Source: Nitrospira sp.
GTDB taxonomy: Bacteria; Nitrospirota; Nitrospiria; Nitrospirales; Nitrospiraceae
Assembly (NCBI GenBank): GCA_015709715.1
Contig: CP054184.1
Span: 2,465,001-2,529,000, forward strand
DNA length: 64,000 nucleotides
Direction of reading: 5' to 3'
In this document: positions 1-64,000 of the stretch, in pieces
Position numbering within the stretch: the stretch's first letter is position 1
How the letters are laid out: the number at the start of each line of letters is the position of its first letter
Translations under genes and position numbers: made by a program
Notes under the pieces: model-generated
Databases searched by the model: none
The model's input: only the letters and a program-made list of their open reading frames with translations
What the model was told of the DNA's origin: nothing

Positions 1-1452
1 CTGATGGTCCTTGCCGTTCTGAGAGTAATGCAGGACCTCGTGGACTCCAAGGTGGAAGCCGACAACAACCGCCGCCGGATCGAACAATTACGCAATTCCT
101 ATATTGGATTTCTCGACCCCGTTACCTTGGTTGCCCAAAACAAGCTGACGTTAAATCGGAACAACGATGGCTATTACAAGGACTACCTCGTACCCCTTCA
201 AAAACTTCGGCAACGCGGCTTGAGAGCTTCTGAGCATGCACTGCGGAAATCATTCGAATGGTTCTATAAACAGGTCCGTGACACATATGGAAAAGAGCGG
301 AGCGGGGCTAGCCTTGCGAAGTTCATTGACGACGTTTCGGACAAGCTCTTTTTTACAGTGATTACGGTGACCGACGAATTGAACGCGTTCAAGGTCTTCG
401 AAACGCTCAACGCACGTGGGGTGCAGCTGTCGCCCACAGATCTCCTCAAGAACTACCTGTTCTCGGTGGTACACCGCGAAAGCGCGCACTCCGGTGAGAT
501 TGAGACACTGGAGCGCCGCTGGGAGAATATGGTCGGGCGCCTCGGGGGCGAAAGCTTCCCGGATTTTCTTCGTGTGCACTGGAATAGCCGCCGGAAGTTC
601 GTTCGCGAGGCGGACTTGTTCAAGACCATCCGAGCCGAGACCCCAACCAAAGCGCGAGTCTTTGAGCTGATTCGCGACATGGAAGAGGACATCGACACGT
701 ACGTGGCGTTATCGAATCCCGAAGACGCCTTATGGTCAGACGACCAGAGGCCATATGTGCGCGAGTTGCGCATGTTCAGCGTTCGCCAGCCTTGGCCTGC
801 CTTGATTGCGGCCCGCCGTGCTTTTGATATGCAGGGATTCACGACTTTTTTGAAGGCCTGCAGCGTCATCGCGTTCAGATACAACGTGATCGGAAGTCTG
901 GCTACGAATGAACAGGAACGGGTCTATAACTCCGTCGCCCTTCGAATCGCTTCGAACGATTTTGGCTCACCTTTAGACGCGATACGATCGCTTGCGCCCA
1001 TTTACGTTCCCGATGCCGTCTTTCGTCTAGCCTTTGAAGGAAAGGTATTGCCTACTACGTCCTCGCGGAATCGGCATGTTGCTCGATACATTCTCTTCAG
1101 CCTAGAACGACACCTTACCGGGCAGGAGTATGACATCGACAGTCCGCGATATACCTTGGAGCACATCCTTCCTGAAAGCCCAGAGGAGAACTGGCCGGAA
1201 TTCACCGACGAGCAGGTAGCAGAATTTGTCTTCCGCCTCGGCAATTTGACCATCATGGAGGCAGGGCAAAACCGTGACTTGGGTAATGCTGGGTTCGACA
1301 ATAAACAGCAAGTCTATAGTCAAAGCCCTCTCGAAATTACAAAGAAAATTGCCCTCGAAAATACCGGCTGGAGCGTAGACCGCCTTGCCGAGCGCCAGCG
1401 TTGGATGGCCAAGCAAGCTACATCTATCTGGAAAATGTCACAATTGGGTTAG
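1..1452 (+). CDS. DUF262/DUF1524 restriction-like protein (5' truncated by window edge)
   Basis: This reading frame is open from the first base, so the gene very probably begins upstream and its N-terminal DUF262 motif is not visible. The C-terminal third carries a DUF1524-type HNH-like signature: YTLEHILPE near residue 386 followed by RLGNLTIM and an N-rich stretch (near residue 410), the layout seen in GmrSD-like type IV restriction enzymes that cut modified DNA. The middle contains the FKVFETLNARGVQLSPTDLLKN block typical of DUF262 proteins. Its GC content looks lower than the metabolic genes downstream, which fits horizontally acquired DNA. A restriction remnant follows 3 bases after the stop. 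The family call is firm; the defence role is inferred from the family. Confidence 0.8.
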   Translation: MMVLAVLRVMQDLVDSKVEADNNRRRIEQLRNSYIGFLDPVTLVAQNKLTLNRNNDGYYKDYLVPLQKLRQRGLRASEHALRKSFEWFYKQVRDTYGKERSGASLAKFIDDVSDKLFFTVITVTDELNAFKVFETLNARGVQLSPTDLLKNYLFSVVHRESAHSGEIETLERRWENMVGRLGGESFPDFLRVHWNSRRKFVREADLFKTIRAETPTKARVFELIRDMEEDIDTYVALSNPEDALWSDDQRPYVRELRMFSVRQPWPALIAARRAFDMQGFTTFLKACSVIAFRYNVIGSLATNEQERVYNSVALRIASNDFGSPLDAIRSLAPIYVPDAVFRLAFEGKVLPTTSSRNRHVARYILFSLERHLTGQEYDIDSPRYTLEHILPESPEENWPEFTDEQVAEFVFRLGNLTIMEAGQNRDLGNAGFDNKQQVYSQSPLEITKKIALENTGWSVDRLAERQRWMAKQATSIWKMSQLG

Positions 1453-1455
1453 CCC

Positions 1456-1860
1456 ATGCAGGTTCATTTCAACCCCGACCAGTTATTCCAGCTCGAGGCA
1501 ATAGCTCCCGTTGCCGACCTCTTTGACGGTCAGCCCCAGGGAGCGCCGGACTATGCCGTGATCGACATGGGCAGCGGGTCAGGGCTGTTCGCCGGGCAAC
1601 AACAAACCGAATTAGGCGCCGGGAATCGGATGCTGGTGTCGGCTAAACCCTCCTGGCGAATGCCCGTGCCGTAGGGACGGATGCCGGCCGATCCTCGACG
1701 GAACGATTTTACGCTGGAGCTTCCGGAGGGGCAGCGAGACCACCTACCGTGTCGAGTTCGAGGCCGATAAGCTGGTCGAATGCACCGTCGATGCCATCAC
1801 GCGGATGGAGAAGATCGACGCGCCGAGCCGTGATGGCAGAGGACGTCTGACGGCGGGAGA
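1456..1860 (+). pseudogene. Remnant of a type III restriction endonuclease (Res) gene
   Basis: Two short fragments in different frames look like pieces of one type III Res subunit. The first (1456-1674, 72 codons) begins MQVHFNPDQLFQLEAI and continues with AVADLFDGQ-like residues, matching the usual N-terminus of these DEAD-family helicase-nucleases. The second (about 1697-1850, another frame) reads DGTILRWSF, then TYRVEFEADKLVE and AITRMEKIDAP, resembling a Res segment that normally lies hundreds of residues downstream. The helicase motifs between them are absent, so a large internal deletion plus frameshift is likely. No mod gene is visible in the window. The first match is stronger than the second. 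Confidence 0.55.
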
Positions 1861-1891
1861 CTCGGTACCCTTACGCCCGACGCCGGTCGTC

Positions 1892-4774
1892 TCATGCCAA
1901 GGCCTGCTCGATCGCCGACTTCAACGTCGCCAACCCCGCCTGCACATCGAGGTCGAGGTGGATCCGCAAGAGGCGCCGACCTCGTTCCGTCAACACGTGG
2001 AAGTCCCCGCGCGCCTGCATGGCCTTGACGAGACCGAACGTATACCGTTGCCCCGGTACCGACAGGTCGACGGCATCTTCGCACGTCAGCTGGAGAAAGA
2101 GGCCGTTGTGGGGTCCTCCCTTGTAGGCCTGTCCGGTGGAATGGAGAAATCGAGGGCCAAACTCGAGGCAGGTGGCGATGCGTTTGGCATCTCGGATCCT
2201 TTGACGCATGGCCTGCAGTTCCGCCTTGTATTGGGGACGCATCTCCAGGTAGGCCAACAACGCCACGTAATCGCCGGGCTTCAATTGATTGAGATGGGCC
2301 TTGAGATAGGCTTGCAAGGACGGTGTCGTCCCGGCGGCGGCGCGCAGCTCTCGGGCGTATTGAGGGGTCGCATAGAGGCTGAGGCCACGCTCCTCGAAGA
2401 TGGGCGTTTCTGCCGGTACCCTCCCGCTTCGTTCGTACTCGGTGGTCAATCGCTTCGTGGCTGCTTTGCCGGCCTCCACATCCGGCTGGTCGAAGGGATT
2501 GACTCCCAGGATCGCCCCGGCGACGGCGGTGGCAAATTCCCAGCGGAAGAATTCCTGTCCGATCTCGTACAGGTCGGCCACCGTCATGCGGACCACCGGG
2601 TGGCCTGCTCGCTCAAGCCGGTCGACCGCGGCATCGTGGATCGGGTCAGGGGAGGTCTGCAGCCGGATGGAGAGGAAGAGGCGGTCTTCTCCATACATCT
2701 TGGGATCTCCGACCGCTTCACCCTCGATGGGAATTATGCCTTTGCCGGTTTTCCCGGTCGATTCGGCCAGAAGCTGCTCGAGCCAGATGCCCAAGGAGTC
2801 GAGCTCAGGCGACGTGAGGATCGTGACCTTGTTGCATCCTCGATCGGCGAACACGGCAAGGATGGTCCCCAGCACCAGGCCGGGATTCTGCTCGACCGGT
2901 ACGCAGGGGAAACAAGCCTCTACCATTTCTTCCGCCCCCTCGAGGAATTGCTCGAGGTCCAGACCCATCACAGCCGCCGGGACCATGCCGAAGTTCGACA
3001 GGGCCGAGTAGCGACCGCCGATCGTCGGAACCCCGAAGTAGAGACGCCCAAAGCCGTCGGCTTCTGCCAGACGTTGGAGATCCGAGCCGGGGTCCGTGAT
3101 CGCGACGAACTGCCGTACGGCCGCTCTGGCTCCAACCAGGCGTTGGAGCCGATCAAAGAAATGCTGTTTCAAGAGCATCGATTCCATGGTGTTGCCGGAT
3201 TTGCTGGAGACGAGGATCAGCGTGGTCGCAAGCTGCAGCTTCTTTTCGACGGCCCTGATCTGCGCCGGATCCGTGGAATCCAGGACATGAAGTTCCGGAT
3301 ACCCCGCCTGCTTTCCGAATGTCGTCCGCAGGACCTCCGCGCAGAGACTCGACCCCCCCATGCCCAAGAGCAGCGCATGGGTAAAGCCTCTTCTGGAGAC
3401 CTCTTCCGCGAGGGAGGTGAGGGGGGAAAGATGCGCGAGTTGCTGATCGGTAATATCCAACCACCCAAGCCATTGATGCTCGTCGCCATCGGTCCAGAGC
3501 GACGCGTCGCGTTCCCACAGCCGTCGGACCTTGTTGGCGTTGCTCCACTCCTTGAGTGAGGTGTGCACGTCGGCCGCCACGGCGGCGGGCAGGCGGTAGG
3601 ACCAGCGGTTGAGTCGTCCGGGATAGGTACCCTTCCCGTGCCGGTCGATTGCGACGAGCAGGCGATCGAAGGCGCTACGGAAGGATTGCAACCCGTCCGC
3701 CAACAATCGGTCCGTGATTGCCGTCATCGAAAGCCCGGCCTGGTCCATGGCACGCAGCACTTCCCGCGCCCCATCAATGTGTGTGGCGAGGCGGCCGGCC
3801 GGACGTCCGTGGTCACGAAAGGCTTCAAGGGTAGCGGGAGCCATGGTGGCGACCGTGTCTGGTCCGATCAGCTCCTCCAGGTACTGCACATCGCGAGAGG
3901 GGGGATTCGTGGTGGTTGTGTCGGCCCAGAGTAGTCGTTGAGTCATGGCCCCGCGCCTGGCGAGCGCCTGCCAGCGTGGGCTCGAAAACAGCGTGCGATA
4001 ACGTTGATAGGCCAGCTTGGCGTTCGCAATCGCGACGGTTCCCTGTAGTCCCCTGAGCAGAGCCGTGGTCGTCTCGTCCGGGGCTGTCCGGAGGGCGGCG
4101 GCAGCCCAGGCATCCACCTCCGTATCGATGCGGCTGATGAAGAGACTTGCGACGCTTGCCACGCTCGTCAGGTCGCCGCCCCGTATCGACCGTTGTTCCA
4201 AGCCTATGAGATAGGCCTCTGCCACCGATTCATAGATATCTTGTGCGAAGATCCACGTGACGTTGACGTTGATTCCCTTGCCGATGAGTTGCACGATGGC
4301 CGGTATGCCTTCCGGCGTGGCCGGTATTGTGATCATCACGTTGTCTCGCCCGACAGCGTCCCACAGCCGTTTCGCCTCGTCGAGCATGCCCCGCGTGTCG
4401 TGAGCCAGGTGCGGTGAGACATCCAGGCTCACATACCCGTCGCGCCGCTTGGTACGGGCATAGATCGGCTGTAAGAGGTCGGCGACGGATTGCGCATCCT
4501 CGACGGCCAATCGTTCGTAGCGCGCCTTCGCATCCAGACCGGCCTCGCGTGTGAGGATGTGCAGCGCCTGGTCATAATCCGAACTCCCGGTAATGGCCTG
4601 TTCAAAGATGCTGGGATTCGACGTGACTCCGGACAAGCCATCCTCTTGGATCAGGCGCCGTAATGCCCCACTGGTGACGGCACCCCGCCGGAGGTCGTCC
4701 AACCAGATCGATTGGCCGAGCGCCGGGAGAGCACGGAGAGGGTTGTCGATCTTGATTTGCGAGACCTTCATCAT
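1892..4774 (-). CDS. Bifunctional transaldolase / glucose-6-phosphate isomerase; transaldolase lysine replaced
   Basis: A 960-residue fusion. Residues about 1-370 are a transaldolase domain (SGVTSNPSIFEQAI near 48, DVSPHLAHDT near 120). Residues about 410-960 are a phosphoglucose isomerase/SIS domain (SSKSGNTMES, AESTGKTGKG, STGQAYKGGP). Together they would serve the pentose-phosphate pathway and gluconeogenesis in the cytoplasm. In transaldolases the motif IKIPAT carries the Schiff-base lysine; here it reads MITIPATPEG, with ACA (Thr) where AAA (Lys) is expected, so the transaldolase half may be inactive. The start has a good ribosome site, AAGGAGCCGTC before ATG. The gene follows sthA in the same direction, 163 bases away. 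Confidence 0.93.
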   Translation of the reverse strand: MMKVSQIKIDNPLRALPALGQSIWLDDLRRGAVTSGALRRLIQEDGLSGVTSNPSIFEQAITGSSDYDQALHILTREAGLDAKARYERLAVEDAQSVADLLQPIYARTKRRDGYVSLDVSPHLAHDTRGMLDEAKRLWDAVGRDNVMITIPATPEGIPAIVQLIGKGINVNVTWIFAQDIYESVAEAYLIGLEQRSIRGGDLTSVASVASLFISRIDTEVDAWAAAALRTAPDETTTALLRGLQGTVAIANAKLAYQRYRTLFSSPRWQALARRGAMTQRLLWADTTTTNPPSRDVQYLEELIGPDTVATMAPATLEAFRDHGRPAGRLATHIDGAREVLRAMDQAGLSMTAITDRLLADGLQSFRSAFDRLLVAIDRHGKGTYPGRLNRWSYRLPAAVAADVHTSLKEWSNANKVRRLWERDASLWTDGDEHQWLGWLDITDQQLAHLSPLTSLAEEVSRRGFTHALLLGMGGSSLCAEVLRTTFGKQAGYPELHVLDSTDPAQIRAVEKKLQLATTLILVSSKSGNTMESMLLKQHFFDRLQRLVGARAAVRQFVAITDPGSDLQRLAEADGFGRLYFGVPTIGGRYSALSNFGMVPAAVMGLDLEQFLEGAEEMVEACFPCVPVEQNPGLVLGTILAVFADRGCNKVTILTSPELDSLGIWLEQLLAESTGKTGKGIIPIEGEAVGDPKMYGEDRLFLSIRLQTSPDPIHDAAVDRLERAGHPVVRMTVADLYEIGQEFFRWEFATAVAGAILGVNPFDQPDVEAGKAATKRLTTEYERSGRVPAETPIFEERGLSLYATPQYARELRAAAGTTPSLQAYLKAHLNQLKPGDYVALLAYLEMRPQYKAELQAMRQRIRDAKRIATCLEFGPRFLHSTGQAYKGGPHNGLFLQLTCEDAVDLSVPGQRYTFGLVKAMQARGDFHVLTERGRRLLRIHLDLDVQAGLATLKSAIEQALA

Positions 4775-4937
4775 GACGGCTCCTTATGCCTTCGGAGTGA
4801 ATCCGCACGTCGCAATACTCCTTCCATGCCGGACCTTCTCGGAAACGTAAGCGGACCTCGGCGGCTATGCAGGGCGCTCTGATCGGGCTTCGGTATGTTG
4901 GTTCCGGCCATCGGGCCGTGATGTTCTGATCGGCGGG

Positions 4938-6353
4938 TCATCGTCTGGACAGCTTATTGAAGGCGTCGAGTGAGGCCACCTTGTAACATTCCGCCAACGT
5001 CGGGTAATTGAATACGGTCTGCAAGAAGTAAGGCAGGCCTCCGCCCAACTCCACGACCGCCTGGCCGATATGGATCAGTTCTGTGGCGCCCGTTCCCACG
5101 GCATGGGCGCTCAGCAGCCGCTGGGTTTCACGATGGAACAGCAACTTCAGAAAGCCGCTGTCGTCCCCGAGAATCTGTCCTCGGGCGATCTCGCCGTAGC
5201 GAGCGATTCCGCTTTCATAGGGGATCTTCTTTTGGGTCAATTCATGTTCAGGCGGCCCGATGGCCGACACCTCCGGCAAGGCATAGATGCCGATCGGTAG
5301 ATAAGGGCTCATCGTGCCCGGGTCCACGCCGAACGCGTAACAGGCCGCCAGCCGGCCCTGCTGGAACGACGTGGAGGCCAAACTGGGATAACCGATGACG
5401 TCGCCCACGGCGAAGATGTGTGGGATGGCTGTTCGGAACTGTCGATCGACGGTCAATCGTCCCCGCTCATCGGGCTTAAGTCCCACGGCGTCGAGATTGA
5501 GTCGGCTGGTAGCCCCGATCCGGCCGACCGAAAAAAAGACATGATCGGCGGCAATGGTCTTGCCGGATTCCAGATAGACGACGGCCTGTCGCGGACCGGT
5601 GCCTGTGATGTCCAGCCGCTCGACGGCTTCCCCGAGGCGAAACGTGACCCGTCGCCGTCGCATTTGATGCATGAGTTCATCGACACTCTCTCGGTCGAGG
5701 AATTCCAACAGGCGGTCGCGCTTATCCACCACAATCACATCGCTCTGCAGGGCCGCGAACATGGAGGCGTATTCGATCCCGATGATGCCTCCGCCGACGA
5801 CCACGAGCTTTTTCGGCAACCGCTGCAGCCGGACCAGGTCGTCACTCGTGAGGATCAGGTTCCCGTCGGCCGGCACGCCGGGTGGTGGGGCCGGATAGGT
5901 GCCTACGGCAATGACGATGTTGTCGGCGGTGAGCGTCCGTTGTCCGTTGTCTGAGGTCACCGTCAGGGTGTGCGGATCGACAAAGGAGGCTTCGCCTCGA
6001 ATCAACCGGACTTCGTTTCGGCACAACTGCTGCTCGATCACCCGAGATTCGCCGCGGCCGACCACTCCCACACGATGAAGGAGTTCGTCCGCCGGAGGGC
6101 GGCGTCCTCGTTCCGTCTCGACGCTGAATCCCGACGCACGGCCGAATCCTCCGCGTTCGTGTGAGAGAGCGCACACGGCTTCGCGAAATGTCTTGCTCGG
6201 AATGGTGCCCTTATCCAGGCAGACGCCGCCCACCGTAGGGCCCTTCTCCACGACCGCCGCTCGCTTACCGAGTTTGGCCGCTTGAATCGCGGCCCGCTGA
6301 CCGGCCGGGCCACTGCCGATGCAGACGAGATCGAAGTCGAAACCTGTATCCAT
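4938..6353 (-). CDS. sthA: Soluble (Si-specific) NAD(P)+ transhydrogenase
   Basis: A 471-residue flavoprotein of the pyridine nucleotide-disulfide oxidoreductase family. The N-terminal FAD motif is CIGSGPAGQRAA. The redox site reads CLDKGTIPSK, where lipoamide dehydrogenases have a second cysteine; Thr at this place is typical of SthA, which balances NADPH and NADH without a disulfide. A second Rossmann motif, VVGGGIIGIEYA (near 180), binds the nicotinamide cofactor, and the C-terminal FNYPTLAECYKVA is the family dimer signature. Ribosome site GGAGGTGTC precedes the ATG. Its place upstream of the Tal-Pgi fusion on the same strand suggests a shared link to pentose-phosphate-derived NADPH. Confidence 0.9.
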   Translation of the reverse strand: MDTGFDFDLVCIGSGPAGQRAAIQAAKLGKRAAVVEKGPTVGGVCLDKGTIPSKTFREAVCALSHERGGFGRASGFSVETERGRRPPADELLHRVGVVGRGESRVIEQQLCRNEVRLIRGEASFVDPHTLTVTSDNGQRTLTADNIVIAVGTYPAPPPGVPADGNLILTSDDLVRLQRLPKKLVVVGGGIIGIEYASMFAALQSDVIVVDKRDRLLEFLDRESVDELMHQMRRRRVTFRLGEAVERLDITGTGPRQAVVYLESGKTIAADHVFFSVGRIGATSRLNLDAVGLKPDERGRLTVDRQFRTAIPHIFAVGDVIGYPSLASTSFQQGRLAACYAFGVDPGTMSPYLPIGIYALPEVSAIGPPEHELTQKKIPYESGIARYGEIARGQILGDDSGFLKLLFHRETQRLLSAHAVGTGATELIHIGQAVVELGGGLPYFLQTVFNYPTLAECYKVASLDAFNKLSRR

Positions 6354-6394
6354 GACACCTCCAGTCGAGCCGGCCCCTCATACGACCGATGGGA

Positions 6395-6922
6395 TCATTC
6401 ATGCCGTCCATTCGCGTCGAGGGCCGCCTCGGCGGAATGGGGCAGGGCCTTGTTGCCTGCCGATGTCCTCACAATCGTGGTAAGCAGTTCCCGGCTCAGG
6501 TCAGTTTGTCCCGTGGCCTTGGCCACATCGCTTCCATGCAACGCACAGGTCACGGCCATCGCGTGAGGATCAACGGCTAATCTCGACGGCGGCAAGGCAA
6601 GAAAGGATCTCAGCGAGGCAGGCAACAGAAGGAACGATGCGCGGTTCCGGCCGGAGGCCATTCGTGCGACATGGGTGAGCTGCAACAGGTCGGCTCGGAT
6701 CTCGGCAGGATCGGCGCTTGATCGACAGTGAAGGTAGGTCTTCCAAGTGGCCATGAATTGAGCGTTGTCGAGTGCGAAGGTCGGTCCGGCGAATGGCCCC
6801 GAGGCCTGACAGCCGCCCAATCCCAGGCCGCTCAGAAGTACGAGTCCAAGCGTACCTGGTGCTGCGACCATGCGAATGATCGAGAAGGAGGCCTTCGTGT
6901 CGCGATGCGTTCCTACCTGCAT
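6395..6922 (-). CDS. Putative lipoprotein of unknown function
   Basis: I do not recognise this family. From the ATG at 6922 the protein is about 175 residues, with a hydrophobic segment ending in a lipobox-like GLGGCQ, so it is probably anchored in a membrane by a lipidated cysteine. The mature part is alanine/arginine rich and predicted helical (FMATWKTYLHCRSS, then DLLQLTHVARMAS). The frame is open further upstream to 7072, but that extension lacks signal-peptide character. Another ATG at 6871 is possible, and neither start has a clear ribosome site. It ends 41 bases before the sthA start on the same strand, so cotranscription is possible. Confidence 0.55.
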   Translation of the reverse strand: MQVGTHRDTKASFSIIRMVAAPGTLGLVLLSGLGLGGCQASGPFAGPTFALDNAQFMATWKTYLHCRSSADPAEIRADLLQLTHVARMASGRNRASFLLLPASLRSFLALPPSRLAVDPHAMAVTCALHGSDVAKATGQTDLSRELLTTIVRTSAGNKALPHSAEAALDANGRHE

Positions 6923-7174
6923 GCCGCTTGTCAATGTGCAAGGGAAATACCTGGCGAGATAGGGCGAGCATTCCTGCGGCGGACGATGCGATAACAACGG
7001 GTTAGAGGTGCGGGATGGGTGGGCATACGTTCGAGTGCCGGAATGGAGGCGGATCGGCCCGCGATGGCTCACGATTTATGCTGTGCAGTCGCGATTTGTC
7101 GCGATGGACTGAGTCGATCACGATCGGCTGAATGAGCAGATTCGCGCAGTGCGCGGCATCAGGATTCGCACGCC

Positions 7175-7828
7175 TCAGAATTTCTCGGGGAATTGTGCTG
7201 CGAGTCCATCCGTCAATGCGTCCGCGACTATGTAGATATGCTGCTTCATTCCGTGCCACGTTTCGCCTTCTCGGACATACTCTCCGGCTTTCAGTTGCCG
7301 AAACTCCGTCATGTGATGGGCTGCGTGCGCTGTCAGCAAGCCCATCAGCCTGTGCTTCGGCAAGTAAGGATTTGCGCTGCTGAGAAAACTCGAAATGTCG
7401 GCCGCATTGGCGGTGAGGACTGTGACGGCCAGGTCTTGATCGTCCTGGTTTCCGGCGGCGAGGGCATCCAAGTGGTCGCGGATGGCGGTATAGTGCCCGG
7501 CCAACAACGTGAACAGTTTGTCCGACGAGGACTTGCCGTAGAACGGTTCGATCGAACGCGCAATTTGTTCGGCATTGGTGACCACCGTGGATTCGGCAGC
7601 CTCTCTGGCGGCGGCGTTCTTGTCCATCGTCGCCACGGCTACGTTGCGAATCGACAGGATATGGCCGAGCCACAGATCCCTGAGGAGGGCTTTCGTTTCC
7701 GCCACCTTCATCGGTGACGCAGCTGCCGCGCCTGTTGTCACGGTGGGACGTATGTCGGCGGCCTCCGCACAGGCGCCGGTGATGACCATGAACATCGAGG
7801 CGCAGAGTAAATGCAGGACGCGTGACAT
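7175..7828 (-). CDS. Secreted all-helical protein, possible four-helix bundle
   Basis: The start at 7828 is supported by AAGGAGGT six bases upstream. It begins with a signal peptide (MSRVLHLLCASMFMVITGACAEA), so the product is exported. The mature region repeats a pattern of long helices: LWLGHILSIRNVAVA, then IARSIEPFYG with LAGHYTAIRDHLDAL, then an asparagine-alanine stretch and SSANPYLPKHRL, ending HIYIVADALTDGLAAQFPEKF. This resembles a small family found in Firmicutes and others whose public names are unreliable. Scattered histidines would suit a metal-binding helical bundle, but that is conjecture. It is followed by the lipoprotein gene on the same strand. Confidence 0.75.
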   Translation of the reverse strand: MSRVLHLLCASMFMVITGACAEAADIRPTVTTGAAAASPMKVAETKALLRDLWLGHILSIRNVAVATMDKNAAAREAAESTVVTNAEQIARSIEPFYGKSSSDKLFTLLAGHYTAIRDHLDALAAGNQDDQDLAVTVLTANAADISSFLSSANPYLPKHRLMGLLTAHAAHHMTEFRQLKAGEYVREGETWHGMKQHIYIVADALTDGLAAQFPEKF

Positions 7829-7955
7829 AGAGCACCTCCTTGTGAGCCGTGCACTCCGGCTCGCCGAACGCATCCGCACGTCGAGCGAGCGTACGAGTCA
7901 AACGATCCGCTGTCGGGTGAACGTGGCGATCTTCGGGCGAGGTGCGTCGGAGACG

Positions 7956-9506
7956 TCATCCTGCGGCGCCGGCACCCATGCGAGTCTGGTCCACGAACCG
8001 CTCGGTCGCATCGTCGAGCGCGCGGGCCTGTCGCCCCCGATCCTTATGGATATAGATCAAGTGGTTCTCGACGCGATCTCGACGGGGAGGGGGCAGCGCC
8101 ATCTCATACGTAATCGGACGGCTGTGGTCGGCCAACTGGAGTGTCGGGTTATACACCGAGTTGAACTTCCACAGCATCTTGATGAAATTGGTTTGTCCGC
8201 GCAGGAGATGTCCTGCCGCGATTTTCGCCGTTCCCTTGAGCGCGTTCCATCCGAGATGCTTGATGTTCAGCACTTGCTGGGTCTTCACCAGTTCCTCATA
8301 GAATTCCCGAAGCGGCAGCCTGGTGGGCAGCACGGCATGCTGAATATCGAACAATCGGTAATCGCGGCTTTGGACCTTGTGTCCGTCCGTGTGCCAGCTC
8401 TCGGTGCCCGGATACGGAGTATTCACGCTGATATTGACGATTTCGGGAATGTCCAGGCACCACTGTCGAATGGTTTCGAAGCGGGCCCTGTCCCAATCGG
8501 GATCGGCAATGAGATTGATGGCCACGGTGATCCCTAGGGAGCGCGCAAACTCCAAGGCCTCGAAGTTCTTGCCCAGGGACACACGCTTGCGGTGCAGTTT
8601 CAGACCTGCTTCGTCGATGGCCTCGACTCCGATGAACATGTATTGCATCCCGAGGCGCTTCCAGAGTTTGAAGACGTCCTTGTTGCGCAGCAGGACATCG
8701 CCGCGTGTCTCCAGGTAGTACTGCTTCTTGATGCCCTTTCTGGCGATCGCTTCCCCGATCTCGGCGCCGTGTTTGGCTTGGATAAAGGCCACGTCATCCA
8801 CGATGAAGATGCCCGGCTCCTTGATCCTGGCCAAATCCTCGATGACGCGTTCCGGACTGAGCGGACGATAGCTGCGACCGTAGAACGTCCAGGCGCTGCA
8901 GAAGGAGCAGTCCCAGGGGCAGCCGCGGGTGAATTCGATCGAAGCGCAGGGATCCAGGACACCGATGAAGTACTTATGCCGGCGACGAAGGAGGTCACGG
9001 GCCGGCTGGAGATCATCCAGGCTCTGGACGAACATGGGAGGAGGGCCCTCGCCGTACAGGCTGACGGCGCCCGGCACCTGGGTCACGGCTCGACGATCCT
9101 GCTCGATGACGTCGAGCAGCAGCGGCAAGGCGGCCTCTCCTTCTCCTTTCAGGACGCAATCGATGGCCCCCGCGCCATGCGCCAACAATTCTGTGGCGAT
9201 AAAGGATGCACTGTGTCCGCCGACGAGCACGAAGCTCTTGGGAGACCGCTCCTTGGTCCGTTTGGCCAAGTCGAGAATTTCCGGCACATTGGCTAGATAA
9301 TTACAGGAGAACCCCACGACATCAGGCTGCCAACTCTCCAGGATCGCGAAGTAGTCTTTGTGGCGTTCCACCTGGAGGTCGATCAGGTAGACCTCGTGGC
9401 CGGCCCGGCGAACGGCTTCAGCAACCAGTTCCAGCCCCAACGGCTCCAATCGCAAAAAGATCTTGGTATACATCAGAGGACTTGGATGAACGGCCAGGAA
9501 CTTCAT
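7956..9506 (-). CDS. hpnR: B12-binding radical SAM protein, probable hopanoid C-3 methylase HpnR
   Basis: A 516-residue protein with an N-terminal cobalamin-binding-type domain (MKFLAVHPSPLMYTKIFLRL and following, about 1-150) and a radical SAM core with the cluster motif CPWDCSFC near residue 200, followed by SAWTFYGRSYR. The overall text, including RLEPLGLELVAEA, VGGHSASFIA and VNISVNTPYPGTES, matches my memory of HpnR, which methylates the A-ring of bacteriohopanepolyols at C-3 in the cytoplasmic membrane; C-2 methylases (HpnP) start quite differently. GGAGGAGA lies upstream of the ATG at 9506, which I chose over the ATG seven codons earlier. No other hopanoid gene is adjacent. The radical SAM call is certain, the substrate likely. 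Confidence 0.8.
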   Translation of the reverse strand: MKFLAVHPSPLMYTKIFLRLEPLGLELVAEAVRRAGHEVYLIDLQVERHKDYFAILESWQPDVVGFSCNYLANVPEILDLAKRTKERSPKSFVLVGGHSASFIATELLAHGAGAIDCVLKGEGEAALPLLLDVIEQDRRAVTQVPGAVSLYGEGPPPMFVQSLDDLQPARDLLRRRHKYFIGVLDPCASIEFTRGCPWDCSFCSAWTFYGRSYRPLSPERVIEDLARIKEPGIFIVDDVAFIQAKHGAEIGEAIARKGIKKQYYLETRGDVLLRNKDVFKLWKRLGMQYMFIGVEAIDEAGLKLHRKRVSLGKNFEALEFARSLGITVAINLIADPDWDRARFETIRQWCLDIPEIVNISVNTPYPGTESWHTDGHKVQSRDYRLFDIQHAVLPTRLPLREFYEELVKTQQVLNIKHLGWNALKGTAKIAAGHLLRGQTNFIKMLWKFNSVYNPTLQLADHSRPITYEMALPPPRRDRVENHLIYIHKDRGRQARALDDATERFVDQTRMGAGAAG

Positions 9507-9754
9507 GGTCTCAGGATCTCCTCCCATGCGTTTTCTGCATGGCCTTTGTGTGTATTGTAAGGGCGGCCTCTCGCTCCTGTGATTAGGCTAGTCCCTAGAG
9601 CAAGCCGCATACCACGACTCCCGCCGGACTGAATGGGCCTCCGTTCAACTCCAAACGACGCACGAATTCTGCCTACAGGGCGTCGAGGAGCTTCGAGAAG
9701 AGAAGGCTTGCGGGACCTGTCGGCAGACATCGACCCGCGATTGGTCGCGGTTTT

Positions 9755-11356
9755 TCACACGGCATCGTGATGTTCAACGACGGGAGGGGAGTAGGGCGCA
9801 ATGATCGAATCGAATGAAGCAAGCGGAGGAAGCAGCGTCGTTGGTCGCGAGAGTCCCAGTTTCTTCATGCGACTGCGTAAGGTGCTGGGATTAATCCCTA
9901 ATCGAGTGGCGGCTCCCAGCGGACCGTAGATGCGCCATCCCGCCTGTTCCAGCGTGTGAAGAATGTGGCAGCGTTCCGACTCATACAAGGTGACGGCCCG
10001 TTCCACGGTCGGCCCCTGCGGTGGCGGTGTACGCATGATGCGTTCATCGATTTCCACGAGACGCGTCGGCGCGAGGATCGCAGCCCGTTCGATGACATTT
10101 TGGAGCTCGCGGATGTTGCCCGGCCAGTCGTACTCCGTGAGCCGCGCCAAAGCCGTGTCATCGAGCAGCAGGTCGTCGCGCTTCAATTTGGTACGGCACA
10201 GGCGGAGAAAGTGTCGGGCGAGGAGAGGGATGTCTTCTCTGCGCTCGCGCAAGGGGGGCAGGACAATCGGAAAGACCTTCAGCCGATAATATAGATCGGC
10301 CCGAAATCGTTTCTGCGATACGGCTTCAGCCAAATCGACGTTGGTGGCGGCGATGAGGCGCACGTCAACGGGGATCGCGCGCGTTCCGCCTACCCGGTCG
10401 ACCTGGTGATCCTCCAGGACGCGCAGGAGTTTGGCCTGGACGGTCAAGGGCATCTCCCCGATCTCATCGAGAAACAGGGTTCCTTCGTGGGCGAGCTCGA
10501 ACCGGCCTTGATGCCGCTGAATCGCGCCCGTGAACGCGCCTCGCTCATGCCCGAACAGCTCGCTTTCCACCAAGCCGCTGGGTAGGGCCGCGCAATTCAA
10601 CCGTACGAATGGCCTGTTCTTGCGCGGACTGCTTTCGTGGATGGCGCGGGCGACCAGTTCTTTTCCGGTTCCCGTTTCACCGGCGATCAGGACCGTCGAA
10701 GCTGTCGACGCGACGGCATGGATTTGTTCCATCACCGTCCGCAATGACGCGCTTTGGCCGATGAGCGACGCAAAGCGACGCTCCTGTTTCACCTCCTCCT
10801 TCAGGGAGGCCTGGTGTTTGGTTAAGCGATGACTCAGTTGCGTCAATTGCTCATAGGCCTGGATCGTATCGATGGCCAGGGCCACTTGAGTGGCGATCTG
10901 GCGGAGAAATTCCAGCATGTCGGCATCGGGGTTGCCTGCAGTCACGCTGCCGATATTGAGTGTCCCCAAGCAATTCCCACGTACTAGGAGGGGAAGGTTG
11001 ACCATGCGGCCCAGTCCCTCTTGGGCGTAGAAGTGGTCTTCGATGAACACCTGTTGTGTCTGTAGGAAGGGGCGAATGTGGACGTCACGATGGTCATACA
11101 CCCATCCCGCCGCGCTGCCTGCTCGCGGGATGACGGTCTCGCGCTCAAGCACCCGCTTGGGCATGGTGGTTTCCAGGGCATAAAACCGAAACCCATCTTC
11201 CTCCGGCACATAGAGCAAGAGACCCGCCCGTTCCCAAGGTACCACGGACTTGATGCAGTCGGTGCAGGCTTGCCACAAACGTTCCATCTCGCGTTGCGAG
11301 TTGAGGACATTGGTCACGTCCAGCAAGGCCTGATAGCGACGGTGGACCGAGATCAC
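9755..11356 (-). CDS. GAF-domain sigma-54-dependent transcriptional activator
   Basis: A NorR/FhlA-like activator. Residues about 10-180 form a GAF sensory domain, with a short coiled linker near 190. The AAA+ core shows Walker A GETGTGKELVA, the sigma-54 contact loop GAFTGA and the sensor region FRADLYYRLKVFPI. The C-terminal Fis-type helix-turn-helix has LGINPSTLRSRMKKLGL. It would hydrolyse ATP to open RpoN-dependent promoters in response to a small molecule or redox signal. The GTG start at 11356 is chosen because AGGAGG sits eight bases upstream; the frame stays open to 11503 without such a signal. It lies upstream of hpnR on the same strand but 248 bases apart, so a regulatory link is untested. 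Confidence 0.93.
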   Translation of the reverse strand: MISVHRRYQALLDVTNVLNSQREMERLWQACTDCIKSVVPWERAGLLLYVPEEDGFRFYALETTMPKRVLERETVIPRAGSAAGWVYDHRDVHIRPFLQTQQVFIEDHFYAQEGLGRMVNLPLLVRGNCLGTLNIGSVTAGNPDADMLEFLRQIATQVALAIDTIQAYEQLTQLSHRLTKHQASLKEEVKQERRFASLIGQSASLRTVMEQIHAVASTASTVLIAGETGTGKELVARAIHESSPRKNRPFVRLNCAALPSGLVESELFGHERGAFTGAIQRHQGRFELAHEGTLFLDEIGEMPLTVQAKLLRVLEDHQVDRVGGTRAIPVDVRLIAATNVDLAEAVSQKRFRADLYYRLKVFPIVLPPLRERREDIPLLARHFLRLCRTKLKRDDLLLDDTALARLTEYDWPGNIRELQNVIERAAILAPTRLVEIDERIMRTPPPQGPTVERAVTLYESERCHILHTLEQAGWRIYGPLGAATRLGINPSTLRSRMKKLGLSRPTTLLPPLASFDSIIAPYSPPVVEHHDAV

Positions 11357-11584
11357 ACGTAAGACCTCCTGAGGGGGCGATGTCGTGGGGACGCTTGTCG
11401 CGGCTCTGATCAAGCAATAATCCTGCCTGTATGGGCGGCCGATGGCTCCACGGCGGTGGATGTGAAGTTTATTGATTTTCGGGTAACGGTCTGCTCGTCT
11501 CAAGACCGACGGTGTGCAGAAATCACCTGAGCGGACTGTGCAGGATCGCTCGGATCCATAGGATCTTAGGCTGACAGAGGATGC

Positions 11585-12763
11585 TCAAAACGAAGAGCGT
11601 GGTGCGGGGGGCGCCTGCACGGTTTGGGGGAGCATGGTTTCCGCAATCGACTGCCGCGGCTGCCGTTGTCGAGGCGATGGTCTGGGCCGTTCGCGCAGCA
11701 CGACAACTCGCTCAAGACGGTGCCCGTCTCGCATGACCTCGATCCGGATTTCCTGGCCCACTTGAAATTGCGAGACCACTTGGGCGAACACCTCCGCCGT
11801 CTCGACGGGCCGGCCTTGAAGCGAGACCACGATATCCCCGCCCAGTACCCACGGCACTCCATCGATGACCAGACTGAGGGGACCCGTGACGAGGCCGGCT
11901 TCCTTGGCAGGGCTGTCGTCCTCCACCTCTTCGACCAACAACCCATCGGTCAACGGCAATCTCAGTAATCGCTGTAGGTCGCGCGTGACGAATTTCCCGC
12001 CGATGCCGAGCCAAGGGCGGATGACCCGTCCCTTCTCTCGCAACTCCGTCAGCACCTGTTTGGCGGTATTGATGGGAATGGCAAAGCCGATGTTTTGGGC
12101 TCCGGCCAGCGTCGCCGTTGCGATGCCGACCACCAACCCTTCCGAATCGACCAAGGGACCGCCGCTGTTGCCGGGGTTGAGCGGGGCGGTCGTCTGAATC
12201 AATCGGGAGGGCACGGCCGGCAGACCGCGCACTGGTCCCATTCCGCTGACGATGCCGGTCGTCAGGGTAAATCCCAGACCAAACGGGCTCCCCACCACCA
12301 GCATCTGTTGCCCAATGCGCAACGTGTCGGAATTGCCCAGCCTGACGGGGGTGATCGGGGGCCGCTCCGCATCCAATTGAAGGACTGCCACGTCCGAGAC
12401 GGGATCTACTCCCACGATGGCAGCCGAGATCCGCCGTCCGTCATAGAGCGTGGCCATGACGCCTCGAGCCTCTTCCACGACGTGGGCATTGGTCACGACC
12501 GTGCCGTCTTCATCCACGACGAAGCCGGCCCCCACCCCTGTGGTCGGCGAGCTTGAGAAGGGATGGGCCGGGCCATGCGTGACGGAAAGAAACACGGTGG
12601 CGGGAGCCAGTTGCTGATAGAGAGTAATGGTGCGATCTTCGTCCGGAATGGGTTCTCCCGACGCAGACAAGGCACAGGTCAAGACGCTCACGACGCCCAT
12701 TATGCCGAGGAGGCACCGGAGCGCCGCTCCTGAGACAATGGTATCGCCGTACATCCTCGTCAT
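11585..12763 (-). CDS. HtrA/DegP-family serine protease with one PDZ domain
   Basis: A periplasmic trypsin-like protease of family S1C. After a hydrophobic signal segment (CLLGIMGVVSVLTCALSASG) the catalytic triad is visible: His in TNAHVVEEA, Asp in PVSDVAVLQLD and Ser in NPGNSGGPL. A single PDZ domain follows (GLLVEEVEDDSPAKEAGL, then GDIVVSLQGRPV). E. coli DegP has two PDZ domains, so this is closer to the one-PDZ DegS/HtrA type, but with a cleavable or anchoring leader that I cannot tell apart. It presumably degrades misfolded envelope proteins. The ATG at 12763 is my choice; the ribosome site is weak, and another ATG follows three codons later. Confidence 0.88.
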   Translation of the reverse strand: MTRMYGDTIVSGAALRCLLGIMGVVSVLTCALSASGEPIPDEDRTITLYQQLAPATVFLSVTHGPAHPFSSSPTTGVGAGFVVDEDGTVVTNAHVVEEARGVMATLYDGRRISAAIVGVDPVSDVAVLQLDAERPPITPVRLGNSDTLRIGQQMLVVGSPFGLGFTLTTGIVSGMGPVRGLPAVPSRLIQTTAPLNPGNSGGPLVDSEGLVVGIATATLAGAQNIGFAIPINTAKQVLTELREKGRVIRPWLGIGGKFVTRDLQRLLRLPLTDGLLVEEVEDDSPAKEAGLVTGPLSLVIDGVPWVLGGDIVVSLQGRPVETAEVFAQVVSQFQVGQEIRIEVMRDGHRLERVVVLRERPRPSPRQRQPRQSIAETMLPQTVQAPPAPRSSF

Positions 12764-12839
12764 CGAACGATGTTCCAGACCATATTCGGAAGTCGTCAAC
12801 AGGTCGTCATCCCTAACCCGGGCCGTGCGCGGCGGCGGT

Positions 12840-13028
12840 CTACTCCGCGCTCTGTCCTCCAGAGGACCCGGTTCGACCGGGCAACCGCCGAGCGCGTCGG
12901 ATGAGGCGGTCTTCGAGGTTGCCGCAGTTGAGGCAGCGTGTGATCGGTAGCCACCGATGAATCGATCCCTCGCCAGGACAAAACAAGAATTCGGTGACCA
13001 TCAATCCTTGACATCGGCTACACGACAT
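12840..13028 (-). CDS. Small zinc-ribbon protein
   Basis: A 62-residue protein with two CxxC pairs: MSCSRCQGL at the start and RCLNCGNLED near residue 32, spaced as in a small zinc ribbon. The first residues resemble many short uncharacterised proteins starting MxCPRCxGLM. The ATG has a purine-rich GGGAAGGA upstream. The C-terminus is basic (RRARRLPGR). It lies between the HtrA gene and the SPFH lipoprotein gene, all on the minus strand. Function is unknown; nucleic-acid or protein binding is the usual guess for such ribbons. Confidence 0.7.
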   Translation of the reverse strand: MSCSRCQGLMVTEFLFCPGEGSIHRWLPITRCLNCGNLEDRLIRRARRLPGRTGSSGGQSAE

Positions 13029-13065
13029 GCACGTCCTTCCCTGTTCAATCCGGCACGATGCCCGT

Positions 13066-13971
13066 TCATTGTTTCCGATCCATCACATCCTGTTCCGCTC
13101 TCGTCAGGCCCTCACGACTCGGTTTCGCCTCGTCACCGCTGTTCGGAGCGATCAAAATAGGAACGCGCACATCCTCCGGCAGTAACACCATCTTTGCCGT
13201 CGGGCTGTCATAGAGCTTGTAGCGCAGGTAGCTGGGGGTGAGGGTGGAGGTGATCGTTTCCTGCGCCTTGGCTTGTCCCAACGCCCGGATCTTCATGCCT
13301 TCCGCTTCGCCTTCCGATCTGATGCGCACGGCGTCTCCTTCGCCGCGTGCCCGTCGCCGCGCGATTTCGGCGTCTTTTTCGGCGATCACGAGTTCGAATT
13401 CCTTTTGTTCTTTTTCCTGCTCCTTGGCCTGCTTCCGTTCGACGGCTTCCAATACGATCTTGGCGAGTTCGATATCGGCCAAGGCGACGCTGTGGACTTC
13501 CAGATGGCGCCCCTTCAACTTGTCCACCACCACGGCCTGGACCTTGCTGGCGATCTCGGCGCTCCGCTCAGGAACCGAGACCATGGGGTAGTTCGACACC
13601 ACGCTGCGCACGGCGGCCAGCAGTTCCGGTCTCACGACACGCGGATAGAAGTCCGGTCCGATCTCTTGCGCCAGAAAGTAAATCTCATCCACGATCGGCC
13701 GCATGATGATTGCCGCCTTCAGCCTGACCAGCAGATCGTCGGAACTGAGGGCATCGACCATCTCGGTATAGCTTTGCAGGCGAACGTCGTAGATGAAAAT
13801 GTCGTTCCACGGAGCGCGCCAATAAAATCCTGACTTCAAGGTCTCCGTCGTCAGACCTTCCGTCAGCGGGTACCACCGGAGCCCGCGTTGTCCGGGATGG
13901 ACGGTGTTCCCGCAGCCTGGGAGGCTGCAGAGGGAGGCCAGGGCGGCTCCAACCAGGATGGCTCGTCGCAT
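13066..13971 (-). CDS. SPFH/prohibitin-domain lipoprotein
   Basis: A 301-residue band-7 protein. The start at 13971 has AAGGAGGAGCC immediately upstream. A short signal sequence ends in the lipobox LCSLPGCGN, so unlike typical prohibitins, which have a transmembrane anchor, this one seems lipid-anchored. The SPFH domain runs from about residue 30 to 200, followed by a charged coiled-coil (KQAKEQEKEQKEFELVIAEK) and a flotillin-like EGDAVRIRSEGEAEG segment. Such proteins assemble into rings that scaffold membrane proteases. Proximity to the HtrA protease on the same strand is suggestive. The family is clear and the lipid anchor is inferred from the motif. Confidence 0.88.
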   Translation of the reverse strand: MRRAILVGAALASLCSLPGCGNTVHPGQRGLRWYPLTEGLTTETLKSGFYWRAPWNDIFIYDVRLQSYTEMVDALSSDDLLVRLKAAIIMRPIVDEIYFLAQEIGPDFYPRVVRPELLAAVRSVVSNYPMVSVPERSAEIASKVQAVVVDKLKGRHLEVHSVALADIELAKIVLEAVERKQAKEQEKEQKEFELVIAEKDAEIARRRARGEGDAVRIRSEGEAEGMKIRALGQAKAQETITSTLTPSYLRYKLYDSPTAKMVLLPEDVRVPILIAPNSGDEAKPSREGLTRAEQDVMDRKQ

Positions 13972-14002
13972 GGCTCCTCCTTGCGAAACCCGAGGTGCCG
14001 GC

Positions 14003-14356
14003 TCAGGGAAAAAAGAATCCGTGGCCTTGCGCCGCCTGCCGATGGGTTTCAGCGGTTCGCTCGCGGTCCTGCGCCGCGGCTTCATAGGACTCCACTAACA
14101 ACTGCGTACCGGTCACCCAGTCAGAATCCTTTCCGAACAGATGCTCGTAGACTGCAGCGCGATGGGTCAGCTCACGGGCTTTTTGGCGGAACCGTTCTGC
14201 TTCCTGCCCTAAGAAACCGGCGATCTTCTGCTGATCCTGAGCCAGGTCATACGCGGTCAGTTCGAGTTCAGTGCCTGTCGTCCGGCAACCGACGAGAAGG
14301 AGGCATTGTCCCGCCACCATCAACAGTGAGACCTCAACCGCCTTCCAAAATCGCAT
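14003..14356 (-). CDS. Small helical lipoprotein
   Basis: A 117-residue protein with a signal segment and lipobox-like LLVGCRT at about residue 24. The mature part is a long amphipathic helix region rich in Glu, Gln and Arg (AQDQQKIAGFLGQEAERFRQ), probably a coiled coil. I do not recognise the family. It sits 31 bases upstream of the SPFH lipoprotein start on the same strand, and its own start lies inside the end of the winged-helix gene, giving a three-gene unit. A role alongside the SPFH protein is inferred only from this arrangement. Confidence 0.65.
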   Translation of the reverse strand: MRFWKAVEVSLLMVAGQCLLLVGCRTTGTELELTAYDLAQDQQKIAGFLGQEAERFRQKARELTHRAAVYEHLFGKDSDWVTGTQLLVESYEAAAQDRERTAETHRQAAQGHGFFFP

Positions 14357-14621
14357 GGTCGCGGCCCTCCAATGATGAGGATCGAGGCGTGAAGGCGGTG
14401 CGTCGCAAGATCTCGTAATCTCGTTTCAGCGCCAGCAGTTCGATCCGACCCTGCAGGTGGAGTCGAGAAAGGGCGATGAAGAGCGTTCGCCACGTGCAAG
14501 CCGGCAGGTGTTCCGCCAACGCGAGAAAGGTCATTCGAGAATGCCGTTCCAGCAGGAGTAGAATTTGCCGATCGATCCCATCGTCGCATGCCAAGGCCGG
14601 TTGTGAATGCGTGGCGGACAT
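14334..14621 (-). CDS. Small winged-helix-like protein
   Basis: A 95-residue protein. Its core, GIDRQILLLLERHSRMTFLALAEHL followed by WRTLFIALSRLHLQGRIEL, has the helix pattern of a winged helix-turn-helix (recognition-type helix then a short wing at KRDYEIL), as in many small transcription factors. It overlaps the start of the small lipoprotein gene by 23 bases, suggesting translational coupling. Its upstream region is divergent from the PilZ genes, so it could control either side. The DNA-binding call is from the helix pattern only. Confidence 0.6.
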   Translation of the reverse strand: MSATHSQPALACDDGIDRQILLLLERHSRMTFLALAEHLPACTWRTLFIALSRLHLQGRIELLALKRDYEILRRTAFTPRSSSLEGRDHAILEGG

Positions 14622-14909
14622 CGTTGGTCACCCCGTTCAGATCGAACGCGATAGCCTGATCAACATAGGTGCATTCTCTACGGTTGCACGCTGCAATATA
14701 TGATCCCGACAAATGTCTCGAAAAAGCTTGGTGCCCGTTGTGTCCGTTCTCTCCAGCGAACCGCGAAGAGGCATTACGCACTGTCTGCATTGTGCGGATC
14801 CGCTCGCAATGGTCTTCCTCTCTGCTCGTCCTGGTTGCGGCTGGGTGCGGATTCGCGTAGGATTCGCGCAGCTCCCCTGCGGCTTGAACGTGTAGGAGTG
14901 GACGTTGCC

Positions 14910-15230
14910 ATGTTGAGCAGTCGCTTTCACCTTCGCGCCTTCCGCCGCTTTCCCGTTCATTGTTCCGTCTACTATTCCTCTGATGAGTTCCAGGGGACCG
15001 GCACGGCTTGGAATTTGTCGCTCAGCGGCTGGCGCGTCGACGGAAGCCACCCGGTGCCACCCGGCGCCGTCGTAACGCTCTGTGTGTTTCTCCCCGATCA
15101 CAATCCGACGGTGTTCATCGATCAGGCCGTCGTTCGATGGTCGCGTGGACAGGAGTTCGGCGTCGAAGTGACGTCGATGAAACCGGTGGAGCAAGCGCAC
15201 CTTCGGACCTTCCTTTCCGCACTCATGTAA
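14910..15230 (+). CDS. PilZ-domain protein 1
   Basis: A 106-residue protein made almost entirely of a PilZ domain, the common cyclic-di-GMP receptor. Both ligand motifs are present: RAFRR (RxxxR) near residue 9 and NLSLSGWRVDG (D/NxSxxG) near residue 35. The ATG at 14910 is preceded by a GGAG-like site; the frame opens earlier, but the upstream residues have no PilZ character. It heads a run of three related genes. A stand-alone PilZ protein usually acts by binding a partner in motility, secretion or polysaccharide synthesis; the partner cannot be read from sequence. Confidence 0.85.
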   Translation: MLSSRFHLRAFRRFPVHCSVYYSSDEFQGTGTAWNLSLSGWRVDGSHPVPPGAVVTLCVFLPDHNPTVFIDQAVVRWSRGQEFGVEVTSMKPVEQAHLRTFLSALM

Positions 15231-15339
15231 CCGCCTTCTGCTCCCAGAAACGGGATATTCTTTGCCCTTTCTTCGCAAGTGCGTACACTGGGCATCGTTC
15301 GATGAATGCCGCCGGTTGATCTTACTACTGGAGCCCGCC

Positions 15340-15684
15340 ATGGCCGAGTCACACAAGCCCCGTTCGCATGCCCGTGTGCCGGTCAGCTGTTTCTTGTACT
15401 ATCTCGGTGAAGGGCTGGTCGGTACCGGGAAGGTCTGCGATCTCTCTGTGAAGGGATGGCGGATCGAAGGCGACAAACCTGTCTCGGTCGGCATGAAGCT
15501 GACCTTGCGCGTCTTCCTTCCCGATCAGCCGAAAGCGATCGACATCGAGGGCGTGACGGTGCAGTGGGTACAGGGCCATGTGTTTGGTCTTGAAACCGTC
15601 ACCATGAATGCCGTGGCCGAGGCGCGGATCCAGCAATTCATCCTGTCGATGCTCGAATCGTCGGGCTCCTCCCGCGTCGCCTGA
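15340..15684 (+). CDS. PilZ-domain protein 2
   Basis: A 114-residue paralogue of the preceding gene, with RSHAR (RxxxR) near residue 8 and DLSVKGWRIEG near residue 38, so cyclic-di-GMP binding is expected. The later segment LRVFLPDQ matches LCVFLPDH of its neighbour, showing local duplication. The start at 15340 follows CTGGAG at a usable distance. It is separated from the first PilZ gene by 109 bases and from the third by 125. Confidence 0.85.
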   Translation: MAESHKPRSHARVPVSCFLYYLGEGLVGTGKVCDLSVKGWRIEGDKPVSVGMKLTLRVFLPDQPKAIDIEGVTVQWVQGHVFGLETVTMNAVAEARIQQFILSMLESSGSSRVA

Positions 15685-15809
15685 CCCTCTCCGGCCGGAT
15701 TTTCGACCGCTTCCTCCCTGCGAAACAGCCGCAAATCCCCCGCTTTCGAGGACTATCGAGTCATTTCGCGTTTTTCATATTCTGCCGGGGCTCGTGGCTG
15801 GAGGGTTTC

Positions 15810-16175
15810 ATGGACCAACAGAGCCGTCCCCGATTTATCGTCGAATGCACCGGGTCTCGTGCGGAGAACGGTCTCCTGGTCTGGAACGGTCGGATGCTCG
15901 ACCTCTCCATTCCAGGGTGGTCGCCGAATGGCCTCAAGGGACTTCAGGCCGGCGATCTGCTTCAATTGCATCTGCATATTCCGGGGGAATCCAAGCCCCT
16001 GTCCGTGCGGCTCGCCACGATCCGTTGGGCCCATGAGTCCCGAGTGGGCGTCGACCCGATTTTGATGGACGCCGACGACCAGCTTCGATTGAATGCCTTC
16101 ACCGATGCGCAGGGCATGTGCTCTCCCTCCACTCAGGACCGAAGCGAACAGATCATTATCTTCGACGGCGGGTAA
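15810..16175 (+). CDS. Degenerate PilZ-like protein 3
   Basis: A 121-residue third paralogue. It keeps the second PilZ motif (DLSIPGWSPNG, near residue 31) and the LHLHIPGE strand, but the N-terminal segment reads SRPRFIVEC and no longer contains RxxxR. It may therefore not bind cyclic-di-GMP, or do so only with a partner, as in type III PilZ adaptors. A serine-rich tail follows the domain. The ATG follows CTGGAGGGTTTC. It precedes the glycosyltransferase gene by 168 bases. Confidence 0.75.
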   Translation: MDQQSRPRFIVECTGSRAENGLLVWNGRMLDLSIPGWSPNGLKGLQAGDLLQLHLHIPGESKPLSVRLATIRWAHESRVGVDPILMDADDQLRLNAFTDAQGMCSPSTQDRSEQIIIFDGG

Positions 16176-16343
16176 CCGTCCCGCATCCCATCACCCGCCG
16201 GTCGGCTGCACGTTGCTTGACATCCCCACGCCAGATAGTGTCTCTTACCCTTAAGGACCTTATTACAATCCGGCCTTTCGCCACTTCGGTTCGTTCACGT
16301 CATACAACGGGTCATGCGGGCGAAGGCGTAAGAAAGTGGACGC

Positions 16344-17645
16344 ATGACACCTGGCTCTGACCTGCCCGATGATGCTCACACCACTCCGCTGACGCCTGAA
16401 ACCGAGGCGCAGGTCGAGCAATTCGACCGTACCGACATCCTAGTCGGGATTCCCAGCTTCAACAACGTCGAAACCATCGGCCACGTGGTCCGCGCGGTCA
16501 GCGCCGGGTTGGCGAAATACTTTCCCCAGGCTCGAGCGGTGTTGGTCAACTCCGACGGCGGGTCGACGGACGGAACGCAGCAGGTCGTGGCCCAAGCGGT
16601 CGTGGATCTCAAGACCCTCTTCATCGGGGATCAACAGAGCTCGCTCCATAAAATCATCACGCCGTACCATGGTATTCCCGGCAAGGGGAGCGCCTTTCGC
16701 ACGATTTTCGAGATTGCGCGCCGCTTGAAGGCGAAGGCCTGTGCCGTGGTGGATTCGGATTTGCGAAGCATCACACCCGAGTGGATCGAACTATTGGTGA
16801 GCCCGGTGTTCGAACAGGGGTTCGATTATGTGGCCCCCTATTACCTGCGGCACAAGTATGACGGCACGATCACGAACAGCATCGTCTATCCCTTGACGCG
16901 GACGCTCTACGGGCATCGCATCAGGCAACCGATCGGCGGCGACTTCGGTTTTTCAGGCCATTTGGCGCAACATTATCTGGATAAACATGTCTGGGAATCC
17001 GAAGTGGCCAAGTTCGGCATCGATATCTGGATGACTACGGAAGCGATCGCCAGTGGGGCTCGGGTGTGTCAAAGTTTTCTCGGGGCGAAGATCCACAACC
17101 CCAAAGACCCGGCAGCGGACTTGTCGGCCATGTTGGTGCAGGTTCTTGGCGCGGTCTTCGCCTTGATGGAAGATCACTACGGCGTCTGGGCGAAGACGGA
17201 CGGGTCGAACGTCGTGCCGCTGTTCGGGTTTCAATATGAGGTCGGTGTGGAGCCGGTCAACGTCAACGTGGACCGAATGATCAGTACATTCCGGCAGGGA
17301 TTGAGCGACCTCGGCACAATCTGGGATCAAATTTTAGCCCCGGGGACCAGGCAGAGCCTGAAACCGTTGGGCGCCTGCGCCCTGCAGGATTTTCGCATCG
17401 CCGACAGCCTGTGGGCGCGAGTGGTCTATGATGCGGCGGTGGCCTACCGCAATCGAGTCTTACCGCGCGACCACGTCTTGAAGGCATTTACTCCCTTGTA
17501 CCTGGGCCGCACCGCGTCGTTCGTGTTGGATACGCAGGGGCTGACCTCCAGCGAGGCGGAGGGGCGGATCGAAACTCTCTGCCAAGCGTTCGAAAAGGAC
17601 AAGTCCTACCTGGTGGCGCGATGGAATGAACCCCCTGCGGGGTGA
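16344..17645 (+). CDS. GT78/GT81-like glycosyltransferase (probable glucosyl-/mannosyl-glycerate pathway)
   Basis: A 433-residue GT-A-fold enzyme. It starts with DILVGIPSFNN (near 31) and a nucleotide-binding NSDGGSTDGT, carries a DSD metal motif in AVVDSDLRSITPEW and then RQPIGGDFGFSGHLA and FGIDIWMTTEA. The order PGKG, DSD, QPIGG and FGID recalls mannosylglycerate synthase (GT78) and glucosyl-3-phosphoglycerate synthase (GT81), which make osmolytes from sugar nucleotides and (phospho)glycerate. The matching phosphatase-type gene lies 1 kb downstream on the other strand, with a channel-like membrane protein between. The exact sugar and acceptor cannot be told from sequence. Confidence 0.75.
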   Translation: MTPGSDLPDDAHTTPLTPETEAQVEQFDRTDILVGIPSFNNVETIGHVVRAVSAGLAKYFPQARAVLVNSDGGSTDGTQQVVAQAVVDLKTLFIGDQQSSLHKIITPYHGIPGKGSAFRTIFEIARRLKAKACAVVDSDLRSITPEWIELLVSPVFEQGFDYVAPYYLRHKYDGTITNSIVYPLTRTLYGHRIRQPIGGDFGFSGHLAQHYLDKHVWESEVAKFGIDIWMTTEAIASGARVCQSFLGAKIHNPKDPAADLSAMLVQVLGAVFALMEDHYGVWAKTDGSNVVPLFGFQYEVGVEPVNVNVDRMISTFRQGLSDLGTIWDQILAPGTRQSLKPLGACALQDFRIADSLWARVVYDAAVAYRNRVLPRDHVLKAFTPLYLGRTASFVLDTQGLTSSEAEGRIETLCQAFEKDKSYLVARWNEPPAG

Positions 17646-17702
17646 GGTGCTCGATTCCAGCCATCTGAAGGCAGGCTGCTGCGGGAGCCGGAGGAGGGAA
17701 CC

Positions 17703-18410
17703 ATGAAGGAGTTTTTTGAAAAGGGACTATTGGACCCGTTGGAGCTGATGGCCAGGCAGGTGCTGGCCGTGTTGCCCAGCGTGTTGGCCATGTCCATCAT
17801 CTTTTCCGCCGGGTTGGTCGTGGCCTGGACCGCCAGTCAAGCGCTGGAGCGATTGCTGCGGGTCGTCGGTCTTGACCGGCTCTTTGACCGGTTGGGAGTG
17901 ACCGGCGCGCTGTTGCGCGGGGGCGTGAAGACGGATCCGTCGCGGTTGGTCGGGCAAGCCGCGTACTGGTTGGTCATGATTTTTGCGACTGTCGCTGCAT
18001 TGGGGGCGCTGAACCTTCAGCCCATCAACGATTTTGCCAAATCGTTCCTTGCCTATGTGCCGCACCTGGTGACGGCGGGGCTCATTCTGGTGGCTGGGTG
18101 GTTGCTTTCGAACTTCGTATCGCAGGCGGTGCTCATCGGAGCGGTGAACGCGGGCCTGCCCCCCGCTCGGCTCGTGGCCACCTGCTCCCGTTGGGGAATC
18201 CAATTGTTGGCCGTTGCGATGGCGCTCGAACAACTCGGCATCGCCCAGAACATCGTGGTGGTCGGATTCGGGATCACATTGGGAGGAATCGTGCTGGCCG
18301 GAGCGATTGCCTTCGGGTTGGGCGCCAAGGACCTGGCCAAGGAGTATCTTGAACGCGGACTTTCCATGCGCGCCAGAAATGGGGCGCCGGATGATTTGCG
18401 CCATCTGTAA
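17703..18410 (+). CDS. Membrane protein with MscS-type conserved TM helices
   Basis: A 235-residue protein with four or five hydrophobic segments (about 20-45, 85-105, 115-135, 160-200). It has the conserved TM-helix repeat pattern found in mechanosensitive-channel-related proteins: FLAYVPHLVTAGLILVAGWL and then GGIVLAGAIAFGLGAKDLA, the latter resembling an MscS pore helix. The MscS beta domain is missing, so it is not a full-length MscS. A place beside osmolyte genes would suit a role in osmotic response, but this is inference. It starts 58 bases after the glycosyltransferase. Confidence 0.75.
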   Translation: MKEFFEKGLLDPLELMARQVLAVLPSVLAMSIIFSAGLVVAWTASQALERLLRVVGLDRLFDRLGVTGALLRGGVKTDPSRLVGQAAYWLVMIFATVAALGALNLQPINDFAKSFLAYVPHLVTAGLILVAGWLLSNFVSQAVLIGAVNAGLPPARLVATCSRWGIQLLAVAMALEQLGIAQNIVVVGFGITLGGIVLAGAIAFGLGAKDLAKEYLERGLSMRARNGAPDDLRHL

Positions 18411-18448
18411 CGGGCCATCGGCAGCGGCTCGACGACAAAGGACCAAGC

Positions 18449-18673
18449 ATGAACAGGAACATCTCTGAAGTGGATGGGGAGGCGAAGGCCAGGGCGTGGT
18501 TGGGAGGGGAAGCGGCCGTGCCACGGTATCCGCAGCGCGGAGGAGCCCCATTCGTCTTCAAACGGTCACTGCTGGGGCTCGTGGCCTTGGCGGTGGGGCT
18601 GGGGTTTGCCGGTGGCCTGCTGACCGGGCTGCAATGTCGCTGCCGTGCTGGATCGGATAGGTCGGATCGCTGA
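18449..18673 (+). CDS. Small single-pass membrane protein
   Basis: A 74-residue hypothetical protein with one hydrophobic helix (SLLGLVALAVGLGFAGGLLTG, residues about 40-60) and a polar N-terminus. The ATG has AAAGGA upstream at a good distance and lies 39 bases after the channel-like gene. I do not recognise the family. The cysteine pair after the helix (QCRCR) is the only notable feature. It could be a spurious frame, but spacing and ribosome site favour a gene. Confidence 0.45.
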   Translation: MNRNISEVDGEAKARAWLGGEAAVPRYPQRGGAPFVFKRSLLGLVALAVGLGFAGGLLTGLQCRCRAGSDRSDR

Positions 18674-18694
18674 CCGCCTCAGGTCCGTCGGCCG

Positions 18695-19519
18695 TTACAG
18701 CTCGCGCAACAGCTCCAACAGACTCCGGTTCCATCCGACCGGTCCCACCCCCTCGGCGCGGATGAGAGAGGGCAGGTCCACATCCGGATCATAGGAACGA
18801 TCGGGTTTCTGTACGAGGATGGGATAGTCCACTGCCTCAAGTAGCGGCAGGTCGTTCAGGCTGTCACCCACTCCGATCGTGACCAACCCCTGCCCTTCCG
18901 CCGAGGCACACCCTCGATACTGCCGGATCAGCCTCCTTGCCGCGATTCCCTTATCGTTCGCCCCCATCAAGTGATAGAACCGACCCCCTCTCGTGCAACG
19001 AAGTCCCCGTTCCTCAGTTGCCTGCACCAGCCGAGACCAAGGGATTGGGCCGTGGGGGATGAGAAAGGGCTCGTCATATTCCCGCTCCTTCGCCAGAACG
19101 GCCTCTGCAGGCGATAGCCCCGTGAGTTGGGCAAACTCCTCCACCGACAGGTCCCCGGCACCCACGAGGCGACACTCAAGTGCCTGCCCGATGGCCGGGA
19201 GCGCCTTGCGCAGCACCGGATAGGGCACGCCGATCTCGACGACCTCGTAGGCGCCTCGTCTGGTCGAATGGTCGAGCGGAGCGGGAAAGTACCCTGCCGG
19301 ACAAAACAGCGCGCCCCCGTTCTCCACGATGAAGGGATGCCGGTTGCCCAAGCGAAGGCGAAGTGGTTCCATTTCCGAGCGGGTCTTGCTTGAGACGAGC
19401 ACCAGTGCGTCCCCACGGGCGTGGATGGTGGCCAGGGCCTCCTGTGCCGCATCAAAGGAGTAGTGATCGGCATCGAGGAGGCTTCCATCGAGGTCTGTGA
19501 AGATGACGAGGCGCGGCAT
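18695..19519 (-). CDS. HAD-family phosphatase, mannosyl-3-phosphoglycerate phosphatase type
   Basis: A 274-residue HAD-IIB hydrolase. Motif I is FTDLDGSLLD, motif II lies in LVLVSSKTRSEM, and motif IV is GVGDSLNDLPLLEAVD. The cap-region text (FIVENGGALF, FIPHGP-like segment, MGANDKG) follows mannosyl-3-phosphoglycerate phosphatases, which dephosphorylate mannosyl- or glucosyl-3-phosphoglycerate to the free osmolyte. Its neighbour on the other strand is the candidate synthase. Other HAD-IIB phosphatases, for example sucrose- or trehalose-phosphate phosphatases, remain possible. Confidence 0.82.
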   Translation of the reverse strand: MPRLVIFTDLDGSLLDADHYSFDAAQEALATIHARGDALVLVSSKTRSEMEPLRLRLGNRHPFIVENGGALFCPAGYFPAPLDHSTRRGAYEVVEIGVPYPVLRKALPAIGQALECRLVGAGDLSVEEFAQLTGLSPAEAVLAKEREYDEPFLIPHGPIPWSRLVQATEERGLRCTRGGRFYHLMGANDKGIAARRLIRQYRGCASAEGQGLVTIGVGDSLNDLPLLEAVDYPILVQKPDRSYDPDVDLPSLIRAEGVGPVGWNRSLLELLREL

Positions 19520-19769
19520 GGATCGGTCCCTGCCGCAGTATACGGATTTCCTCTGTCGGACAACAGGCTCGCCGTCGTCTGGCTCGAATCTGTCTCGCCC
19601 CTGATACAGGGCAAACCCTGATAAAGGTCGGGCCCGTTCCTGCCGAAAAGGAAGTACACAAAGTCGGCAGGATTCGATGCATCAGGGGCCGTTGCTCCTG
19701 GGCGTCCCTCCATTCTGCTCTGCGATTTGGCCGGAGGGCCTCTGTTTCCACACCTCCAAGGATCAAGCC

Positions 19770-22700
19770 GTGCGATTCGAGAAAAAATCTCCCCTCAAGT
19801 CGGATAAAAAAGTTCCTCCCAAGACGCCGAAAAAGGGCGTGGTCGGCTACAACAAGAAGTCGGCTCTCCTGGAGGACGCCATCACGCAAATGAACGCCGG
19901 CAAGTATGGCCGCGCCTCCTCGGTGCTGAAAGAGCTGCTCGCCCTCGATCCCCAGAATGCCGAAGCCCGCCGCCTCTTCGCCACGCTCCATCTGCGCCTG
20001 GGGAGCCTTCTGAGCGCCAGGACGGCCTTCGAGGCCTTGGCGCGCGAGGCGATGGAGCGCCAAGACTACTGGCTGGCCGAGTCCCTCTTGCGCGAATACC
20101 TCGCTGCCGGCCCGCGGTGCGTCCCCTTTCTCGAAATGTTGGGAAATGTGTATGAGGCGAAGGGCGATGTCATGGCGGCGGTGGCCGAATATGGCAAGGC
20201 GGTGGAGGTGTTGCTGGAGGACCCCGACAGCGAGCGACCGACCCATGCCGGCGACCTCTATGAACGGATTCGCTCTCTGGCGGCGGGAAGCCCGGTTGCC
20301 TTCCGTCTGGCTGCCATGTTTGACAGTGTGACGGGTCAGGCGTTGCCGCCGACGGCACAGGCTTTGGTTCCGGCGACCGATGCGAATGGAGACATCGCCG
20401 TTCAGGCCACGGACAACCAGGCCGATCACGCTGAAGCGGTCCCGCTGGTGGAAGCAACGGAAGACCTGTCTTTGCCTTCTCCGACGGAGCCGGTCGCGGC
20501 AGTATTGCCGGAAGAGGCCCTGGCTAAGGTAGACCCCAGCCCTGTTGCGATGGAGTCGATGGGCGCGTCCGCCCAGCTGCCGTCGGCCGACAGCGAGCCG
20601 ATGGTGGCGGAGCAGCCGATCGATCCGCCGTTCCCGGCTCAAGACTACGTGGAAGACCAGCCGGTCGAGGTTTCCGTGCCCGTGGTCGAAGCAGTCTCAG
20701 CGGTGCCTGAGCCTCCCTCCATTCCGGTCGCCGACCTCCCAGATGCGCCGGCGACAGTGCCCGAACCGGCGCAAGAATCGACTGTGGTGCCGTTCACGAT
20801 CCAGCGCGAACCCAGCCAACAACCGATTGCTACTCCCTCCTCCACTCCGGGTCCCATGCCGTGGGACCAAGTCGAAGAAGCCTCTCCCATGCCGCCGCCA
20901 CAAGCGGAGAGGACGCCTCCTACCGCAACGGGGGCGGGAGACCAACCTGTTCCTGAGGTGACTTCGTCGGGGCTGACGTGGGATGAGATTCTGGCGGCGG
21001 TGGCCGCGATGAAATCGTCGGCTGAGCCCGCACAGCCTGAGATGACCCATGAGTCGGAACCGTCGGCGGTAACTGTCCAGGCATCCGAGGCGGGGCCTGA
21101 GCCGGAGTTCAAAATCCTCGAAGGCTCACAAGCGCCGGACAGCGCCTCCTCGGTGGTGGTTCCGGAGCCGGCCGCCGCATCGGTGTCTGTCGAGACCACG
21201 GCAGACGGCTTCCGCATTTTGGACGAAGAGGATCGATCCAGGGTCGAAGAGCCTGCAGGACCGATCGTGGAGCCCGCGGCTGAGGCTGTCCCGGAGACAA
21301 TACCTGAACAATCCTCCGCGGGAGAGCCGGCGGTGTCTCTTGAGTTCATAGAGAGGGTGGAGGCAGAGACGCCCGTGCCGGCTGAACCGGAACCGGAGCC
21401 GGAACTCTCGGTCCCGGAGACCCGCGAAACAGAGGCGATGATCCATCTCGAACCTGTGGCCCCCGCCGCCCCCGTCGCTCCGATCGAAACGCCGCTGGAA
21501 GTAGAGGAAGAACCGATCGCTATCTCGGTTCCTTCAATTACAGAGGAGAGCATGCCTGCGACGCTCACCCTGGAGCGTTCGACTCAGGAAGTGATTTCGA
21601 ATGAAATGCCGAGCTCCGCCGAGGCCGAGCCGACGGCATCGAAGCCGGAGTCCGATGCAGGCCTCCACATCCTCTGGGATGCCTACCGATCCGCGCCCCT
21701 GCTTGAGCAGACGGAATCCGTGACCAGTGCTCCGCCGCTAGCGGTGGAACAGGCTTCGGCTGAGGTCTCGGAAGCTGCTGTCTCCGCGGAGGCCCCTTCC
21801 GGCGAACGGCCTGAGCTTGTCGCGATTTCAGCGACGGATGTCTTGGAAGCCGTGACCGCGCAGCCGGCGAAGCACGGAGCGGGTGCAGCCCGGCGCATCG
21901 GTGAAGCGCTCGCTACGGTGGTACGTACCGGTTTCAGCACCACCAGGTCCATGGTCCTGCTCTCGCTGACCCTGGTCGGTTTTGTTGTGGCCGTGACCCT
22001 GTGTGGCATCGGTGGGTTGGCAGCCACCTGGTTCTTCCTCGAAGAACAACCGAGCGCAGCCTATCGCGCCATGACGGCGGTGCCTCAGCGGATTTTGCAG
22101 GAGCCGCATAAGAATGGCTACTTCCTGCTGCTCGGCTTTGGAGCGGCTTCGTCCCAAGACGCCGTGCAGGCGGGCCTCGATCGACGTGTTGAGGATGCCG
22201 ACCAGGCCCTGGCGGAGGCCTGTCTCTCGGGGGAGGGGAGCGCGTCGAGCCGGGCCGGCGGATCTGCGAATGGGACCATGACCACGTGGTGGAAAGGGTC
22301 TGATCCAGCGGCACAGATGCGGACCGCGGCGGCCGACGTGAAGTCGTGGGCGTCGGCGGCCGATGTGTCTTTGGCGCGGTATCGCCAATGGCTGACTATG
22401 CCGTTTGAAGACTGGGGCTACGGGCAGGCCATCAGTCCGAATTGCGGGCTGATCCTCCAGGCCCATCGACTCTATCTGGCGGAAGGATTTGCGCAGGATC
22501 CGGACACGGGGCTGGCGAGGTTGGAAACTGATGCCGCGGCTTGGCGTACCGTGTTGGGACATGCCAAGACGCTTCCCGTGAAGTTGTTGGCCAGTGACGC
22601 CCTCAATGAGGACCTGGCCGTTGCGAGCGGGTTGCTGTTGAGGCCGGACCTTGAAGATCGTCAGATCAGTCGGCTCGCCAAACTCGCGCGGCCGTTGGAA

Positions 22701-23327
22701 CAGGCCGAGCTGTCGATCCGGTGGCCCATGCAGAGTCGGTTGGTGTTGGCCGCTCAGACGATCGACGAAGAGGTGGCGCAGGACAAGAAGGGCGGGCGTC
22801 CGTTGTACGCCTCCATCGCGGCGGCCCTGCCGTTGCCCAAACAACGGCGACTGAACGCCTACGTGGAATACTACGAAGCCGCCGAGAAGGCTGCGGCCGA
22901 AGGGCGAGTGGCCGATCTGCCGAAGCCCGCACAGTTTGTGCGAACCTCGCCCTACGGCCTTGCCGACGTCGTGGTGAATCCGATCGAGGGGGTCATCGGG
23001 CTGGATCCGCTCCCGACGTGGGATACTTTTGCCGGTCGAATCTGGGAAACGGAAGCGCGGCTGCGCCTGACCTCCTTGCAGGCGTGGCTGCGCCGGACGC
23101 CGCCTGAACAGGAGTTGCTCGCCCGATTGGCGAAGGCCGGCCAAGGTCACTACGATCCCTTCACGGGGTTCCCGATGTTGGTCCACCTGAAGAAGGGCCT
23201 CCTGTATAGCGTCGGACGTGATCTGAAGGACAACGAGGCTCAGGATCATGCAGACGTGGTCGTGCAGATTCCACGGAGTGCATGGACCGGCGCCAAGCGA
23301 GCCGGTGACTCGGCGAAGGGTAAATAG
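19770..23327 (+). CDS. Giant TPR protein with acidic Pro/Glu linker and a membrane helix
   Basis: About 1185 residues from the GTG at 19770, chosen for AAGGA upstream and a lysine-rich cytosolic-type start. Residues about 30-170 are TPR-like helices ([30 protein letters not shown]). Then about 500 residues of low-complexity Pro, Glu, Val, Ala and Ser follow. One transmembrane helix (about 725-755) is flanked by [14 protein letters not shown]. The C-terminal 430 residues are helical and alanine/tryptophan-rich with no motif I recognise. The layout recalls FimV-like or other polar scaffold proteins without clear homology. It could join a cytosolic TPR module to an extracytoplasmic domain. Confidence 0.85.
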
Positions 23328-23512
23328 CCAACTCCTCCGGGCCGCCCCGCCTCCTCATCGCTGCGATACATCGTCGGCCCACGGTTCTCGTTGATGCGTC
23401 AACCACGAGCCCCTCCGCGCGTTCCATACCCGAGACTGATTCTGGAACCGATGGTGGCGGGAGGGCGGGGCATGGTCATCAGGCGATCGAATGGCCTGGG
23501 AGGACGACAGGG

Positions 23513-24148
23513 ATGGATGCGAGGTCGGCGATGAGCGGGTGGCCGTTTCCCATCGCCATGGAAGGACAGCCGGGCAGTCTCTGCCTGGGTGAACGGGTGG
23601 AGCCTCTGGATCGAACCCAGGCAATGGACCGCTTCCTGGCGGGAGTCGAGCGCCGAGCCTTCCGCATGGCCCAGCTGGCCACGGGAAATGACGACGAGGC
23701 TCTGGACCTCGTGCAGGATGCCATGCTGACCCTCGTGCGTCGGTATCGTCATCGTGACGAGGGAGAATGGGGGCCGCTGTTCCATTGCATTTTGCAGAGC
23801 CGGATTCGCGATTGGTATCGTCGAGCCAGGGTGCGCAATCGGTGGCGGGATTTTTTGCATCGCCCTCAGGACGGCGACGATGCCGACGATCCGCTGGATC
23901 AGGTTCCTGATCGGGGGGCGGCGCAGCCGGACGAGGAACTCACGCGCAAACGCGCCTGCATGGCGTTGGAGCGTGCCCTGCACAATTTGCCGTTGCGGCA
24001 GCAGCAGGCCTTTCTGCTTCGGATTTGGGAGGATCTGGATGTGGCACAAACGGCCAAGGCCATGGGCTGTTCGGAGGGCAGCGTCAAAACCCATTTGTTT
24101 CGTGCGCTGCAGGTCTTGAGGCGACACGTGGGAGAACATTGGCCATGA
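23513..24148 (+). CDS. ECF-type RNA polymerase sigma factor
   Basis: A 211-residue sigma-70 family factor. Region 2 lies at about 40-110 ([20 protein letters not shown], then RIRDWYRR), followed by a linker of acidic residues. Region 4 is [20 protein letters not shown] with the helix-turn-helix [17 protein letters not shown]. The ATG at 23513 has GGAGGACGACAGGG upstream; a second ATG is six codons in. The stop overlaps the next start as ATGA, so this is the head of a translationally coupled operon with its likely anti-sigma factor. Confidence 0.93.
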
Positions 24149-24507
24149 AGGACTGCTCGGATGAAGAGACGGATCGGCTGGCTCGGGCTGCGAAGCAGAT
24201 GCTCGATCATAGCGCGCAAGACCTCGATCCTTGGACCATTGGGCGGTTGCAACGTGCCAGACTGCAGGCGCTGGACAAGGCGTCGCGTCGACGCCCCTGG
24301 TTGGTCTGGGCCTGGGGAACGGCAGCCTTCGCGTCGCTGGTGGCGGTCGTGTCTGTCATGTGGTGGACCTCTTCCGCAGGGTTGCACTCTTCCAACCTGC
24401 CTTTGCTGGAAGACTTGGAATTGGTCCGGTCTTCGGAAAATTTGGAGCTGTCGGAGGATCTCGATTTTTATGATTGGCTGGCCGAAGGCCCTCCTACGAC
24501 CGGATAG
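24145..24507 (+). CDS. Probable anti-sigma factor, single-pass membrane protein
   Basis: A 120-residue protein with a cytosolic helical N-terminus ([20 protein letters not shown]) and one transmembrane helix ([20 protein letters not shown], about 50-72), then an acidic periplasmic tail. This size and topology, together with a 4-base overlap with the ECF sigma gene, fit a DUF3619-like inner-membrane anti-sigma factor. I see no zinc motif HxxxCxxC, so it is not a ZAS-type factor. The tail overlaps the start of the next gene by 38 bases. Confidence 0.72.
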
Positions 24508-25045
24508 CGCGACGAGGTGGCTGCTCGCAAGCGTGCTCTGGGCGGCCACAGGCACGGCCGTCGCTCTGGCCCAGGGAGACCGGGCGGGGGTGCCCTGGAA
24601 CCAGTTGACCCCCGGAGAGCAGCAACTGCTGCAGCGGTTCAGTGAGACATGGGACCAGTTCCCCCCTCGCAAGCAGGAACGGCTGCGCAGAGGTGCTCAG
24701 CAGTGGGGCACGATGACGTCGGAAGAACGCCAGGAGGCCAAGCAGCGGTTCAAACAATGGCGCTCGCTTCCACCGGAGCAGCAGCAACAACTCCGCGAGC
24801 GGTACCAACGGTACCGGCAATGGCCGCCCGAGCAGCGGGAATCGGTGCGGAATGCCCGTCAATGGTTCAAGTCCCTGCCGCCCGAAGAGCGTAAGGCGTT
24901 GCGAGAGAAGTTCCGGACCATGACACCTGAGGAGCGCAAGGCCTATAAACGGGAACTCCGTCGCCGATATGAAAGTCAAGGTAGTGTGATCGAACCGCAC
25001 GATCAATCAACTCCGCCCACCGATCATCCCGCCTCCGGCCAGTGA
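24470..25045 (+). CDS. DUF3106 periplasmic protein
   Basis: About 191 residues. A signal segment (WLLASVLWAATGTAVALA) is followed by repeated motifs of the form WxxLxPxEQQxLxxF and MTxEERQExKQRF, each about 20-25 residues: WNQLTPGEQQLL, WDQFPPRKQERL, WGTMTSEERQEA, WRSLPPEQQQQL, WPPEQRESV, FKSLPPEERKAL, MTPEERKAYKREL. This is the DUF3106 pattern, commonly next to ECF sigma/anti-sigma genes. GGAGGA lies about 12 bases before the ATG at 24470. The repeats resemble CpxP/Spy-type envelope stress sensors in style, but no homology is claimed. Confidence 0.82.
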   Translation: MIGWPKALLRPDSATRWLLASVLWAATGTAVALAQGDRAGVPWNQLTPGEQQLLQRFSETWDQFPPRKQERLRRGAQQWGTMTSEERQEAKQRFKQWRSLPPEQQQQLRERYQRYRQWPPEQRESVRNARQWFKSLPPEERKALREKFRTMTPEERKAYKRELRRRYESQGSVIEPHDQSTPPTDHPASGQ

Positions 25046-25135
25046 ATCGTGTGTGACTCCCTCCGGCTTGACAGGATAGGGGACATTCCACAGAATCGGG
25101 CCGATCGCTGTGGCTGAAAAAAGAAGGAGCATGGC

Positions 25136-25819
25136 ATGAAGAGTGAGATCCTCTATCCGGGCGCGTTTCCGATGGTGCGGGTGTATTTGAACGACGGGGA
25201 GACGGTGAAGGCGGAATCGGGCGCCATGGTCGCAGCCTCGCCGACGATCGACATCGAGAGCAAGATGGAAGGCGGCTTCTTGGGCGCGCTGTCCCGCAAA
25301 ATGCTGAGCGGAGAAAAATTTTTCTTCCAAACGCTCAGGGCCGGCCGCGGAGCCGGCGAAGTATTGTTGGCGCCGACGGTGCCGGGCGAGATCGTCGTGC
25401 TGGATCTCGACGGCGTCAACGAATATATGGTGCAAAAAGACGGCTTCCTTGCCGGCGCGGAAGGCGTCAAGATCGAAAGCAAGATGCAAAGCTTGACGCG
25501 GGGCCTGCTGGGAGGAGAAGGCCTGTTTATTCTAAAGATCAGCGGCCTCGGTCAACTCATCCTGAACAGTTTCGGTGCCATTCACAAAATCGAGTTGAAG
25601 CCGGGCGAGGAATACATCGTCGACAACAGCCACTTGGTAGCCTGGAGCTCGACGACGACCTACAACATCGAGAAGGCCTCATCCGGCTGGATTGCCAGTT
25701 TGACGTCCGGGGAAGGGCTTGTCTGTCGGTTTCGCGGTCCCGGGGTGGTCTACATTCAAAGCCGGAATCCCGGCAGCTTTGGGGCGTGGATCAGGCAATT
25801 CATCCCCGTCTCAGAATAG
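25136..25819 (+). CDS. AIM24/TIGR00266 family protein
   Basis: A 227-residue all-beta protein of the AIM24 family. It has the typical start (VYLNDGETVKAESGAMVA) and glycine-rich strands (GEGLFILKISGLGQLILNS, then GEEYIVDNSHLVAW). Function is unknown; the fold forms a double beta helix and members are often multimeric. GAAGGAGCATGGC precedes the ATG. It lies 90 bases after DUF3106 on the same strand, and the M48 protease follows 80 bases later. Confidence 0.88.
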   Translation: MKSEILYPGAFPMVRVYLNDGETVKAESGAMVAASPTIDIESKMEGGFLGALSRKMLSGEKFFFQTLRAGRGAGEVLLAPTVPGEIVVLDLDGVNEYMVQKDGFLAGAEGVKIESKMQSLTRGLLGGEGLFILKISGLGQLILNSFGAIHKIELKPGEEYIVDNSHLVAWSSTTTYNIEKASSGWIASLTSGEGLVCRFRGPGVVYIQSRNPGSFGAWIRQFIPVSE

Positions 25820-25899
25820 CGGGGACGCCTCCGGTTTTTCTCGCCTGCGGCGCGTTGGGGGCCGCCGTTTTGAGCGCCCGCTGAGGAAATTCCATACCG

Positions 25900-27033
25900 A
25901 TGAATGCCATTGCCAACGCGCTCTGTTTCGGAGAGAGGCTACCGGCATCCGGGGCGCCTTGCCACGTGGCGTTGTCGCCGGAGGGAATCAGCCTGCGTCC
26001 GGCGGATGGGGGAGAGGTCATGGAGGAATCCGTGGCCTTTGCCGCCCTATCGGTGGCTGCAGGAGGGTTGGACCATGATCAGCTTGTCTTGTCCTGGGGA
26101 AGCGGCCTGTCGGCCCGCACCCTCTATCTGAAAGATCCCGCGTTGATTCTGGCCTTTCGCCGCGCGGCGCCGCCCGAATTGACGGCGCACGTGGAGCAAG
26201 CGGCGGCGGAGGTCCGGCGCGCGCGCCATCGGCATCGGACCATCTGGAGTGTGGTGACTGCGGTGATCGTCGGACTCGGCCTGTTCTTCTGGCTCGGGTC
26301 GGATGTAGTGGTCGAATGGGCGGTCGCGCGGATTCCCATCGAATGGGAGCAGAAACTCGGTGAGGCGGTCTATCAGGACTTCTTGGCCAAGGAGACGGTA
26401 GTCAAACAAGGGCCGGCGCTGGAGGCCGTACAGGAAATCACCCGCCGCCTGACGGACAAGATTCCCAACAACCCCTATCACTTTCAGGTAACAGTCGTCC
26501 AAAGCCCGGTCGTGAATGCCTTTGCCTTGCCCGGCGGGTATGTCGTGGTCTTCACGGGGCTGATGCAGAAGGCGGAGAGCGGCGAGGAGGTGGCGGGAGT
26601 CTTGAGCCACGAGTTGAACCATGTGTTGCAGCGCCACGCCATGGAACGCATGGTGCAAATGGTGGGATTGGCCGCGGTGGTCAGTATTCTCGTGGGCGAC
26701 CAGCAAGGGTTGATCGGATTGGCGAGACAGCTCGGTCTTGAACTCGCCACCTTGAAGTTCGGGCGGGAGCAGGAGACGGAGGCGGACCTGACCGGTCTCA
26801 AGCTGTTGTCCGAGGCGCGCGTGGCTCCGGAGGGCATGATTACCTTTTTCGAGCGCCTGTCCGAAAAGGATGCGGCCCGCATCGAGCTGTTCTCGACCCA
26901 TCCCATGAGCGCCGCGCGGGCGGAACGGCTGAAGGCCGAATTGGCCACCTTGCCGAAGCGAAGCCCCGAACCCTTCACGTTCGAGTGGAAGCGAGTCCAA
27001 GACTCGCTGGCGAAGAACGATTCCGCGAAATGA
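25900..27033 (+). CDS. M48-family metallopeptidase, membrane-associated
   Basis: A 377-residue zinc protease. One transmembrane helix lies near residues 108-130 (TIWSVVTAVIVGLGLFFWLG). The catalytic motif HELNH is in GVLSHELNHVLQRHAMERM (near 245), and the third zinc ligand is in the later REQETEADLTGLKLL. The N-terminal ~100 residues resemble the beta domain found ahead of the protease in some M48 (BepA/HtpX-like) proteins. It probably acts in envelope protein quality control. The ATG at 25900 follows CTGAGGAAATTCC. The last 40 residues are charged. Confidence 0.9.
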   Translation: MNAIANALCFGERLPASGAPCHVALSPEGISLRPADGGEVMEESVAFAALSVAAGGLDHDQLVLSWGSGLSARTLYLKDPALILAFRRAAPPELTAHVEQAAAEVRRARHRHRTIWSVVTAVIVGLGLFFWLGSDVVVEWAVARIPIEWEQKLGEAVYQDFLAKETVVKQGPALEAVQEITRRLTDKIPNNPYHFQVTVVQSPVVNAFALPGGYVVVFTGLMQKAESGEEVAGVLSHELNHVLQRHAMERMVQMVGLAAVVSILVGDQQGLIGLARQLGLELATLKFGREQETEADLTGLKLLSEARVAPEGMITFFERLSEKDAARIELFSTHPMSAARAERLKAELATLPKRSPEPFTFEWKRVQDSLAKNDSAK

Positions 27034-27334
27034 GGCAAGCCTGCCGATGCGAATCGGGGCGGGGATCCTGTTGTTCAACCCCGGCTCCGCCGATCCTAAA
27101 CGGTTTCATCTTCCACGCGCGCTCGGCCTGTTACTACTGAGTTCCGAAACGATTGCGTTCAGGCACATTGAACTGTCCGACCGCGCACCTTCCGGTAGGA
27201 TGATTGACATTCTTACGTACTCTGAATATAGTGGCGCCATCGTGGACTGTCATGCCTAGGAAATTTCCACAGTTCCTTGTGACAGCGCGGAGCGGTCGTC
27301 CATTCAATCTCAACCACAAAGGGAGGATGTCTGT
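27034..27334. other. 301-base intergenic region containing a sigma-70 promoter
   Basis: No credible gene is present; the only sizeable open frame (27047-27259) has no ribosome site and no family likeness. The right half holds the promoter listed separately at 27204-27232. From there to the TRL gene is a leader of about 95 bases ending with an AAAGGGAGG ribosome site. The left half shows nothing I can interpret. Confidence 0.6.
27204..27232 (+). promoter_or_regulatory. Sigma-70 promoter upstream of the TRL-like gene
   Basis: TTGACA at 27204-27209, 17 bases, then TATAGT at 27227-27232: a full -35 match and five of six at -10 with ideal spacing. It lies about 100 bases upstream of the lipoprotein start and points toward it. 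Confidence 0.75.
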
Positions 27335-27676
27335 ATGAAACGAATGCTGATGTCGTTGGGCATAGTCGCGTTTGCTGCATCACTTTATGGCTGCTCTAGC
27401 TACGGTGGGTACACACAACCTGCTGGAATTCATCCCCATGGGTGGATTTTCTCAGAAACCACCTCTGGAAGTATTTTGAATGACAATGGGGCCACTCCTT
27501 CGAAGACGGGTAGGTCGTGTGGTACGAGCATCCTGGGTATGGTGGGTACGGGTGATACGACCGTCGAAGCGGCTATGAACAACGGCGGCATCAAGAAGGT
27601 TGTATACACTGAGCAGTACATCAAGAACATCTTGGGTCTGTACATTGAAGTGTGCACGATCGCCAAGGGGAACTAG
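27335..27676 (+). CDS. TRL-like family lipoprotein
   Basis: A 113-residue protein. The signal sequence MKRMLMSLGIVAFAASLYGCSS ends in a lipobox, so Cys near residue 20 is lipidated. The rest matches the TRL-like family (GSILNDNGATPSKTGRSCGTSILGMVGTGDTT, then AMNNGGIKKVVY and a closing Cys), whose function is unknown. GGGAGGATGTCTGT precedes the ATG. The gene is an isolated unit with a strong promoter upstream and a terminator 38 bases after the stop, and its GC content is lower than its neighbours. Confidence 0.82.
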   Translation: MKRMLMSLGIVAFAASLYGCSSYGGYTQPAGIHPHGWIFSETTSGSILNDNGATPSKTGRSCGTSILGMVGTGDTTVEAAMNNGGIKKVVYTEQYIKNILGLYIEVCTIAKGN

Positions 27677-27713
27677 TCGCTGACAGAAGGAGGGTTCTCT
27701 TTCTGAACGGGGA

Positions 27714-27749
27714 AGCGTGGATGGCAGCAATGCCGTCCACGCTTTTTTT
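27714..27749 (+). terminator. Intrinsic terminator after the TRL-like gene
   Basis: AGCGTGGATGGC (27714-27725) pairs with GCCGTCCACGCT (27732-27743) with one T-G wobble, loop AGCAAT, followed directly by a run of T to 27749. Confidence 0.85.
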
Positions 27750-27819
27750 GTGCGATTGCCGGCGCGTCATAGGTTTCTGGGGGAAGACCAGGCTATGATT
27801 GGCGACGCGGCGTAACGGG

Positions 27820-28509
27820 ATGGAACCTCGTTTACTCATGAATCGACAGGGGGGGGCGCGTCGGGTTGTCGGCAGGCTCGTGATTGCTGTCAGTGCCTTC
27901 GTGGGAGTGCAGCTTCAGGGGCCGCTGGCACCCTCGTCGGCAGATGCAACGGACACGACGGATGTCTATCTGAGCCTTTCTCTGGTGAGTGGATTTCCCG
28001 ATAATGGAGGACTGAATGTGGGGGGACGGGACGCCGCGAAAGTCACGCTGCACGATAGCCTGGGCGGCGGGCTGAAGATAGGAATATTCCCCCAATTCAC
28101 CCATCGGGTCGTGGGAATTGAGATCGAGTACTTTGGGGCGACCGGCAGGCTGTCAGCCCTGACAACCGGAAGTAATGGGGGTGCCAGCTCGGGGCTGACC
28201 GTGACGAGCAGCATGACCAATCTCGTTGTGAGAAAGCCGGGAGGCGCCTTCCATCCCTACATTGGATTCGGAATTGGCTACTCTTCCGGGATTCTCCATG
28301 GCGCTGACTTCCCGGGGAGATCGAATAAAGATTTCGATTCGACGGCTGCATTTGCCTATCAAGTGATCGCGGGTCTCCAATACCATGTCAGCGGTCGGAC
28401 GTTTCTGTTTTCCGAGTACAAGCGGCTGACTACCAATTTTCACTGGAGCGATGTGTCCCTCAATTATCACGCACACTACGTGCTTGCGGGGATTGGCTGG
28501 AGCTTTTAG
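27820..28509 (+). CDS. Outer-membrane beta-barrel protein (OmpA-like N-domain fold)
   Basis: About 229 residues from the ATG at 27820; the start is uncertain, since an in-frame ATG at 27838 is also possible and no good ribosome site is seen. A signal segment (VVGRLVIAVSAFVGVQLQG) precedes alternating polar/hydrophobic strands: DVYLSLSLVSG, GGGLKIGIFPQF, RVVGIEIEYFGA, HPYIGFGIGYSS, FAYQVIAGLQYHVSG and the C-terminal YVLAGIGWSF, which ends in Phe as outer-membrane barrels do. About eight strands are expected. The role is unknown. Confidence 0.78.
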   Translation: MEPRLLMNRQGGARRVVGRLVIAVSAFVGVQLQGPLAPSSADATDTTDVYLSLSLVSGFPDNGGLNVGGRDAAKVTLHDSLGGGLKIGIFPQFTHRVVGIEIEYFGATGRLSALTTGSNGGASSGLTVTSSMTNLVVRKPGGAFHPYIGFGIGYSSGILHGADFPGRSNKDFDSTAAFAYQVIAGLQYHVSGRTFLFSEYKRLTTNFHWSDVSLNYHAHYVLAGIGWSF

Positions 28510-28560
28510 GTGTCGAAGGCATGGGCTGTGGCGGGTGAGCGGCGCGTCGACAAGATTTTC

Positions 28561-28591
28561 TTTCTCTATGATGAGGCGGGTTCGTTATAAT
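28561..28591 (+). promoter_or_regulatory. Candidate promoter upstream of the DUF3015 gene
   Basis: A perfect -10 TATAAT at 28586-28591 lies 68 bases before the gene start. The -35 is poor: only T-rich sequence (TTTCTC) at 28561-28566, so an activator may be needed. Confidence 0.4.
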
Positions 28592-28659
28592 GCCACAGGC
28601 GGTGAACTTGTAGCCTGTTTGCAGGAGCCATTTACTTCTTTATTTAAGGAGGAGGACGT

Positions 28660-29166
28660 ATGCTGAAGAAACTCGTCGTTGCGTTGGGCACGGTGGCGGT
28701 GATCTCGCAGGCCGGGTTGGCCCTGGCGGCCAATCCTGACACCGGACCTGGCTGCGGGCTAGGCAAACTTGCATGGGCCGATTTTAAGCACCAGAAGAAC
28801 ATCCTGCCGCAGGTGTTGATGGTGACAACTAATGGGACCGGCATGAACACCTTTGCGATTAGTTCGGGGACATCCGGCTGTACGAACGATGGCCAGGTTT
28901 GGGCGTCCGAAAGAGCGAACGTGTTTGCCGCGATCAACCTTGAGAATCTGTCGCAGGACATGGCGCAAGGCAAGGGCGAGCACCTGGCGTCCCTCGCTTC
29001 GCTCATGGGCATTCCCGACGAGCAGCATGGGGCGTTCTTTGCGCTGACCCAGGAACGCTACAGTACCTTCCTGCAGGAAGGGGAAACCTCGTCGGTCGCC
29101 TTGGTGAAGGCCTTGAACGAGGCGGTCGCCAAGAATCCCGTCCTCGCACAAGCCGTCGCTCGCTAA
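28660..29166 (+). CDS. DUF3015 secreted protein
   Basis: A 168-residue protein with a signal peptide (MLKKLVVALGTVAVISQAGLALA) and the family landmarks GPGCGLGKL, then a TTNGTGMNTFAISSGTSGC block with paired cysteines and a C-terminal helical half (LASLASLMGI). DUF3015 proteins are exported and uncharacterised. AAGGAGGAGGACGT precedes the ATG. A terminator follows the stop by 11 bases, so this is a single-gene unit. Confidence 0.88.
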   Translation: MLKKLVVALGTVAVISQAGLALAANPDTGPGCGLGKLAWADFKHQKNILPQVLMVTTNGTGMNTFAISSGTSGCTNDGQVWASERANVFAAINLENLSQDMAQGKGEHLASLASLMGIPDEQHGAFFALTQERYSTFLQEGETSSVALVKALNEAVAKNPVLAQAVAR

Positions 29167-29177
29167 CCTCTTTCCGG

Positions 29178-29216
29178 CAGGGTCCCGGCCATCGACCGGG
29201 GCCCTGTTCTTTTTTC
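29178..29216 (+). terminator. Intrinsic terminator after the DUF3015 gene
   Basis: CAGGGTCCCGG (29178-29188) pairs with CCGGGGCCCTG (29196-29206) with one wobble and a 7-base loop, then TTCTTTTTTC. It ends eight bases before the next start codon. Confidence 0.85.
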
Positions 29217-29223
29217 TCCCGCT

Positions 29224-31125
29224 GTGCAGATTCTGTTTTTCCTGTCGGTCGGTCTTCTCTTGGCGGTGCCTGCCGCTGCGGATGACACGATTCCTGCTTA
29301 TCTCGCGCACCTCCGGCAGCAGGCGCGCGAACTGCGGTTGGCGGAGCAGCGCGAGTGGTACCTGTTGCTGCACTACCGTGCCAACCTGTTCGGCGGATAT
29401 ACGAGCGAACAGGACGACCCCGGCTTCTTCTTGTCTCCCAATGGCAAGACCGATCCGCAGGCGGAACTGGATGCGACGCTGGCCGAGTTCTTTTCCGAGG
29501 AACTCGTGGGCCGTTCGAAACAGCCGGCGCAATGTGCCTTCGTCGCGCGCTACACCTGGCTCAAGAGGGAACTCTCTTTCGACGACGCTCGACTGAGGCC
29601 GTTCAAGTGTGACCGGTTTGACGCGTGGTTCGCCGGATTCGACGCGGAAGCGGTCACCCTCATCTTCCCCTCCGCCTACATGAATAACCCCGCCTCGATG
29701 TTCGGCCATACGTTTCTCCGGATCGATCAGAAGGGCCAGACGCCCCAGACGCGCATCCTGGCCTACACGATCAACTTCGCCGCCGATGTGCCGAAGGACG
29801 AGGGCCTGGCCTATCCCGTGCGCGGCATCTTCGGGGGGTACTCGGGATATTTTTCGACGATTCCGTATTACCTGAAGGTGCAGGAGTACCGGGACATCGA
29901 AAACCGCGACATCTGGGAATATCGCCTGAATTTCGACGCTGGCCAAATTCGGCGGCTGCTCATGCATGCCTGGGAGTTGGGCAATGCGTCGTTCGACTAT
30001 TTTTTCTTCAAGGAGAATTGTTCCTATCACCTGCTGGCGTTATTGGAATACGCCGATCCTTCGCTGCATCTCACGGAGCAATTCCGGTTCTGGACAGTCC
30101 CGGCGGATACGGTCCGGCTGTTGGCGGGCCAACCGGGTCTGGTCAACGACATCGCCTTCCGTCCCTCGCGGGTCACGTTGATCCGCCGCAAGCGCGAGCG
30201 TTTGTCTGCAGCGGAACATCGTGTGGTGAAACGGCTGGTGCGCGATGCCACGGCCGGGCAATCCGAGGAGATCAAGAGTTTGCCGCTGGCGCGCCAAGCC
30301 TTCTTGTTGGATGTGGCGTCGGACTATGTCCGATACAAGGGAGATCGCGACGAAGATCACGCGGCGGAATACCGCGCCCACAATCGTCAGCTCCTGACCA
30401 CCCGCAGCCAATTGCGGATTCCCTCGGAAGATCTGGCCATTCACCCGTTCAGCCTGCAGCCGGAATCGGGCCACCGCACGTCGCGGGCCGGCATGGGTGT
30501 CGGCTGGCGCAACGACGACACCTACGAGGAGGTGAGCCTGCGCGCGGCCTATCATGATCTGCTCGACCCCGAACCCGGCTACACGCCCGGCGCACAGATC
30601 GAAGTCGGCTCCGTTACCCTGCGCCACTACAATCGGGCGGAGCAGACGAGAATCGAGCGGGCCACGCTGGCCAACATCGTGTCGTTGTCGCCGATGGACA
30701 GCCTATTCCGCTCGCCGTCCTGGAAGCTCAACTTGGGCATGCAGACGATCACGCACCGAGGCTGCGAGCTGTGCAGCAATTGGGTGATGAACGGCGGCAT
30801 CGGGGCTGCGACCGACACCCACTTGCTGCGGCGCGAGGTCTGGTTCCTGTTTGCGGAGGCGGAGGGGAATTACAGCCGCGCCTATGAAGAACGACACCGG
30901 GTCGGCGGCGGCGCTTCCGCCGGTTTCTATGCGGACCTCGCGGAGCGTTGGCGGCTGCTGGCGTCAGCCGGGTACCTTCGTTATGCGTTGGGTGACAAAT
31001 CCGACGACGTACGTTGGTCGGTGGGACAACGGTATACGCTGGCGCAGAATTGGGCGCTTCGGCTGGAGTACCACCATCGCGACCACGACAACGACGTGCT
31101 GTTCACCCTGCAGGCGTTTTTCTGA
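29224..31125 (+). CDS. DUF4105 (Lnb N-terminal periplasmic domain) protein
   Basis: A 633-residue exported protein with GTG start and signal segment (QILFFLSVGLLLAVPAAA). The DUF4105 domain includes SAYMNNPASMFGHTFLRID (near 155) and KENCSYHLLALLEYADP (near 263), with histidine and cysteine residues conserved in the family; the N-terminal portion is related to periplasmic Lnb. The C-terminal half is beta-rich with repeated aromatic strands (LRLEYHHRDHDNDVLFTLQAFF), consistent with an outer-membrane barrel. The start codon follows a terminator directly and no clear ribosome site is visible, so the true start may lie a little downstream. Confidence 0.85.
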   Translation: MQILFFLSVGLLLAVPAAADDTIPAYLAHLRQQARELRLAEQREWYLLLHYRANLFGGYTSEQDDPGFFLSPNGKTDPQAELDATLAEFFSEELVGRSKQPAQCAFVARYTWLKRELSFDDARLRPFKCDRFDAWFAGFDAEAVTLIFPSAYMNNPASMFGHTFLRIDQKGQTPQTRILAYTINFAADVPKDEGLAYPVRGIFGGYSGYFSTIPYYLKVQEYRDIENRDIWEYRLNFDAGQIRRLLMHAWELGNASFDYFFFKENCSYHLLALLEYADPSLHLTEQFRFWTVPADTVRLLAGQPGLVNDIAFRPSRVTLIRRKRERLSAAEHRVVKRLVRDATAGQSEEIKSLPLARQAFLLDVASDYVRYKGDRDEDHAAEYRAHNRQLLTTRSQLRIPSEDLAIHPFSLQPESGHRTSRAGMGVGWRNDDTYEEVSLRAAYHDLLDPEPGYTPGAQIEVGSVTLRHYNRAEQTRIERATLANIVSLSPMDSLFRSPSWKLNLGMQTITHRGCELCSNWVMNGGIGAATDTHLLRREVWFLFAEAEGNYSRAYEERHRVGGGASAGFYADLAERWRLLASAGYLRYALGDKSDDVRWSVGQRYTLAQNWALRLEYHHRDHDNDVLFTLQAFF

Positions 31126-31139
31126 TTCGCCGGGATGCC

Positions 31140-31901
31140 ATGAGCTTGCTCGACCAATTTTTCGTGTACCACCCGCACCCCTGGGAGGAGCGCGATTGGG
31201 CGGCGCGGAGCGGTCTGCCTTTAGAAGAGGTGTGGTTTCCCGCCGCCGATGGGACGAAGCTGTTCGGCTGGTACGTGGAAGGGGCGGCGACATCCGCCGT
31301 GCTCCTCTGGTGCCATGGCAACGCCGGCAACATCATCGATCGGTTGGAGAACCTTGCCATGCTTGCCCGTCTCGGTATCTCCCTGTTCCTCTTCGACTAT
31401 CGCGGGTATGGGCGCAGTGCGGGGCGGCCTTCGGAGGAGGGGCTGTACCAGGATGCGCTGGGGGCCTACGACTACCTGACACAGACACGGCGGATCAGGC
31501 CTGAGCGCGTCGTGCTGTTCGGGCGCTCGCTCGGGGCCGCAGTGGCCGGGGAGCTGGCCGCTCAACGGCCGGCCGGCGGGCTGGTTCTGGAATCCTGTTT
31601 TCCGTCCATCGAAGCGGTGGCGCGCCGTCACTACCTGGGATTGCCGGTCCACTGGCTCTTGGGAGCCGCGTTTCGATTGGACGAGCGCTTGCCCCAGCTC
31701 TCTCTGCCGAAGTTGTTCGTCCATGGCGACCGTGACGACATTATCCCGCTCGAACTGGGACAGCAGGCCTATGCCGCCGCGAAACCGCCGAAAGAGTTCT
31801 ACGTGGTGCGCGGTGCCGACCACAATGACGTGCCCTGGGTCGGCGGGAAGGCCTACTTCGCCAAATTGTCCTCCTTCTTCTCGGCGTCGCTCGCCCGCTG
31901 A
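31140..31901 (+). CDS. Alpha/beta hydrolase
   Basis: A 253-residue hydrolase of the ABHD13/17-like type. The oxyanion-hole strand reads LLWCHGNAGN, the nucleophile elbow GRSLGA (near 123), the acid HGDRDDIIP and the histidine GADHND, so the Ser-Asp-His triad is complete. No signal peptide is apparent, hence probably cytoplasmic or peripheral. It starts 15 bases after the DUF4105 gene and is probably cotranscribed with it. The substrate cannot be inferred. Confidence 0.9.
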   Translation: MSLLDQFFVYHPHPWEERDWAARSGLPLEEVWFPAADGTKLFGWYVEGAATSAVLLWCHGNAGNIIDRLENLAMLARLGISLFLFDYRGYGRSAGRPSEEGLYQDALGAYDYLTQTRRIRPERVVLFGRSLGAAVAGELAAQRPAGGLVLESCFPSIEAVARRHYLGLPVHWLLGAAFRLDERLPQLSLPKLFVHGDRDDIIPLELGQQAYAAAKPPKEFYVVRGADHNDVPWVGGKAYFAKLSSFFSASLAR

Positions 31902-32138
31902 GCAGCGACCTCGTAGCCGCACCTTCTGCGTTTTTTCTGTTCTTGAGGACCTCCCTTGGTAAGATGCACTGCGTAGCACCGGTCACGTCGCCGCCTGCGA
32001 ACCTGCCATCGCCATCTCTGGCAGGGACTAGGTACATTCTGGTACAGTGCGACCGTTTTGGCTCGGACCGCGGGAGACCGTCGCTCCGTTTCGAAGTGTG
32101 GATGGGCCGACGAAGGAGAAAGGGTGCATCGCGCAGCC

Positions 32139-33047
32139 ATGGAAACGAAGATGATAGGCCGGGTGATCTGTGCTCTGGCGCTGTTGCTGGTGGTGGGTTG
32201 TGCCGGAGGGCCGACGCGGCCGACTGCGGACCCAACTGCTCGCTCAGGTTCGGGAGTGGAGCCGCGTTCCGTGAACGGACTCGGCGAACCCCTGTTGATC
32301 GCAAACGTGCCTTCTTCACCGACGGAGGCGTCGGCGGACGATCCCTTTTACGACCCCTTCGCCAAGAGCGACGAGCCGGAAGGGGGCCTGGAGTACGACC
32401 CGTGGGAGCCCTTCAATACCAAAGTGTTTGAGTTCAACAGGCAAGTGGATAAGTGGATTCTGAAACCGGTGGCGCAAGGGTACGACGCCGTGGTGCCCAA
32501 CCCGGTGCAGATCGGGATCAGCAATTTGTTTTATAACATCCGCTTCCCTTCGCGCTTCATCAATAACCTGGCGCAAGGGAAATTGGCCGGTGCCGGAACT
32601 GAAGTGGGTCGGTTTCTGCTCAACAGCACTTTCGGCCTCGCCGGGCTGGTGGATGTGGCGAAGTATCTGGACATCACCACGCCTGAAGAAGATACGGGTC
32701 AAACGCTCGGATATTACGGCGTGGGGCCCGGGCCTTACGTGGTGCTGCCGCTGCTGCCGCCCTTCACCGTGCGGGATTTGATCGGATATGTCGGGGATAT
32801 CGCGCTGAACCCCATCAACTGGATGGTGTTTCCCATCATCGAGGTCGATGGGATCCCCTCCTTGGTGGCCCACCACAATCGCACCACCTCCTCGATCGCG
32901 CAAATCGGCGGACGGGTGGAAGAGGTCTTGAACGAGCGTTCGTTGAATCTGGAGAAGTTCCAGGGGGTGGAAGAGGCCACGCTGGACCTCTATACGGCGG
33001 TCAAGAATGCCTATATCCAGAAACGGCGGAACGCGATTCGGGACTAA
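32139..33047 (+). CDS. mlaA: MlaA/VacJ-family outer-membrane lipoprotein
   Basis: About 302 residues with a signal peptide and lipobox LLLVVGCAGG. The MlaA domain starts YDPWEPFNTKVFEFNRQVD (near 87), continues with FPSRFINNLAQGKLAGAG, and includes GQTLGYYGVGPGPYVVLPLLPP. MlaA sits in the outer membrane and extracts misplaced phospholipids for return to the inner membrane. No other mla gene is visible here. I chose the ATG at 32139; another lies four codons downstream. It converges with kbl, leaving only three bases between the stops. Confidence 0.92.
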   Translation: METKMIGRVICALALLLVVGCAGGPTRPTADPTARSGSGVEPRSVNGLGEPLLIANVPSSPTEASADDPFYDPFAKSDEPEGGLEYDPWEPFNTKVFEFNRQVDKWILKPVAQGYDAVVPNPVQIGISNLFYNIRFPSRFINNLAQGKLAGAGTEVGRFLLNSTFGLAGLVDVAKYLDITTPEEDTGQTLGYYGVGPGPYVVLPLLPPFTVRDLIGYVGDIALNPINWMVFPIIEVDGIPSLVAHHNRTTSSIAQIGGRVEEVLNERSLNLEKFQGVEEATLDLYTAVKNAYIQKRRNAIRD

Positions 33048-33050
33048 GCT

Positions 33051-34241
33051 TCAGCGAATCACCTGCAGCTCCCGTCCCACTGTGGCAAAGGCGGCCACGG
33101 CCCGTTCGAGTTGCCCCCGGTCGTGCGCCGCGGACAATTGCAGCCTGATGCGTGCCTGCTCTTTCGGCACCACCGGGTAACTGAATCCCACGACATAGAT
33201 CCCTTGCTGTAACAGGCGATCGGCCATCTGCGTCGCCAGCGTGGCCGCTCCCAACATGACCGGAATGATGGGGTGCTGTCCGGGAACCAGGGTGAATCCG
33301 AGTTCGGTCAATCGGGCGCGAAGCCACTGAGCCTGCTCCAGCACGTGTGCGCGGAGGTCGTCGCCATGCGCCACGAGGTCGACGGCCTTGAGGGCCGCCG
33401 CCGCAATGACTGGCGGCACGCTGTTCGAGAACAAATAGGGGCGCGAGCGTTGGCGCAATAGGTCGATGAGGGCGCGCCGTCCGCTGGTGAATCCGCCTGC
33501 GGCGCCGCCTAAGGCCTTCCCCAGCGTGCTCGTGATGAGGTCCACCCGCTCCGCCACGCCGCAATGGTCCGGCGTGCCGCGTCCCCCTTTGCCCAGCACC
33601 CCGGTGGCGTGGCTATCGTCCACCACCACCGCCGCGTCGTACCGGTCGGCCAGATCCGTGATGCGATCCAATTTCGCCAGATCGCCGTCCATGGAGAAGA
33701 CGCCGTCGGTGACGATCATGCGTACGCGACTCGACGCCGATGCCGCCAGCTGCGCTTCCAATTCCGCCATGTCCGAATGGGCGTACCGCAGTCTAGCCGC
33801 TTTGCAGAGGCGGATGCCGTCGATCAGGCTCGCATGGTTCAAGGCATCGCTGATGATGGTATCGCGTTCGTCAAGGAGGGTTTCGAAGAGGCCGCCGTTG
33901 GCGTCGAAACAGGAGCTATAGAGGATCGTGTCGTCGGTGCCCAGGAAGGAGCTGAGGGCCCGTTCCAGTTGTGTATGGAGCCGCTGCGTCCCGCAGATGA
34001 AGCGGACAGAGGCCATGCCGTAGCCGTAGTCCCTGAGGCCGTCGGCCGCCGCCTGTTTGATCGCTGGATGGTTCGCCAGCCCGAGGTAGTTATTGGCGCA
34101 GAGGTTGATGACCTCTCCCTGCGCTGTCCGGATGGTCGTGCCCTGCGGGCTTAGGATCTCTCGTTCCGATTTGAAAAGACCGGCGGCGCGGATTTCCGCC
34201 AACTGCTGTTCAACCGCCTGCTTTAAGGACGTGTAGGCCAT
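33051..34241 (-). CDS. kbl: Glycine C-acetyltransferase (2-amino-3-ketobutyrate CoA ligase)
   Basis: A 396-residue PLP enzyme of the alpha-oxoamine synthase family. Landmarks are [14 protein letters not shown] (near 46), the [13 protein letters not shown] block, [12 protein letters not shown], and the PLP lysine in [15 protein letters not shown]. It splits 2-amino-3-ketobutyrate with CoA to glycine and acetyl-CoA. The start at 34241 overlaps the end of tdh by 19 bases, which is the classical tdh-kbl threonine degradation pair; the order here is tdh first. Confidence 0.95.
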
Positions 34242-35272
34242 GGAAAAAGCACCACTTTGCCGCACTGGCCGGACTTGATCAACTCAAATCCTTGAGCGAA
34301 GTCTTGCAAGGGAAAGGTGTGGGTGATGACGGGCCGGATATTGAGCCCGGCCTTGAACAGCCCGGCCAGGCGGTACCAGGTGCTGAAGAGCCGACGGCCA
34401 GTGATGCCGTGGATGCGAATGCCCTTGAAGATGACCTCGTTGGCGAGGTTGCAGGTAATGGGGCCGGACGGAATACCGAACAGCGTGACGCGCCCCCCGT
34501 TTTTGACGGCCCGAAAGGCATGATGCAGAGCCGTGGGATGCCCGGACATTTCGAGGGAGGCGTCGACACCTTCTCCGGCGGTGATTTCGAGGATCTCGGC
34601 CGCCACCAGTTCCGGCGAATCGGCCTTTGCGTTCAGTACATGGTCGACACCCACCTGTTTGGCCAGCCCGAGGCGATAGTCGCTCACATCGGTGGCGATG
34701 ATCGTGGCGGCGCCGGCCGTCCGAGCGACGGCTGCGGCAAACAGGCCGGTGGGGCCGCAGCCCGTAATGAGCACTGTGTGGCCGGTAAGGTCTTCCACGA
34801 GCGCGGCGTCCACCGCGTTCCCCAGGGGTTCCTGCACGGAGGCCACTTCCGGTGGAATGTCCGGCGAGGTTTTCCAGAGTACCGTTTCCGGCAGCACGAC
34901 GTACTCGGCGAACGAGCCATCCAAATCGACGCCCAGAATGCGGTAATTCTTGCAGACGTGAGCTTGTCCGGTTCGGCATTGAAAACAGGCGCCGCAGGTC
35001 AAGTGCGACTCCGCCGCGACATAGTCGCCCACGCGCACCAGCGTGACGTCACGGCCGACCTCGACCACTTCGCCGCACATTTCATGGCCGATCGTCCGAG
35101 GCGGGCGGAGACGACTGTGCGCCCAGGCGTCCCAGTTATAGATGTGGGCATCGGTCCCGCAGAGCGAGGTGGCTTTGACTCGAATTACCGCATCGGCGGG
35201 ACCGGGTGTGGGGTCGGGTCGATCGGTGTAGGTGAGGCCCGGTTGAGCCGCGGTTTTGACGAGCGCGCGCAT
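34223..35272 (-). CDS. tdh: L-threonine 3-dehydrogenase
   Basis: A 349-residue zinc-dependent medium-chain dehydrogenase. It starts [17 protein letters not shown], with the catalytic zinc region [15 protein letters not shown] and [12 protein letters not shown], structural zinc cysteines in [17 protein letters not shown], and Rossmann motif [15 protein letters not shown] (near 172). It oxidises threonine to 2-amino-3-ketobutyrate using NAD+. The ATG at 35272 is preferred over the longer open frame, whose N-terminus has no homology. The stop lies inside kbl, so translation is probably coupled. Confidence 0.95.
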
Positions 35273-35421
35273 GGGCCCATTATAACAAGACGAACGGAAA
35301 TGCCCAGTCGAGACGCAAACCTGCTCGCGTGATCGGTGCGCCTCCTTGCCGACGGGTCGGCGCCGCGCGGTCTCGGCAAAAAGCGGTTGAACTGACCGAG
35401 TGGCCTGAGTAGGATGCCGGA

Positions 35422-36450
35422 ATGCGGTGCTGTCTCGACAAGGTTCTCGGCCGTAGTATCGCCGGACTGGGGCTGGCACTCGGACTGGTGGTCTTCTCCG
35501 CGCCGGCGCAAGCCGGTCCTCCTCCCGCTGCTCCACCCTCGGCTCCCAAACGCTGGGCCCAGTTCGAACTCATGAATGCCGAAACGGACGGCACGGTCCA
35601 GGCGGGAAAGGACGTGGTCTTGAGCATCACGCTCGGGGGGGTGTCCGCGGGGACGGAGTCGGTCATTGCCATTATCGAATCGCCGGGATTCCAGAGCCAA
35701 ACCGTGTCGCTGAGCGAGGATTCGACACCGGTGGTCTATCAAGGCACGGCGATTCTGGAGCCCAACTCCACCTTGAAGAGCCCAACAACCGTGCATCCGA
35801 AGGCCGTCCGCCTCCGTGTGACCTTTGCGCGGGCCAAGATCACCGGCCTCGATGAATTCTTCAAACGCGATGTATACGTGACGCTCGGAGACAAGCCAGC
35901 CGAGGAATCGGAGACCGAGCTGACGCCGGCGCCCCCTGCGGACAGCGGCGACATCGACCCCGAGGCCGTGCAAAAGGCCACCGAGCAGGTCATGGCCGTG
36001 AATGCCACGATTGCGGAGGAGGATATTCTGCCGTTGCCGCCGCCGGGTGAATCCAAGGCCTACTGGAAACAGGTGAGCGACTTGATCAGCCGAAACTGGG
36101 GCCGGCAGGTGCGTTCCATCCGCCGCGCGCCGAGCAGCGAAACGGTGCGGGTGCAGTTTAAGATGTACGCGAGCGGTGTGGCACAATTGATTCAGCTCGA
36201 AAAGGGGTCCGGGGCGAGGGACCTCAATGATGCCGGATTACAGACCATCATCCATGCCCATCCGTTTCCGCCGCTCCCACCGGAAGTGGGCGGAGAGGTC
36301 GTCGATGTGCATGTTCGGATGCGAACGGGGGCGAAAGTCGCGAACCGCGATGTGGAAATGACGGTGGAGAAGAAGCCGTCCAAGTCTGCCGCCCGCCAGC
36401 CCTCAACACCCAAGGACGGACCCGCCGTCGGCGGTTCCGCAAAGGAGTAG
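35422..36450 (+). CDS. Periplasmic protein with TonB-C-like domain
   Basis: A 342-residue exported protein. A signal segment (RSIAGLGLALGLVVFSAPAQA) is followed by a beta-rich middle domain (about 50-170) and an acidic linker. The C-terminal domain (about 215-305) reads YWKQVSDLISRNWGRQ, VRVQFKMYASGVAQLIQL and LNDAGLQTIIHAHPFPPLP, the TonB/TolA C-terminal pattern of a signature helix, strand and PFPPLP. There is no N-terminal TonB membrane anchor motif beyond the signal. It sits two bases before yceI-like, so the two are cotranscribed. The partner is unknown. Confidence 0.75.
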   Translation: MRCCLDKVLGRSIAGLGLALGLVVFSAPAQAGPPPAAPPSAPKRWAQFELMNAETDGTVQAGKDVVLSITLGGVSAGTESVIAIIESPGFQSQTVSLSEDSTPVVYQGTAILEPNSTLKSPTTVHPKAVRLRVTFARAKITGLDEFFKRDVYVTLGDKPAEESETELTPAPPADSGDIDPEAVQKATEQVMAVNATIAEEDILPLPPPGESKAYWKQVSDLISRNWGRQVRSIRRAPSSETVRVQFKMYASGVAQLIQLEKGSGARDLNDAGLQTIIHAHPFPPLPPEVGGEVVDVHVRMRTGAKVANRDVEMTVEKKPSKSAARQPSTPKDGPAVGGSAKE

Positions 36451-36452
36451 GT

Positions 36453-37064
36453 ATGACGAATCGGATAGGTCGTGTGGTGGTTGCTGTGTGCCTGAGCGTC
36501 GGCATATGGTTCGGGGCTTCGATCGGGTCTGCCGAGATGGCGCGATATGACGTCGATCTCGATCACTCGATCGTGGAGTTCAAGGTCGCCCACATGGTGA
36601 TCTCCAAGACCACCGGACACTTCAAGGACTACACCGGCTTCATCGAAATGGATCCCGACGCCGGGTCGGTCAAGGCCATCGAAGCCACGATCAAAACGGC
36701 TTCCGTGACGACCAACCACGAAAAGCGCGACGCTCATCTGCGTAATCCCGACTTCTTCGACGTGGAGAAGTACCCAACCATGACGTACAAGATGAAAAGT
36801 TACAAAAAGACCGGCGACGGATACACCGCTGTGGGCGACCTGACGCTGCATGGCGTGACGAAGGAGATCACGCTGACGGGAAACTTCAACGGTGTGACCA
36901 CAGATCCGTGGGGGAATATCCGTGCGGGGTTCACGGCGGAGGGGAAACTGAATCGAAAAGACTTCGGGATGGTCTGGAACAAGGCGCTCGATAGCGGGGG
37001 CCTGGTGGTGGGAGACGAAGTGTTCATCAAGCTGGACATCGAATGTATTAAGGCGAAATCCTAA
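36453..37064 (+). CDS. YceI-family periplasmic lipid-binding protein
   Basis: A 203-residue YceI lipocalin-like protein. Signal peptide (VVVAVCLSVGIWFGASIGSA), then the family start YDVDLDHSIVEFKVAHMVISKT, the block TNHEKRDAHLRNPDFFDVEKYP, and the closing strand GDEVFIKLDIE. YceI proteins bind isoprenoid or other amphiphilic chains in the periplasm. AAAGGAGTAGGT precedes the ATG, two bases after the preceding stop. Confidence 0.95.
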   Translation: MTNRIGRVVVAVCLSVGIWFGASIGSAEMARYDVDLDHSIVEFKVAHMVISKTTGHFKDYTGFIEMDPDAGSVKAIEATIKTASVTTNHEKRDAHLRNPDFFDVEKYPTMTYKMKSYKKTGDGYTAVGDLTLHGVTKEITLTGNFNGVTTDPWGNIRAGFTAEGKLNRKDFGMVWNKALDSGGLVVGDEVFIKLDIECIKAKS

Positions 37065-37294
37065 GACGACGCATCCCCTCTGCGCACGCGGCGGGGTATC
37101 CCGGTGATCGGGATGCAGGCCGCCCCCTTCTCGTGTCGCGAGTCTCAGCCGACAGTCTAGTGGGATCGGCGCCGGAGGCAACGCCTCCGCGCCGCCCCTG
37201 CGCCGGTCCTCGGTCGCAGCAGAAGTCAATGGGTGCAAGTCTGACCGGCCCCGGTGGCGCCGGAGCAGACGGGATGGAGTGAAGGAGACGGGCG

Positions 37295-37945
37295 ATGAAC
37301 GAGAAGAGCGCTGGAAAATGCGGATGGCACCTCGGTAGGATGTACCGGTCTTGGCCCGTCAAATGTGCAACGATTGCGGTGGGGTTGTGGAGTCTGTGCC
37401 TTTCCCAGGCCGGAGCGTTGGAGTTCACCGCCGATCAGATCACCAAAATCAACGGGAAGACCCAGAAGGCCAATATCTATTACCGGGACAACATGTGGCG
37501 GATCGAACACCACACCATGGGCCCGGTCAATGTCAGTATCGTCCGCAAGGACAAACAGCTGGTGTGGTTGCTGTTGTCGCGGATGAAGCATTTCAAGACC
37601 GTCCCCTACAATGCCGACCAGGATCTAAAGGTGTCCGAGCGGCTGGAGGGGGAGGTGTCCCGCGAAGAGATCGGGACGGAGGTGCGCGAGGGACACCCCA
37701 CGACGCTGTACGAAGTCACCGTACGGGAAGGCGAACGAACGGAAGTCTATTACCAATGGCTCGCGACGGACATTCGTTTCCCGATGAAGCTCGCCAAGAA
37801 GGACGGGAGTTGGATCGTCGAGTATCAGCATGTCAAGTTGCGCTCGGTCATCGACTATCTGTTTCAGCTGCCTCTGAATTTTGAACCGTTGGAAGAGTTC
37901 GATCAGTTGCCGGCTGCTCCGGCCCCGAGCCAGCAGCCGATGTAA
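37295..37945 (+). CDS. Secreted DUF4412-like protein
   Basis: A 216-residue protein with a signal segment (CATIAVGLWSLCLSQAGA) and a beta-rich core: EFTADQITKINGKTQKANIYY, MWRIEHHTMGPVNVSIVRKD, QLVWLLLSRMKHFKTVPY and later FPMKLAKKDGSWIVEYQHV. This strand order resembles DUF4412/LolA-like periplasmic proteins that bind hydrophobic ligands. GAAGGAGACGGGCG precedes the ATG. The C-terminal tail is proline-rich. It probably shares a transcript with the SUMF1 gene 30 bases downstream. Confidence 0.7.
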   Translation: MNEKSAGKCGWHLGRMYRSWPVKCATIAVGLWSLCLSQAGALEFTADQITKINGKTQKANIYYRDNMWRIEHHTMGPVNVSIVRKDKQLVWLLLSRMKHFKTVPYNADQDLKVSERLEGEVSREEIGTEVREGHPTTLYEVTVREGERTEVYYQWLATDIRFPMKLAKKDGSWIVEYQHVKLRSVIDYLFQLPLNFEPLEEFDQLPAAPAPSQQPM

Positions 37946-37975
37946 GGTCGGATTCGAGCGAGGAGGAGAGATCAC

Positions 37976-38902
37976 GTGCGAAAGGCAGGCATGATGACGG
38001 GGGCATTGTTGGCGACGGTGCTGGGATGGAGCGGTGCCGCCTCCGCATTGGATGTGGCGGATGTGACGCGCGAATGGACGCCGGAAGGCAAAAAGCTGGC
38101 GAACGAACGGGTCAAGCTGCCGGCGCATGACGAGATGATCCGGGTTCCGGCGGGCGAATTCCTCATGGGCAGCGACAAGAAGGTCGACAAGAACGCCTAT
38201 ATCGCCGAGCTGCCGCAACGCAAGGTCTATCTCGATGCCTATGAGATCGACAAGTACGAAGTGACCACCGTGCAATTCTTGAAGTTCGTCCTGGCGACGA
38301 ACCGCGATCCCTTGATCGACTGGCAATACGACGGCGGCAATTTTCAGGACACGATGGTGAGCCACCCCGTCATGCACGTCTCTTGGTTCGATGCGGAGGC
38401 CTATTGCAAGTGGGCCGGGAAGCGGCTGCCGACGGAGGCCGAATGGGAAAAGGCCGCCAGAGGAACGGACGGGCGCATCTATCCCTGGGGCAACCAAATG
38501 GCCGGGCTCTCTCGGGCCAATTTCGGCCGGACCGGCCTGTCGGGACCGGTGCGTGATCGTCCGGAGCGGTTGTTGCTGTATCCGCCGATCATCTCGGTCG
38601 ATAAGTACGACAATGCCGCCAGCCCCTATGGGGTGTTTCAAATGGCGGGCAACGTCGCCGAGTGGGTGGCCGATTGGTTCGACCCAAAGTACTACGCCAA
38701 TGCGCCGGACAAAAACCCCAAAGGGCCGGATAGCGGAACCCAGCGCAGTTTCCGTGGCGGTGGCTGGATCGACAGCACGCCCAGCGTGCGCGCGGCCCAG
38801 CGGAATGGGACGGACCCCAACACCAAGATGAACTGGATGGGATTTCGTTGCGCGCGGGACGTGAAAGAAGGGGCGGGAGAGGCACAGGTCGAGGCCAAGT
38901 AA
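37976..38902 (+). CDS. SUMF1/formylglycine-generating-enzyme-family protein 1
   Basis: A 308-residue exported protein with GTG start (GGAGGAGAGATCAC upstream) and signal segment (GALLATVLGWSGAASA). The SUMF1 fold follows: IRVPAGEFLMGSD, YEIDKYEVTTVQFLKFV, HPVMHVSWFDAEAYCKWAGKRLPTEAEWEKAARG, MAGNVAEWVADWFD, FRGGGWIDS and GFRCARD. In true FGEs a late cysteine pair binds copper; I see single cysteines (AYCKWAG, FRCARD) rather than that pair, so it is more likely a structural or ligand-binding relative. Confidence 0.88.
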   Translation: MRKAGMMTGALLATVLGWSGAASALDVADVTREWTPEGKKLANERVKLPAHDEMIRVPAGEFLMGSDKKVDKNAYIAELPQRKVYLDAYEIDKYEVTTVQFLKFVLATNRDPLIDWQYDGGNFQDTMVSHPVMHVSWFDAEAYCKWAGKRLPTEAEWEKAARGTDGRIYPWGNQMAGLSRANFGRTGLSGPVRDRPERLLLYPPIISVDKYDNAASPYGVFQMAGNVAEWVADWFDPKYYANAPDKNPKGPDSGTQRSFRGGGWIDSTPSVRAAQRNGTDPNTKMNWMGFRCARDVKEGAGEAQVEAK

Positions 38903-38915
38903 CTACGGCGGTCTG

Positions 38916-39758
38916 TCACCCCGCAGCCTTGTGAGCGAGGATCTCCCGCGCCCGCATACTCGCTTCCCTGACCAAGATCCCCATTTTGCCGTGCGAGGGC
39001 TCGAAGTCGACGGGCAGGCCGTGAGCCTTCAGCCGTTCGCTGGCCGTCGGGCCGATGGAGGCCACCACCAGCTTCCGACAACTGCGTTTAAAACGATCCG
39101 TTTCGTTCTCTGCTTCCACCACCTGCAGCACATGGTCGATCTGGGCTGCGTTGGTGATCAGCAGCACCTGAACGCGATCCGTCACGATCTCGCGGATCAC
39201 CCGTTTCATGGGCGCGAGATCTTCCGGCAGGGCCCAACGATACACAGGCACCGGGACCACATCGGCCTCGCGTCCGCGCAGGGCTGTCAGTAACTCCTTG
39301 TTCGACTGCCCATATTCCTGCACGGCGACTCGCAACCCGCGAATCGATCGATAGGCATCCAGCGAAGACAGAAGATCCAGCCAGGTGTTGGGTTCCGGCA
39401 CGGTCAGGGTCGGGTGCAGCCCGACGGCCTTGAGGGCGGAAACGGGTTTGGGCCCTCGCGCCACCAGGGTGGTGCGCTGCAATGCCGCCGCGATCCGATC
39501 CCACGGCGAATTCGTGCGCAGAATCTCGAACAGGGTGGTCGTCCCGACGCCCGTCATCAGGATCAGGACATCGACGCCCTCCGTCAGCAACATGTGACCG
39601 AAACGAAGGGCGGACGAATTGTCTTCCAGCGGAATCTCGCGCAAGGCCGGCGTCACCAGCGGCTGGCCGCCGTGACGTTCGATCAGGCGCGTCATCTCCG
39701 GTGCCATGCGTGACTCGAATGAGGCCACCGTGAGGCCGTTGAAGCCGGGCTCGGCCAT
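38916..39758 (-). CDS. hemD: Uroporphyrinogen-III synthase
   Basis: A 280-residue HemD-type protein. It has the two-domain layout, with GLTVASFESRMAPEMTRLIE at the start, ILMTGVGTTTLFEIL (near 63), a central hinge, and YRWALPEDLAPMKRVIREI followed by VLLITNAAQIDHVLQV and VVASIGPTASERLKAHG. It cyclises hydroxymethylbilane to uroporphyrinogen III for haem, sirohaem and cobalamin synthesis. The ATG at 39758 is the family start; the frame remains open upstream without homology. It is not beside other haem genes. Confidence 0.85.
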   Translation of the reverse strand: MAEPGFNGLTVASFESRMAPEMTRLIERHGGQPLVTPALREIPLEDNSSALRFGHMLLTEGVDVLILMTGVGTTTLFEILRTNSPWDRIAAALQRTTLVARGPKPVSALKAVGLHPTLTVPEPNTWLDLLSSLDAYRSIRGLRVAVQEYGQSNKELLTALRGREADVVPVPVYRWALPEDLAPMKRVIREIVTDRVQVLLITNAAQIDHVLQVVEAENETDRFKRSCRKLVVASIGPTASERLKAHGLPVDFEPSHGKMGILVREASMRAREILAHKAAG

Positions 39759-39798
39759 AGTACGCGAGGCTCCGTCACCACCTGCGAGCATGGATCGG

Positions 39799-40641
39799 CT
39801 ACTTCGGTGCGTCCATCGCGCAACGGAAGCCGGTCGATTCGTTGCGAATGGTTGGGTCGCTGTCCACGCGGGTGAAGATGCGGACCGTGGGCGTTTCATT
39901 TTGCCAGCCAGCCCCTCGGATGACGCGCTTGGTGCCGGTCTCAGGACCGGGAGGGTTCTTGGCCGGGCTCTTCTCGTAGTATTTGGGGTCATACCAATCG
40001 TTCACCCATTCCCAGACGTTCCCTGCCATGTCATAGACCCCATAGGGGCTCTTGCCGGTCTCATAACTTCCCACCGGCATGAGGGTTCGTTCCCCGACCC
40101 ACTTTTGATTGAAATTGAGGTGCTTGTTGGTGGGTTCCACGTTGCCCCAGGGAAACCGCCAGTCGTTGTTACCCTTCGCCGCCTTTTCCCACTCGGCTTC
40201 CCGAGGCAGTCGTCGGCCGGCCCAGCGACAATAGGCGTCGGCGTCGGCCCAATCGACGTTGACGACCGGGCGGTCGGTGAGCGATTCCGGAATGCCTGTG
40301 CCCTCCCAGAGGTTGCGGGTGGGATTCTTGGGATTCTGCGGCACGCGGTGGTTCGTGGTCTTGACGAACTCCAGGTACCGGCCGTTGGTGACCTCGAACT
40401 TGTCGATGTAAAAATCATCGATGTCGATCACATGGCGGGGGTATTCATCACGTCCGCCGTCGCGGTCTCCATGGGGCACCCCCATGGGGAACGAGCCGGC
40501 TGGGATCAACAGCAGAGGCGCGCCGTCCTTTCCCGTGATTTCCTTGGGTAACGCCGATCCCTCGCTCGCCCAAGCCGAGACTCCGAGGCCCGTCACTGTC
40601 CAGAACGCCACTGCAATCACCACGACTGCTCGTACCACCAT
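39799..40641 (-). CDS. SUMF1/formylglycine-generating-enzyme-family protein 2
   Basis: A 280-residue exported SUMF1-fold protein related to the one at 38 kb. AAAGGAGCAGGCGTT precedes the ATG at 40641; signal segment VVIAVAFWTVTGLGVSAWA. Motifs are LLIPAGSFPMGVPHGDRDGGRDE, FYIDKFEVTNGRYLEFV, NVDWADADAYCRWAGRRLPREAEWEKAAKG, DMAGNVWEWVNDWYD and IRGAGWQNET. The late FGE cysteine pair is not seen. In similar periplasmic proteins the fold binds carbohydrates or peptides; function here is unassigned. Confidence 0.88.
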   Translation of the reverse strand: MVVRAVVVIAVAFWTVTGLGVSAWASEGSALPKEITGKDGAPLLLIPAGSFPMGVPHGDRDGGRDEYPRHVIDIDDFYIDKFEVTNGRYLEFVKTTNHRVPQNPKNPTRNLWEGTGIPESLTDRPVVNVDWADADAYCRWAGRRLPREAEWEKAAKGNNDWRFPWGNVEPTNKHLNFNQKWVGERTLMPVGSYETGKSPYGVYDMAGNVWEWVNDWYDPKYYEKSPAKNPPGPETGTKRVIRGAGWQNETPTVRIFTRVDSDPTIRNESTGFRCAMDAPK

Positions 40642-40803
40642 AACGCCTGCTCCTTTGATTCGAAAAAGAGGTTGGATGATCGTACCACAGGGAGCAACGT
40701 GAGAGACAGGCTCGGCAAGCAGTCCAGCGCCGCTTGGCGGCAGAGAATGAGGATTGACGGGGTAGTGGCCCCCCACCTACTATACGGACCCGGGAGCAGG
40801 GTG

Positions 40804-41238
40804 ATGCCGAAGCATCGCGGGTTGCGACATGTGGCGTTGCGCGTCACGGATCTGGCACGGTCGCGGGCGTTTTATGAACGCTTCTTGAACATGCGCGTGG
40901 TGTGGGAACCGGACCCTGAGAATGTGTATTTCAGTTCGGGCAGCGACAACCTGGCCCTGCATCAGATTCCCCCACACGACCTGGCGCAGTACGAGCCGTC
41001 GCGGGGACAATTCCTCGACCATGTGGGGATTATTTTGCCGAGTCCCGCCGAGGTGGACGAGCTGTTTCGCGAGGTACAGCAGGATGGAGTCCGGTATGGG
41101 GCCACCATCGCGAAGCCGCCGAAGCAACATCGCGACGGCAGCTACTCCTTCTACTTTGCCGATCCGGACGGCAATGTGATTCAAGCGCTCTACGAACCGA
41201 CCATCAGCCGACTCGATTGGGTGGCCGGTAATCCATAG
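40804..41238 (+). CDS. VOC-superfamily (glyoxalase/dioxygenase-fold) protein
   Basis: A 144-residue vicinal-oxygen-chelate protein with paired beta-alpha-beta modules: LRHVALRVTDLARSRAFYE, then LDHVGIILPSPAEVDELF, ending SFYFADPDGNVIQALYE. Candidate metal ligands are the His in RHVAL, the His in DHVGI and the final Glu. Substrates of such proteins cannot be told from sequence. A GTG lies directly before the ATG. Confidence 0.85.
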   Translation: MPKHRGLRHVALRVTDLARSRAFYERFLNMRVVWEPDPENVYFSSGSDNLALHQIPPHDLAQYEPSRGQFLDHVGIILPSPAEVDELFREVQQDGVRYGATIAKPPKQHRDGSYSFYFADPDGNVIQALYEPTISRLDWVAGNP

Positions 41239-41287
41239 GGCCGAAGGCTGCTTCGGCCCCATCGCCCAAGAACGAGATTCCACGAGC

Positions 41288-42913
41288 ATGGGAATTTGGG
41301 ACACATTGCCGCGTGACCAATACGTCGGCCTGGCGCCGTGGGTGTGGGTGCAGCTGGAGAGCAACCAGCCGCCGGGCCCGTTCCCCTTCGTAGGCGGTGT
41401 GGCGCCCGATGTCGTCGCCAGTCTGCATGAAGCCCACAGCCTCTTGCTGGCCTGTGTGGAGACGGCCATCAGCGATGTCTTCTCCCGGCGCGCCACGTTA
41501 GGGGACCCGAGGACGAAGCAATTGTTGGAAGACGCCTATGCCGAACTGGTCAATTCCCGACCACAGTTGAGTCGGCATATCAGGACCGGGCGGCAACCGG
41601 ATGGGAGTTTTCTCTGGTCACACCCCTTCGACTCGACCAAGTCCGCGACGGTGGTGAACAGCGGACTGCGGATTTTTCACGCGGTGAAACGGCAGGCGAT
41701 TCCGGTTCCGTTCGAGCGGCCGATGGGCCCGATCGTGGGGAAGTTGCTCGGCATGTTGGATGGGACGCAACAAGCTGGCGCGCTCCGGACCATCGTCGCT
41801 ACGGCCGGGCGGGACGGCGAGCGATTGTTGACCAAGCTGATGGAGCTGTTCCTGCAACACGACTGTCTCGTCCCGACGACGCAGGCCACGATCAGGGAAC
41901 ACTGGCTGCTCAATACCAGAGACCAGGATACGATCCATCTCGGCCATGCCGCCCTAATGTATCGGCAACGGGACCAGTTCTTTCTGTTCGACCCCTGGCT
42001 GCTGCCGTGGTTCGCGGAATCCAACGTGCCGAGCCTGTGGGTGCCGCTCTTGCCCAAGCCGGCGGGGATTTTCTTGACCCACGACCACGACGACCACGTC
42101 GATCCCCGCACGTTGCTGCATGTGCCGAAGGACGTGCCGATCGTCATTCCCAGCCGACGGAACCGAAAGAAATATTTCTACGATTACATTCCGCTTCTTC
42201 GGGAATTGGGTTTCACTCAGATTGTCGAGTTGGCGCACGGCGAGGCCTGGGCCTTCGAGGGCGGTGCCGTGGTGTCCGTGCCCTTTTATGGTGAAGATCC
42301 ATGCGACCTCGAGATGCCTCGGAACTGCTATCTGGTCGCGGATCGCGGCCACAACGTGTTGGTTCACGCCGACAGCGGTCCGACCAACAGCGGCCGCTCC
42401 GCGATCAAGGAAGGTGTGATCCAGGGGTTGGTGGGTAAGTATGGACCCCTGCCGCTGGTTCTGGCCTCACAACAACAACTCCAGGAAGTCCGCAGCTATG
42501 CCGCCCATGCCCCTCTGTCCCATCCGGGCGCCTGGTTGGACGTGGGGGAAAACGGTTACCTCACCAACCGGTATCTGGATGAACTGTGCGGGGCGGCGCA
42601 GGCCAAATTGTTCGTATCCTATGCGACGGGCGGCGCCGATTGGTATCCCGACCATTTGTCCTTCATGTTCAGCCATCGCAATCCTGCGCGCACGGCGCTC
42701 CTCACCGCCCATTGGGAACAGCCTGAAAAGCTGAAAGATCTCCTGGCTGCGCACAATTGCGGGTACCATCGGACTCAGGCGCTGGACCTGTTCCGGCGTG
42801 ACGGGACCGGAGGCCTGCAGGTCCTTTCCTCGGCGGCGGCGCTGTCACCGTTACCCCTGTACCGATATGACCATGGGGACCCGCCGTTCATGCAGCGAAG
42901 CGGGCGTAATTGA
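41288..42913 (+). CDS. Metallo-beta-lactamase-fold hydrolase with long N-terminal region
   Basis: A 541-residue protein. The first ~210 residues are helical ([37 protein letters not shown]). The hydrolase domain then shows [16 protein letters not shown], the HxHxDH metal motif, followed by a distal [13 protein letters not shown] and [13 protein letters not shown]. The layout recalls the UlaG/CMP-sialate-hydroxylase-like branch without a Rieske domain. No signal peptide is present. It lies 49 bases after the VOC gene; no function is assigned. Confidence 0.82.
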
Positions 42914-42945
42914 ATACGTTGGAATCATTGAAAAGGGGAGGAGCG

Positions 42946-43968
42946 ATGGCGGCCACGGACGGAGCAGTGCTGGTGACGGGAGCAGCCGGATTCATCGGGT
43001 TTCACTTGGCCAAGCGGCTGCTTGACCGCGGTGACCGTGTCATCGGGCTCGACAACCTCAACGACTATTACGACGTGCGGCTCAAGGAAGCGCGGCTGGC
43101 GCAACTGCAGGCCAGACCGCAATTCCAGTTCGTGAAGCTGGACCTTTCCGACCGCGCTGGAATGGCCGATCTCTTCGCGCAGCAACCGATCCGGCGGGTG
43201 GTGAATTTGGCGGCTCAGGCGGGCGTCCGATACTCGCTCGTGAATCCCCATGCATACACGTCCAGCAACGTGGACGGGTTCCTGAACATTTTGGAGGGTT
43301 GCCGGCATCACCAGGTCGACCACCTGGTCTACGCTTCTACGAGCTCGGTGTACGGCGGCCACACCCACATGCCATTCTCGGTGCATGACAATGTGGACCA
43401 TCCCGTATCGTTGTACGCGGCGACGAAAAAGGCCAACGAGTTGATGGCGCACTGCTACGCGCACCTGTACCGGTTTCCGATCACGGGTCTGCGGTTTTTT
43501 ACCGTCTACGGACCCTGGGGCCGTCCGGACATGGCGTTATTCCTGTTCACCAAGGCGATTCTCGAGGGCAAGCCGATCGACGTGTTCAATCACGGTAAAA
43601 TGCAGCGCGACTTCACCTATGTGGATGATATCGTCGAAGGTGTGATTCGGACGCTCGATCGGCCGGCGCAAGCCGATCCCACGTGGTCGAGTGATCAGCC
43701 GGACCCGGGCAGCAGTTCGGCTCCCTACCGACTCTACAACATCGGGAATCACCAACCGGTCGAGCTGCTGCGCTTCATCGAAGTCCTGGAGGAGACACTC
43801 GGGAAAAAGGCGCAAAAGAACTTCCTGCCCCTGCAGGCCGGCGACGTGCCGGCGACCTACGCCGACGTCGCGGACCTCATGCGGGACACCGGGTTCAAGC
43901 CGTCCACCCCAATCGAAACGGGGATCGCGCGGTTCGTGGCCTGGTATCGCGAGTACTACAGAATCTAG
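42946..43968 (+). CDS. UDP-glucuronate 4-epimerase-type NAD-dependent epimerase
   Basis: A 340-residue extended SDR. The Rossmann motif is [15 protein letters not shown], the substrate loop [18 protein letters not shown], the catalytic triad [10 protein letters not shown] and [11 protein letters not shown], and [13 protein letters not shown] follows. Text such as [14 protein letters not shown] is characteristic of UDP-glucuronate 4-epimerases that make UDP-galacturonate for surface polysaccharides. The start at 42946 has GGGAGGAGCG upstream; an earlier TTG overlapping the previous gene is less likely. It begins the glycan region that runs to 51.6 kb. Confidence 0.92.
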
Positions 43969-44024
43969 CTCGGTTCTACTCGTTCCCCACGTAGAGGCTA
44001 TCTGCTTGCGCACTCGCTGGCACG

Positions 44025-46196
44025 ATGAATCATCAGCCCGAATGTTCCCGTCGACAGTTGATCAAAGCCCTTCTCGGGCTTGGGTTAGTGGTTGTCGCAC
44101 GTTCCCCGACTGCTGTGTTTGCGGAGGGATCGTTTGAGTCCAAGGTTGACGGCACGGCTCCGCTCCTCCACGCCCCGAAGGAGCCGCAGCAATGGCCTTC
44201 ATGGAGGGAAGGACTAACGGAATGGCGAAATCAGGCGCGCGCAGCCTTGAGGTATGACCATCGGCGTTACCAAGAACCAGCTCAGGCCTGGGTCACGTCC
44301 AGCTTCTCCAGTTGTTTCCTCATGCTGTATGACCAGACCTTCTTTGATCAGGAGTCGGGCCAATATCATGTTGAAGCCTTCCTGCGAACGGCGATGGAGG
44401 ACTTCGGTGGCTTCGACAATCTCATTCTGTGGCACGCCTATCCGAGAATCGGGGCGGACGACCGCAATCAATTCGACTTCTACCGAGACATGCCGGGCGG
44501 TTTGAACGGTCTGCGAGAGGTTGTGAGGCAATGTCACCGCTTGGGGGTCAAGGCCCTTATTGTGTACAAACCCTGGGATATCGGAACGAGGCGGGAGGCC
44601 ACCTCTGATGTGGAGGGCCTGGCAACGCTTGTACAAGCTATCGAGGCAGACGGCGTGTATCTGGATACGATGCCGGAGGCTCCGGAGCATCTCCGCGCAG
44701 CGCTCGACGGAATCGGTCCTGGACTTGTCGTGGAAGGTGAGGGGGTACTGCCGCTTGAGCATATCCATGACCACCATATGTCCTGGGCGCAATATTTCGA
44801 GGACAGCGAAGCCCCCGGGATTCTCAGAAATAAATGGCTTGAACGCCGCCACATGATGCACCAAACCGCTCGGTGGAGGCGGGACCGTTCTGCCCAACTC
44901 CATACGGCCTGGATGAACGGAACCGGGATGGTGGTGTGGGAAGTTGTCTTTGGTTCTTGGGTTGGGTGGTCGGCAAGGGATCGATCGATCTTGCGCAGAA
45001 TGTTGCCGATTCAGCGGAGGTTTGCTGCGCTCTTTTCCGGAGAGGGTTGGACTCCGCTCGTTCAGACGGAGGCTGGCAATATCTATGCCACGCTGTGGGA
45101 GAGGCAGGATCTCCGCCTGTGGACCCTGGTGAATCGGGGAGACCAGTCAGTGTCAGGTCTGCTCCTAAAGGTTCCGGCAGTGATCGGATCAAAATATTTT
45201 GACCTATTCACTGGCCAAGAGGTGGTTCCTGACATTCAGGACGGAACTGCTCTCCTGCAGGGGGCTCTCGCGCCGCGAGGGATTGGTGGCTTCGTGGCAG
45301 GAACGAGCACCTCGCTCGGCCCTGATTTCTCACAGTTTCTGGCGACACAACGAGAACTCTATCTCCGTGAGGCAAGTTCGGTTGAGTTTCCGACGCGTCC
45401 CGTCCTGGCCCTTGGGCAGCCGACGGTCGCTATTCTCACGAGCCAGGACCGCCTTCCCGAAATGGCCAGGATTCCATCTGCACGCTTCACCATGCGCGTC
45501 CAACTGAGGACCAGAGAATGCGGTTTCTATGAGAATGAAATGGACCACGGCGAACTGTATGGGAACTTTCACAAACCGCGGTGGTTCGAACGAGCGGTCA
45601 CGTTACCGGCCTATGCGATCGATGTGGCGCCGGTGACGAATGCACAGTATGCCGAGTTCCTTCGCGTGGCGCGTTACCGGCCTCGACATACAGAGAACTT
45701 CCTGAAGCATTGGGTCGACGGAAAACCACCAGGAGGGAAGGAGGATCACCCGGTGGTCTATGTCAGTCTGGATGATGCACGAGCCTATGCTCAATGGGCC
45801 GGCAAGGCGATCCCGACTGAGGAGCAGTGGCAGTATGCAGCCCAGGGACCGGCGGCCTTGAAGTATCCCTGGGGGGAAGTGATGGAGCCTGGGCGGTGCA
45901 ACGGCGGGGAAACCGGTACCACCACAAGTGTCACGGCCTTTCCCAACGGGCGCTCTCCATTCGGGTGTTATGACATGTGCGGCAACGTATGGGAATGGAC
46001 AGAGAGCGAACGCACCGATGGACGAACTCGTTTCTGCATGGTTCGCGGCGGGTCACACTACACCGCTCAGGGTTCTCATTGGTACATGGACGGAGGCCCT
46101 CGACCAACCGATTTTTCCGCGAAGTTTCTGCTCCTGTGGCCCGGTTTGGACCGCTGCGCGACGATCGGGTTTCGATGCGCCGTTCTGCTGGAATAA
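44025..46196 (+). CDS. Tat-exported fusion: glycosidase-like barrel plus SUMF1 domain
   Basis: A 723-residue protein with a twin-arginine signal (SRRQLIKALLGLGLVVVA). The first ~460 residues look like a glycoside-hydrolase-type TIM barrel: FLMLYDQTFFDQESG, LILWHAYPRIGADD, VKALIVYKPWDIGT, DGVYLDTMPEAPEHLRAAL and VVEGEGVLPLEHIHDHHMSW. A beta domain follows. Residues about 530-720 form a SUMF1 module: AVTLPAYAIDVAPVTNAQYAEFLRV, VVYVSLDDARAYAQWAGKAIPTEEQW, CYDMCGNVWEWTESE and VRGGSHY. The barrel family is not certain. Its place after the epimerase suggests a periplasmic role in glycan handling. Confidence 0.72.
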   Translation: MNHQPECSRRQLIKALLGLGLVVVARSPTAVFAEGSFESKVDGTAPLLHAPKEPQQWPSWREGLTEWRNQARAALRYDHRRYQEPAQAWVTSSFSSCFLMLYDQTFFDQESGQYHVEAFLRTAMEDFGGFDNLILWHAYPRIGADDRNQFDFYRDMPGGLNGLREVVRQCHRLGVKALIVYKPWDIGTRREATSDVEGLATLVQAIEADGVYLDTMPEAPEHLRAALDGIGPGLVVEGEGVLPLEHIHDHHMSWAQYFEDSEAPGILRNKWLERRHMMHQTARWRRDRSAQLHTAWMNGTGMVVWEVVFGSWVGWSARDRSILRRMLPIQRRFAALFSGEGWTPLVQTEAGNIYATLWERQDLRLWTLVNRGDQSVSGLLLKVPAVIGSKYFDLFTGQEVVPDIQDGTALLQGALAPRGIGGFVAGTSTSLGPDFSQFLATQRELYLREASSVEFPTRPVLALGQPTVAILTSQDRLPEMARIPSARFTMRVQLRTRECGFYENEMDHGELYGNFHKPRWFERAVTLPAYAIDVAPVTNAQYAEFLRVARYRPRHTENFLKHWVDGKPPGGKEDHPVVYVSLDDARAYAQWAGKAIPTEEQWQYAAQGPAALKYPWGEVMEPGRCNGGETGTTTSVTAFPNGRSPFGCYDMCGNVWEWTESERTDGRTRFCMVRGGSHYTAQGSHWYMDGGPRPTDFSAKFLLLWPGLDRCATIGFRCAVLLE

Positions 46197-47149
46197 TCTC
46201 GCGCATGACTTCCTGATCCCTCCTAGTGCGATGAACGCAATGCAATGTGAAGGGCTGGAAGTCAAGCGGCGGAGGTGGGAACGTGACCACTCACAAACTT
46301 GTCGAGTCGGTTTCTTTTCTCTTGATGTCCCTGCCCATAATTGCGTTTGCCTGTCTCTGGTACGTCACAACTTTCTCTGAGAAAGAGGATTGGCGGGTTG
46401 GGTTTCTTCAAGCGGCCATTCTGTGGGGCAGCGCCACGCTTCTAATCACGGAACTGCTCTCAGTATTTGCGGCTATCCGTCCCGCGACACTCGCGTTAAC
46501 GTGGACCCTCGTCATCACCTACTCGCTGCATATCATCCGACGGCACATCCTCGAAGGGGGAGAGAGTCCTGTACTTGTCACAAGGAGACTCTTCGCGTTG
46601 CCGGCTGGAAATGGCTGGTGGATTGTCCCGCTCGTCCCAGCCGCCGCGATCGCGATTGCGACAGCGGTGATCGCTTTGATTGCCCCTCCCAACAACTGGG
46701 ACTCCATGACCTATCACATGAGCCGAGTGGAACATTGGCGAGCCAATGGAAGTGTGATGCACTATTCGACAAACGTCGTGTGGCAACTCTACCTCAACCC
46801 CTGGGCAGAATTTGCGATCTTGCAGTTTCAAACGCTTGGGTTCGGCTCAGACCGTTTGGCTAATCTTGTGCAGTGGTTCGCCTTTGTGGGGGCGCTGGTG
46901 GGTGTCTCCCTCCTCGTCAGGATTTTGGGTGGTGCCCTGCTTGCTCAGAGCCTGGCGGCCTTGGTGGTTGCTTCCACGCCCATGGTTATCTTGCAATCCA
47001 CTTCGACTCAAAACGATGTGGTCTGCCGGCTCTTTGTAGTAGCAGCGGTCTATTTCGCCTTTGAGCGGCTCACTATGTCGAGTAAGAAGGCCGAGTGGTA
47101 CCTGCCGTTGTCGGTGGCGCTTGCGTTCGCGACCAAGGGTACGGCCTAG

Positions 47150-48326
47150 GGAAGGTCTGATTTATTCTCTTTGCATGATGTGCTAAGGGTAGCGCAGCAC
47201 TGAACTGGAGGCGTGCCCCATGCAGCAACAGACGTTTGCCGAAGTCTCGTTTGAACAGTATCGCAAGCCCACCCGCCGGGAGCAGTTTCTCAACGAGATG
47301 AACCAGGTTGTTCCATGGGCGGAATTGGTAGCGGCGATCGAGCCGGTCTACCCCAAGGCCGAGGGCCCAGGGCGTCCGCCCGTGGGTGTCGAACGCATGT
47401 TGCGCCTCCATTGTCTGCAACAGTGGTTTAACCTGTCGGACCCGGCGGTGGAGGAAGCGCTGTACGACTCACACGCCATGCGGCAGTTCGTGGGGATTGA
47501 TCTGGGCCGCGAGCCCGTACCGGATGAAACCACCATCTGTAAGTTTCGGCATCTGCTGGAAGCCCACCACTTGGGCGCACAGCTCTTTGCGCGGATCGGC
47601 GCGTATCTGGCTGCCCACGGGCTGAAGGTCAGCCGGGGCACGATCGTGGATGCCACGATCATCAATGCGCCCAGTTCGACGAAGAATCGCCAGAAAGAGC
47701 GAGATCCGGAGATGCATCAGACCAAGAAGGGGAACCAGTGGTATTTCGGCATGAAGGCGCATATTGGAGTGGACAGCCGGACGAAGCTGGTTCACTCAGT
47801 GGCGGCCACGGCGGCGAATGTCCATGACAGCCAGGTGTTGCCGGAGTTGCTGCATGGACAGGAGACACGAGTATGGGGCGATGCCGCCTATAGCGGGCAA
47901 CGCGACATGATTCAGCACCATGCTCCCCATGCCAAGAGCTTCGTCCAGACGAAAGCCCATCGCCATCGGCCCTTGAGCGAGACGGAGCGGGCCCGCAATC
48001 GGACGAAGTCGAAGGTTCGTGCCAAAGTCGAGCATGTGTTCTTGGTGATCAAGCGGATCTTCGGGTGGGCCAAAGTGCGGTACCGGGGGCTCGCGAAGAA
48101 TGCGCACTGGTTGTCTATCAGTTGCGGCTTGGCGAATCTGTATGTAGCACGCCGGCACTTGCTGGCGGCAGCCTAGCGGACGGGGGTGCGAACGGGGCGC
48201 GGGCCGCCTGACGGCGGAGGAATCCGAGAAAGGCGCTCTCGGACCAGCGGGTTCCCAGCTGATGGCCCGTCTTGATCCACCGAGAAACAGATTGCTTCGT
48301 GGAAACGCGAATTAATCAGACGTTCC
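47150..48326 (+). mobile_element. IS5-family insertion sequence
   Basis: A 1177-bp element with imperfect terminal inverted repeats: left GGAAGGTCTGATTTATT (47150-47166), right end reading inward GGAACGTCTGATTAATT (48310-48326), 15 of 17 matching. It carries one transposase gene reading left to right. Size, repeats and CTAx target fit the IS5 group. About 150 bases after the transposase stop are non-coding. Confidence 0.9.
47220..48176 (+). CDS. IS5-family transposase
   Basis: A 318-residue DDE transposase. It shows the IS5-group pattern: LVAAIEPVYPKAEGPGRPPV, MLRLHCLQQWFNLSDPAVEEAL, PDETTICKFRHLLE, the first Asp in TIVDATIINAPSSTKN, the marker RDPEMHQTKKGNQWYFGMKAHIG, the second Asp in GDAAYSG, and Glu in KVEHVFLVIKRIFGW. 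The frame is intact, so the element may still be mobile. Confidence 0.95.
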   Translation: MQQQTFAEVSFEQYRKPTRREQFLNEMNQVVPWAELVAAIEPVYPKAEGPGRPPVGVERMLRLHCLQQWFNLSDPAVEEALYDSHAMRQFVGIDLGREPVPDETTICKFRHLLEAHHLGAQLFARIGAYLAAHGLKVSRGTIVDATIINAPSSTKNRQKERDPEMHQTKKGNQWYFGMKAHIGVDSRTKLVHSVAATAANVHDSQVLPELLHGQETRVWGDAAYSGQRDMIQHHAPHAKSFVQTKAHRHRPLSETERARNRTKSKVRAKVEHVFLVIKRIFGWAKVRYRGLAKNAHWLSISCGLANLYVARRHLLAAA

Positions 48327-49655
48327 CTATCTCATTCTCTTGCCTTTCGTCGGTTATGCCCTGATCGCTGTGATGAAGCAAGAAGGCTTCAGGGCAGGCT
48401 TCCGATCGATCAGTATCATGGTGCTCGCGATCCTCTTGATGAATGTCGGACATTGGAGCCGAAGCGTTTGGTTGTGGCATCATCCCCTTGGTGATCCCCA
48501 ATGGTTGAGGCAATACCAAAACGAATCTTTCGGTATTCCGGAGACCCTGTCGAGCGTGGTACGGAATGCGGCCATCCATCTTGGGACCCCTTCTTCTAAG
48601 GTCAATGCCGTCATTGAATCAGTCGTACTGAAAATCCACGATAAGCTCGGAATCACCATCAGTGAACCATCGCTGACCTTTGCGCCGCGGAATAACATTG
48701 TGCCGGAAGCAGGGTTACTTACCCATGAGGACTATGCGGGAAATGGCGTTGTATTCATCTTGTCCTGCATGGCCGTGGGGCTGGTGATTCTGAGGCCGGT
48801 GGGAAGCAGGGCACGCTTCTTCGCCCTGATGCTCTGTGCGAGCAGCCTCCTCTTTTGCATATTTCTGAAGTGGGCACCGTGGAATAGTCGCCTGCATACA
48901 CCGCTATTCTTCCTGGCGGCCGTACTGATTGGTTGGCTTCTCGCACCTGCCCAACTTGAAGTGCTTGATGAGAATCGAGTGTGGTGGAAGAGGGGCTCGG
49001 TACTCAGCGGGATTGGCCTGATCACAAGTGGAGTAATCTTGAACGAGTGGGTACTTGCAAAGTTTTTCAGTCCCGCCGGGACCATACACTCCGTCTCTCT
49101 CAGGCTGGGGATTTGGGGCGTCGACGGCATGATGGTTGGGTCTGGGCTTTTAATCATGATACGACCCAATCGATTTCTCCATACGGTGACAGGCCTGCTG
49201 GTGTTGTTCCTTGCGGTTACTGCGCTGCCGTGGGTTGCTCTGAATCAACTCAGGCCATTGATATCTTCTCAATACGCACCAAGCATTTTTGATCGACCCA
49301 GGATCGAGCAGATGTTTGCCAACAATAGCGGGCTAATCGGTCCCTACACCGAATTGGTTTCCGTGCTCATTCAGCGTGTGAAATGCCGCGAAATTGGTTT
49401 GAAAATACAGCTTGGAGCCTTCGAGTATCCTCTCTGGCAGATCGCACGCCACGCGGGGGAGGATCTTGTGTTTCGCCACGTCAAAGTCGACAACGAGTCA
49501 GCCAGGATCGAGAATGGTTTCTCTCCGCAGTTACCGTGCGCCGTCACGGTCATTGCCAGCGGGGGCGACTGGGATCCGGATCTGTCGGGTTTGGAGAAGA
49601 TGCAGATGATCTGGTCTCGACCACCTATCCGGCTTCTAGTCCTGGCGCCTGCCGG

Positions 49656-50447
49656 CTAGAACACTCGAGTGTAATTCTGAAGAGCCTCGGATACCCAGCC
49701 GGTCTGAAACCGCGCGAGAAACCGACAGAGCGCTTTGAATTCCTTCATGCTGTCTGCGATCTCCATGCAGAGCGGGTGGGCGAGGATGGTGGCGATCCCG
49801 TCGTGTTCCTCGATCGCCTCGACCTGCTGCATGACGGTCTTCCGCCATTCCTGAATCGTCTTTCTCCCTGCGAGCCGGTGAGGTTTGGTGTGCGCCGGTA
49901 AGTACTTGCCGTGCAAGAGATGCTCGTGGTCCGGGAGCGTATTGATCGGCAGGGACACGAGTTCCTGACTGATCCGTTCCATCGCCCCCTCCACACCGGA
50001 CACCCGATCCGAGACGATGCGGATGCCCCGCTCGCCCAGGAGGGGATAGGTCGAGGCGTCGCGCTTGTAGGCGTGGTTGCGCCATGCCGTAATGCGGATG
50101 CCCGCCGTCTCCTCGATGGCTGCAATGGTGCGATCGATATCGCGTCGCTGGAGCGAGGCAGGGCCCAGGATCGAGCCTCCCAACTTCCTGGAGAGCCAAT
50201 GGCGCCAGGATCGGAAGGCGCAGAACGTATGGCCGCCGATCTCGCAGTGGGCTCGGCGACCTAATTCCGCCACGGTGTCCCGTTCCTCCAAACAGGCCTG
50301 TCCCGTGACGAACAACGTCACCTTGATGTGGTAACGGGCGGCAATGTCGCAATAGCGGAGTGCGAGTTGCGCTTCGCTCTCCCTTGCATATCGCGTATCG
50401 GCGCCTCGATAAGATCGATGGTGGACATCGCCGGTCAGGCAAATCAT
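49656..50447 (-). CDS. Polysaccharide deacetylase (NodB-fold)
   Basis: A 263-residue CE4-like protein. It begins MICLTGDVHHRSYRG with the first Asp of the metal site, followed by YHIKVTLFVTGQACLEE and the HTFCAF block near residue 72. The later ILAHPLCMEI carries a His. The classical HSxxHP triad is altered (GGHTFCAF), so activity on N-acetylated sugar is likely but not sure. The start overlaps the GT4 stop as ATGA, so the two are translated together. The stop shares CTAG with the opposite-strand glycosyltransferase. Confidence 0.82.
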   Translation of the reverse strand: MICLTGDVHHRSYRGADTRYARESEAQLALRYCDIAARYHIKVTLFVTGQACLEERDTVAELGRRAHCEIGGHTFCAFRSWRHWLSRKLGGSILGPASLQRRDIDRTIAAIEETAGIRITAWRNHAYKRDASTYPLLGERGIRIVSDRVSGVEGAMERISQELVSLPINTLPDHEHLLHGKYLPAHTKPHRLAGRKTIQEWRKTVMQQVEAIEEHDGIATILAHPLCMEIADSMKEFKALCRFLARFQTGWVSEALQNYTRVF

Positions 50448-51565
50448 ACGAGTTCCCGATAGATGGAGGCGGTGCGTTCGATCGCCTGGTCGAGTGAAAA
50501 GTTCTGCAGGACGCGCTGTCTGGCGCGCTGGGCTGCGGCAAGCGACTCCTCTCGGTGCTCCAAGACCCGTTGCACGGCATCCGCCAGCGCCACGGGATTC
50601 TCCGGCTCAACCAACCGTCCCATCGTGCCGTCCTCGATCAGATCGGGAATGCCGCCGATGCGGGTCGCCACGATCGGGATGCCCATGGCCATGGCCTGCA
50701 GGAGGACCTGGGGAGTGCCTTCGACCTTGAATGAAGGGAACACCAGGCAGTGCATGGTGGCGAGGAGTTCGGGGATGTCGCTCCGGAAGCCGGTGAGGAT
50801 CGCATGAGGCTTGAGTTGGAGCCGATCCAGCAACTCATCGGCGGTGTGCCGGTCCCAGGGCGGGCCGTCTCCGACGAAGACAAACTTCGCGCGCGGCCAC
50901 CGTTTGAGCAGGGCGGGGGCTGCCTCCATGAGGTAGCGGAACCCCTTTCCCCGTTCCAGGCGGCTGACGTACCCGATGATAGGATCTGCCTCATGGAGTC
51001 CGAATTCCGCGATGATCGCCTTGCCGCTGACGGAGGGAGAGAACCGTTCGAGGTCGATCCCGGCTGGAATCTCCACGACATGAGCGGGGTTCAGCGTGGG
51101 AATACGCAGCAGATCCTTCTTGGTGTCCAGCGAAGAGGTCAAGAGCCGATCGGACAGGGCGGTATACACGAAGCTGGAGAAGGGGTTGGTCTTCACGGGC
51201 GTGCCGATGTGGCGGGTACGGACGATAGGGATTCCTCGCCGTCGCGCAGCCGGGCCGCAAATCCAGTGGTCTTTCGAGCTGTGGGTGTGGAGGATATCGA
51301 CCTGGTGGCGCCCCAGGAGGGCCCAGAACCGGAGCATGGACGGCAGGTCGTAGGACTGCCGCATGGGTAGCGGGAGGGTGGGAATACCTTGTGCGGCCGC
51401 TCGTTGTGCAAGGGCGGCTCCCGGATTGCAGACGAAGGTGATCCGATATCCTCTGGCTCGAAACCGCGCAGCTTCTTCGAGCATACGAATCTCCAGGCCC
51501 CCGAATCCGGAGGAGGCGCTCGTATGCCAGACAGCCAGGGGACGATCTCTGTGAGGACTCTTCAC
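50444..51565 (-). CDS. GT4-family glycosyltransferase
   Basis: About 373 residues with GT-B architecture. The N-terminal domain holds GGLEIRMLEEAARFRARGYRI and ILHTHSSKDHWICG. The C-terminal nucleotide-sugar domain has PIIGYVSRLERGKGFRYLMEA, VFVGDGPPW, and the donor signature VFPSFKVEGTPQVLLQAMAMGIPIVATRIGGIPDL (quoted here only by its key EGTPQ and GGIPDL). It transfers an activated sugar to a glycan or lipid. The GTG at 51565 is a tentative start; the frame opens earlier to 51616 (TTG). Confidence 0.9.
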   Translation of the reverse strand: MKSPHRDRPLAVWHTSASSGFGGLEIRMLEEAARFRARGYRITFVCNPGAALAQRAAAQGIPTLPLPMRQSYDLPSMLRFWALLGRHQVDILHTHSSKDHWICGPAARRRGIPIVRTRHIGTPVKTNPFSSFVYTALSDRLLTSSLDTKKDLLRIPTLNPAHVVEIPAGIDLERFSPSVSGKAIIAEFGLHEADPIIGYVSRLERGKGFRYLMEAAPALLKRWPRAKFVFVGDGPPWDRHTADELLDRLQLKPHAILTGFRSDIPELLATMHCLVFPSFKVEGTPQVLLQAMAMGIPIVATRIGGIPDLIEDGTMGRLVEPENPVALADAVQRVLEHREESLAAAQRARQRVLQNFSLDQAIERTASIYRELV

Positions 51566-51616
51566 AGGCTCGATACAGTGCAGGTCCGACTTGCGACTAG
51601 AACGATGATGGAGCAA

Positions 51617-51879
51617 TCGGCAAAAGAGTACTGGGGCTGTACAGGAGAATCAAGATCGGCCCGTGGGCATTGTCGCTCATGGGGAGGGCGTGAAGCGCAT
51701 TCGACACAGGTGAGTCAGTGGTGCGACAGGCGAGCGATGTCGACAGCGGAGTCGGATGTCCGCGAGGTCCTGAAAGTCCTGCTGGTTGAGCGGATCCAGC
51801 CGAGTGGGTCCACTTGTTGCTTACCTGTAGAATGGAGTAAGGTACAAAGAGAATCAGGCGGCAGCGGAGGTTATATTTC
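51617..51879. other. 263-base intergenic region, divergent
   Basis: Lies between the GT4 gene and the GTG-started secreted-protein gene, which point away from each other, so it should hold promoters for both. A TAGAAT at 51828-51833 could be a -10 box for the right-hand gene, but no fitting -35 is seen. Nothing else is interpretable. Confidence 0.4.
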
Positions 51880-52272
51880 GTGATACGCACTACCACGATG
51901 AGCCTGTGTGGTGTGGGGGTTTTCCTTGTCACCCTGGGCGCTGGTATGGCCCAGGCTGAAGAGGGCTCGAGCAGCGCAGCCATGTGGAATGCCTTCCGCA
52001 GCCCGTCTGGCTCTCCCGCGTCGCAAGCACCTGCGGCCGATCGGGACCAGAATGTCTTTCGCCAGACACCCACGTTGAGTGGGCGGCTTCAGATCAGCGA
52101 ACAAACGCTTCTTCCCTTTGTGGGAGCGGGGTTCGGCGGCGGGTATGTGACCGAGCGCGACCGGGCCATCGGGCCGGCCCCTTCCATTCTGCAGCAGAGC
52201 ATTCTCGGCGATTCTCTCAGCAGGGGAATGATGCCGAACGAATTTCAGCTGGGCATCCGTATTCCCTTCTAG
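51880..52272 (+). CDS. Small secreted protein of unknown function
   Basis: A 130-residue protein with GTG start (GGAGG nine bases upstream) and signal peptide (MSLCGVGVFLVTLGAGMAQA). The mature part is low complexity (Ser, Ala, Pro) then LSGRLQISEQTLLPFVGAGFGGGYVTE and a final FQLGIRIPF. The last residues look like outer-membrane or periplasmic strands. No family is recognised. Confidence 0.6.
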   Translation: MIRTTTMSLCGVGVFLVTLGAGMAQAEEGSSSAAMWNAFRSPSGSPASQAPAADRDQNVFRQTPTLSGRLQISEQTLLPFVGAGFGGGYVTERDRAIGPAPSILQQSILGDSLSRGMMPNEFQLGIRIPF

Positions 52273-52443
52273 CGACTCGGCCTCTCCGATCCACCTCAGT
52301 CGTTCTCCTTCGTCTCCAGACCCGCGCGAGTCCTTGATCACCAAGAGTTCCCGCTTGTTCGGCTGAAGGCCCTACGGTATGCTGCGTGACGGCAGCGGCC
52401 CGCATCGACGTTCGTCTGACCGGTTTCCGACTCCATCGACCAC

Positions 52444-54468
52444 ATGAGCGACTACGGCGTCCTCGGCGACCTATTGGTGATCTATGCGGTGTCTACCGTC
52501 GTGGTCTTCATTTTTCACCAATTTCGCCTGCCGTCGATTGCCGGTTTTTTGGTGGCAGGCGCGCTGATCGGACCGCATGGACTGCACCTCATTTCCGATG
52601 TGTCGCAGGTGCACGTGCTGGCCGAAATCGGGATCGTGCTCCTGCTCTTCACGATCGGCATGGAGTTTTCGTCCGCTCACTTTGCCGCAGCTCGCCGCGT
52701 GCTGGCCGTCGCGGCTCCCGTTCAGACCGGCGGGGTGCTTCTGCTCGCCCTGCCCGTGGCCCTGCTCGCGGGGCTCTCCTATCAACAGGGGATTTTCTGG
52801 GGCTTCCTGCTGGCCTTGAGCAGCACGGCCATCGTACTCAAGGCCCTTGCGGAGCAGGGGGAGAGTGATTCGTTCCACGGCCGCGCCACGGTGTCGATCC
52901 TGATTTTCCAGGATCTGGCAGTGGTGCCGATGATGCTCGTGACCCCGATCCTGGCGACTCCGGCTGGAGGGGCGATGGGGACGGTGCTCCTCACCCTGGC
53001 CAAGGCGGCCCTGGTGGTGGGGCTGATCGTCTCGGCAGCCTGGTATCTCGCGCCACGGCTGTTGCGGCACATTGTACGGAGTCGGAGCCGTGAATTGTTT
53101 CTTCTGTCGATCATCGTGCTGTGTCTCGGCATTGCCTGGTTGACTTCCCTGGGAGGGTTGTCGCTGGCCTTGGGGGCGTTCATCGCCGGACTGGTCATCG
53201 CCGAATCCGAATACAGCCATCAGGCGCTCGCGGAGGTGCTCCCCTTTCGCGACAGTTTCAACAGCCTCTTCTTCGTGTCCATCGGAGTGTTGATGGATAT
53301 GAGGGTCGTGCTGGACCATCCGTTCATCGTGCTCGGTCTGTTGCTGGCCGTGATCGTGGGCAAACTCGTGACTGGAGCGGGCGCCATGTTGGCGGCCGGG
53401 GCGCCGCCCCGTTCTTCGGTGCTGGTCGGCGTGGCGCTGGCGCAGGTGGGGGAGTTCAGTTTTATTCTGGCCGAGCAGGGGAAGGACGCAGGCCTGCTGA
53501 CCGGCGATTACTACCAGCTGTTCTTGGCCACGTCTGTCCTCACGATGGTGGTCACACCCTTTCTCATGCAATGGTCGCCGAGCCTGGGGCGACGGGTCGA
53601 AGCCGCTCAGCGGCTCAGGCGCTGGCTGCCGAGCCGCACCGCCGCCCATGTGGCGCAGCTGGAACACCAACCGGTCCGGATCAAGGACCATGTCATCATC
53701 GTGGGGTATGGGCTGAACGGCCGCAACCTTGCCCGCGTGTTGGGCGAGACCGAGATCCCCCATGTGGCGCTCGACTTGGATGGAGACACCGTGCGCCGGG
53801 AGGCGCGCCACGGCGTCCCCATCTATTACGGCGACGGTTCGAACGCCAATGTGCTGCGGCATATGCGCATCGAGGATGCCAAGGTGCTGGTGGTGGCGTT
53901 ATCCGATCCCTTCACGGCCCGGCGCACGGTGAAGGTCGCCAAGGGGCTCAACCCCAAACTCCATATCGTTGTGCGGACGCGCTACTTGCGTGAACTGGAA
54001 GAGTTGCATCAACTCGGCGCCGACGACGTGGTGCCGGAGGAGTTTGAAACGTCAATCGAGATCTTCGCCCTCGTACTCCGCACCTATAGCCTGCCCCAGG
54101 AATTCGTCGTGCGCAAAGCCGAGCAGATCCGTCGGGAGGGGTATGCGTTGCTGCGCCGCAGCGAGATGCCGGAATTGGCCCATCATCTTCGCGGCGGGAC
54201 GCTCACCGATGTGGAGGTGGAAACCTGTCGGGTCGACGACGAGGCGCCCGCGGTCGGCAAGTCTCTCGCCGAACTCTCGATCAGGCCGAGGACCGGTGCA
54301 TCGATCATTGCGTGGACCAGAAACCAGATCACGCAATCGAATCCGCCCGAAACGGTGCGCCTGCAGGCCGGCGACGTGGTGACGTTGCTTGGCTCACGAG
54401 ACCAGATTCGTCGAGCCATGGCCCTGCTCAACGAGCTCAATAGCGGCCCGCATCACATGAGGACGTAA
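52444..54468 (+). CDS. CPA2 monovalent cation:proton antiporter with TrkA-N and TrkA-C domains
   Basis: A 674-residue KefB/YbaL-like transporter. About 12 membrane helices span residues 5-385, including GFLVAGALIGPHGL and LGGLSLALGAFIAGLVIAES. The cytosolic RCK domain follows: HVIIVGYGLNGRNLARVLGE (about 418-437, NAD-binding GYGLNG), then IYYGDGSNANVLRHM. A TrkA-C domain (about 580-660) ends the protein. It exchanges K+ or Na+ for protons, gated by nucleotide or ligand. There is no KefF partner nearby. Confidence 0.93.
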   Translation: MSDYGVLGDLLVIYAVSTVVVFIFHQFRLPSIAGFLVAGALIGPHGLHLISDVSQVHVLAEIGIVLLLFTIGMEFSSAHFAAARRVLAVAAPVQTGGVLLLALPVALLAGLSYQQGIFWGFLLALSSTAIVLKALAEQGESDSFHGRATVSILIFQDLAVVPMMLVTPILATPAGGAMGTVLLTLAKAALVVGLIVSAAWYLAPRLLRHIVRSRSRELFLLSIIVLCLGIAWLTSLGGLSLALGAFIAGLVIAESEYSHQALAEVLPFRDSFNSLFFVSIGVLMDMRVVLDHPFIVLGLLLAVIVGKLVTGAGAMLAAGAPPRSSVLVGVALAQVGEFSFILAEQGKDAGLLTGDYYQLFLATSVLTMVVTPFLMQWSPSLGRRVEAAQRLRRWLPSRTAAHVAQLEHQPVRIKDHVIIVGYGLNGRNLARVLGETEIPHVALDLDGDTVRREARHGVPIYYGDGSNANVLRHMRIEDAKVLVVALSDPFTARRTVKVAKGLNPKLHIVVRTRYLRELEELHQLGADDVVPEEFETSIEIFALVLRTYSLPQEFVVRKAEQIRREGYALLRRSEMPELAHHLRGGTLTDVEVETCRVDDEAPAVGKSLAELSIRPRTGASIIAWTRNQITQSNPPETVRLQAGDVVTLLGSRDQIRRAMALLNELNSGPHHMRT

Positions 54469-54479
54469 TCTCAGGGGGG

Positions 54480-55568
54480 TCAGCTTCTCCAGCGGAGGGT
54501 CACAGGGCTTTTCAGCGGGTGGTCGAGGGGCTGGCCGGTCTGGATCGAAGCCAAGTGGGCGGCCTTTAACTTGTAATACCACTTGGCGGGCGTGTCCGCA
54601 TCGTCGATCAGCATGAGGGCCGGTTTGTACTTCAATCCGACGGCCTGCCGTTCCATCGCCTGCTTGTCTTGTTTCATGAAAATGTTGGCGAAATAACGAA
54701 ACAGCGGCTTGGCGAAAGGCAACCAGGGCAGAATGTTCCAGGCGGCGGCGAAATCGATCCGGCATTGCTGGTCGCCGATGGGCGTGACGGTGGCGCGAGA
54801 AGAGACGTACATGGAGCCGCATTGCACGAACTCGAACCGTTGATTGGGCAGCACGAAGTCGATGGTCGTGGTGAGCGGGCCGCCGTACAGTTTGTTGAGT
54901 AGTTTATAGGGGCCGCTGTTCTTGGACGGGGCATGGGGGACCATGCGGAACCCGTTGGGAATCGGCTCGAACGTCTTGGCCTTGTCATGCATGCTGGCCT
55001 TCGTTCGCCACCAGGAACTCTGGTGGACGAAGGGGCCGTGCGCGGGATCCATGAGCCCGACAATGCCGTCGTCGATGGTGCAATCGAGGATCGTCGAGAT
55101 CTGGATCATCCGATAGGGTGCGGACGGCAACGGGAGGCGCGGCACTTCCGGAACGACCTGGTTCGGCTGTTGTGGGTCGGTGAGGAAGACCCAGACATAC
55201 CCATCGTGATCTTCGCAGGGGTATGAGGTAACGCCGATCTTCTCAGCCTTGAGCGGAGAGCCTTCGACCAGGGCTGGGATATGGCGGCAACGGCCGCAGG
55301 TATCGAACTGCCAGCCGTGATAGGCGCACTCAACGCGTTCCCCGTCGAACTCGCCGAAGGAGAGGGGCATGCCTCGATGCGGGCAAATATCCCGCATCGC
55401 CGCCACCTGGCCTTGGCGATCTCGGCAGACGAGAATCGGTAGGCCCAGCAGGACCTGCGCTTGCATCCGCCCGGTGGCCAGTGAACTGCTGGTGGTGGCC
55501 GGATACCAGAAGCCGAGCAGAGGTGCGCTCTTGGACGGTTTGAATTCGGTGATCAGGTCGGTGCTCAC
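54480..55568 (-). CDS. Rieske [2Fe-2S] oxygenase alpha-subunit-like protein
   Basis: About 362 residues. The Rieske centre is CPHRGMPLSFG (near 70) and CAYHGWQF (near 90). The C-terminal catalytic domain includes DGIVGLMDPAHGPFVHQSSWW, where Asp and His residues are candidate ligands for a mononuclear iron, as in aromatic-ring hydroxylases and sterol/pheophorbide oxygenases. The GTG at 55568 is preferred to the TTG at 55643 because the latter has no ribosome site or homology. It is divergent from the DsrE2-TusA genes. The substrate is unknown. Confidence 0.85.
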   Translation of the reverse strand: MSTDLITEFKPSKSAPLLGFWYPATTSSSLATGRMQAQVLLGLPILVCRDRQGQVAAMRDICPHRGMPLSFGEFDGERVECAYHGWQFDTCGRCRHIPALVEGSPLKAEKIGVTSYPCEDHDGYVWVFLTDPQQPNQVVPEVPRLPLPSAPYRMIQISTILDCTIDDGIVGLMDPAHGPFVHQSSWWRTKASMHDKAKTFEPIPNGFRMVPHAPSKNSGPYKLLNKLYGGPLTTTIDFVLPNQRFEFVQCGSMYVSSRATVTPIGDQQCRIDFAAAWNILPWLPFAKPLFRYFANIFMKQDKQAMERQAVGLKYKPALMLIDDADTPAKWYYKLKAAHLASIQTGQPLDHPLKSPVTLRWRS

Positions 55569-55636
55569 GTCCGGACTATAACGATGGGCCTTCGTGAGGT
55601 CAAGCAATCGGAAGGCCTGTCCGTGCCGCGCATTTC

Positions 55637-55666
55637 TTGACAAGAAAAAGTAGCGGAGACTATAGT
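55637..55666 (+). promoter_or_regulatory. Sigma-70 promoter upstream of dsrE2-tusA
   Basis: TTGACA at 55637-55642, 18 bases, TATAGT at 55661-55666. It lies 57 bases before the DsrE2 start and reads toward it. Confidence 0.75.
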
Positions 55667-55722
55667 CTTTTCAACGAATTTTCCGCTCGGGATCGGCGTC
55701 CCGAGGTAGAGAGAGGTGCCCG

Positions 55723-56253
55723 ATGACCACAGCACAAATCGAGCCGACCGCCGCCTTAGCGGAACTGCGTGAATCCAAGCCGGATCGGGTGACGATCGTT
55801 CTACTCAGCGGCGATCTGGATCGCGCCATGGCCGCGTTCATCATTGCCACCGGCGCTGCCGCCATGGGAATGCAGGTGACCGTGTTTTTCACCTTCTGGG
55901 GTCTCAATACAATCCGTAAGAAGGGGGCGACCAGTTCAGCAAGCGACTGGCTGCGCCGCATGTTCGGCTTCCTCAATAAGGGAGGGGCCGACACCCTGCC
56001 GCTCTCGCGGTTTCACTTCTGGGGGCTCGGGACGAAGATGATGCAGCTCGTGATGAAGCAGAATCGCATGCCCGGCGTGCCAGAACTCATGGAGACGGCA
56101 CTGGATTTGGGGGTCCGCTTCATTGCCTGCACGACGACGATGGGTTTGATGGGCATCACCAAGGATACGCTGATCGATGGGATCGACCAGTTTGCCGGGG
56201 TCACGACCTACTTGGCGGAGGCCAAGCAGGGCAGCGTGAACCTGTTCATCTAA
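55723..56253 (+). CDS. DsrE2-like sulfur-relay protein
   Basis: A 176-residue DsrE-fold protein. It contains TIVLLSGDLDRAMAAFIIATGAAAMGMQV, the FFTFWGLNTI signature of DsrE2, and the Cys-containing ACTTTMGLMGI (near 140), the likely sulfur-carrying residue. Such proteins pass persulfide sulfur between TusA and Hdr- or molybdenum-linked enzymes. A strong promoter lies upstream and tusA follows 11 bases after, so they form a two-gene operon. Confidence 0.88.
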   Translation: MTTAQIEPTAALAELRESKPDRVTIVLLSGDLDRAMAAFIIATGAAAMGMQVTVFFTFWGLNTIRKKGATSSASDWLRRMFGFLNKGGADTLPLSRFHFWGLGTKMMQLVMKQNRMPGVPELMETALDLGVRFIACTTTMGLMGITKDTLIDGIDQFAGVTTYLAEAKQGSVNLFI

Positions 56254-56264
56254 GCGAGGGCGGC

Positions 56265-56510
56265 ATGATTCAGGCGGATGTGAAGCTGGATACGCTCGGG
56301 TACTTTTGCCCGATGCCGATTATCCTGACGTCGAAGAAAATCAAGGAGCTGACGACCGGCCAGGTGTTGGAAGTCGTCTCGGACGATGAAGGGATCAAGA
56401 AGGATATGCCGGCCTGGTGCCAGACCACCGGGCATGAAATGGTCGGGATGGAAGAGGAGCAGAGTTCCTCGAAGCGAATCTACAAAGCGTTCGTCAAAAA
56501 GACCAAGTAG
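56265..56510 (+). CDS. tusA: TusA-family sulfur carrier
   Basis: An 81-residue SirA/TusA protein. It starts VKLDTLGYFCPMPIILTSKK with the CPxP sulfur-accepting cysteine at residue 15, and ends with the SDDEGIKKDMPAWCQTTGHE strand region. It would receive persulfide sulfur and hand it to DsrE2 or a related enzyme. It is followed by a strong terminator and is the last gene of the unit. Confidence 0.95.
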   Translation: MIQADVKLDTLGYFCPMPIILTSKKIKELTTGQVLEVVSDDEGIKKDMPAWCQTTGHEMVGMEEEQSSSKRIYKAFVKKTK

Positions 56511-56554
56511 GGAATCAGCGACAGGCGCGCAGATACGAGACTGTCTTGCGCGGC

Positions 56555-56592
56555 AAAGCCGGAGGGCCAGGTACAGAGCCTCCGGCTTTTTT
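56555..56592 (+). terminator. Intrinsic terminator after tusA
   Basis: AAAGCCGGAGG (56555-56565) pairs with CCTCCGGCTTT (56579-56589) with a 13-base loop, then more T. Confidence 0.85.
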
Positions 56593-56636
56593 CTTGTGCG
56601 CGCCGAACACGTCTTGGTTGTGAAGAGGGAACTGCG

Positions 56637-58193
56637 GTGAATCAGGTCGTCGAGTGCATCCCCAATTTCAGCGAAGGGCGAAATCCGGACGTCGTGCGAG
56701 CGTTGGTCGAGATTGTCCGTTCAGTGCCCGGCGTCGCCCTGCTCGATCATAGCTCGGATGCCGATCATCACCGTTCGGTCGTGACCTTTGCCGGCCGGCC
56801 CTACGCCGTTGCCGAGGTTGCCTTTCAAATGGCCAGGACGGCGGCCCAATTGATCGATCTGCGCCGCCATGAGGGCGAGCATCCGAGGGTCGGGGCCCTC
56901 GACGTCCTGCCTTTCGTGCCCATCAGCGGCGTGAGCATGCAGGATTGTGTGCAGTTGGCCCGTATGGTCGGGCAACGCATCGGGAACGAATTGAAGATTC
57001 CGGTTTTTTTGTACGAGCAGGCGGCTTCCAGACCGGAGCGGACCAACCTGGAATGGATTCGGAAGGGGGGGATCCCGGGGTTGGCAGCCCGGATGGCCGC
57101 CGATCCGGTTTGGTCTCCGGATTTCGGCCCGAAGCAATTGCATCCGACGGCCGGGGCGACTGTGGTAGGGGCGCGGGGTCCGCTGATTGCCGTGAACGTC
57201 AATCTGCAGAGTCGGGATCTCTCGGTCGCACAGGCCATCGCCAAGTCGGTGCGGCAGTCGAGCGGCGGCCTTCCCTTTGTGAAAGCGATCGGGGTGGAGT
57301 TGAAACGTCAGGGGTTGGTACAGGTCTCGATGAATCTGACCAACCATTTGCAGACGCCGTTGCACGTTGCCTTCGCCGCGGTGCAGCGGGAGGCGGCGGC
57401 TCGTGGAGTGGCGGTGGCCGGCACGGAAATCATCGGCCTGGTTCCGCAGCAAGCATTGATCGAGGCGGTTCAGCAGGCACTGCAGCTTGAACGGTTCGAG
57501 GGGAGCCAGATATTGGAGGCGCGGCTGAACAGCGGCGACTTGCGTGAAGCGGTGGGACGACTGGCGACCTCTCCACCGTCACAAGAAAAGGCGGCTCCTG
57601 TGAGCGGCGTGGCGGAACGGTCGAGCACGGATACGCAGGGACTGACCGGCGGTAGTGTCGGTGCGCGGGCCGCTGTGTTCGCGGCGACATTGGGCCTCAT
57701 GGTGGCCCGGTTGAATCGGGTCCGCGCGATCGAAACCCGCCTGACAGAGATCAAGGCGCGGCTTGAGGAACTCGTCCAACTCGATCGGGACCGCTACGCG
57801 GAGGTGCTGCAGGCGAAGAAGTTGCCTCACGGCCATCCGGAGCGTGGATTGCGCCTTGCTTCAGCCCTGTTGGGGGCCACCGAGGTGCCGTTGGAAATCG
57901 TGAAGCTAGCATGCGAGATCATTTCGCTCCTCCGCGGGATGCTGGCACAGGCGAAGCCGGAGGTCGGTCCTGATCTGTTGATGGGCATCCGCCTGGCGGA
58001 GGCGGTCATCGACGGCTGTCTCGCCATGGTCGAAGAGAATATGAAATGTCAACCAAATCAGTTACTTGTAGAATCAATGCGGGGTGAATTCTCGGTGGCG
58101 GAACAAATGCTTGTGGAAGCACAATTGCTATGCTACACTCCGCCCTTCGATTCGTGGCCGCAGAAAATGTTGAATATTCTGAAACTTCGGTGA
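56637..58193 (+). CDS. ftcD: Bifunctional glutamate formimidoyltransferase / formimidoyl-THF cyclodeaminase
   Basis: A 518-residue fusion. Residues about 1-295 are the formiminotransferase (NQVVECIPNFSEGRNPDVV, DHHRSVVTFAGRP, RHEGEHPRVGALDVLPFVP). Residues about 330-518 are the cyclodeaminase (GGSVGARAAVFAATLGLMVARL, LVQLDRDRYAEVLQAKKLP, LAEAVIDGCLAMVEENM). It couples formimino transfer from formiminoglutamate to folate with release of ammonia, feeding one-carbon pools. The GTG start has GAAGAGGGAA upstream. No hut genes lie in the window. It precedes rpsU by 23 bases. Confidence 0.92.
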   Translation: MNQVVECIPNFSEGRNPDVVRALVEIVRSVPGVALLDHSSDADHHRSVVTFAGRPYAVAEVAFQMARTAAQLIDLRRHEGEHPRVGALDVLPFVPISGVSMQDCVQLARMVGQRIGNELKIPVFLYEQAASRPERTNLEWIRKGGIPGLAARMAADPVWSPDFGPKQLHPTAGATVVGARGPLIAVNVNLQSRDLSVAQAIAKSVRQSSGGLPFVKAIGVELKRQGLVQVSMNLTNHLQTPLHVAFAAVQREAAARGVAVAGTEIIGLVPQQALIEAVQQALQLERFEGSQILEARLNSGDLREAVGRLATSPPSQEKAAPVSGVAERSSTDTQGLTGGSVGARAAVFAATLGLMVARLNRVRAIETRLTEIKARLEELVQLDRDRYAEVLQAKKLPHGHPERGLRLASALLGATEVPLEIVKLACEIISLLRGMLAQAKPEVGPDLLMGIRLAEAVIDGCLAMVEENMKCQPNQLLVESMRGEFSVAEQMLVEAQLLCYTPPFDSWPQKMLNILKLR

Positions 58194-58216
58194 AGGAGAG
58201 TCGAAGGTAGCCGACG

Positions 58217-58411
58217 ATGGAAATCAAGGTCTTCAATAACAACGTTGAGAAAGCCCTGAAGGTCGCCAAGAAGAAATTGGCGGGCGAAGGATTGTTCCGC
58301 GAACTGAAGCGCCGCCGTTACTACGAGAAGCCGAGCGTGCGGAAGAAGGCGAAGGAGCGCGAGGCTCAACGCCGTCGGCAAAAGTGGCTCGCCAAGCGAC
58401 GGTCCGACTAG
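58217..58411 (+). CDS. rpsU: 30S ribosomal protein S21
   Basis: A 64-residue basic protein with the S21 text: MEIKVFNNNVEKALKVAKKK, GLFRELKRRRYYEKPSVRKK. S21 sits on the small subunit near the 3' end of 16S rRNA and aids initiation. A GAAGGAGAG and an AAGGT lie upstream of the ATG. The gene is beside nth, not the usual dnaG-rpoD context. Confidence 0.97.
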   Translation: MEIKVFNNNVEKALKVAKKKLAGEGLFRELKRRRYYEKPSVRKKAKEREAQRRRQKWLAKRRSD

Positions 58412-58484
58412 CCGTCGGGCCGCTGTTCCCTCCGCCGCTCATCTCAACCACCTCCGGTCGTTCCTCTTCTGTCCCGGCTGTCCT

Positions 58485-59144
58485 ATGCAGGAGCGAGATA
58501 TCCATGCCGTCATTCGGACGGTGAAGCGGGAGATTGCCCGCTGGCCGGATCCGGTTGTGGGGCTCGTCGCCAAGGAGTCGGGCCGCGATCCCTTTCTGGT
58601 GCTCATCTCCTGCCTTCTGAGTCTCCGTACCAAAGATAAGACGACCGCCGAGGCCAGTGCGCGGCTGTTCGCGTTGGCGACCACGCCTGCAGCCATGCAG
58701 CAGTTGGCACCGTCTGTCGTGGAGCAGGCCATCTACCCGGTCGGGTTCTACCGCACCAAGGCAAGACAGATCCGGCAGATTTGTGCCGAGCTTGTGGAGC
58801 GATATGGGGGAGTGGTGCCGGATACCATCGATGAACTCCTGACCTTGCCGGGCGTCGGGAGAAAAACCGCCAACCTGGTGGTCACGGTGGGGTATCGTAA
58901 ATTGGGGATCTGTGTCGACATCCACGTGCACCGGATCAGCAACCGGTGGGGGTATGTGAAGACGAAGACTCCAGAGGACACCGAACGGGCCCTGCGCGAG
59001 AAACTTCCCCGCCGCTATTGGATCATCTTCAACGATCTACTCGTGCCCTACGGACAGCACCTGTGCCAGCCTGTTTCCCCCTTCTGCAGCCGCTGTCAGA
59101 TCGCGACCTACTGTGACCGCGTCGGCGTGACTAAAAGTCGGTAA
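58485..59144 (+). CDS. nth: Endonuclease III
   Basis: A 219-residue base-excision glycosylase. It has the helix-hairpin-helix LPGVGRKTANLVV (near 124) with the catalytic Lys, the catalytic Asp in VDIHVHRISNRWG, and the C-terminal iron-sulfur cysteines in CQPVSPFCSRCQIATYC. It removes oxidised pyrimidines and nicks the DNA. It lies 73 bases after rpsU on the same strand. Confidence 0.93.
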   Translation: MQERDIHAVIRTVKREIARWPDPVVGLVAKESGRDPFLVLISCLLSLRTKDKTTAEASARLFALATTPAAMQQLAPSVVEQAIYPVGFYRTKARQIRQICAELVERYGGVVPDTIDELLTLPGVGRKTANLVVTVGYRKLGICVDIHVHRISNRWGYVKTKTPEDTERALREKLPRRYWIIFNDLLVPYGQHLCQPVSPFCSRCQIATYCDRVGVTKSR

Positions 59145-59204
59145 GCCTGAGGAAGGCAAGCCGCCTGTCTGTCGACAGGGGAGGACGGCGTCTGCTTACC
59201 GGTG

Positions 59205-59624
59205 TCAGATGAAGAGCTTGGTCTCGGCTTGCGCCGTGAGGGAGAGGATGGAAGGCAAGCCCATGACGTCGTCGACATTCCGCTCGACGGCTGCGGCCTC
59301 GACGCCCATATATTCCAGGCCCGCGCTGCAGGCAATGAGGCGGAAGTGCCCGACCAGGCGCGCTTCCTGAAACATTTCGGAGATCTTCGGCACCTTCTTT
59401 TCCTTCAGGAGTCGGGTCACTTGCTCCGCGGAGGCGGCATACTCGGGTGGAAAGTCGATCTCGTCGATATTCCCCTCGGCCAGTTTCTTGATTGTCCAAA
59501 ACAACAGCACCACGATGACGTCCTTGCCCATCGCGGCGGCGGTCAGGCCGAGGGTGGCGACCTGATGGAGTTTGTCGTACGTGGCGTTGTGGGCGAAAAT
59601 GACGAACTTCGGCTTCCCCGACAT
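59205..59624 (-). CDS. DsrE-family protein
   Basis: About 139 residues from the ATG at 59624 (a GTG nine bases earlier is equally usable). Landmarks are FVIFAHNATYDKLHQVATLG, IVVLLFWTIKKL and the cysteine segment LIACSAGLEYMGV, matching the ACTTTMGL position of the DsrE2 protein at 55.7 kb. It is likely a second sulfur-relay or sensing protein. The start overlaps the stop of the preceding gene. Confidence 0.82.
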   Translation of the reverse strand: MSGKPKFVIFAHNATYDKLHQVATLGLTAAAMGKDVIVVLLFWTIKKLAEGNIDEIDFPPEYAASAEQVTRLLKEKKVPKISEMFQEARLVGHFRLIACSAGLEYMGVEAAAVERNVDDVMGLPSILSLTAQAETKLFI

Positions 59625-59629
59625 GGTGG

Positions 59630-60025
59630 TCACTTGCCCTTCTGTGTGGTCTTCACGCTGTTGATGAAATCGGTGATGGCCGCATCGACTTCCGCGGCGC
59701 TCATGGAGCGGTCATGCACTTCGCTGTCATCCAGCAGATACCGGTCGCCGTCTTTTTCCTGTCGAACGACGACGGAGTTTTCGGGGGTCACCTCGACGCG
59801 CATGAACCATTCCCGCCGCCCCTTGGTGATGACCACTTCCTTGCCGAGTCCGATCTTGGTGATCTCGATTTGCAGGTCCGGTTCGACGTCGGACTCTGTC
59901 TCGGCGGCATGGAGCCGATCGACGGCGGGTACGATCACCCAGCACGAAAGGAGCAGGCCCAGCATCGCCATATGGAAGGCGAGACGTGGGCGGGCAGACA
60001 GACGGCGTGAGGGCAGCGGAGACAT
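59630..60025 (-). CDS. Secreted small protein in a possibly leaderless unit
   Basis: A 131-residue protein with a long basic N-region and hydrophobic signal (FHMAMLGLLLSCWVIVPAV). The mature part is acidic, beta-like (LQIEITKIGLGKEVVITKG) with a helical end (AEVDAAITDFINSVKTT). No family is recognised. No ribosome site precedes the ATG; instead a -10 box lies eight bases upstream, so the transcript may begin at the start codon. An internal ATG at 59971 also lacks a ribosome site. Confidence 0.65.
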   Translation of the reverse strand: MSPLPSRRLSARPRLAFHMAMLGLLLSCWVIVPAVDRLHAAETESDVEPDLQIEITKIGLGKEVVITKGRREWFMRVEVTPENSVVVRQEKDGDRYLLDDSEVHDRSMSAAEVDAAITDFINSVKTTQKGK

Positions 60026-60033
60026 CGCGCAAA

Positions 60034-60062
60034 ATTATAATCTCTGCCGCGGACAAGGTAAA
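60034..60062 (-). promoter_or_regulatory. Promoter immediately upstream of the start codon
   Basis: On the minus strand, TTTACC (60062-60057), 17 bases, TATAAT (60039-60034), with the ATG starting eight bases later. That places the expected transcript start on or beside the start codon. Confidence 0.55.
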
Positions 60063-60121
60063 CCCGCTTTGCCTCGGTGCTCTTTTCGCCGCGCAAAGCC
60101 CCATGCTAGGATGCGCCGGTG

Positions 60122-60550
60122 ATGGGCGAGCTTCTGACGCAGATCGAATCCTTCGTGCCGGCCAAGCTTCTGATTTGGTTCGCCGTCTCGTCGGGCGTGA
60201 TGTTCGTGGGGACGCTCATCGCGATTCCGATTATCCTCATGCGGCTGCCGGCCGACTACTTCGATATTCGCAAACCTCGTCCCTGGATGGAAAACCACCA
60301 TCCGATCCTCCGCCTCGTCGGCCACATTGTGAAAAACGTCGTGGGGGCGATTTTTCTGTTCGCCGGGTTCTTGATGCTGTTTCTGCCGGGGCAGGGTGTG
60401 CTGACCATGCTGATCGGACTCTCGCTCATCGAGTTTCCCGGCAAGCGCCGCCTCGAAGCCAAGATCGTGGGACAATCGACGGTCCTCAGTACGATCAACG
60501 CCATGCGGGCGAAGTTCGACAAACCGCCGCTCATCATCGCACCCGAGTGA
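60122..60550 (+). CDS. PGPGW-like membrane protein
   Basis: A 142-residue protein with about three membrane segments (KLLIWFAVSSGVMFVGTLIA, then VVGAIFLFAGFLMLFLPGQG with TMLIGLSLI). The LPGQGVLTMLIGLSLIEFPGKRR text follows PGPGW-type small membrane proteins of unknown function. A GTG precedes the ATG by one codon. It is divergent from the preceding gene and ends 20 bases before polA. Confidence 0.75.
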   Translation: MGELLTQIESFVPAKLLIWFAVSSGVMFVGTLIAIPIILMRLPADYFDIRKPRPWMENHHPILRLVGHIVKNVVGAIFLFAGFLMLFLPGQGVLTMLIGLSLIEFPGKRRLEAKIVGQSTVLSTINAMRAKFDKPPLIIAPE

Positions 60551-60570
60551 ACCACCTGTCTGCGTGACTG

Positions 60571-63213
60571 ATGCCGATGCTCTATCTCATCGACGGGAGT
60601 GCCTACATTTACCGGGCGTTCTTCGCCTTGCCCCCGCTGTCCAACTCCAAGGGGCTGCAGACCAACGCCGTGTACGGGTTCACGACCATGCTGTTGAAGG
60701 TGCTGCGGGAGCATCGGCCGGATTATGTCGCGGTGGTGTTCGATGAAAAGGGGCCGACGCATCGACATGCGGCGTTCCAGGAGTACAAGGCCCAGCGGCC
60801 GCCCATGCCGCAAGGGATGAGCGCGCAGGTTCCCTATATCCATCGCGTGGTGGAGGCCTTGGCCCTCCCGGTCATTCGCCAGGCCGGCTACGAGGCCGAC
60901 GACTTGATCGGAACCTTGGCGCGCAAGGCAGAGCAGGAAGGCCTCGAAGTGGCGATCGTCACCAGCGACAAAGACATGTTTCAGCTCCTCACGCCCAAGA
61001 CTAAGATTTACGATCCCGTGAAGGACAAGTGGTTCGGCGAGGCAGACTCGGTGGCGCGATTCGGCGTGGAGCCGGCGCGGGTCGTCGACATCATGGGGCT
61101 TATGGGCGACACCAGTGACAACATCCCCGGGGTCAAGGGAATCGGCGAGAAGACGGCGGTCAAGCTCCTCACGCAGTTCGGCACGATCGAAGACCTGTTG
61201 GCGCGAGTGGAAGAGGTCACGCCGCTGAAGACCAAGAACTTGCTGCTGGCGCAAGGGGAACAAGCCCGCCTGAGCAAGCAGCTGGCGACGATTCACCTCG
61301 ATTGTCCGGTCGACTTCATTCCCGAGCAATTTCAAGCGAAGGCTCCGCATCGCGAGGCCTTGGTGGGACTGCTCCGCGAGCTGGAGTTCATGACCCTCGC
61401 AAAGGCCTTCCAAGGGGAAACTGCGGCGCAGGAGCAATTGGTCGCGGAGGTGCAGACGCTGCAGGACGAGGCCGCGGCGGTCGCTTTCCTCAAGGCGCGT
61501 AAATATGGCGAACCAATCGGGCTGGCCTATGTCTTGAGCGACACTGGAGGCGTACGGGCCGACATGCGGGGCTGTGCCCTGGGTATGGGAACGGGGCAAG
61601 CAGCCTTCGTGCAGGGCGAAGTCGCTTCCTGGCCGAAGGTGGTGGAGCAGCTCCTGGACCACCCCCAGAACCCGAAAGCCGTGCATGACCTCAAACCGCT
61701 GTTGTTGGTGCTCCATCGCCAGGGCGTGCATCTCCAGGGACCCTGCTTCGATACGATGGTGGCGGACTATCTGCTGAATCCCAATCGCCGCGCCCATACC
61801 TTGGACGCGGTGGCAATGGATCAACTGGGGTACCAGTTGGGAGCTGGAGCCAAGTACGACGCGACCACGCCGCCCTCGCTGTTCGAGGTCGACGAGCAAC
61901 TGGTTCGTCGTACGGGCGAGGCTGCCGCCGTGACGGCCAAGGTCGCGCCCCTGTTGCGTGACCGTTTGAAAGAACAGGGCAGTCTGATGCTGTTCGAAGA
62001 GGTCGAAATGCCGCTGGTGCCGGTCCTGGCGGACATCGAGCGCAATGGATTCCTGTTGGACGTGGCGGGCCTGCACACGCTGAGTCAGGAGCTGGATCGG
62101 GAGTTGGAGCGGATGGTCGCCGACATTTACCGGCTGGCCGACGGAGAGTTCAACGTCGGGTCCCCCAAGCAACTGGCCGCCGTGCTCTTCGAGAAGCTGG
62201 GGCTGAAGCCGCTGCGCAAGACCAAGACAGGTTACTCTACGGACGAGGACACGTTGACCCAGCTGGCCTTGCAGCATGAGTTGCCCGCCCAGATTCTGAA
62301 CTACCGCACTCTGACCAAGCTCAAGTCAACATATGTGGACGCCCTGCCGCAGCTGGTGAATCCCGAGACCAACCGCCTGCACACCTCGCTCAACCAGACG
62401 GTCGCCGCCACAGGCCGGCTCTCGTCCACCGACCCCAATCTGCAGAACATTCCCGTGAAGGGCGACTACGGCCTTCGCATCCGCGAAGCCTTCATCGCGC
62501 CGCCGGGCCATCAGCTCCTCTGCGCCGATTACAGCCAGGTAGAGCCGAGGATCTTGGCGCACCTCTCGCAGGATCCTCGCCTCCTGCAGGTGTTCGAGCG
62601 TGGGGAGGACATTCATATGGCCACGGCCATGGAAATTTTTAATCGCCCTGCCGATCAAGTCACCAGGGAGATGCGTCGGGCCGCAAAGAGCGTGGTGTTC
62701 GGCATTGTGTATGGGATCAGTCCCTTCGGGCTGGCCTCGAATATCGGGGTCTCGCAAGCCGACGCCAAGACCTACATCGACACCTTCTTTGAGAAATTCG
62801 CGGCCGTCCGAGCCCTGATGGATCGCAACATCGAGGACGGCAAGACCAAGGGCTACACGACCACGATTCTCGGACGGCGACGTCCGATTCCGGAACTGCA
62901 GAGCGGCGACCAGACGCAGCGTGCGATGGGGGAGCGCATGGCCGTCAACAGCCCGATCCAAGGCTCGGCCGCCGACCTCATCAAGGTGGCGATGATCCGG
63001 GTCCACAAACGGCTTCGTGAAACCTTGCCGACCACTAAGATGATTCTGCAGGTCCACGACGAACTGATCTTCGAAACGCCCGAATCCGACCTTGAACGGG
63101 CCAAACAGCTTGTGAAGCAGGAAATGGAGGCGACGGGCGAAGCCCTCGGCCTCTCGGTTCCGCTCAAGGTGGATGTGGGTGTGGGAAAGAACTGGCGGGT
63201 GGCGCATCCGTAA
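60571..63213 (+). CDS. polA: DNA polymerase I, proofreading domain apparently degenerate
   Basis: An 880-residue family A polymerase. Residues about 1-290 are the 5' nuclease (LIDGSAYIYRAFFALPPL, EADDLIGTLARKAE, VTSDKDMFQLL, GDTSDNIPGVKGIGEKTA). Residues about 310-480 occupy the place of the 3'-5' exonuclease, but the DxE of Exo I, the acidic residue of Exo II (AVHDLKPLLLVL) and the Exo III Asp (GEAAAVTAKVA) are missing. The polymerase motifs are intact: A DYSQVEPRILAHLS (near 653), B RRAAKSVVFGIVYGIS (near 702), C VHDELIFE (near 828). It fills gaps in repair and replication. Confidence 0.96.
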   Translation: MPMLYLIDGSAYIYRAFFALPPLSNSKGLQTNAVYGFTTMLLKVLREHRPDYVAVVFDEKGPTHRHAAFQEYKAQRPPMPQGMSAQVPYIHRVVEALALPVIRQAGYEADDLIGTLARKAEQEGLEVAIVTSDKDMFQLLTPKTKIYDPVKDKWFGEADSVARFGVEPARVVDIMGLMGDTSDNIPGVKGIGEKTAVKLLTQFGTIEDLLARVEEVTPLKTKNLLLAQGEQARLSKQLATIHLDCPVDFIPEQFQAKAPHREALVGLLRELEFMTLAKAFQGETAAQEQLVAEVQTLQDEAAAVAFLKARKYGEPIGLAYVLSDTGGVRADMRGCALGMGTGQAAFVQGEVASWPKVVEQLLDHPQNPKAVHDLKPLLLVLHRQGVHLQGPCFDTMVADYLLNPNRRAHTLDAVAMDQLGYQLGAGAKYDATTPPSLFEVDEQLVRRTGEAAAVTAKVAPLLRDRLKEQGSLMLFEEVEMPLVPVLADIERNGFLLDVAGLHTLSQELDRELERMVADIYRLADGEFNVGSPKQLAAVLFEKLGLKPLRKTKTGYSTDEDTLTQLALQHELPAQILNYRTLTKLKSTYVDALPQLVNPETNRLHTSLNQTVAATGRLSSTDPNLQNIPVKGDYGLRIREAFIAPPGHQLLCADYSQVEPRILAHLSQDPRLLQVFERGEDIHMATAMEIFNRPADQVTREMRRAAKSVVFGIVYGISPFGLASNIGVSQADAKTYIDTFFEKFAAVRALMDRNIEDGKTKGYTTTILGRRRPIPELQSGDQTQRAMGERMAVNSPIQGSAADLIKVAMIRVHKRLRETLPTTKMILQVHDELIFETPESDLERAKQLVKQEMEATGEALGLSVPLKVDVGVGKNWRVAHP

Positions 63214-63240
63214 CGAGAACGGGGTAGTGCTCTATCGGTG

Positions 63241-63633
63241 ATGGAGATGGCGCGGAAGCGGGCGAAACTCTCGGTCACGGAATCGGAATTTCAGACATTG
63301 GTGCAGCAGGCGCTGGACGGCCTGCCGGATGAATACGCCAAACTCCTGACCAACGTCGCGGTGGTGGTGGAGGAAGAGCCCTCACCCGACGTGCGCGAAG
63401 ACCTGGAGATGGACGAAGACGAGGATCTTCTCGGTCTCTATCGAGGGCTCTCCATCGACAAGGATTCCTTCTTCGAACCCGGTGGGCAACTACCGGCCAA
63501 GATTTCCATCTATCGCGGACCGATCCTTCGACTCTGCCGCACCAAGGAGGACGTGGTGCAGGAAGTGCGCGACACGGTCGTGCACGAGATCGGGCATCAT
63601 TTTGGCCTGGACGACGACGAAATGCCGTACTGA
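63241..63633 (+). CDS. Zincin-like metallopeptidase-family protein (MPN/DUF1025 type)
   Basis: A 130-residue protein with the terminal zinc motif HEIGHHFGLDDDEM, the signature of a small zincin family (DUF1025). Upstream are LVQQALDGLPDEYAKLLTNVAVVVEE and LFGLYRG-like residues, typical of that family. No signal peptide. The ATG at 63241 is preceded by an in-frame GTG. It follows polA by 27 bases. Peptidase activity is often doubtful in this family. Confidence 0.88.
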   Translation: MEMARKRAKLSVTESEFQTLVQQALDGLPDEYAKLLTNVAVVVEEEPSPDVREDLEMDEDEDLLGLYRGLSIDKDSFFEPGGQLPAKISIYRGPILRLCRTKEDVVQEVRDTVVHEIGHHFGLDDDEMPY

Positions 63634-63648
63634 GGCTGGGAAGAGGCT

Positions 63649-64000
63649 ATGAGGGTACAGAGTTTTCTTCGGACTCGGTATCTTATCATCGTGGCTATCT
63701 TCTTCTCGGTCGTAATGCCGGGATGTGCTATTCATGCCTGGCGGGTTGCGCCGACCGACGTTTTGGACGAATCAATCTCTTCGTATGCTCAACAACCAGG
63801 CGCAGTTATTTACTACAACGTGCCGGCAGTGTTTGAGAAACCGCCTGCTAGAGAAACGGTCGATTCATTTGAAAGCGCCAGGTCGACCCAACAGTTTGCG
63901 GAATTGTTGGGGAAGGCGCTCACCAAGAATCCTACTTTCGAAAAAGCGATTCTCACGTCTGAGGCGCCGGAGCGTGGCTATTATGTTTCTGTGGATGTCA
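63649..64000 (+). CDS. Putative lipoprotein (3' truncated by window end)
   Basis: The frame is open from the ATG at 63649 to the last base. The start MRVQSFLRTRYLIIVAIFFS is a signal peptide, and VVMPGCAIHAW gives a lipobox, so the product is a membrane-anchored lipoprotein. The visible mature part (APTDVLDESISSYAQQPGAV, then FEKPPARETVDSFESARSTQ) has no family I recognise. GC content is lower than in neighbouring genes. It lies 15 bases after the zincin gene. Confidence 0.7.
   Translation, partial: MRVQSFLRTRYLIIVAIFFSVVMPGCAIHAWRVAPTDVLDESISSYAQQPGAVIYYNVPAVFEKPPARETVDSFESARSTQQFAELLGKALTKNPTFEKAILTSEAPERGYYVSVDV

What the first reader, a model, noticed from the sequence alone, without database searches (positions are those of the whole stretch)
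4320..4350. Transaldolase half of the Tal-Pgi fusion lacks its Schiff-base lysine
The motif normally read as IKIPAT, which carries the catalytic lysine of transaldolases, reads MITIPATPEG; the codon is ACA instead of AAA, one base away. The rest of the domain is well kept, so this is either a recent inactivating change, a changed role for the domain, or a base-calling error. If real, the enzyme would act only as isomerase and the cell would need another transaldolase.
Basis: partly seen in the sequence, partly recalled or inferred. Interest (0 to 1): 0.6.

Follow-up and report, generated by a model that had tools for sequence, protein, structure and literature searches.

The report
Fused enzyme with dismantled transaldolase half
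A Nitrospira genome carries a spare copy of a fused sugar-phosphate enzyme whose transaldolase half has lost its catalytic lysine and several other active-site residues; an intact copy elsewhere in the genome can do that job, so this is a real but modest case of an enzyme domain that has lost, or changed, its function.

Summary
In a 960-aa Tal-Pgi fusion (window 1892-4774, minus strand) residue 149, the Schiff-base lysine of transaldolases, is Thr (ACA, 4328-4330). It is not a base-calling error: the same domain also lost E118 (D), S285 (D), the probable phosphate-binding K289 (T) and N309 (A). It departs at 11 of 91 near-invariant Tal positions, while intact Nitrospira relatives depart at 0-1. 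The Pgi half departs at 3 of 115. The AlphaFold model keeps a complete transaldolase barrel (Z 53, rmsd 1.0-1.1 A to N. gonorrhoeae Tal). The same genome holds an intact Lys-type Tal-Pgi (71% identical) in a tkt-tal/pgi-zwf-gnd operon, plus a small TalC-type transaldolase, so loss here need not matter. The window copy keeps part of the old gene neighbourhood (SthA, sigma-54 regulator). Three standalone transaldolase paralogues in other species of the genus also have Thr at exactly this position. Each lies directly beside an hpnR (hopanoid C-3 methylase) gene, and the window copy is three genes from one. The Thr change probably arose twice, though a single origin is not rejected. Best reading: a diverged second copy, isomerase-only in catalysis, with a dead or repurposed transaldolase domain.

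The parts
1892..4774 (-). Tal-Pgi fusion, 960 aa, Thr at the Schiff-base position
   Evidence: NF007080 1336 bits; PF00923 and PF00342; translation
3635..4774 (-). Transaldolase half (aa 1-380): TIM barrel intact in the model, active-site residues changed
   Evidence: model matches 7bbx, 7oey and 7bbw at Z about 53, rmsd 1.0-1.1 A; 11 of 91 near-invariant positions changed
4328..4330 (-). codon 149, ACA (Thr) in place of the Schiff-base Lys, on modelled barrel strand 146-151
4421..4423 (-). codon 118, GAT (Asp); Glu in all Lys-type relatives compared
3920..3922 (-). codon 285, Asp; Ser in all Lys-type relatives compared
3908..3910 (-). codon 289, ACG (Thr); Lys in all Lys-type relatives; probable phosphate ligand (equivalent of Arg228 in E. 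coli TalB, assigned from memory of TalB)
3848..3850 (-). codon 309, Ala; Asn in all Lys-type relatives, Thr in the three standalone Thr-type proteins
1895..3628 (-). Phosphoglucose isomerase half (aa 383-960), conserved residues kept (3 of 115 near-invariant positions changed: G640A, R647C, A919M)
4938..6353 (-). SthA-like Si-specific NAD(P)(+) transhydrogenase, old neighbour of Tal-Pgi in the genus
   Evidence: NF003585 570 bits; synteny
7956..9527 (-). HpnR, B12-binding radical SAM hopanoid C-3 methylase; adjacent to all three standalone Thr-type transaldolases elsewhere
   Evidence: TIGR04367 908 bits
9755..11503 (-). NifA-like sigma-54-dependent regulator, old neighbour of Tal-Pgi

Best explanation
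The gene is a diverged second copy of Tal-Pgi that sits in part of the ancestral cluster (Tal-Pgi, SthA, a small protein, sigma-54 regulator) and no longer belongs to the pentose-phosphate operon. Shown: its transaldolase half has lost the Schiff-base Lys and at least four other conserved active-site residues but keeps the barrel fold (in a predicted model), and the Pgi half keeps its conserved residues. Shown: an intact Lys-type copy is encoded in a tkt-zwf-gnd operon at C1:3.096 Mb of the same genome. Inferred: without Lys149 no dihydroxyacetone Schiff base can form, so the protein is no transaldolase and can only act as a phosphoglucose isomerase; the barrel is kept as a structural half or a substrate-binding remnant of the fused protein. 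Inferred: redundancy with the operon copy let the Tal active site decay.
For: Lys is present at position 149 in all other Tal-Pgi fusions examined. Tal half 11/91 versus Pgi half 3/115 near-invariant positions changed (Fisher p = 0.010); other Nitrospira copies 0-1 in either half. Barrel intact in the model; most of the changed residues lie in or just after modelled barrel strands 114-118, 146-151, 170-175, 207-212, 280-284 and 307-311. The intact paralogue lies in an operon with transketolase, zwf and gnd. A TalC-type protein with Lys is at C1:1.881 Mb. The open frame of 960 codons and a branch dN/dS of about 0.12-0.15 for the Pgi half and 0.15-0.24 for the Tal half say the protein is still constrained.
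Against: The Tal half has not decayed freely: dN/dS is well below 1 and no stops have entered, which could mean it keeps a function of its own. The Pgi half also evolved faster than in the operon copy (about 73% versus 83% identity to relatives), so its activity is assumed, not shown. Three standalone Thr-type paralogues without any Pgi half are also maintained (dN/dS 0.3), which a purely structural role within a fusion cannot explain for them.
Confidence: 0.7

Rival explanations
1. Repurposed domain: Thr-type transaldolase-fold proteins in Nitrospira have a new role (binding, or a different Lys-free chemistry) linked to HpnR or its pathway.
For: The same K to T replacement occurs in all four Lys-less proteins; the three standalone ones are each directly beside hpnR and the window copy is three genes from hpnR; the standalone proteins are under purifying selection (NG86 dN/dS 0.30 against 0.18 for the Lys-type pair of the same two genomes); D26, T173 and S210 are kept in all four.
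Against: Position 149 is the only derived residue shared by all four. Among hpnR copies the window's is sister to G008's, not to the Thr-linked ones (p-AU 0.004 against grouping it with them alone). Most hpnR genomes have no Thr-type Tal, and G008, which shares the window's HpnR-SthA arrangement, has no Tal-Pgi at all. N53 and R215 are lost in G009 and E118 in G001.
Confidence: 0.15
2. Redundant copy on the way to loss: neither half matters, and the gene is a slowly decaying duplicate.
For: An intact operon copy and a further Pgi-type gene (C1:1995248) exist; the long branch affects both halves; G008 has the neighbouring genes without Tal-Pgi.
Against: 960 codons without stop or frameshift, dN/dS of about 0.12-0.24 over a dS of about 0.7-0.9, and 112 of 115 near-invariant Pgi positions kept.
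Confidence: 0.12
3. Sequencing or assembly error at codon 149.
For: ACA and AAA differ by one base; reads are not available here.
Against: At least four other near-invariant active-site positions are changed in the same domain; Thr occurs at the same site in three other genomes.
Confidence: 0.01

Closest known systems
Bifunctional transaldolase/phosphoglucose isomerase (NCBIfam NF007080; described in Gluconobacter oxydans by Sugiyama et al. 2003, cited in PMC4378227)
   Same: Domain order, length, 1336 bits over the whole protein, Pgi half conserved
   Different: Schiff-base Lys and several other transaldolase active-site residues missing
Neisseria gonorrhoeae transaldolase (PDB 7bbw, 3clm)
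   Same: Fold of the Tal half: Z about 53, rmsd 1.0-1.1 A, 40-41% identity
   Different: Active Schiff-base enzyme; carries Lys where the window has Thr149, and Lys at 289
Francisella tularensis transaldolase K135M (PDB 3te9)
   Same: A transaldolase barrel whose title names a mutated Lys, crystallised as a complex; taken here as a laboratory analogue of a Lys-less domain that may still bind a ligand (inference from the title; residue correspondence not checked)
   Different: Laboratory mutant; the natural protein here has lost further residues
Standalone Thr-type transaldolases of the same genus (G001:C1:1504116, G006:C1:912994, G009:C979:2673)
   Same: K to T at the same position, loss of K289 and N309, hpnR nearby
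   Different: No Pgi half; 20 of 91 near-invariant positions changed

Membership tests
NF007080 bifunctional Tal-Pgi (by descent) | Full-length match above the curated cut-off | tested here: met
   1336 bits against a cut-off of 712, residues 10-959
Transaldolase (as an active enzyme) | Schiff-base lysine on barrel strand 4 | tested here: not met
   Thr149
Transaldolase (as an active enzyme) | Catalytic acid/base residues: Asp of strand 1 and Glu of strand 3 | tested here: inconclusive
   D26 kept; E118 replaced by Asp
Transaldolase (as an active enzyme) | Phosphate-binding basic residues (R215, K289) | tested here: not met
   R215 kept, K289 replaced by Thr; ligand role assigned from memory of TalB
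Transaldolase fold | TIM barrel of the TAL family | tested here: met
   PF00923 251 bits; model Z 53 to N. gonorrhoeae Tal
Phosphoglucose isomerase | PGI fold and conserved motifs (SKSGNT, GGRYSALS, ESTGK, NPFDQPDVEAGK) | tested here: met
Phosphoglucose isomerase | Isomerase activity | not testable with these tools
   needs an assay

The most novel reading that the evidence does not exclude
Lys-less, Thr-type transaldolase-fold proteins are a small functional class in Nitrospira, reached twice independently, that serves the HpnR (hopanoid C-3 methylation) context, for instance by binding a sugar phosphate without covalent catalysis.
Probability: 0.12. Interest if true: 0.6.

Novelty: new variant of a known kind. 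Interest (0 to 1): 0.38.

Why it matters
It is a natural case in which one half of a fused metabolic enzyme has lost its chemistry while the other half stays conserved, with the intact copy in the same genome for comparison. Automatic annotation calls it a bifunctional transaldolase at high score, which would mislead models of pentose-phosphate metabolism. The repeated Lys to Thr change near hpnR is a concrete lead for a possible new role of the fold.

Tried and rejected
Single origin of all four Thr-type proteins: the best tree needs two changes, but one clade is not rejected (p-AU 0.33), so it stays open. A tree of the small 6395 neighbour did not resolve the history of the clusters. A pattern scan of 395 genomes of the phylum found the Lys-less motif only in the window, G001 and G006, plus one chance hit in an unrelated protein (G243: a membrane protein with an HD-type segment, judged by reading it). 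A viral contig search with the G001 standalone protein found no relative. A suspected segment permutation of the Pgi half (note) was dropped: the structural alignment is collinear with canonical PGI over 383-791, and residues beyond about 800 are extra. YN00 dN/dS failed for several window pairs, so NG86 was used; the distances are large and the values rough. Literature searches found no paper on Lys-less natural transaldolases; most subscription journals are not held.

Full report
What is there. Window 1892-4774 (minus) encodes a 960-aa fusion of a transaldolase (Tal) and a phosphoglucose isomerase (Pgi). It scores 1336 bits to NCBIfam NF007080 against a cut-off of 712, with Pfam PF00923 and PF00342 in the two halves. 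In the alignment with N. gonorrhoeae transaldolase this residue faces the Lys of MIKVPAT.

Is it more than one base? Yes. Comparing the protein with 39 Lys-type Tal-Pgi fusions, 91 Tal and 115 Pgi columns are nearly invariant (at least 97%). The window departs at 11 of the Tal columns (A97V, E118D, T130M, K149T, L174W, F211L, S285D, K289T, V299L, N309A, P312A) and at 3 of the Pgi columns (G640A, R647C, A919M); Fisher p = 0.010. The other Nitrospira Tal-Pgi proteins of the same clade depart at 0 or 1 in either half. A sequencing error at one codon cannot give this picture.

Structure. An AlphaFold model made from 24 aligned proteins has mean pLDDT 87.6 and pTM 0.63. The Tal half matches N. gonorrhoeae transaldolase at Z about 53, rmsd 1.0-1.1 A over 350 residues; the Pgi half (383 to about 790) matches bacterial PGI at Z 37. 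Thr149 lies on strand 146-151; residues 118, 174, 211, 285, 289, 309 and 312 lie in or just after other barrel strands, where the active site of such barrels is. The fold is predicted to be intact and the chemistry is not. That Lys149 is the Schiff-base residue and K289 the phosphate ligand follows from family knowledge of TalB, not from an experiment here. A Lys mutant of F. tularensis transaldolase (K135M, PDB 3te9) was crystallised as a complex, which suggests that a Lys-less barrel may still bind ligand; I know it only from the entry title.

The other copies in the genome. The genome is one contig of 4,156,062 bases; the window is 2465001-2529000 of it. It has a second Tal-Pgi at 3096077-3098956 (71% identical, Lys kept), lying between a transketolase and zwf, followed by gnd (zwf read from its sequence and from the family of the matching gene in G027), and a small TalC-type protein with its Lys at 1880870-1881505. 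In relatives such as G027 one cluster reads gnd-zwf-TalPgi-tkt-(small)-SthA-(6395)-sigma54 regulator. Here the cluster is in two places: the pentose-phosphate operon with the intact copy, and the window with SthA, 6395 and the regulator beside the Lys-less copy. G008 has regulator-HpnR-(x)-6395-SthA and no Tal-Pgi at all.

Other Lys-less transaldolases. Of more than 60 homologues from genomes of many phyla, only four lack the Lys, all with Thr: the window protein and three standalone Tal proteins of the same genus (G001:C1:1504116, G006:C1:912994, G009:C979:2673). A pattern scan of 395 genomes of the phylum found no further case; it tests Thr only, and only in this motif. All four fall inside the Nitrospira Tal-Pgi clade; the best tree, with the trait columns left out, needs two changes, and one origin is not rejected (p-AU 0.33). 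Position 149 is the only derived residue shared by all four, and the codons differ (ACA here, ACG in the others), which favours two origins. The standalone genes have no Pgi remnant nearby and are under purifying selection (dN/dS 0.30).

The hpnR link. The three standalone genes lie directly beside hpnR, and the window copy lies three genes from it. hpnR occurs in 13 of 61 related genomes, so four of four is notable. But the window's hpnR is sister to that of G008 and is not grouped with the three others alone (p-AU 0.004), though a group with G008 included is not rejected (0.138). The link was noticed after the fact, so I treat it as a lead.

Selection. Branch estimates for the window gene are dN/dS 0.15-0.24 (Tal) and 0.12-0.15 (Pgi) over a dS of about 0.7-0.9. 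These are rough (NG86, large distances) but say that the protein has been kept for a long time; the change is not shown to be recent.

Conclusion. The finding is real, the base-error option is out, and the most likely reading is an isomerase-only second copy with a dead or non-covalent transaldolase domain. Whether the domain has gained a role is open. The literature searched holds nothing on natural Lys-less transaldolases, but that library lacks most subscription journals.

Noticed in passing
window 7956-9527: HpnR, hopanoid C-3 methylase (TIGR04367, 908 bits), next to a sigma-54 regulator; in the same genus three hpnR genes are directly beside Lys-less standalone transaldolases.
   Followed up: partly
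window 1892-2380 (aa about 800-960 of Tal-Pgi): The Pgi half of these fusions carries a C-terminal stretch of about 160 aa beyond the canonical PGI fold, conserved across the fusions aligned (invariant LHSTGQ..KGGP), with no match reported in the structure comparison. It was not folded or searched alone.
   Followed up: partly
window 1-1452: GmrSD-type restriction endonuclease gene, cut by the window start (PF07510, PF03235).
   Followed up: no
L191 (G008:C1:1955000-1974500) and L034: The pentose-phosphate cluster that is contiguous in relatives is split in the window's genome, and G008 lacks Tal-Pgi altogether.
   Followed up: partly
L160 9935-16963 (G006): A glycogen phosphorylase-type gene sits between the hpnR/Lys-less Tal pair and a Lys-type standalone Tal; G001 keeps only a 154-aa ORF matching that family at the same locus.
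   Followed up: no
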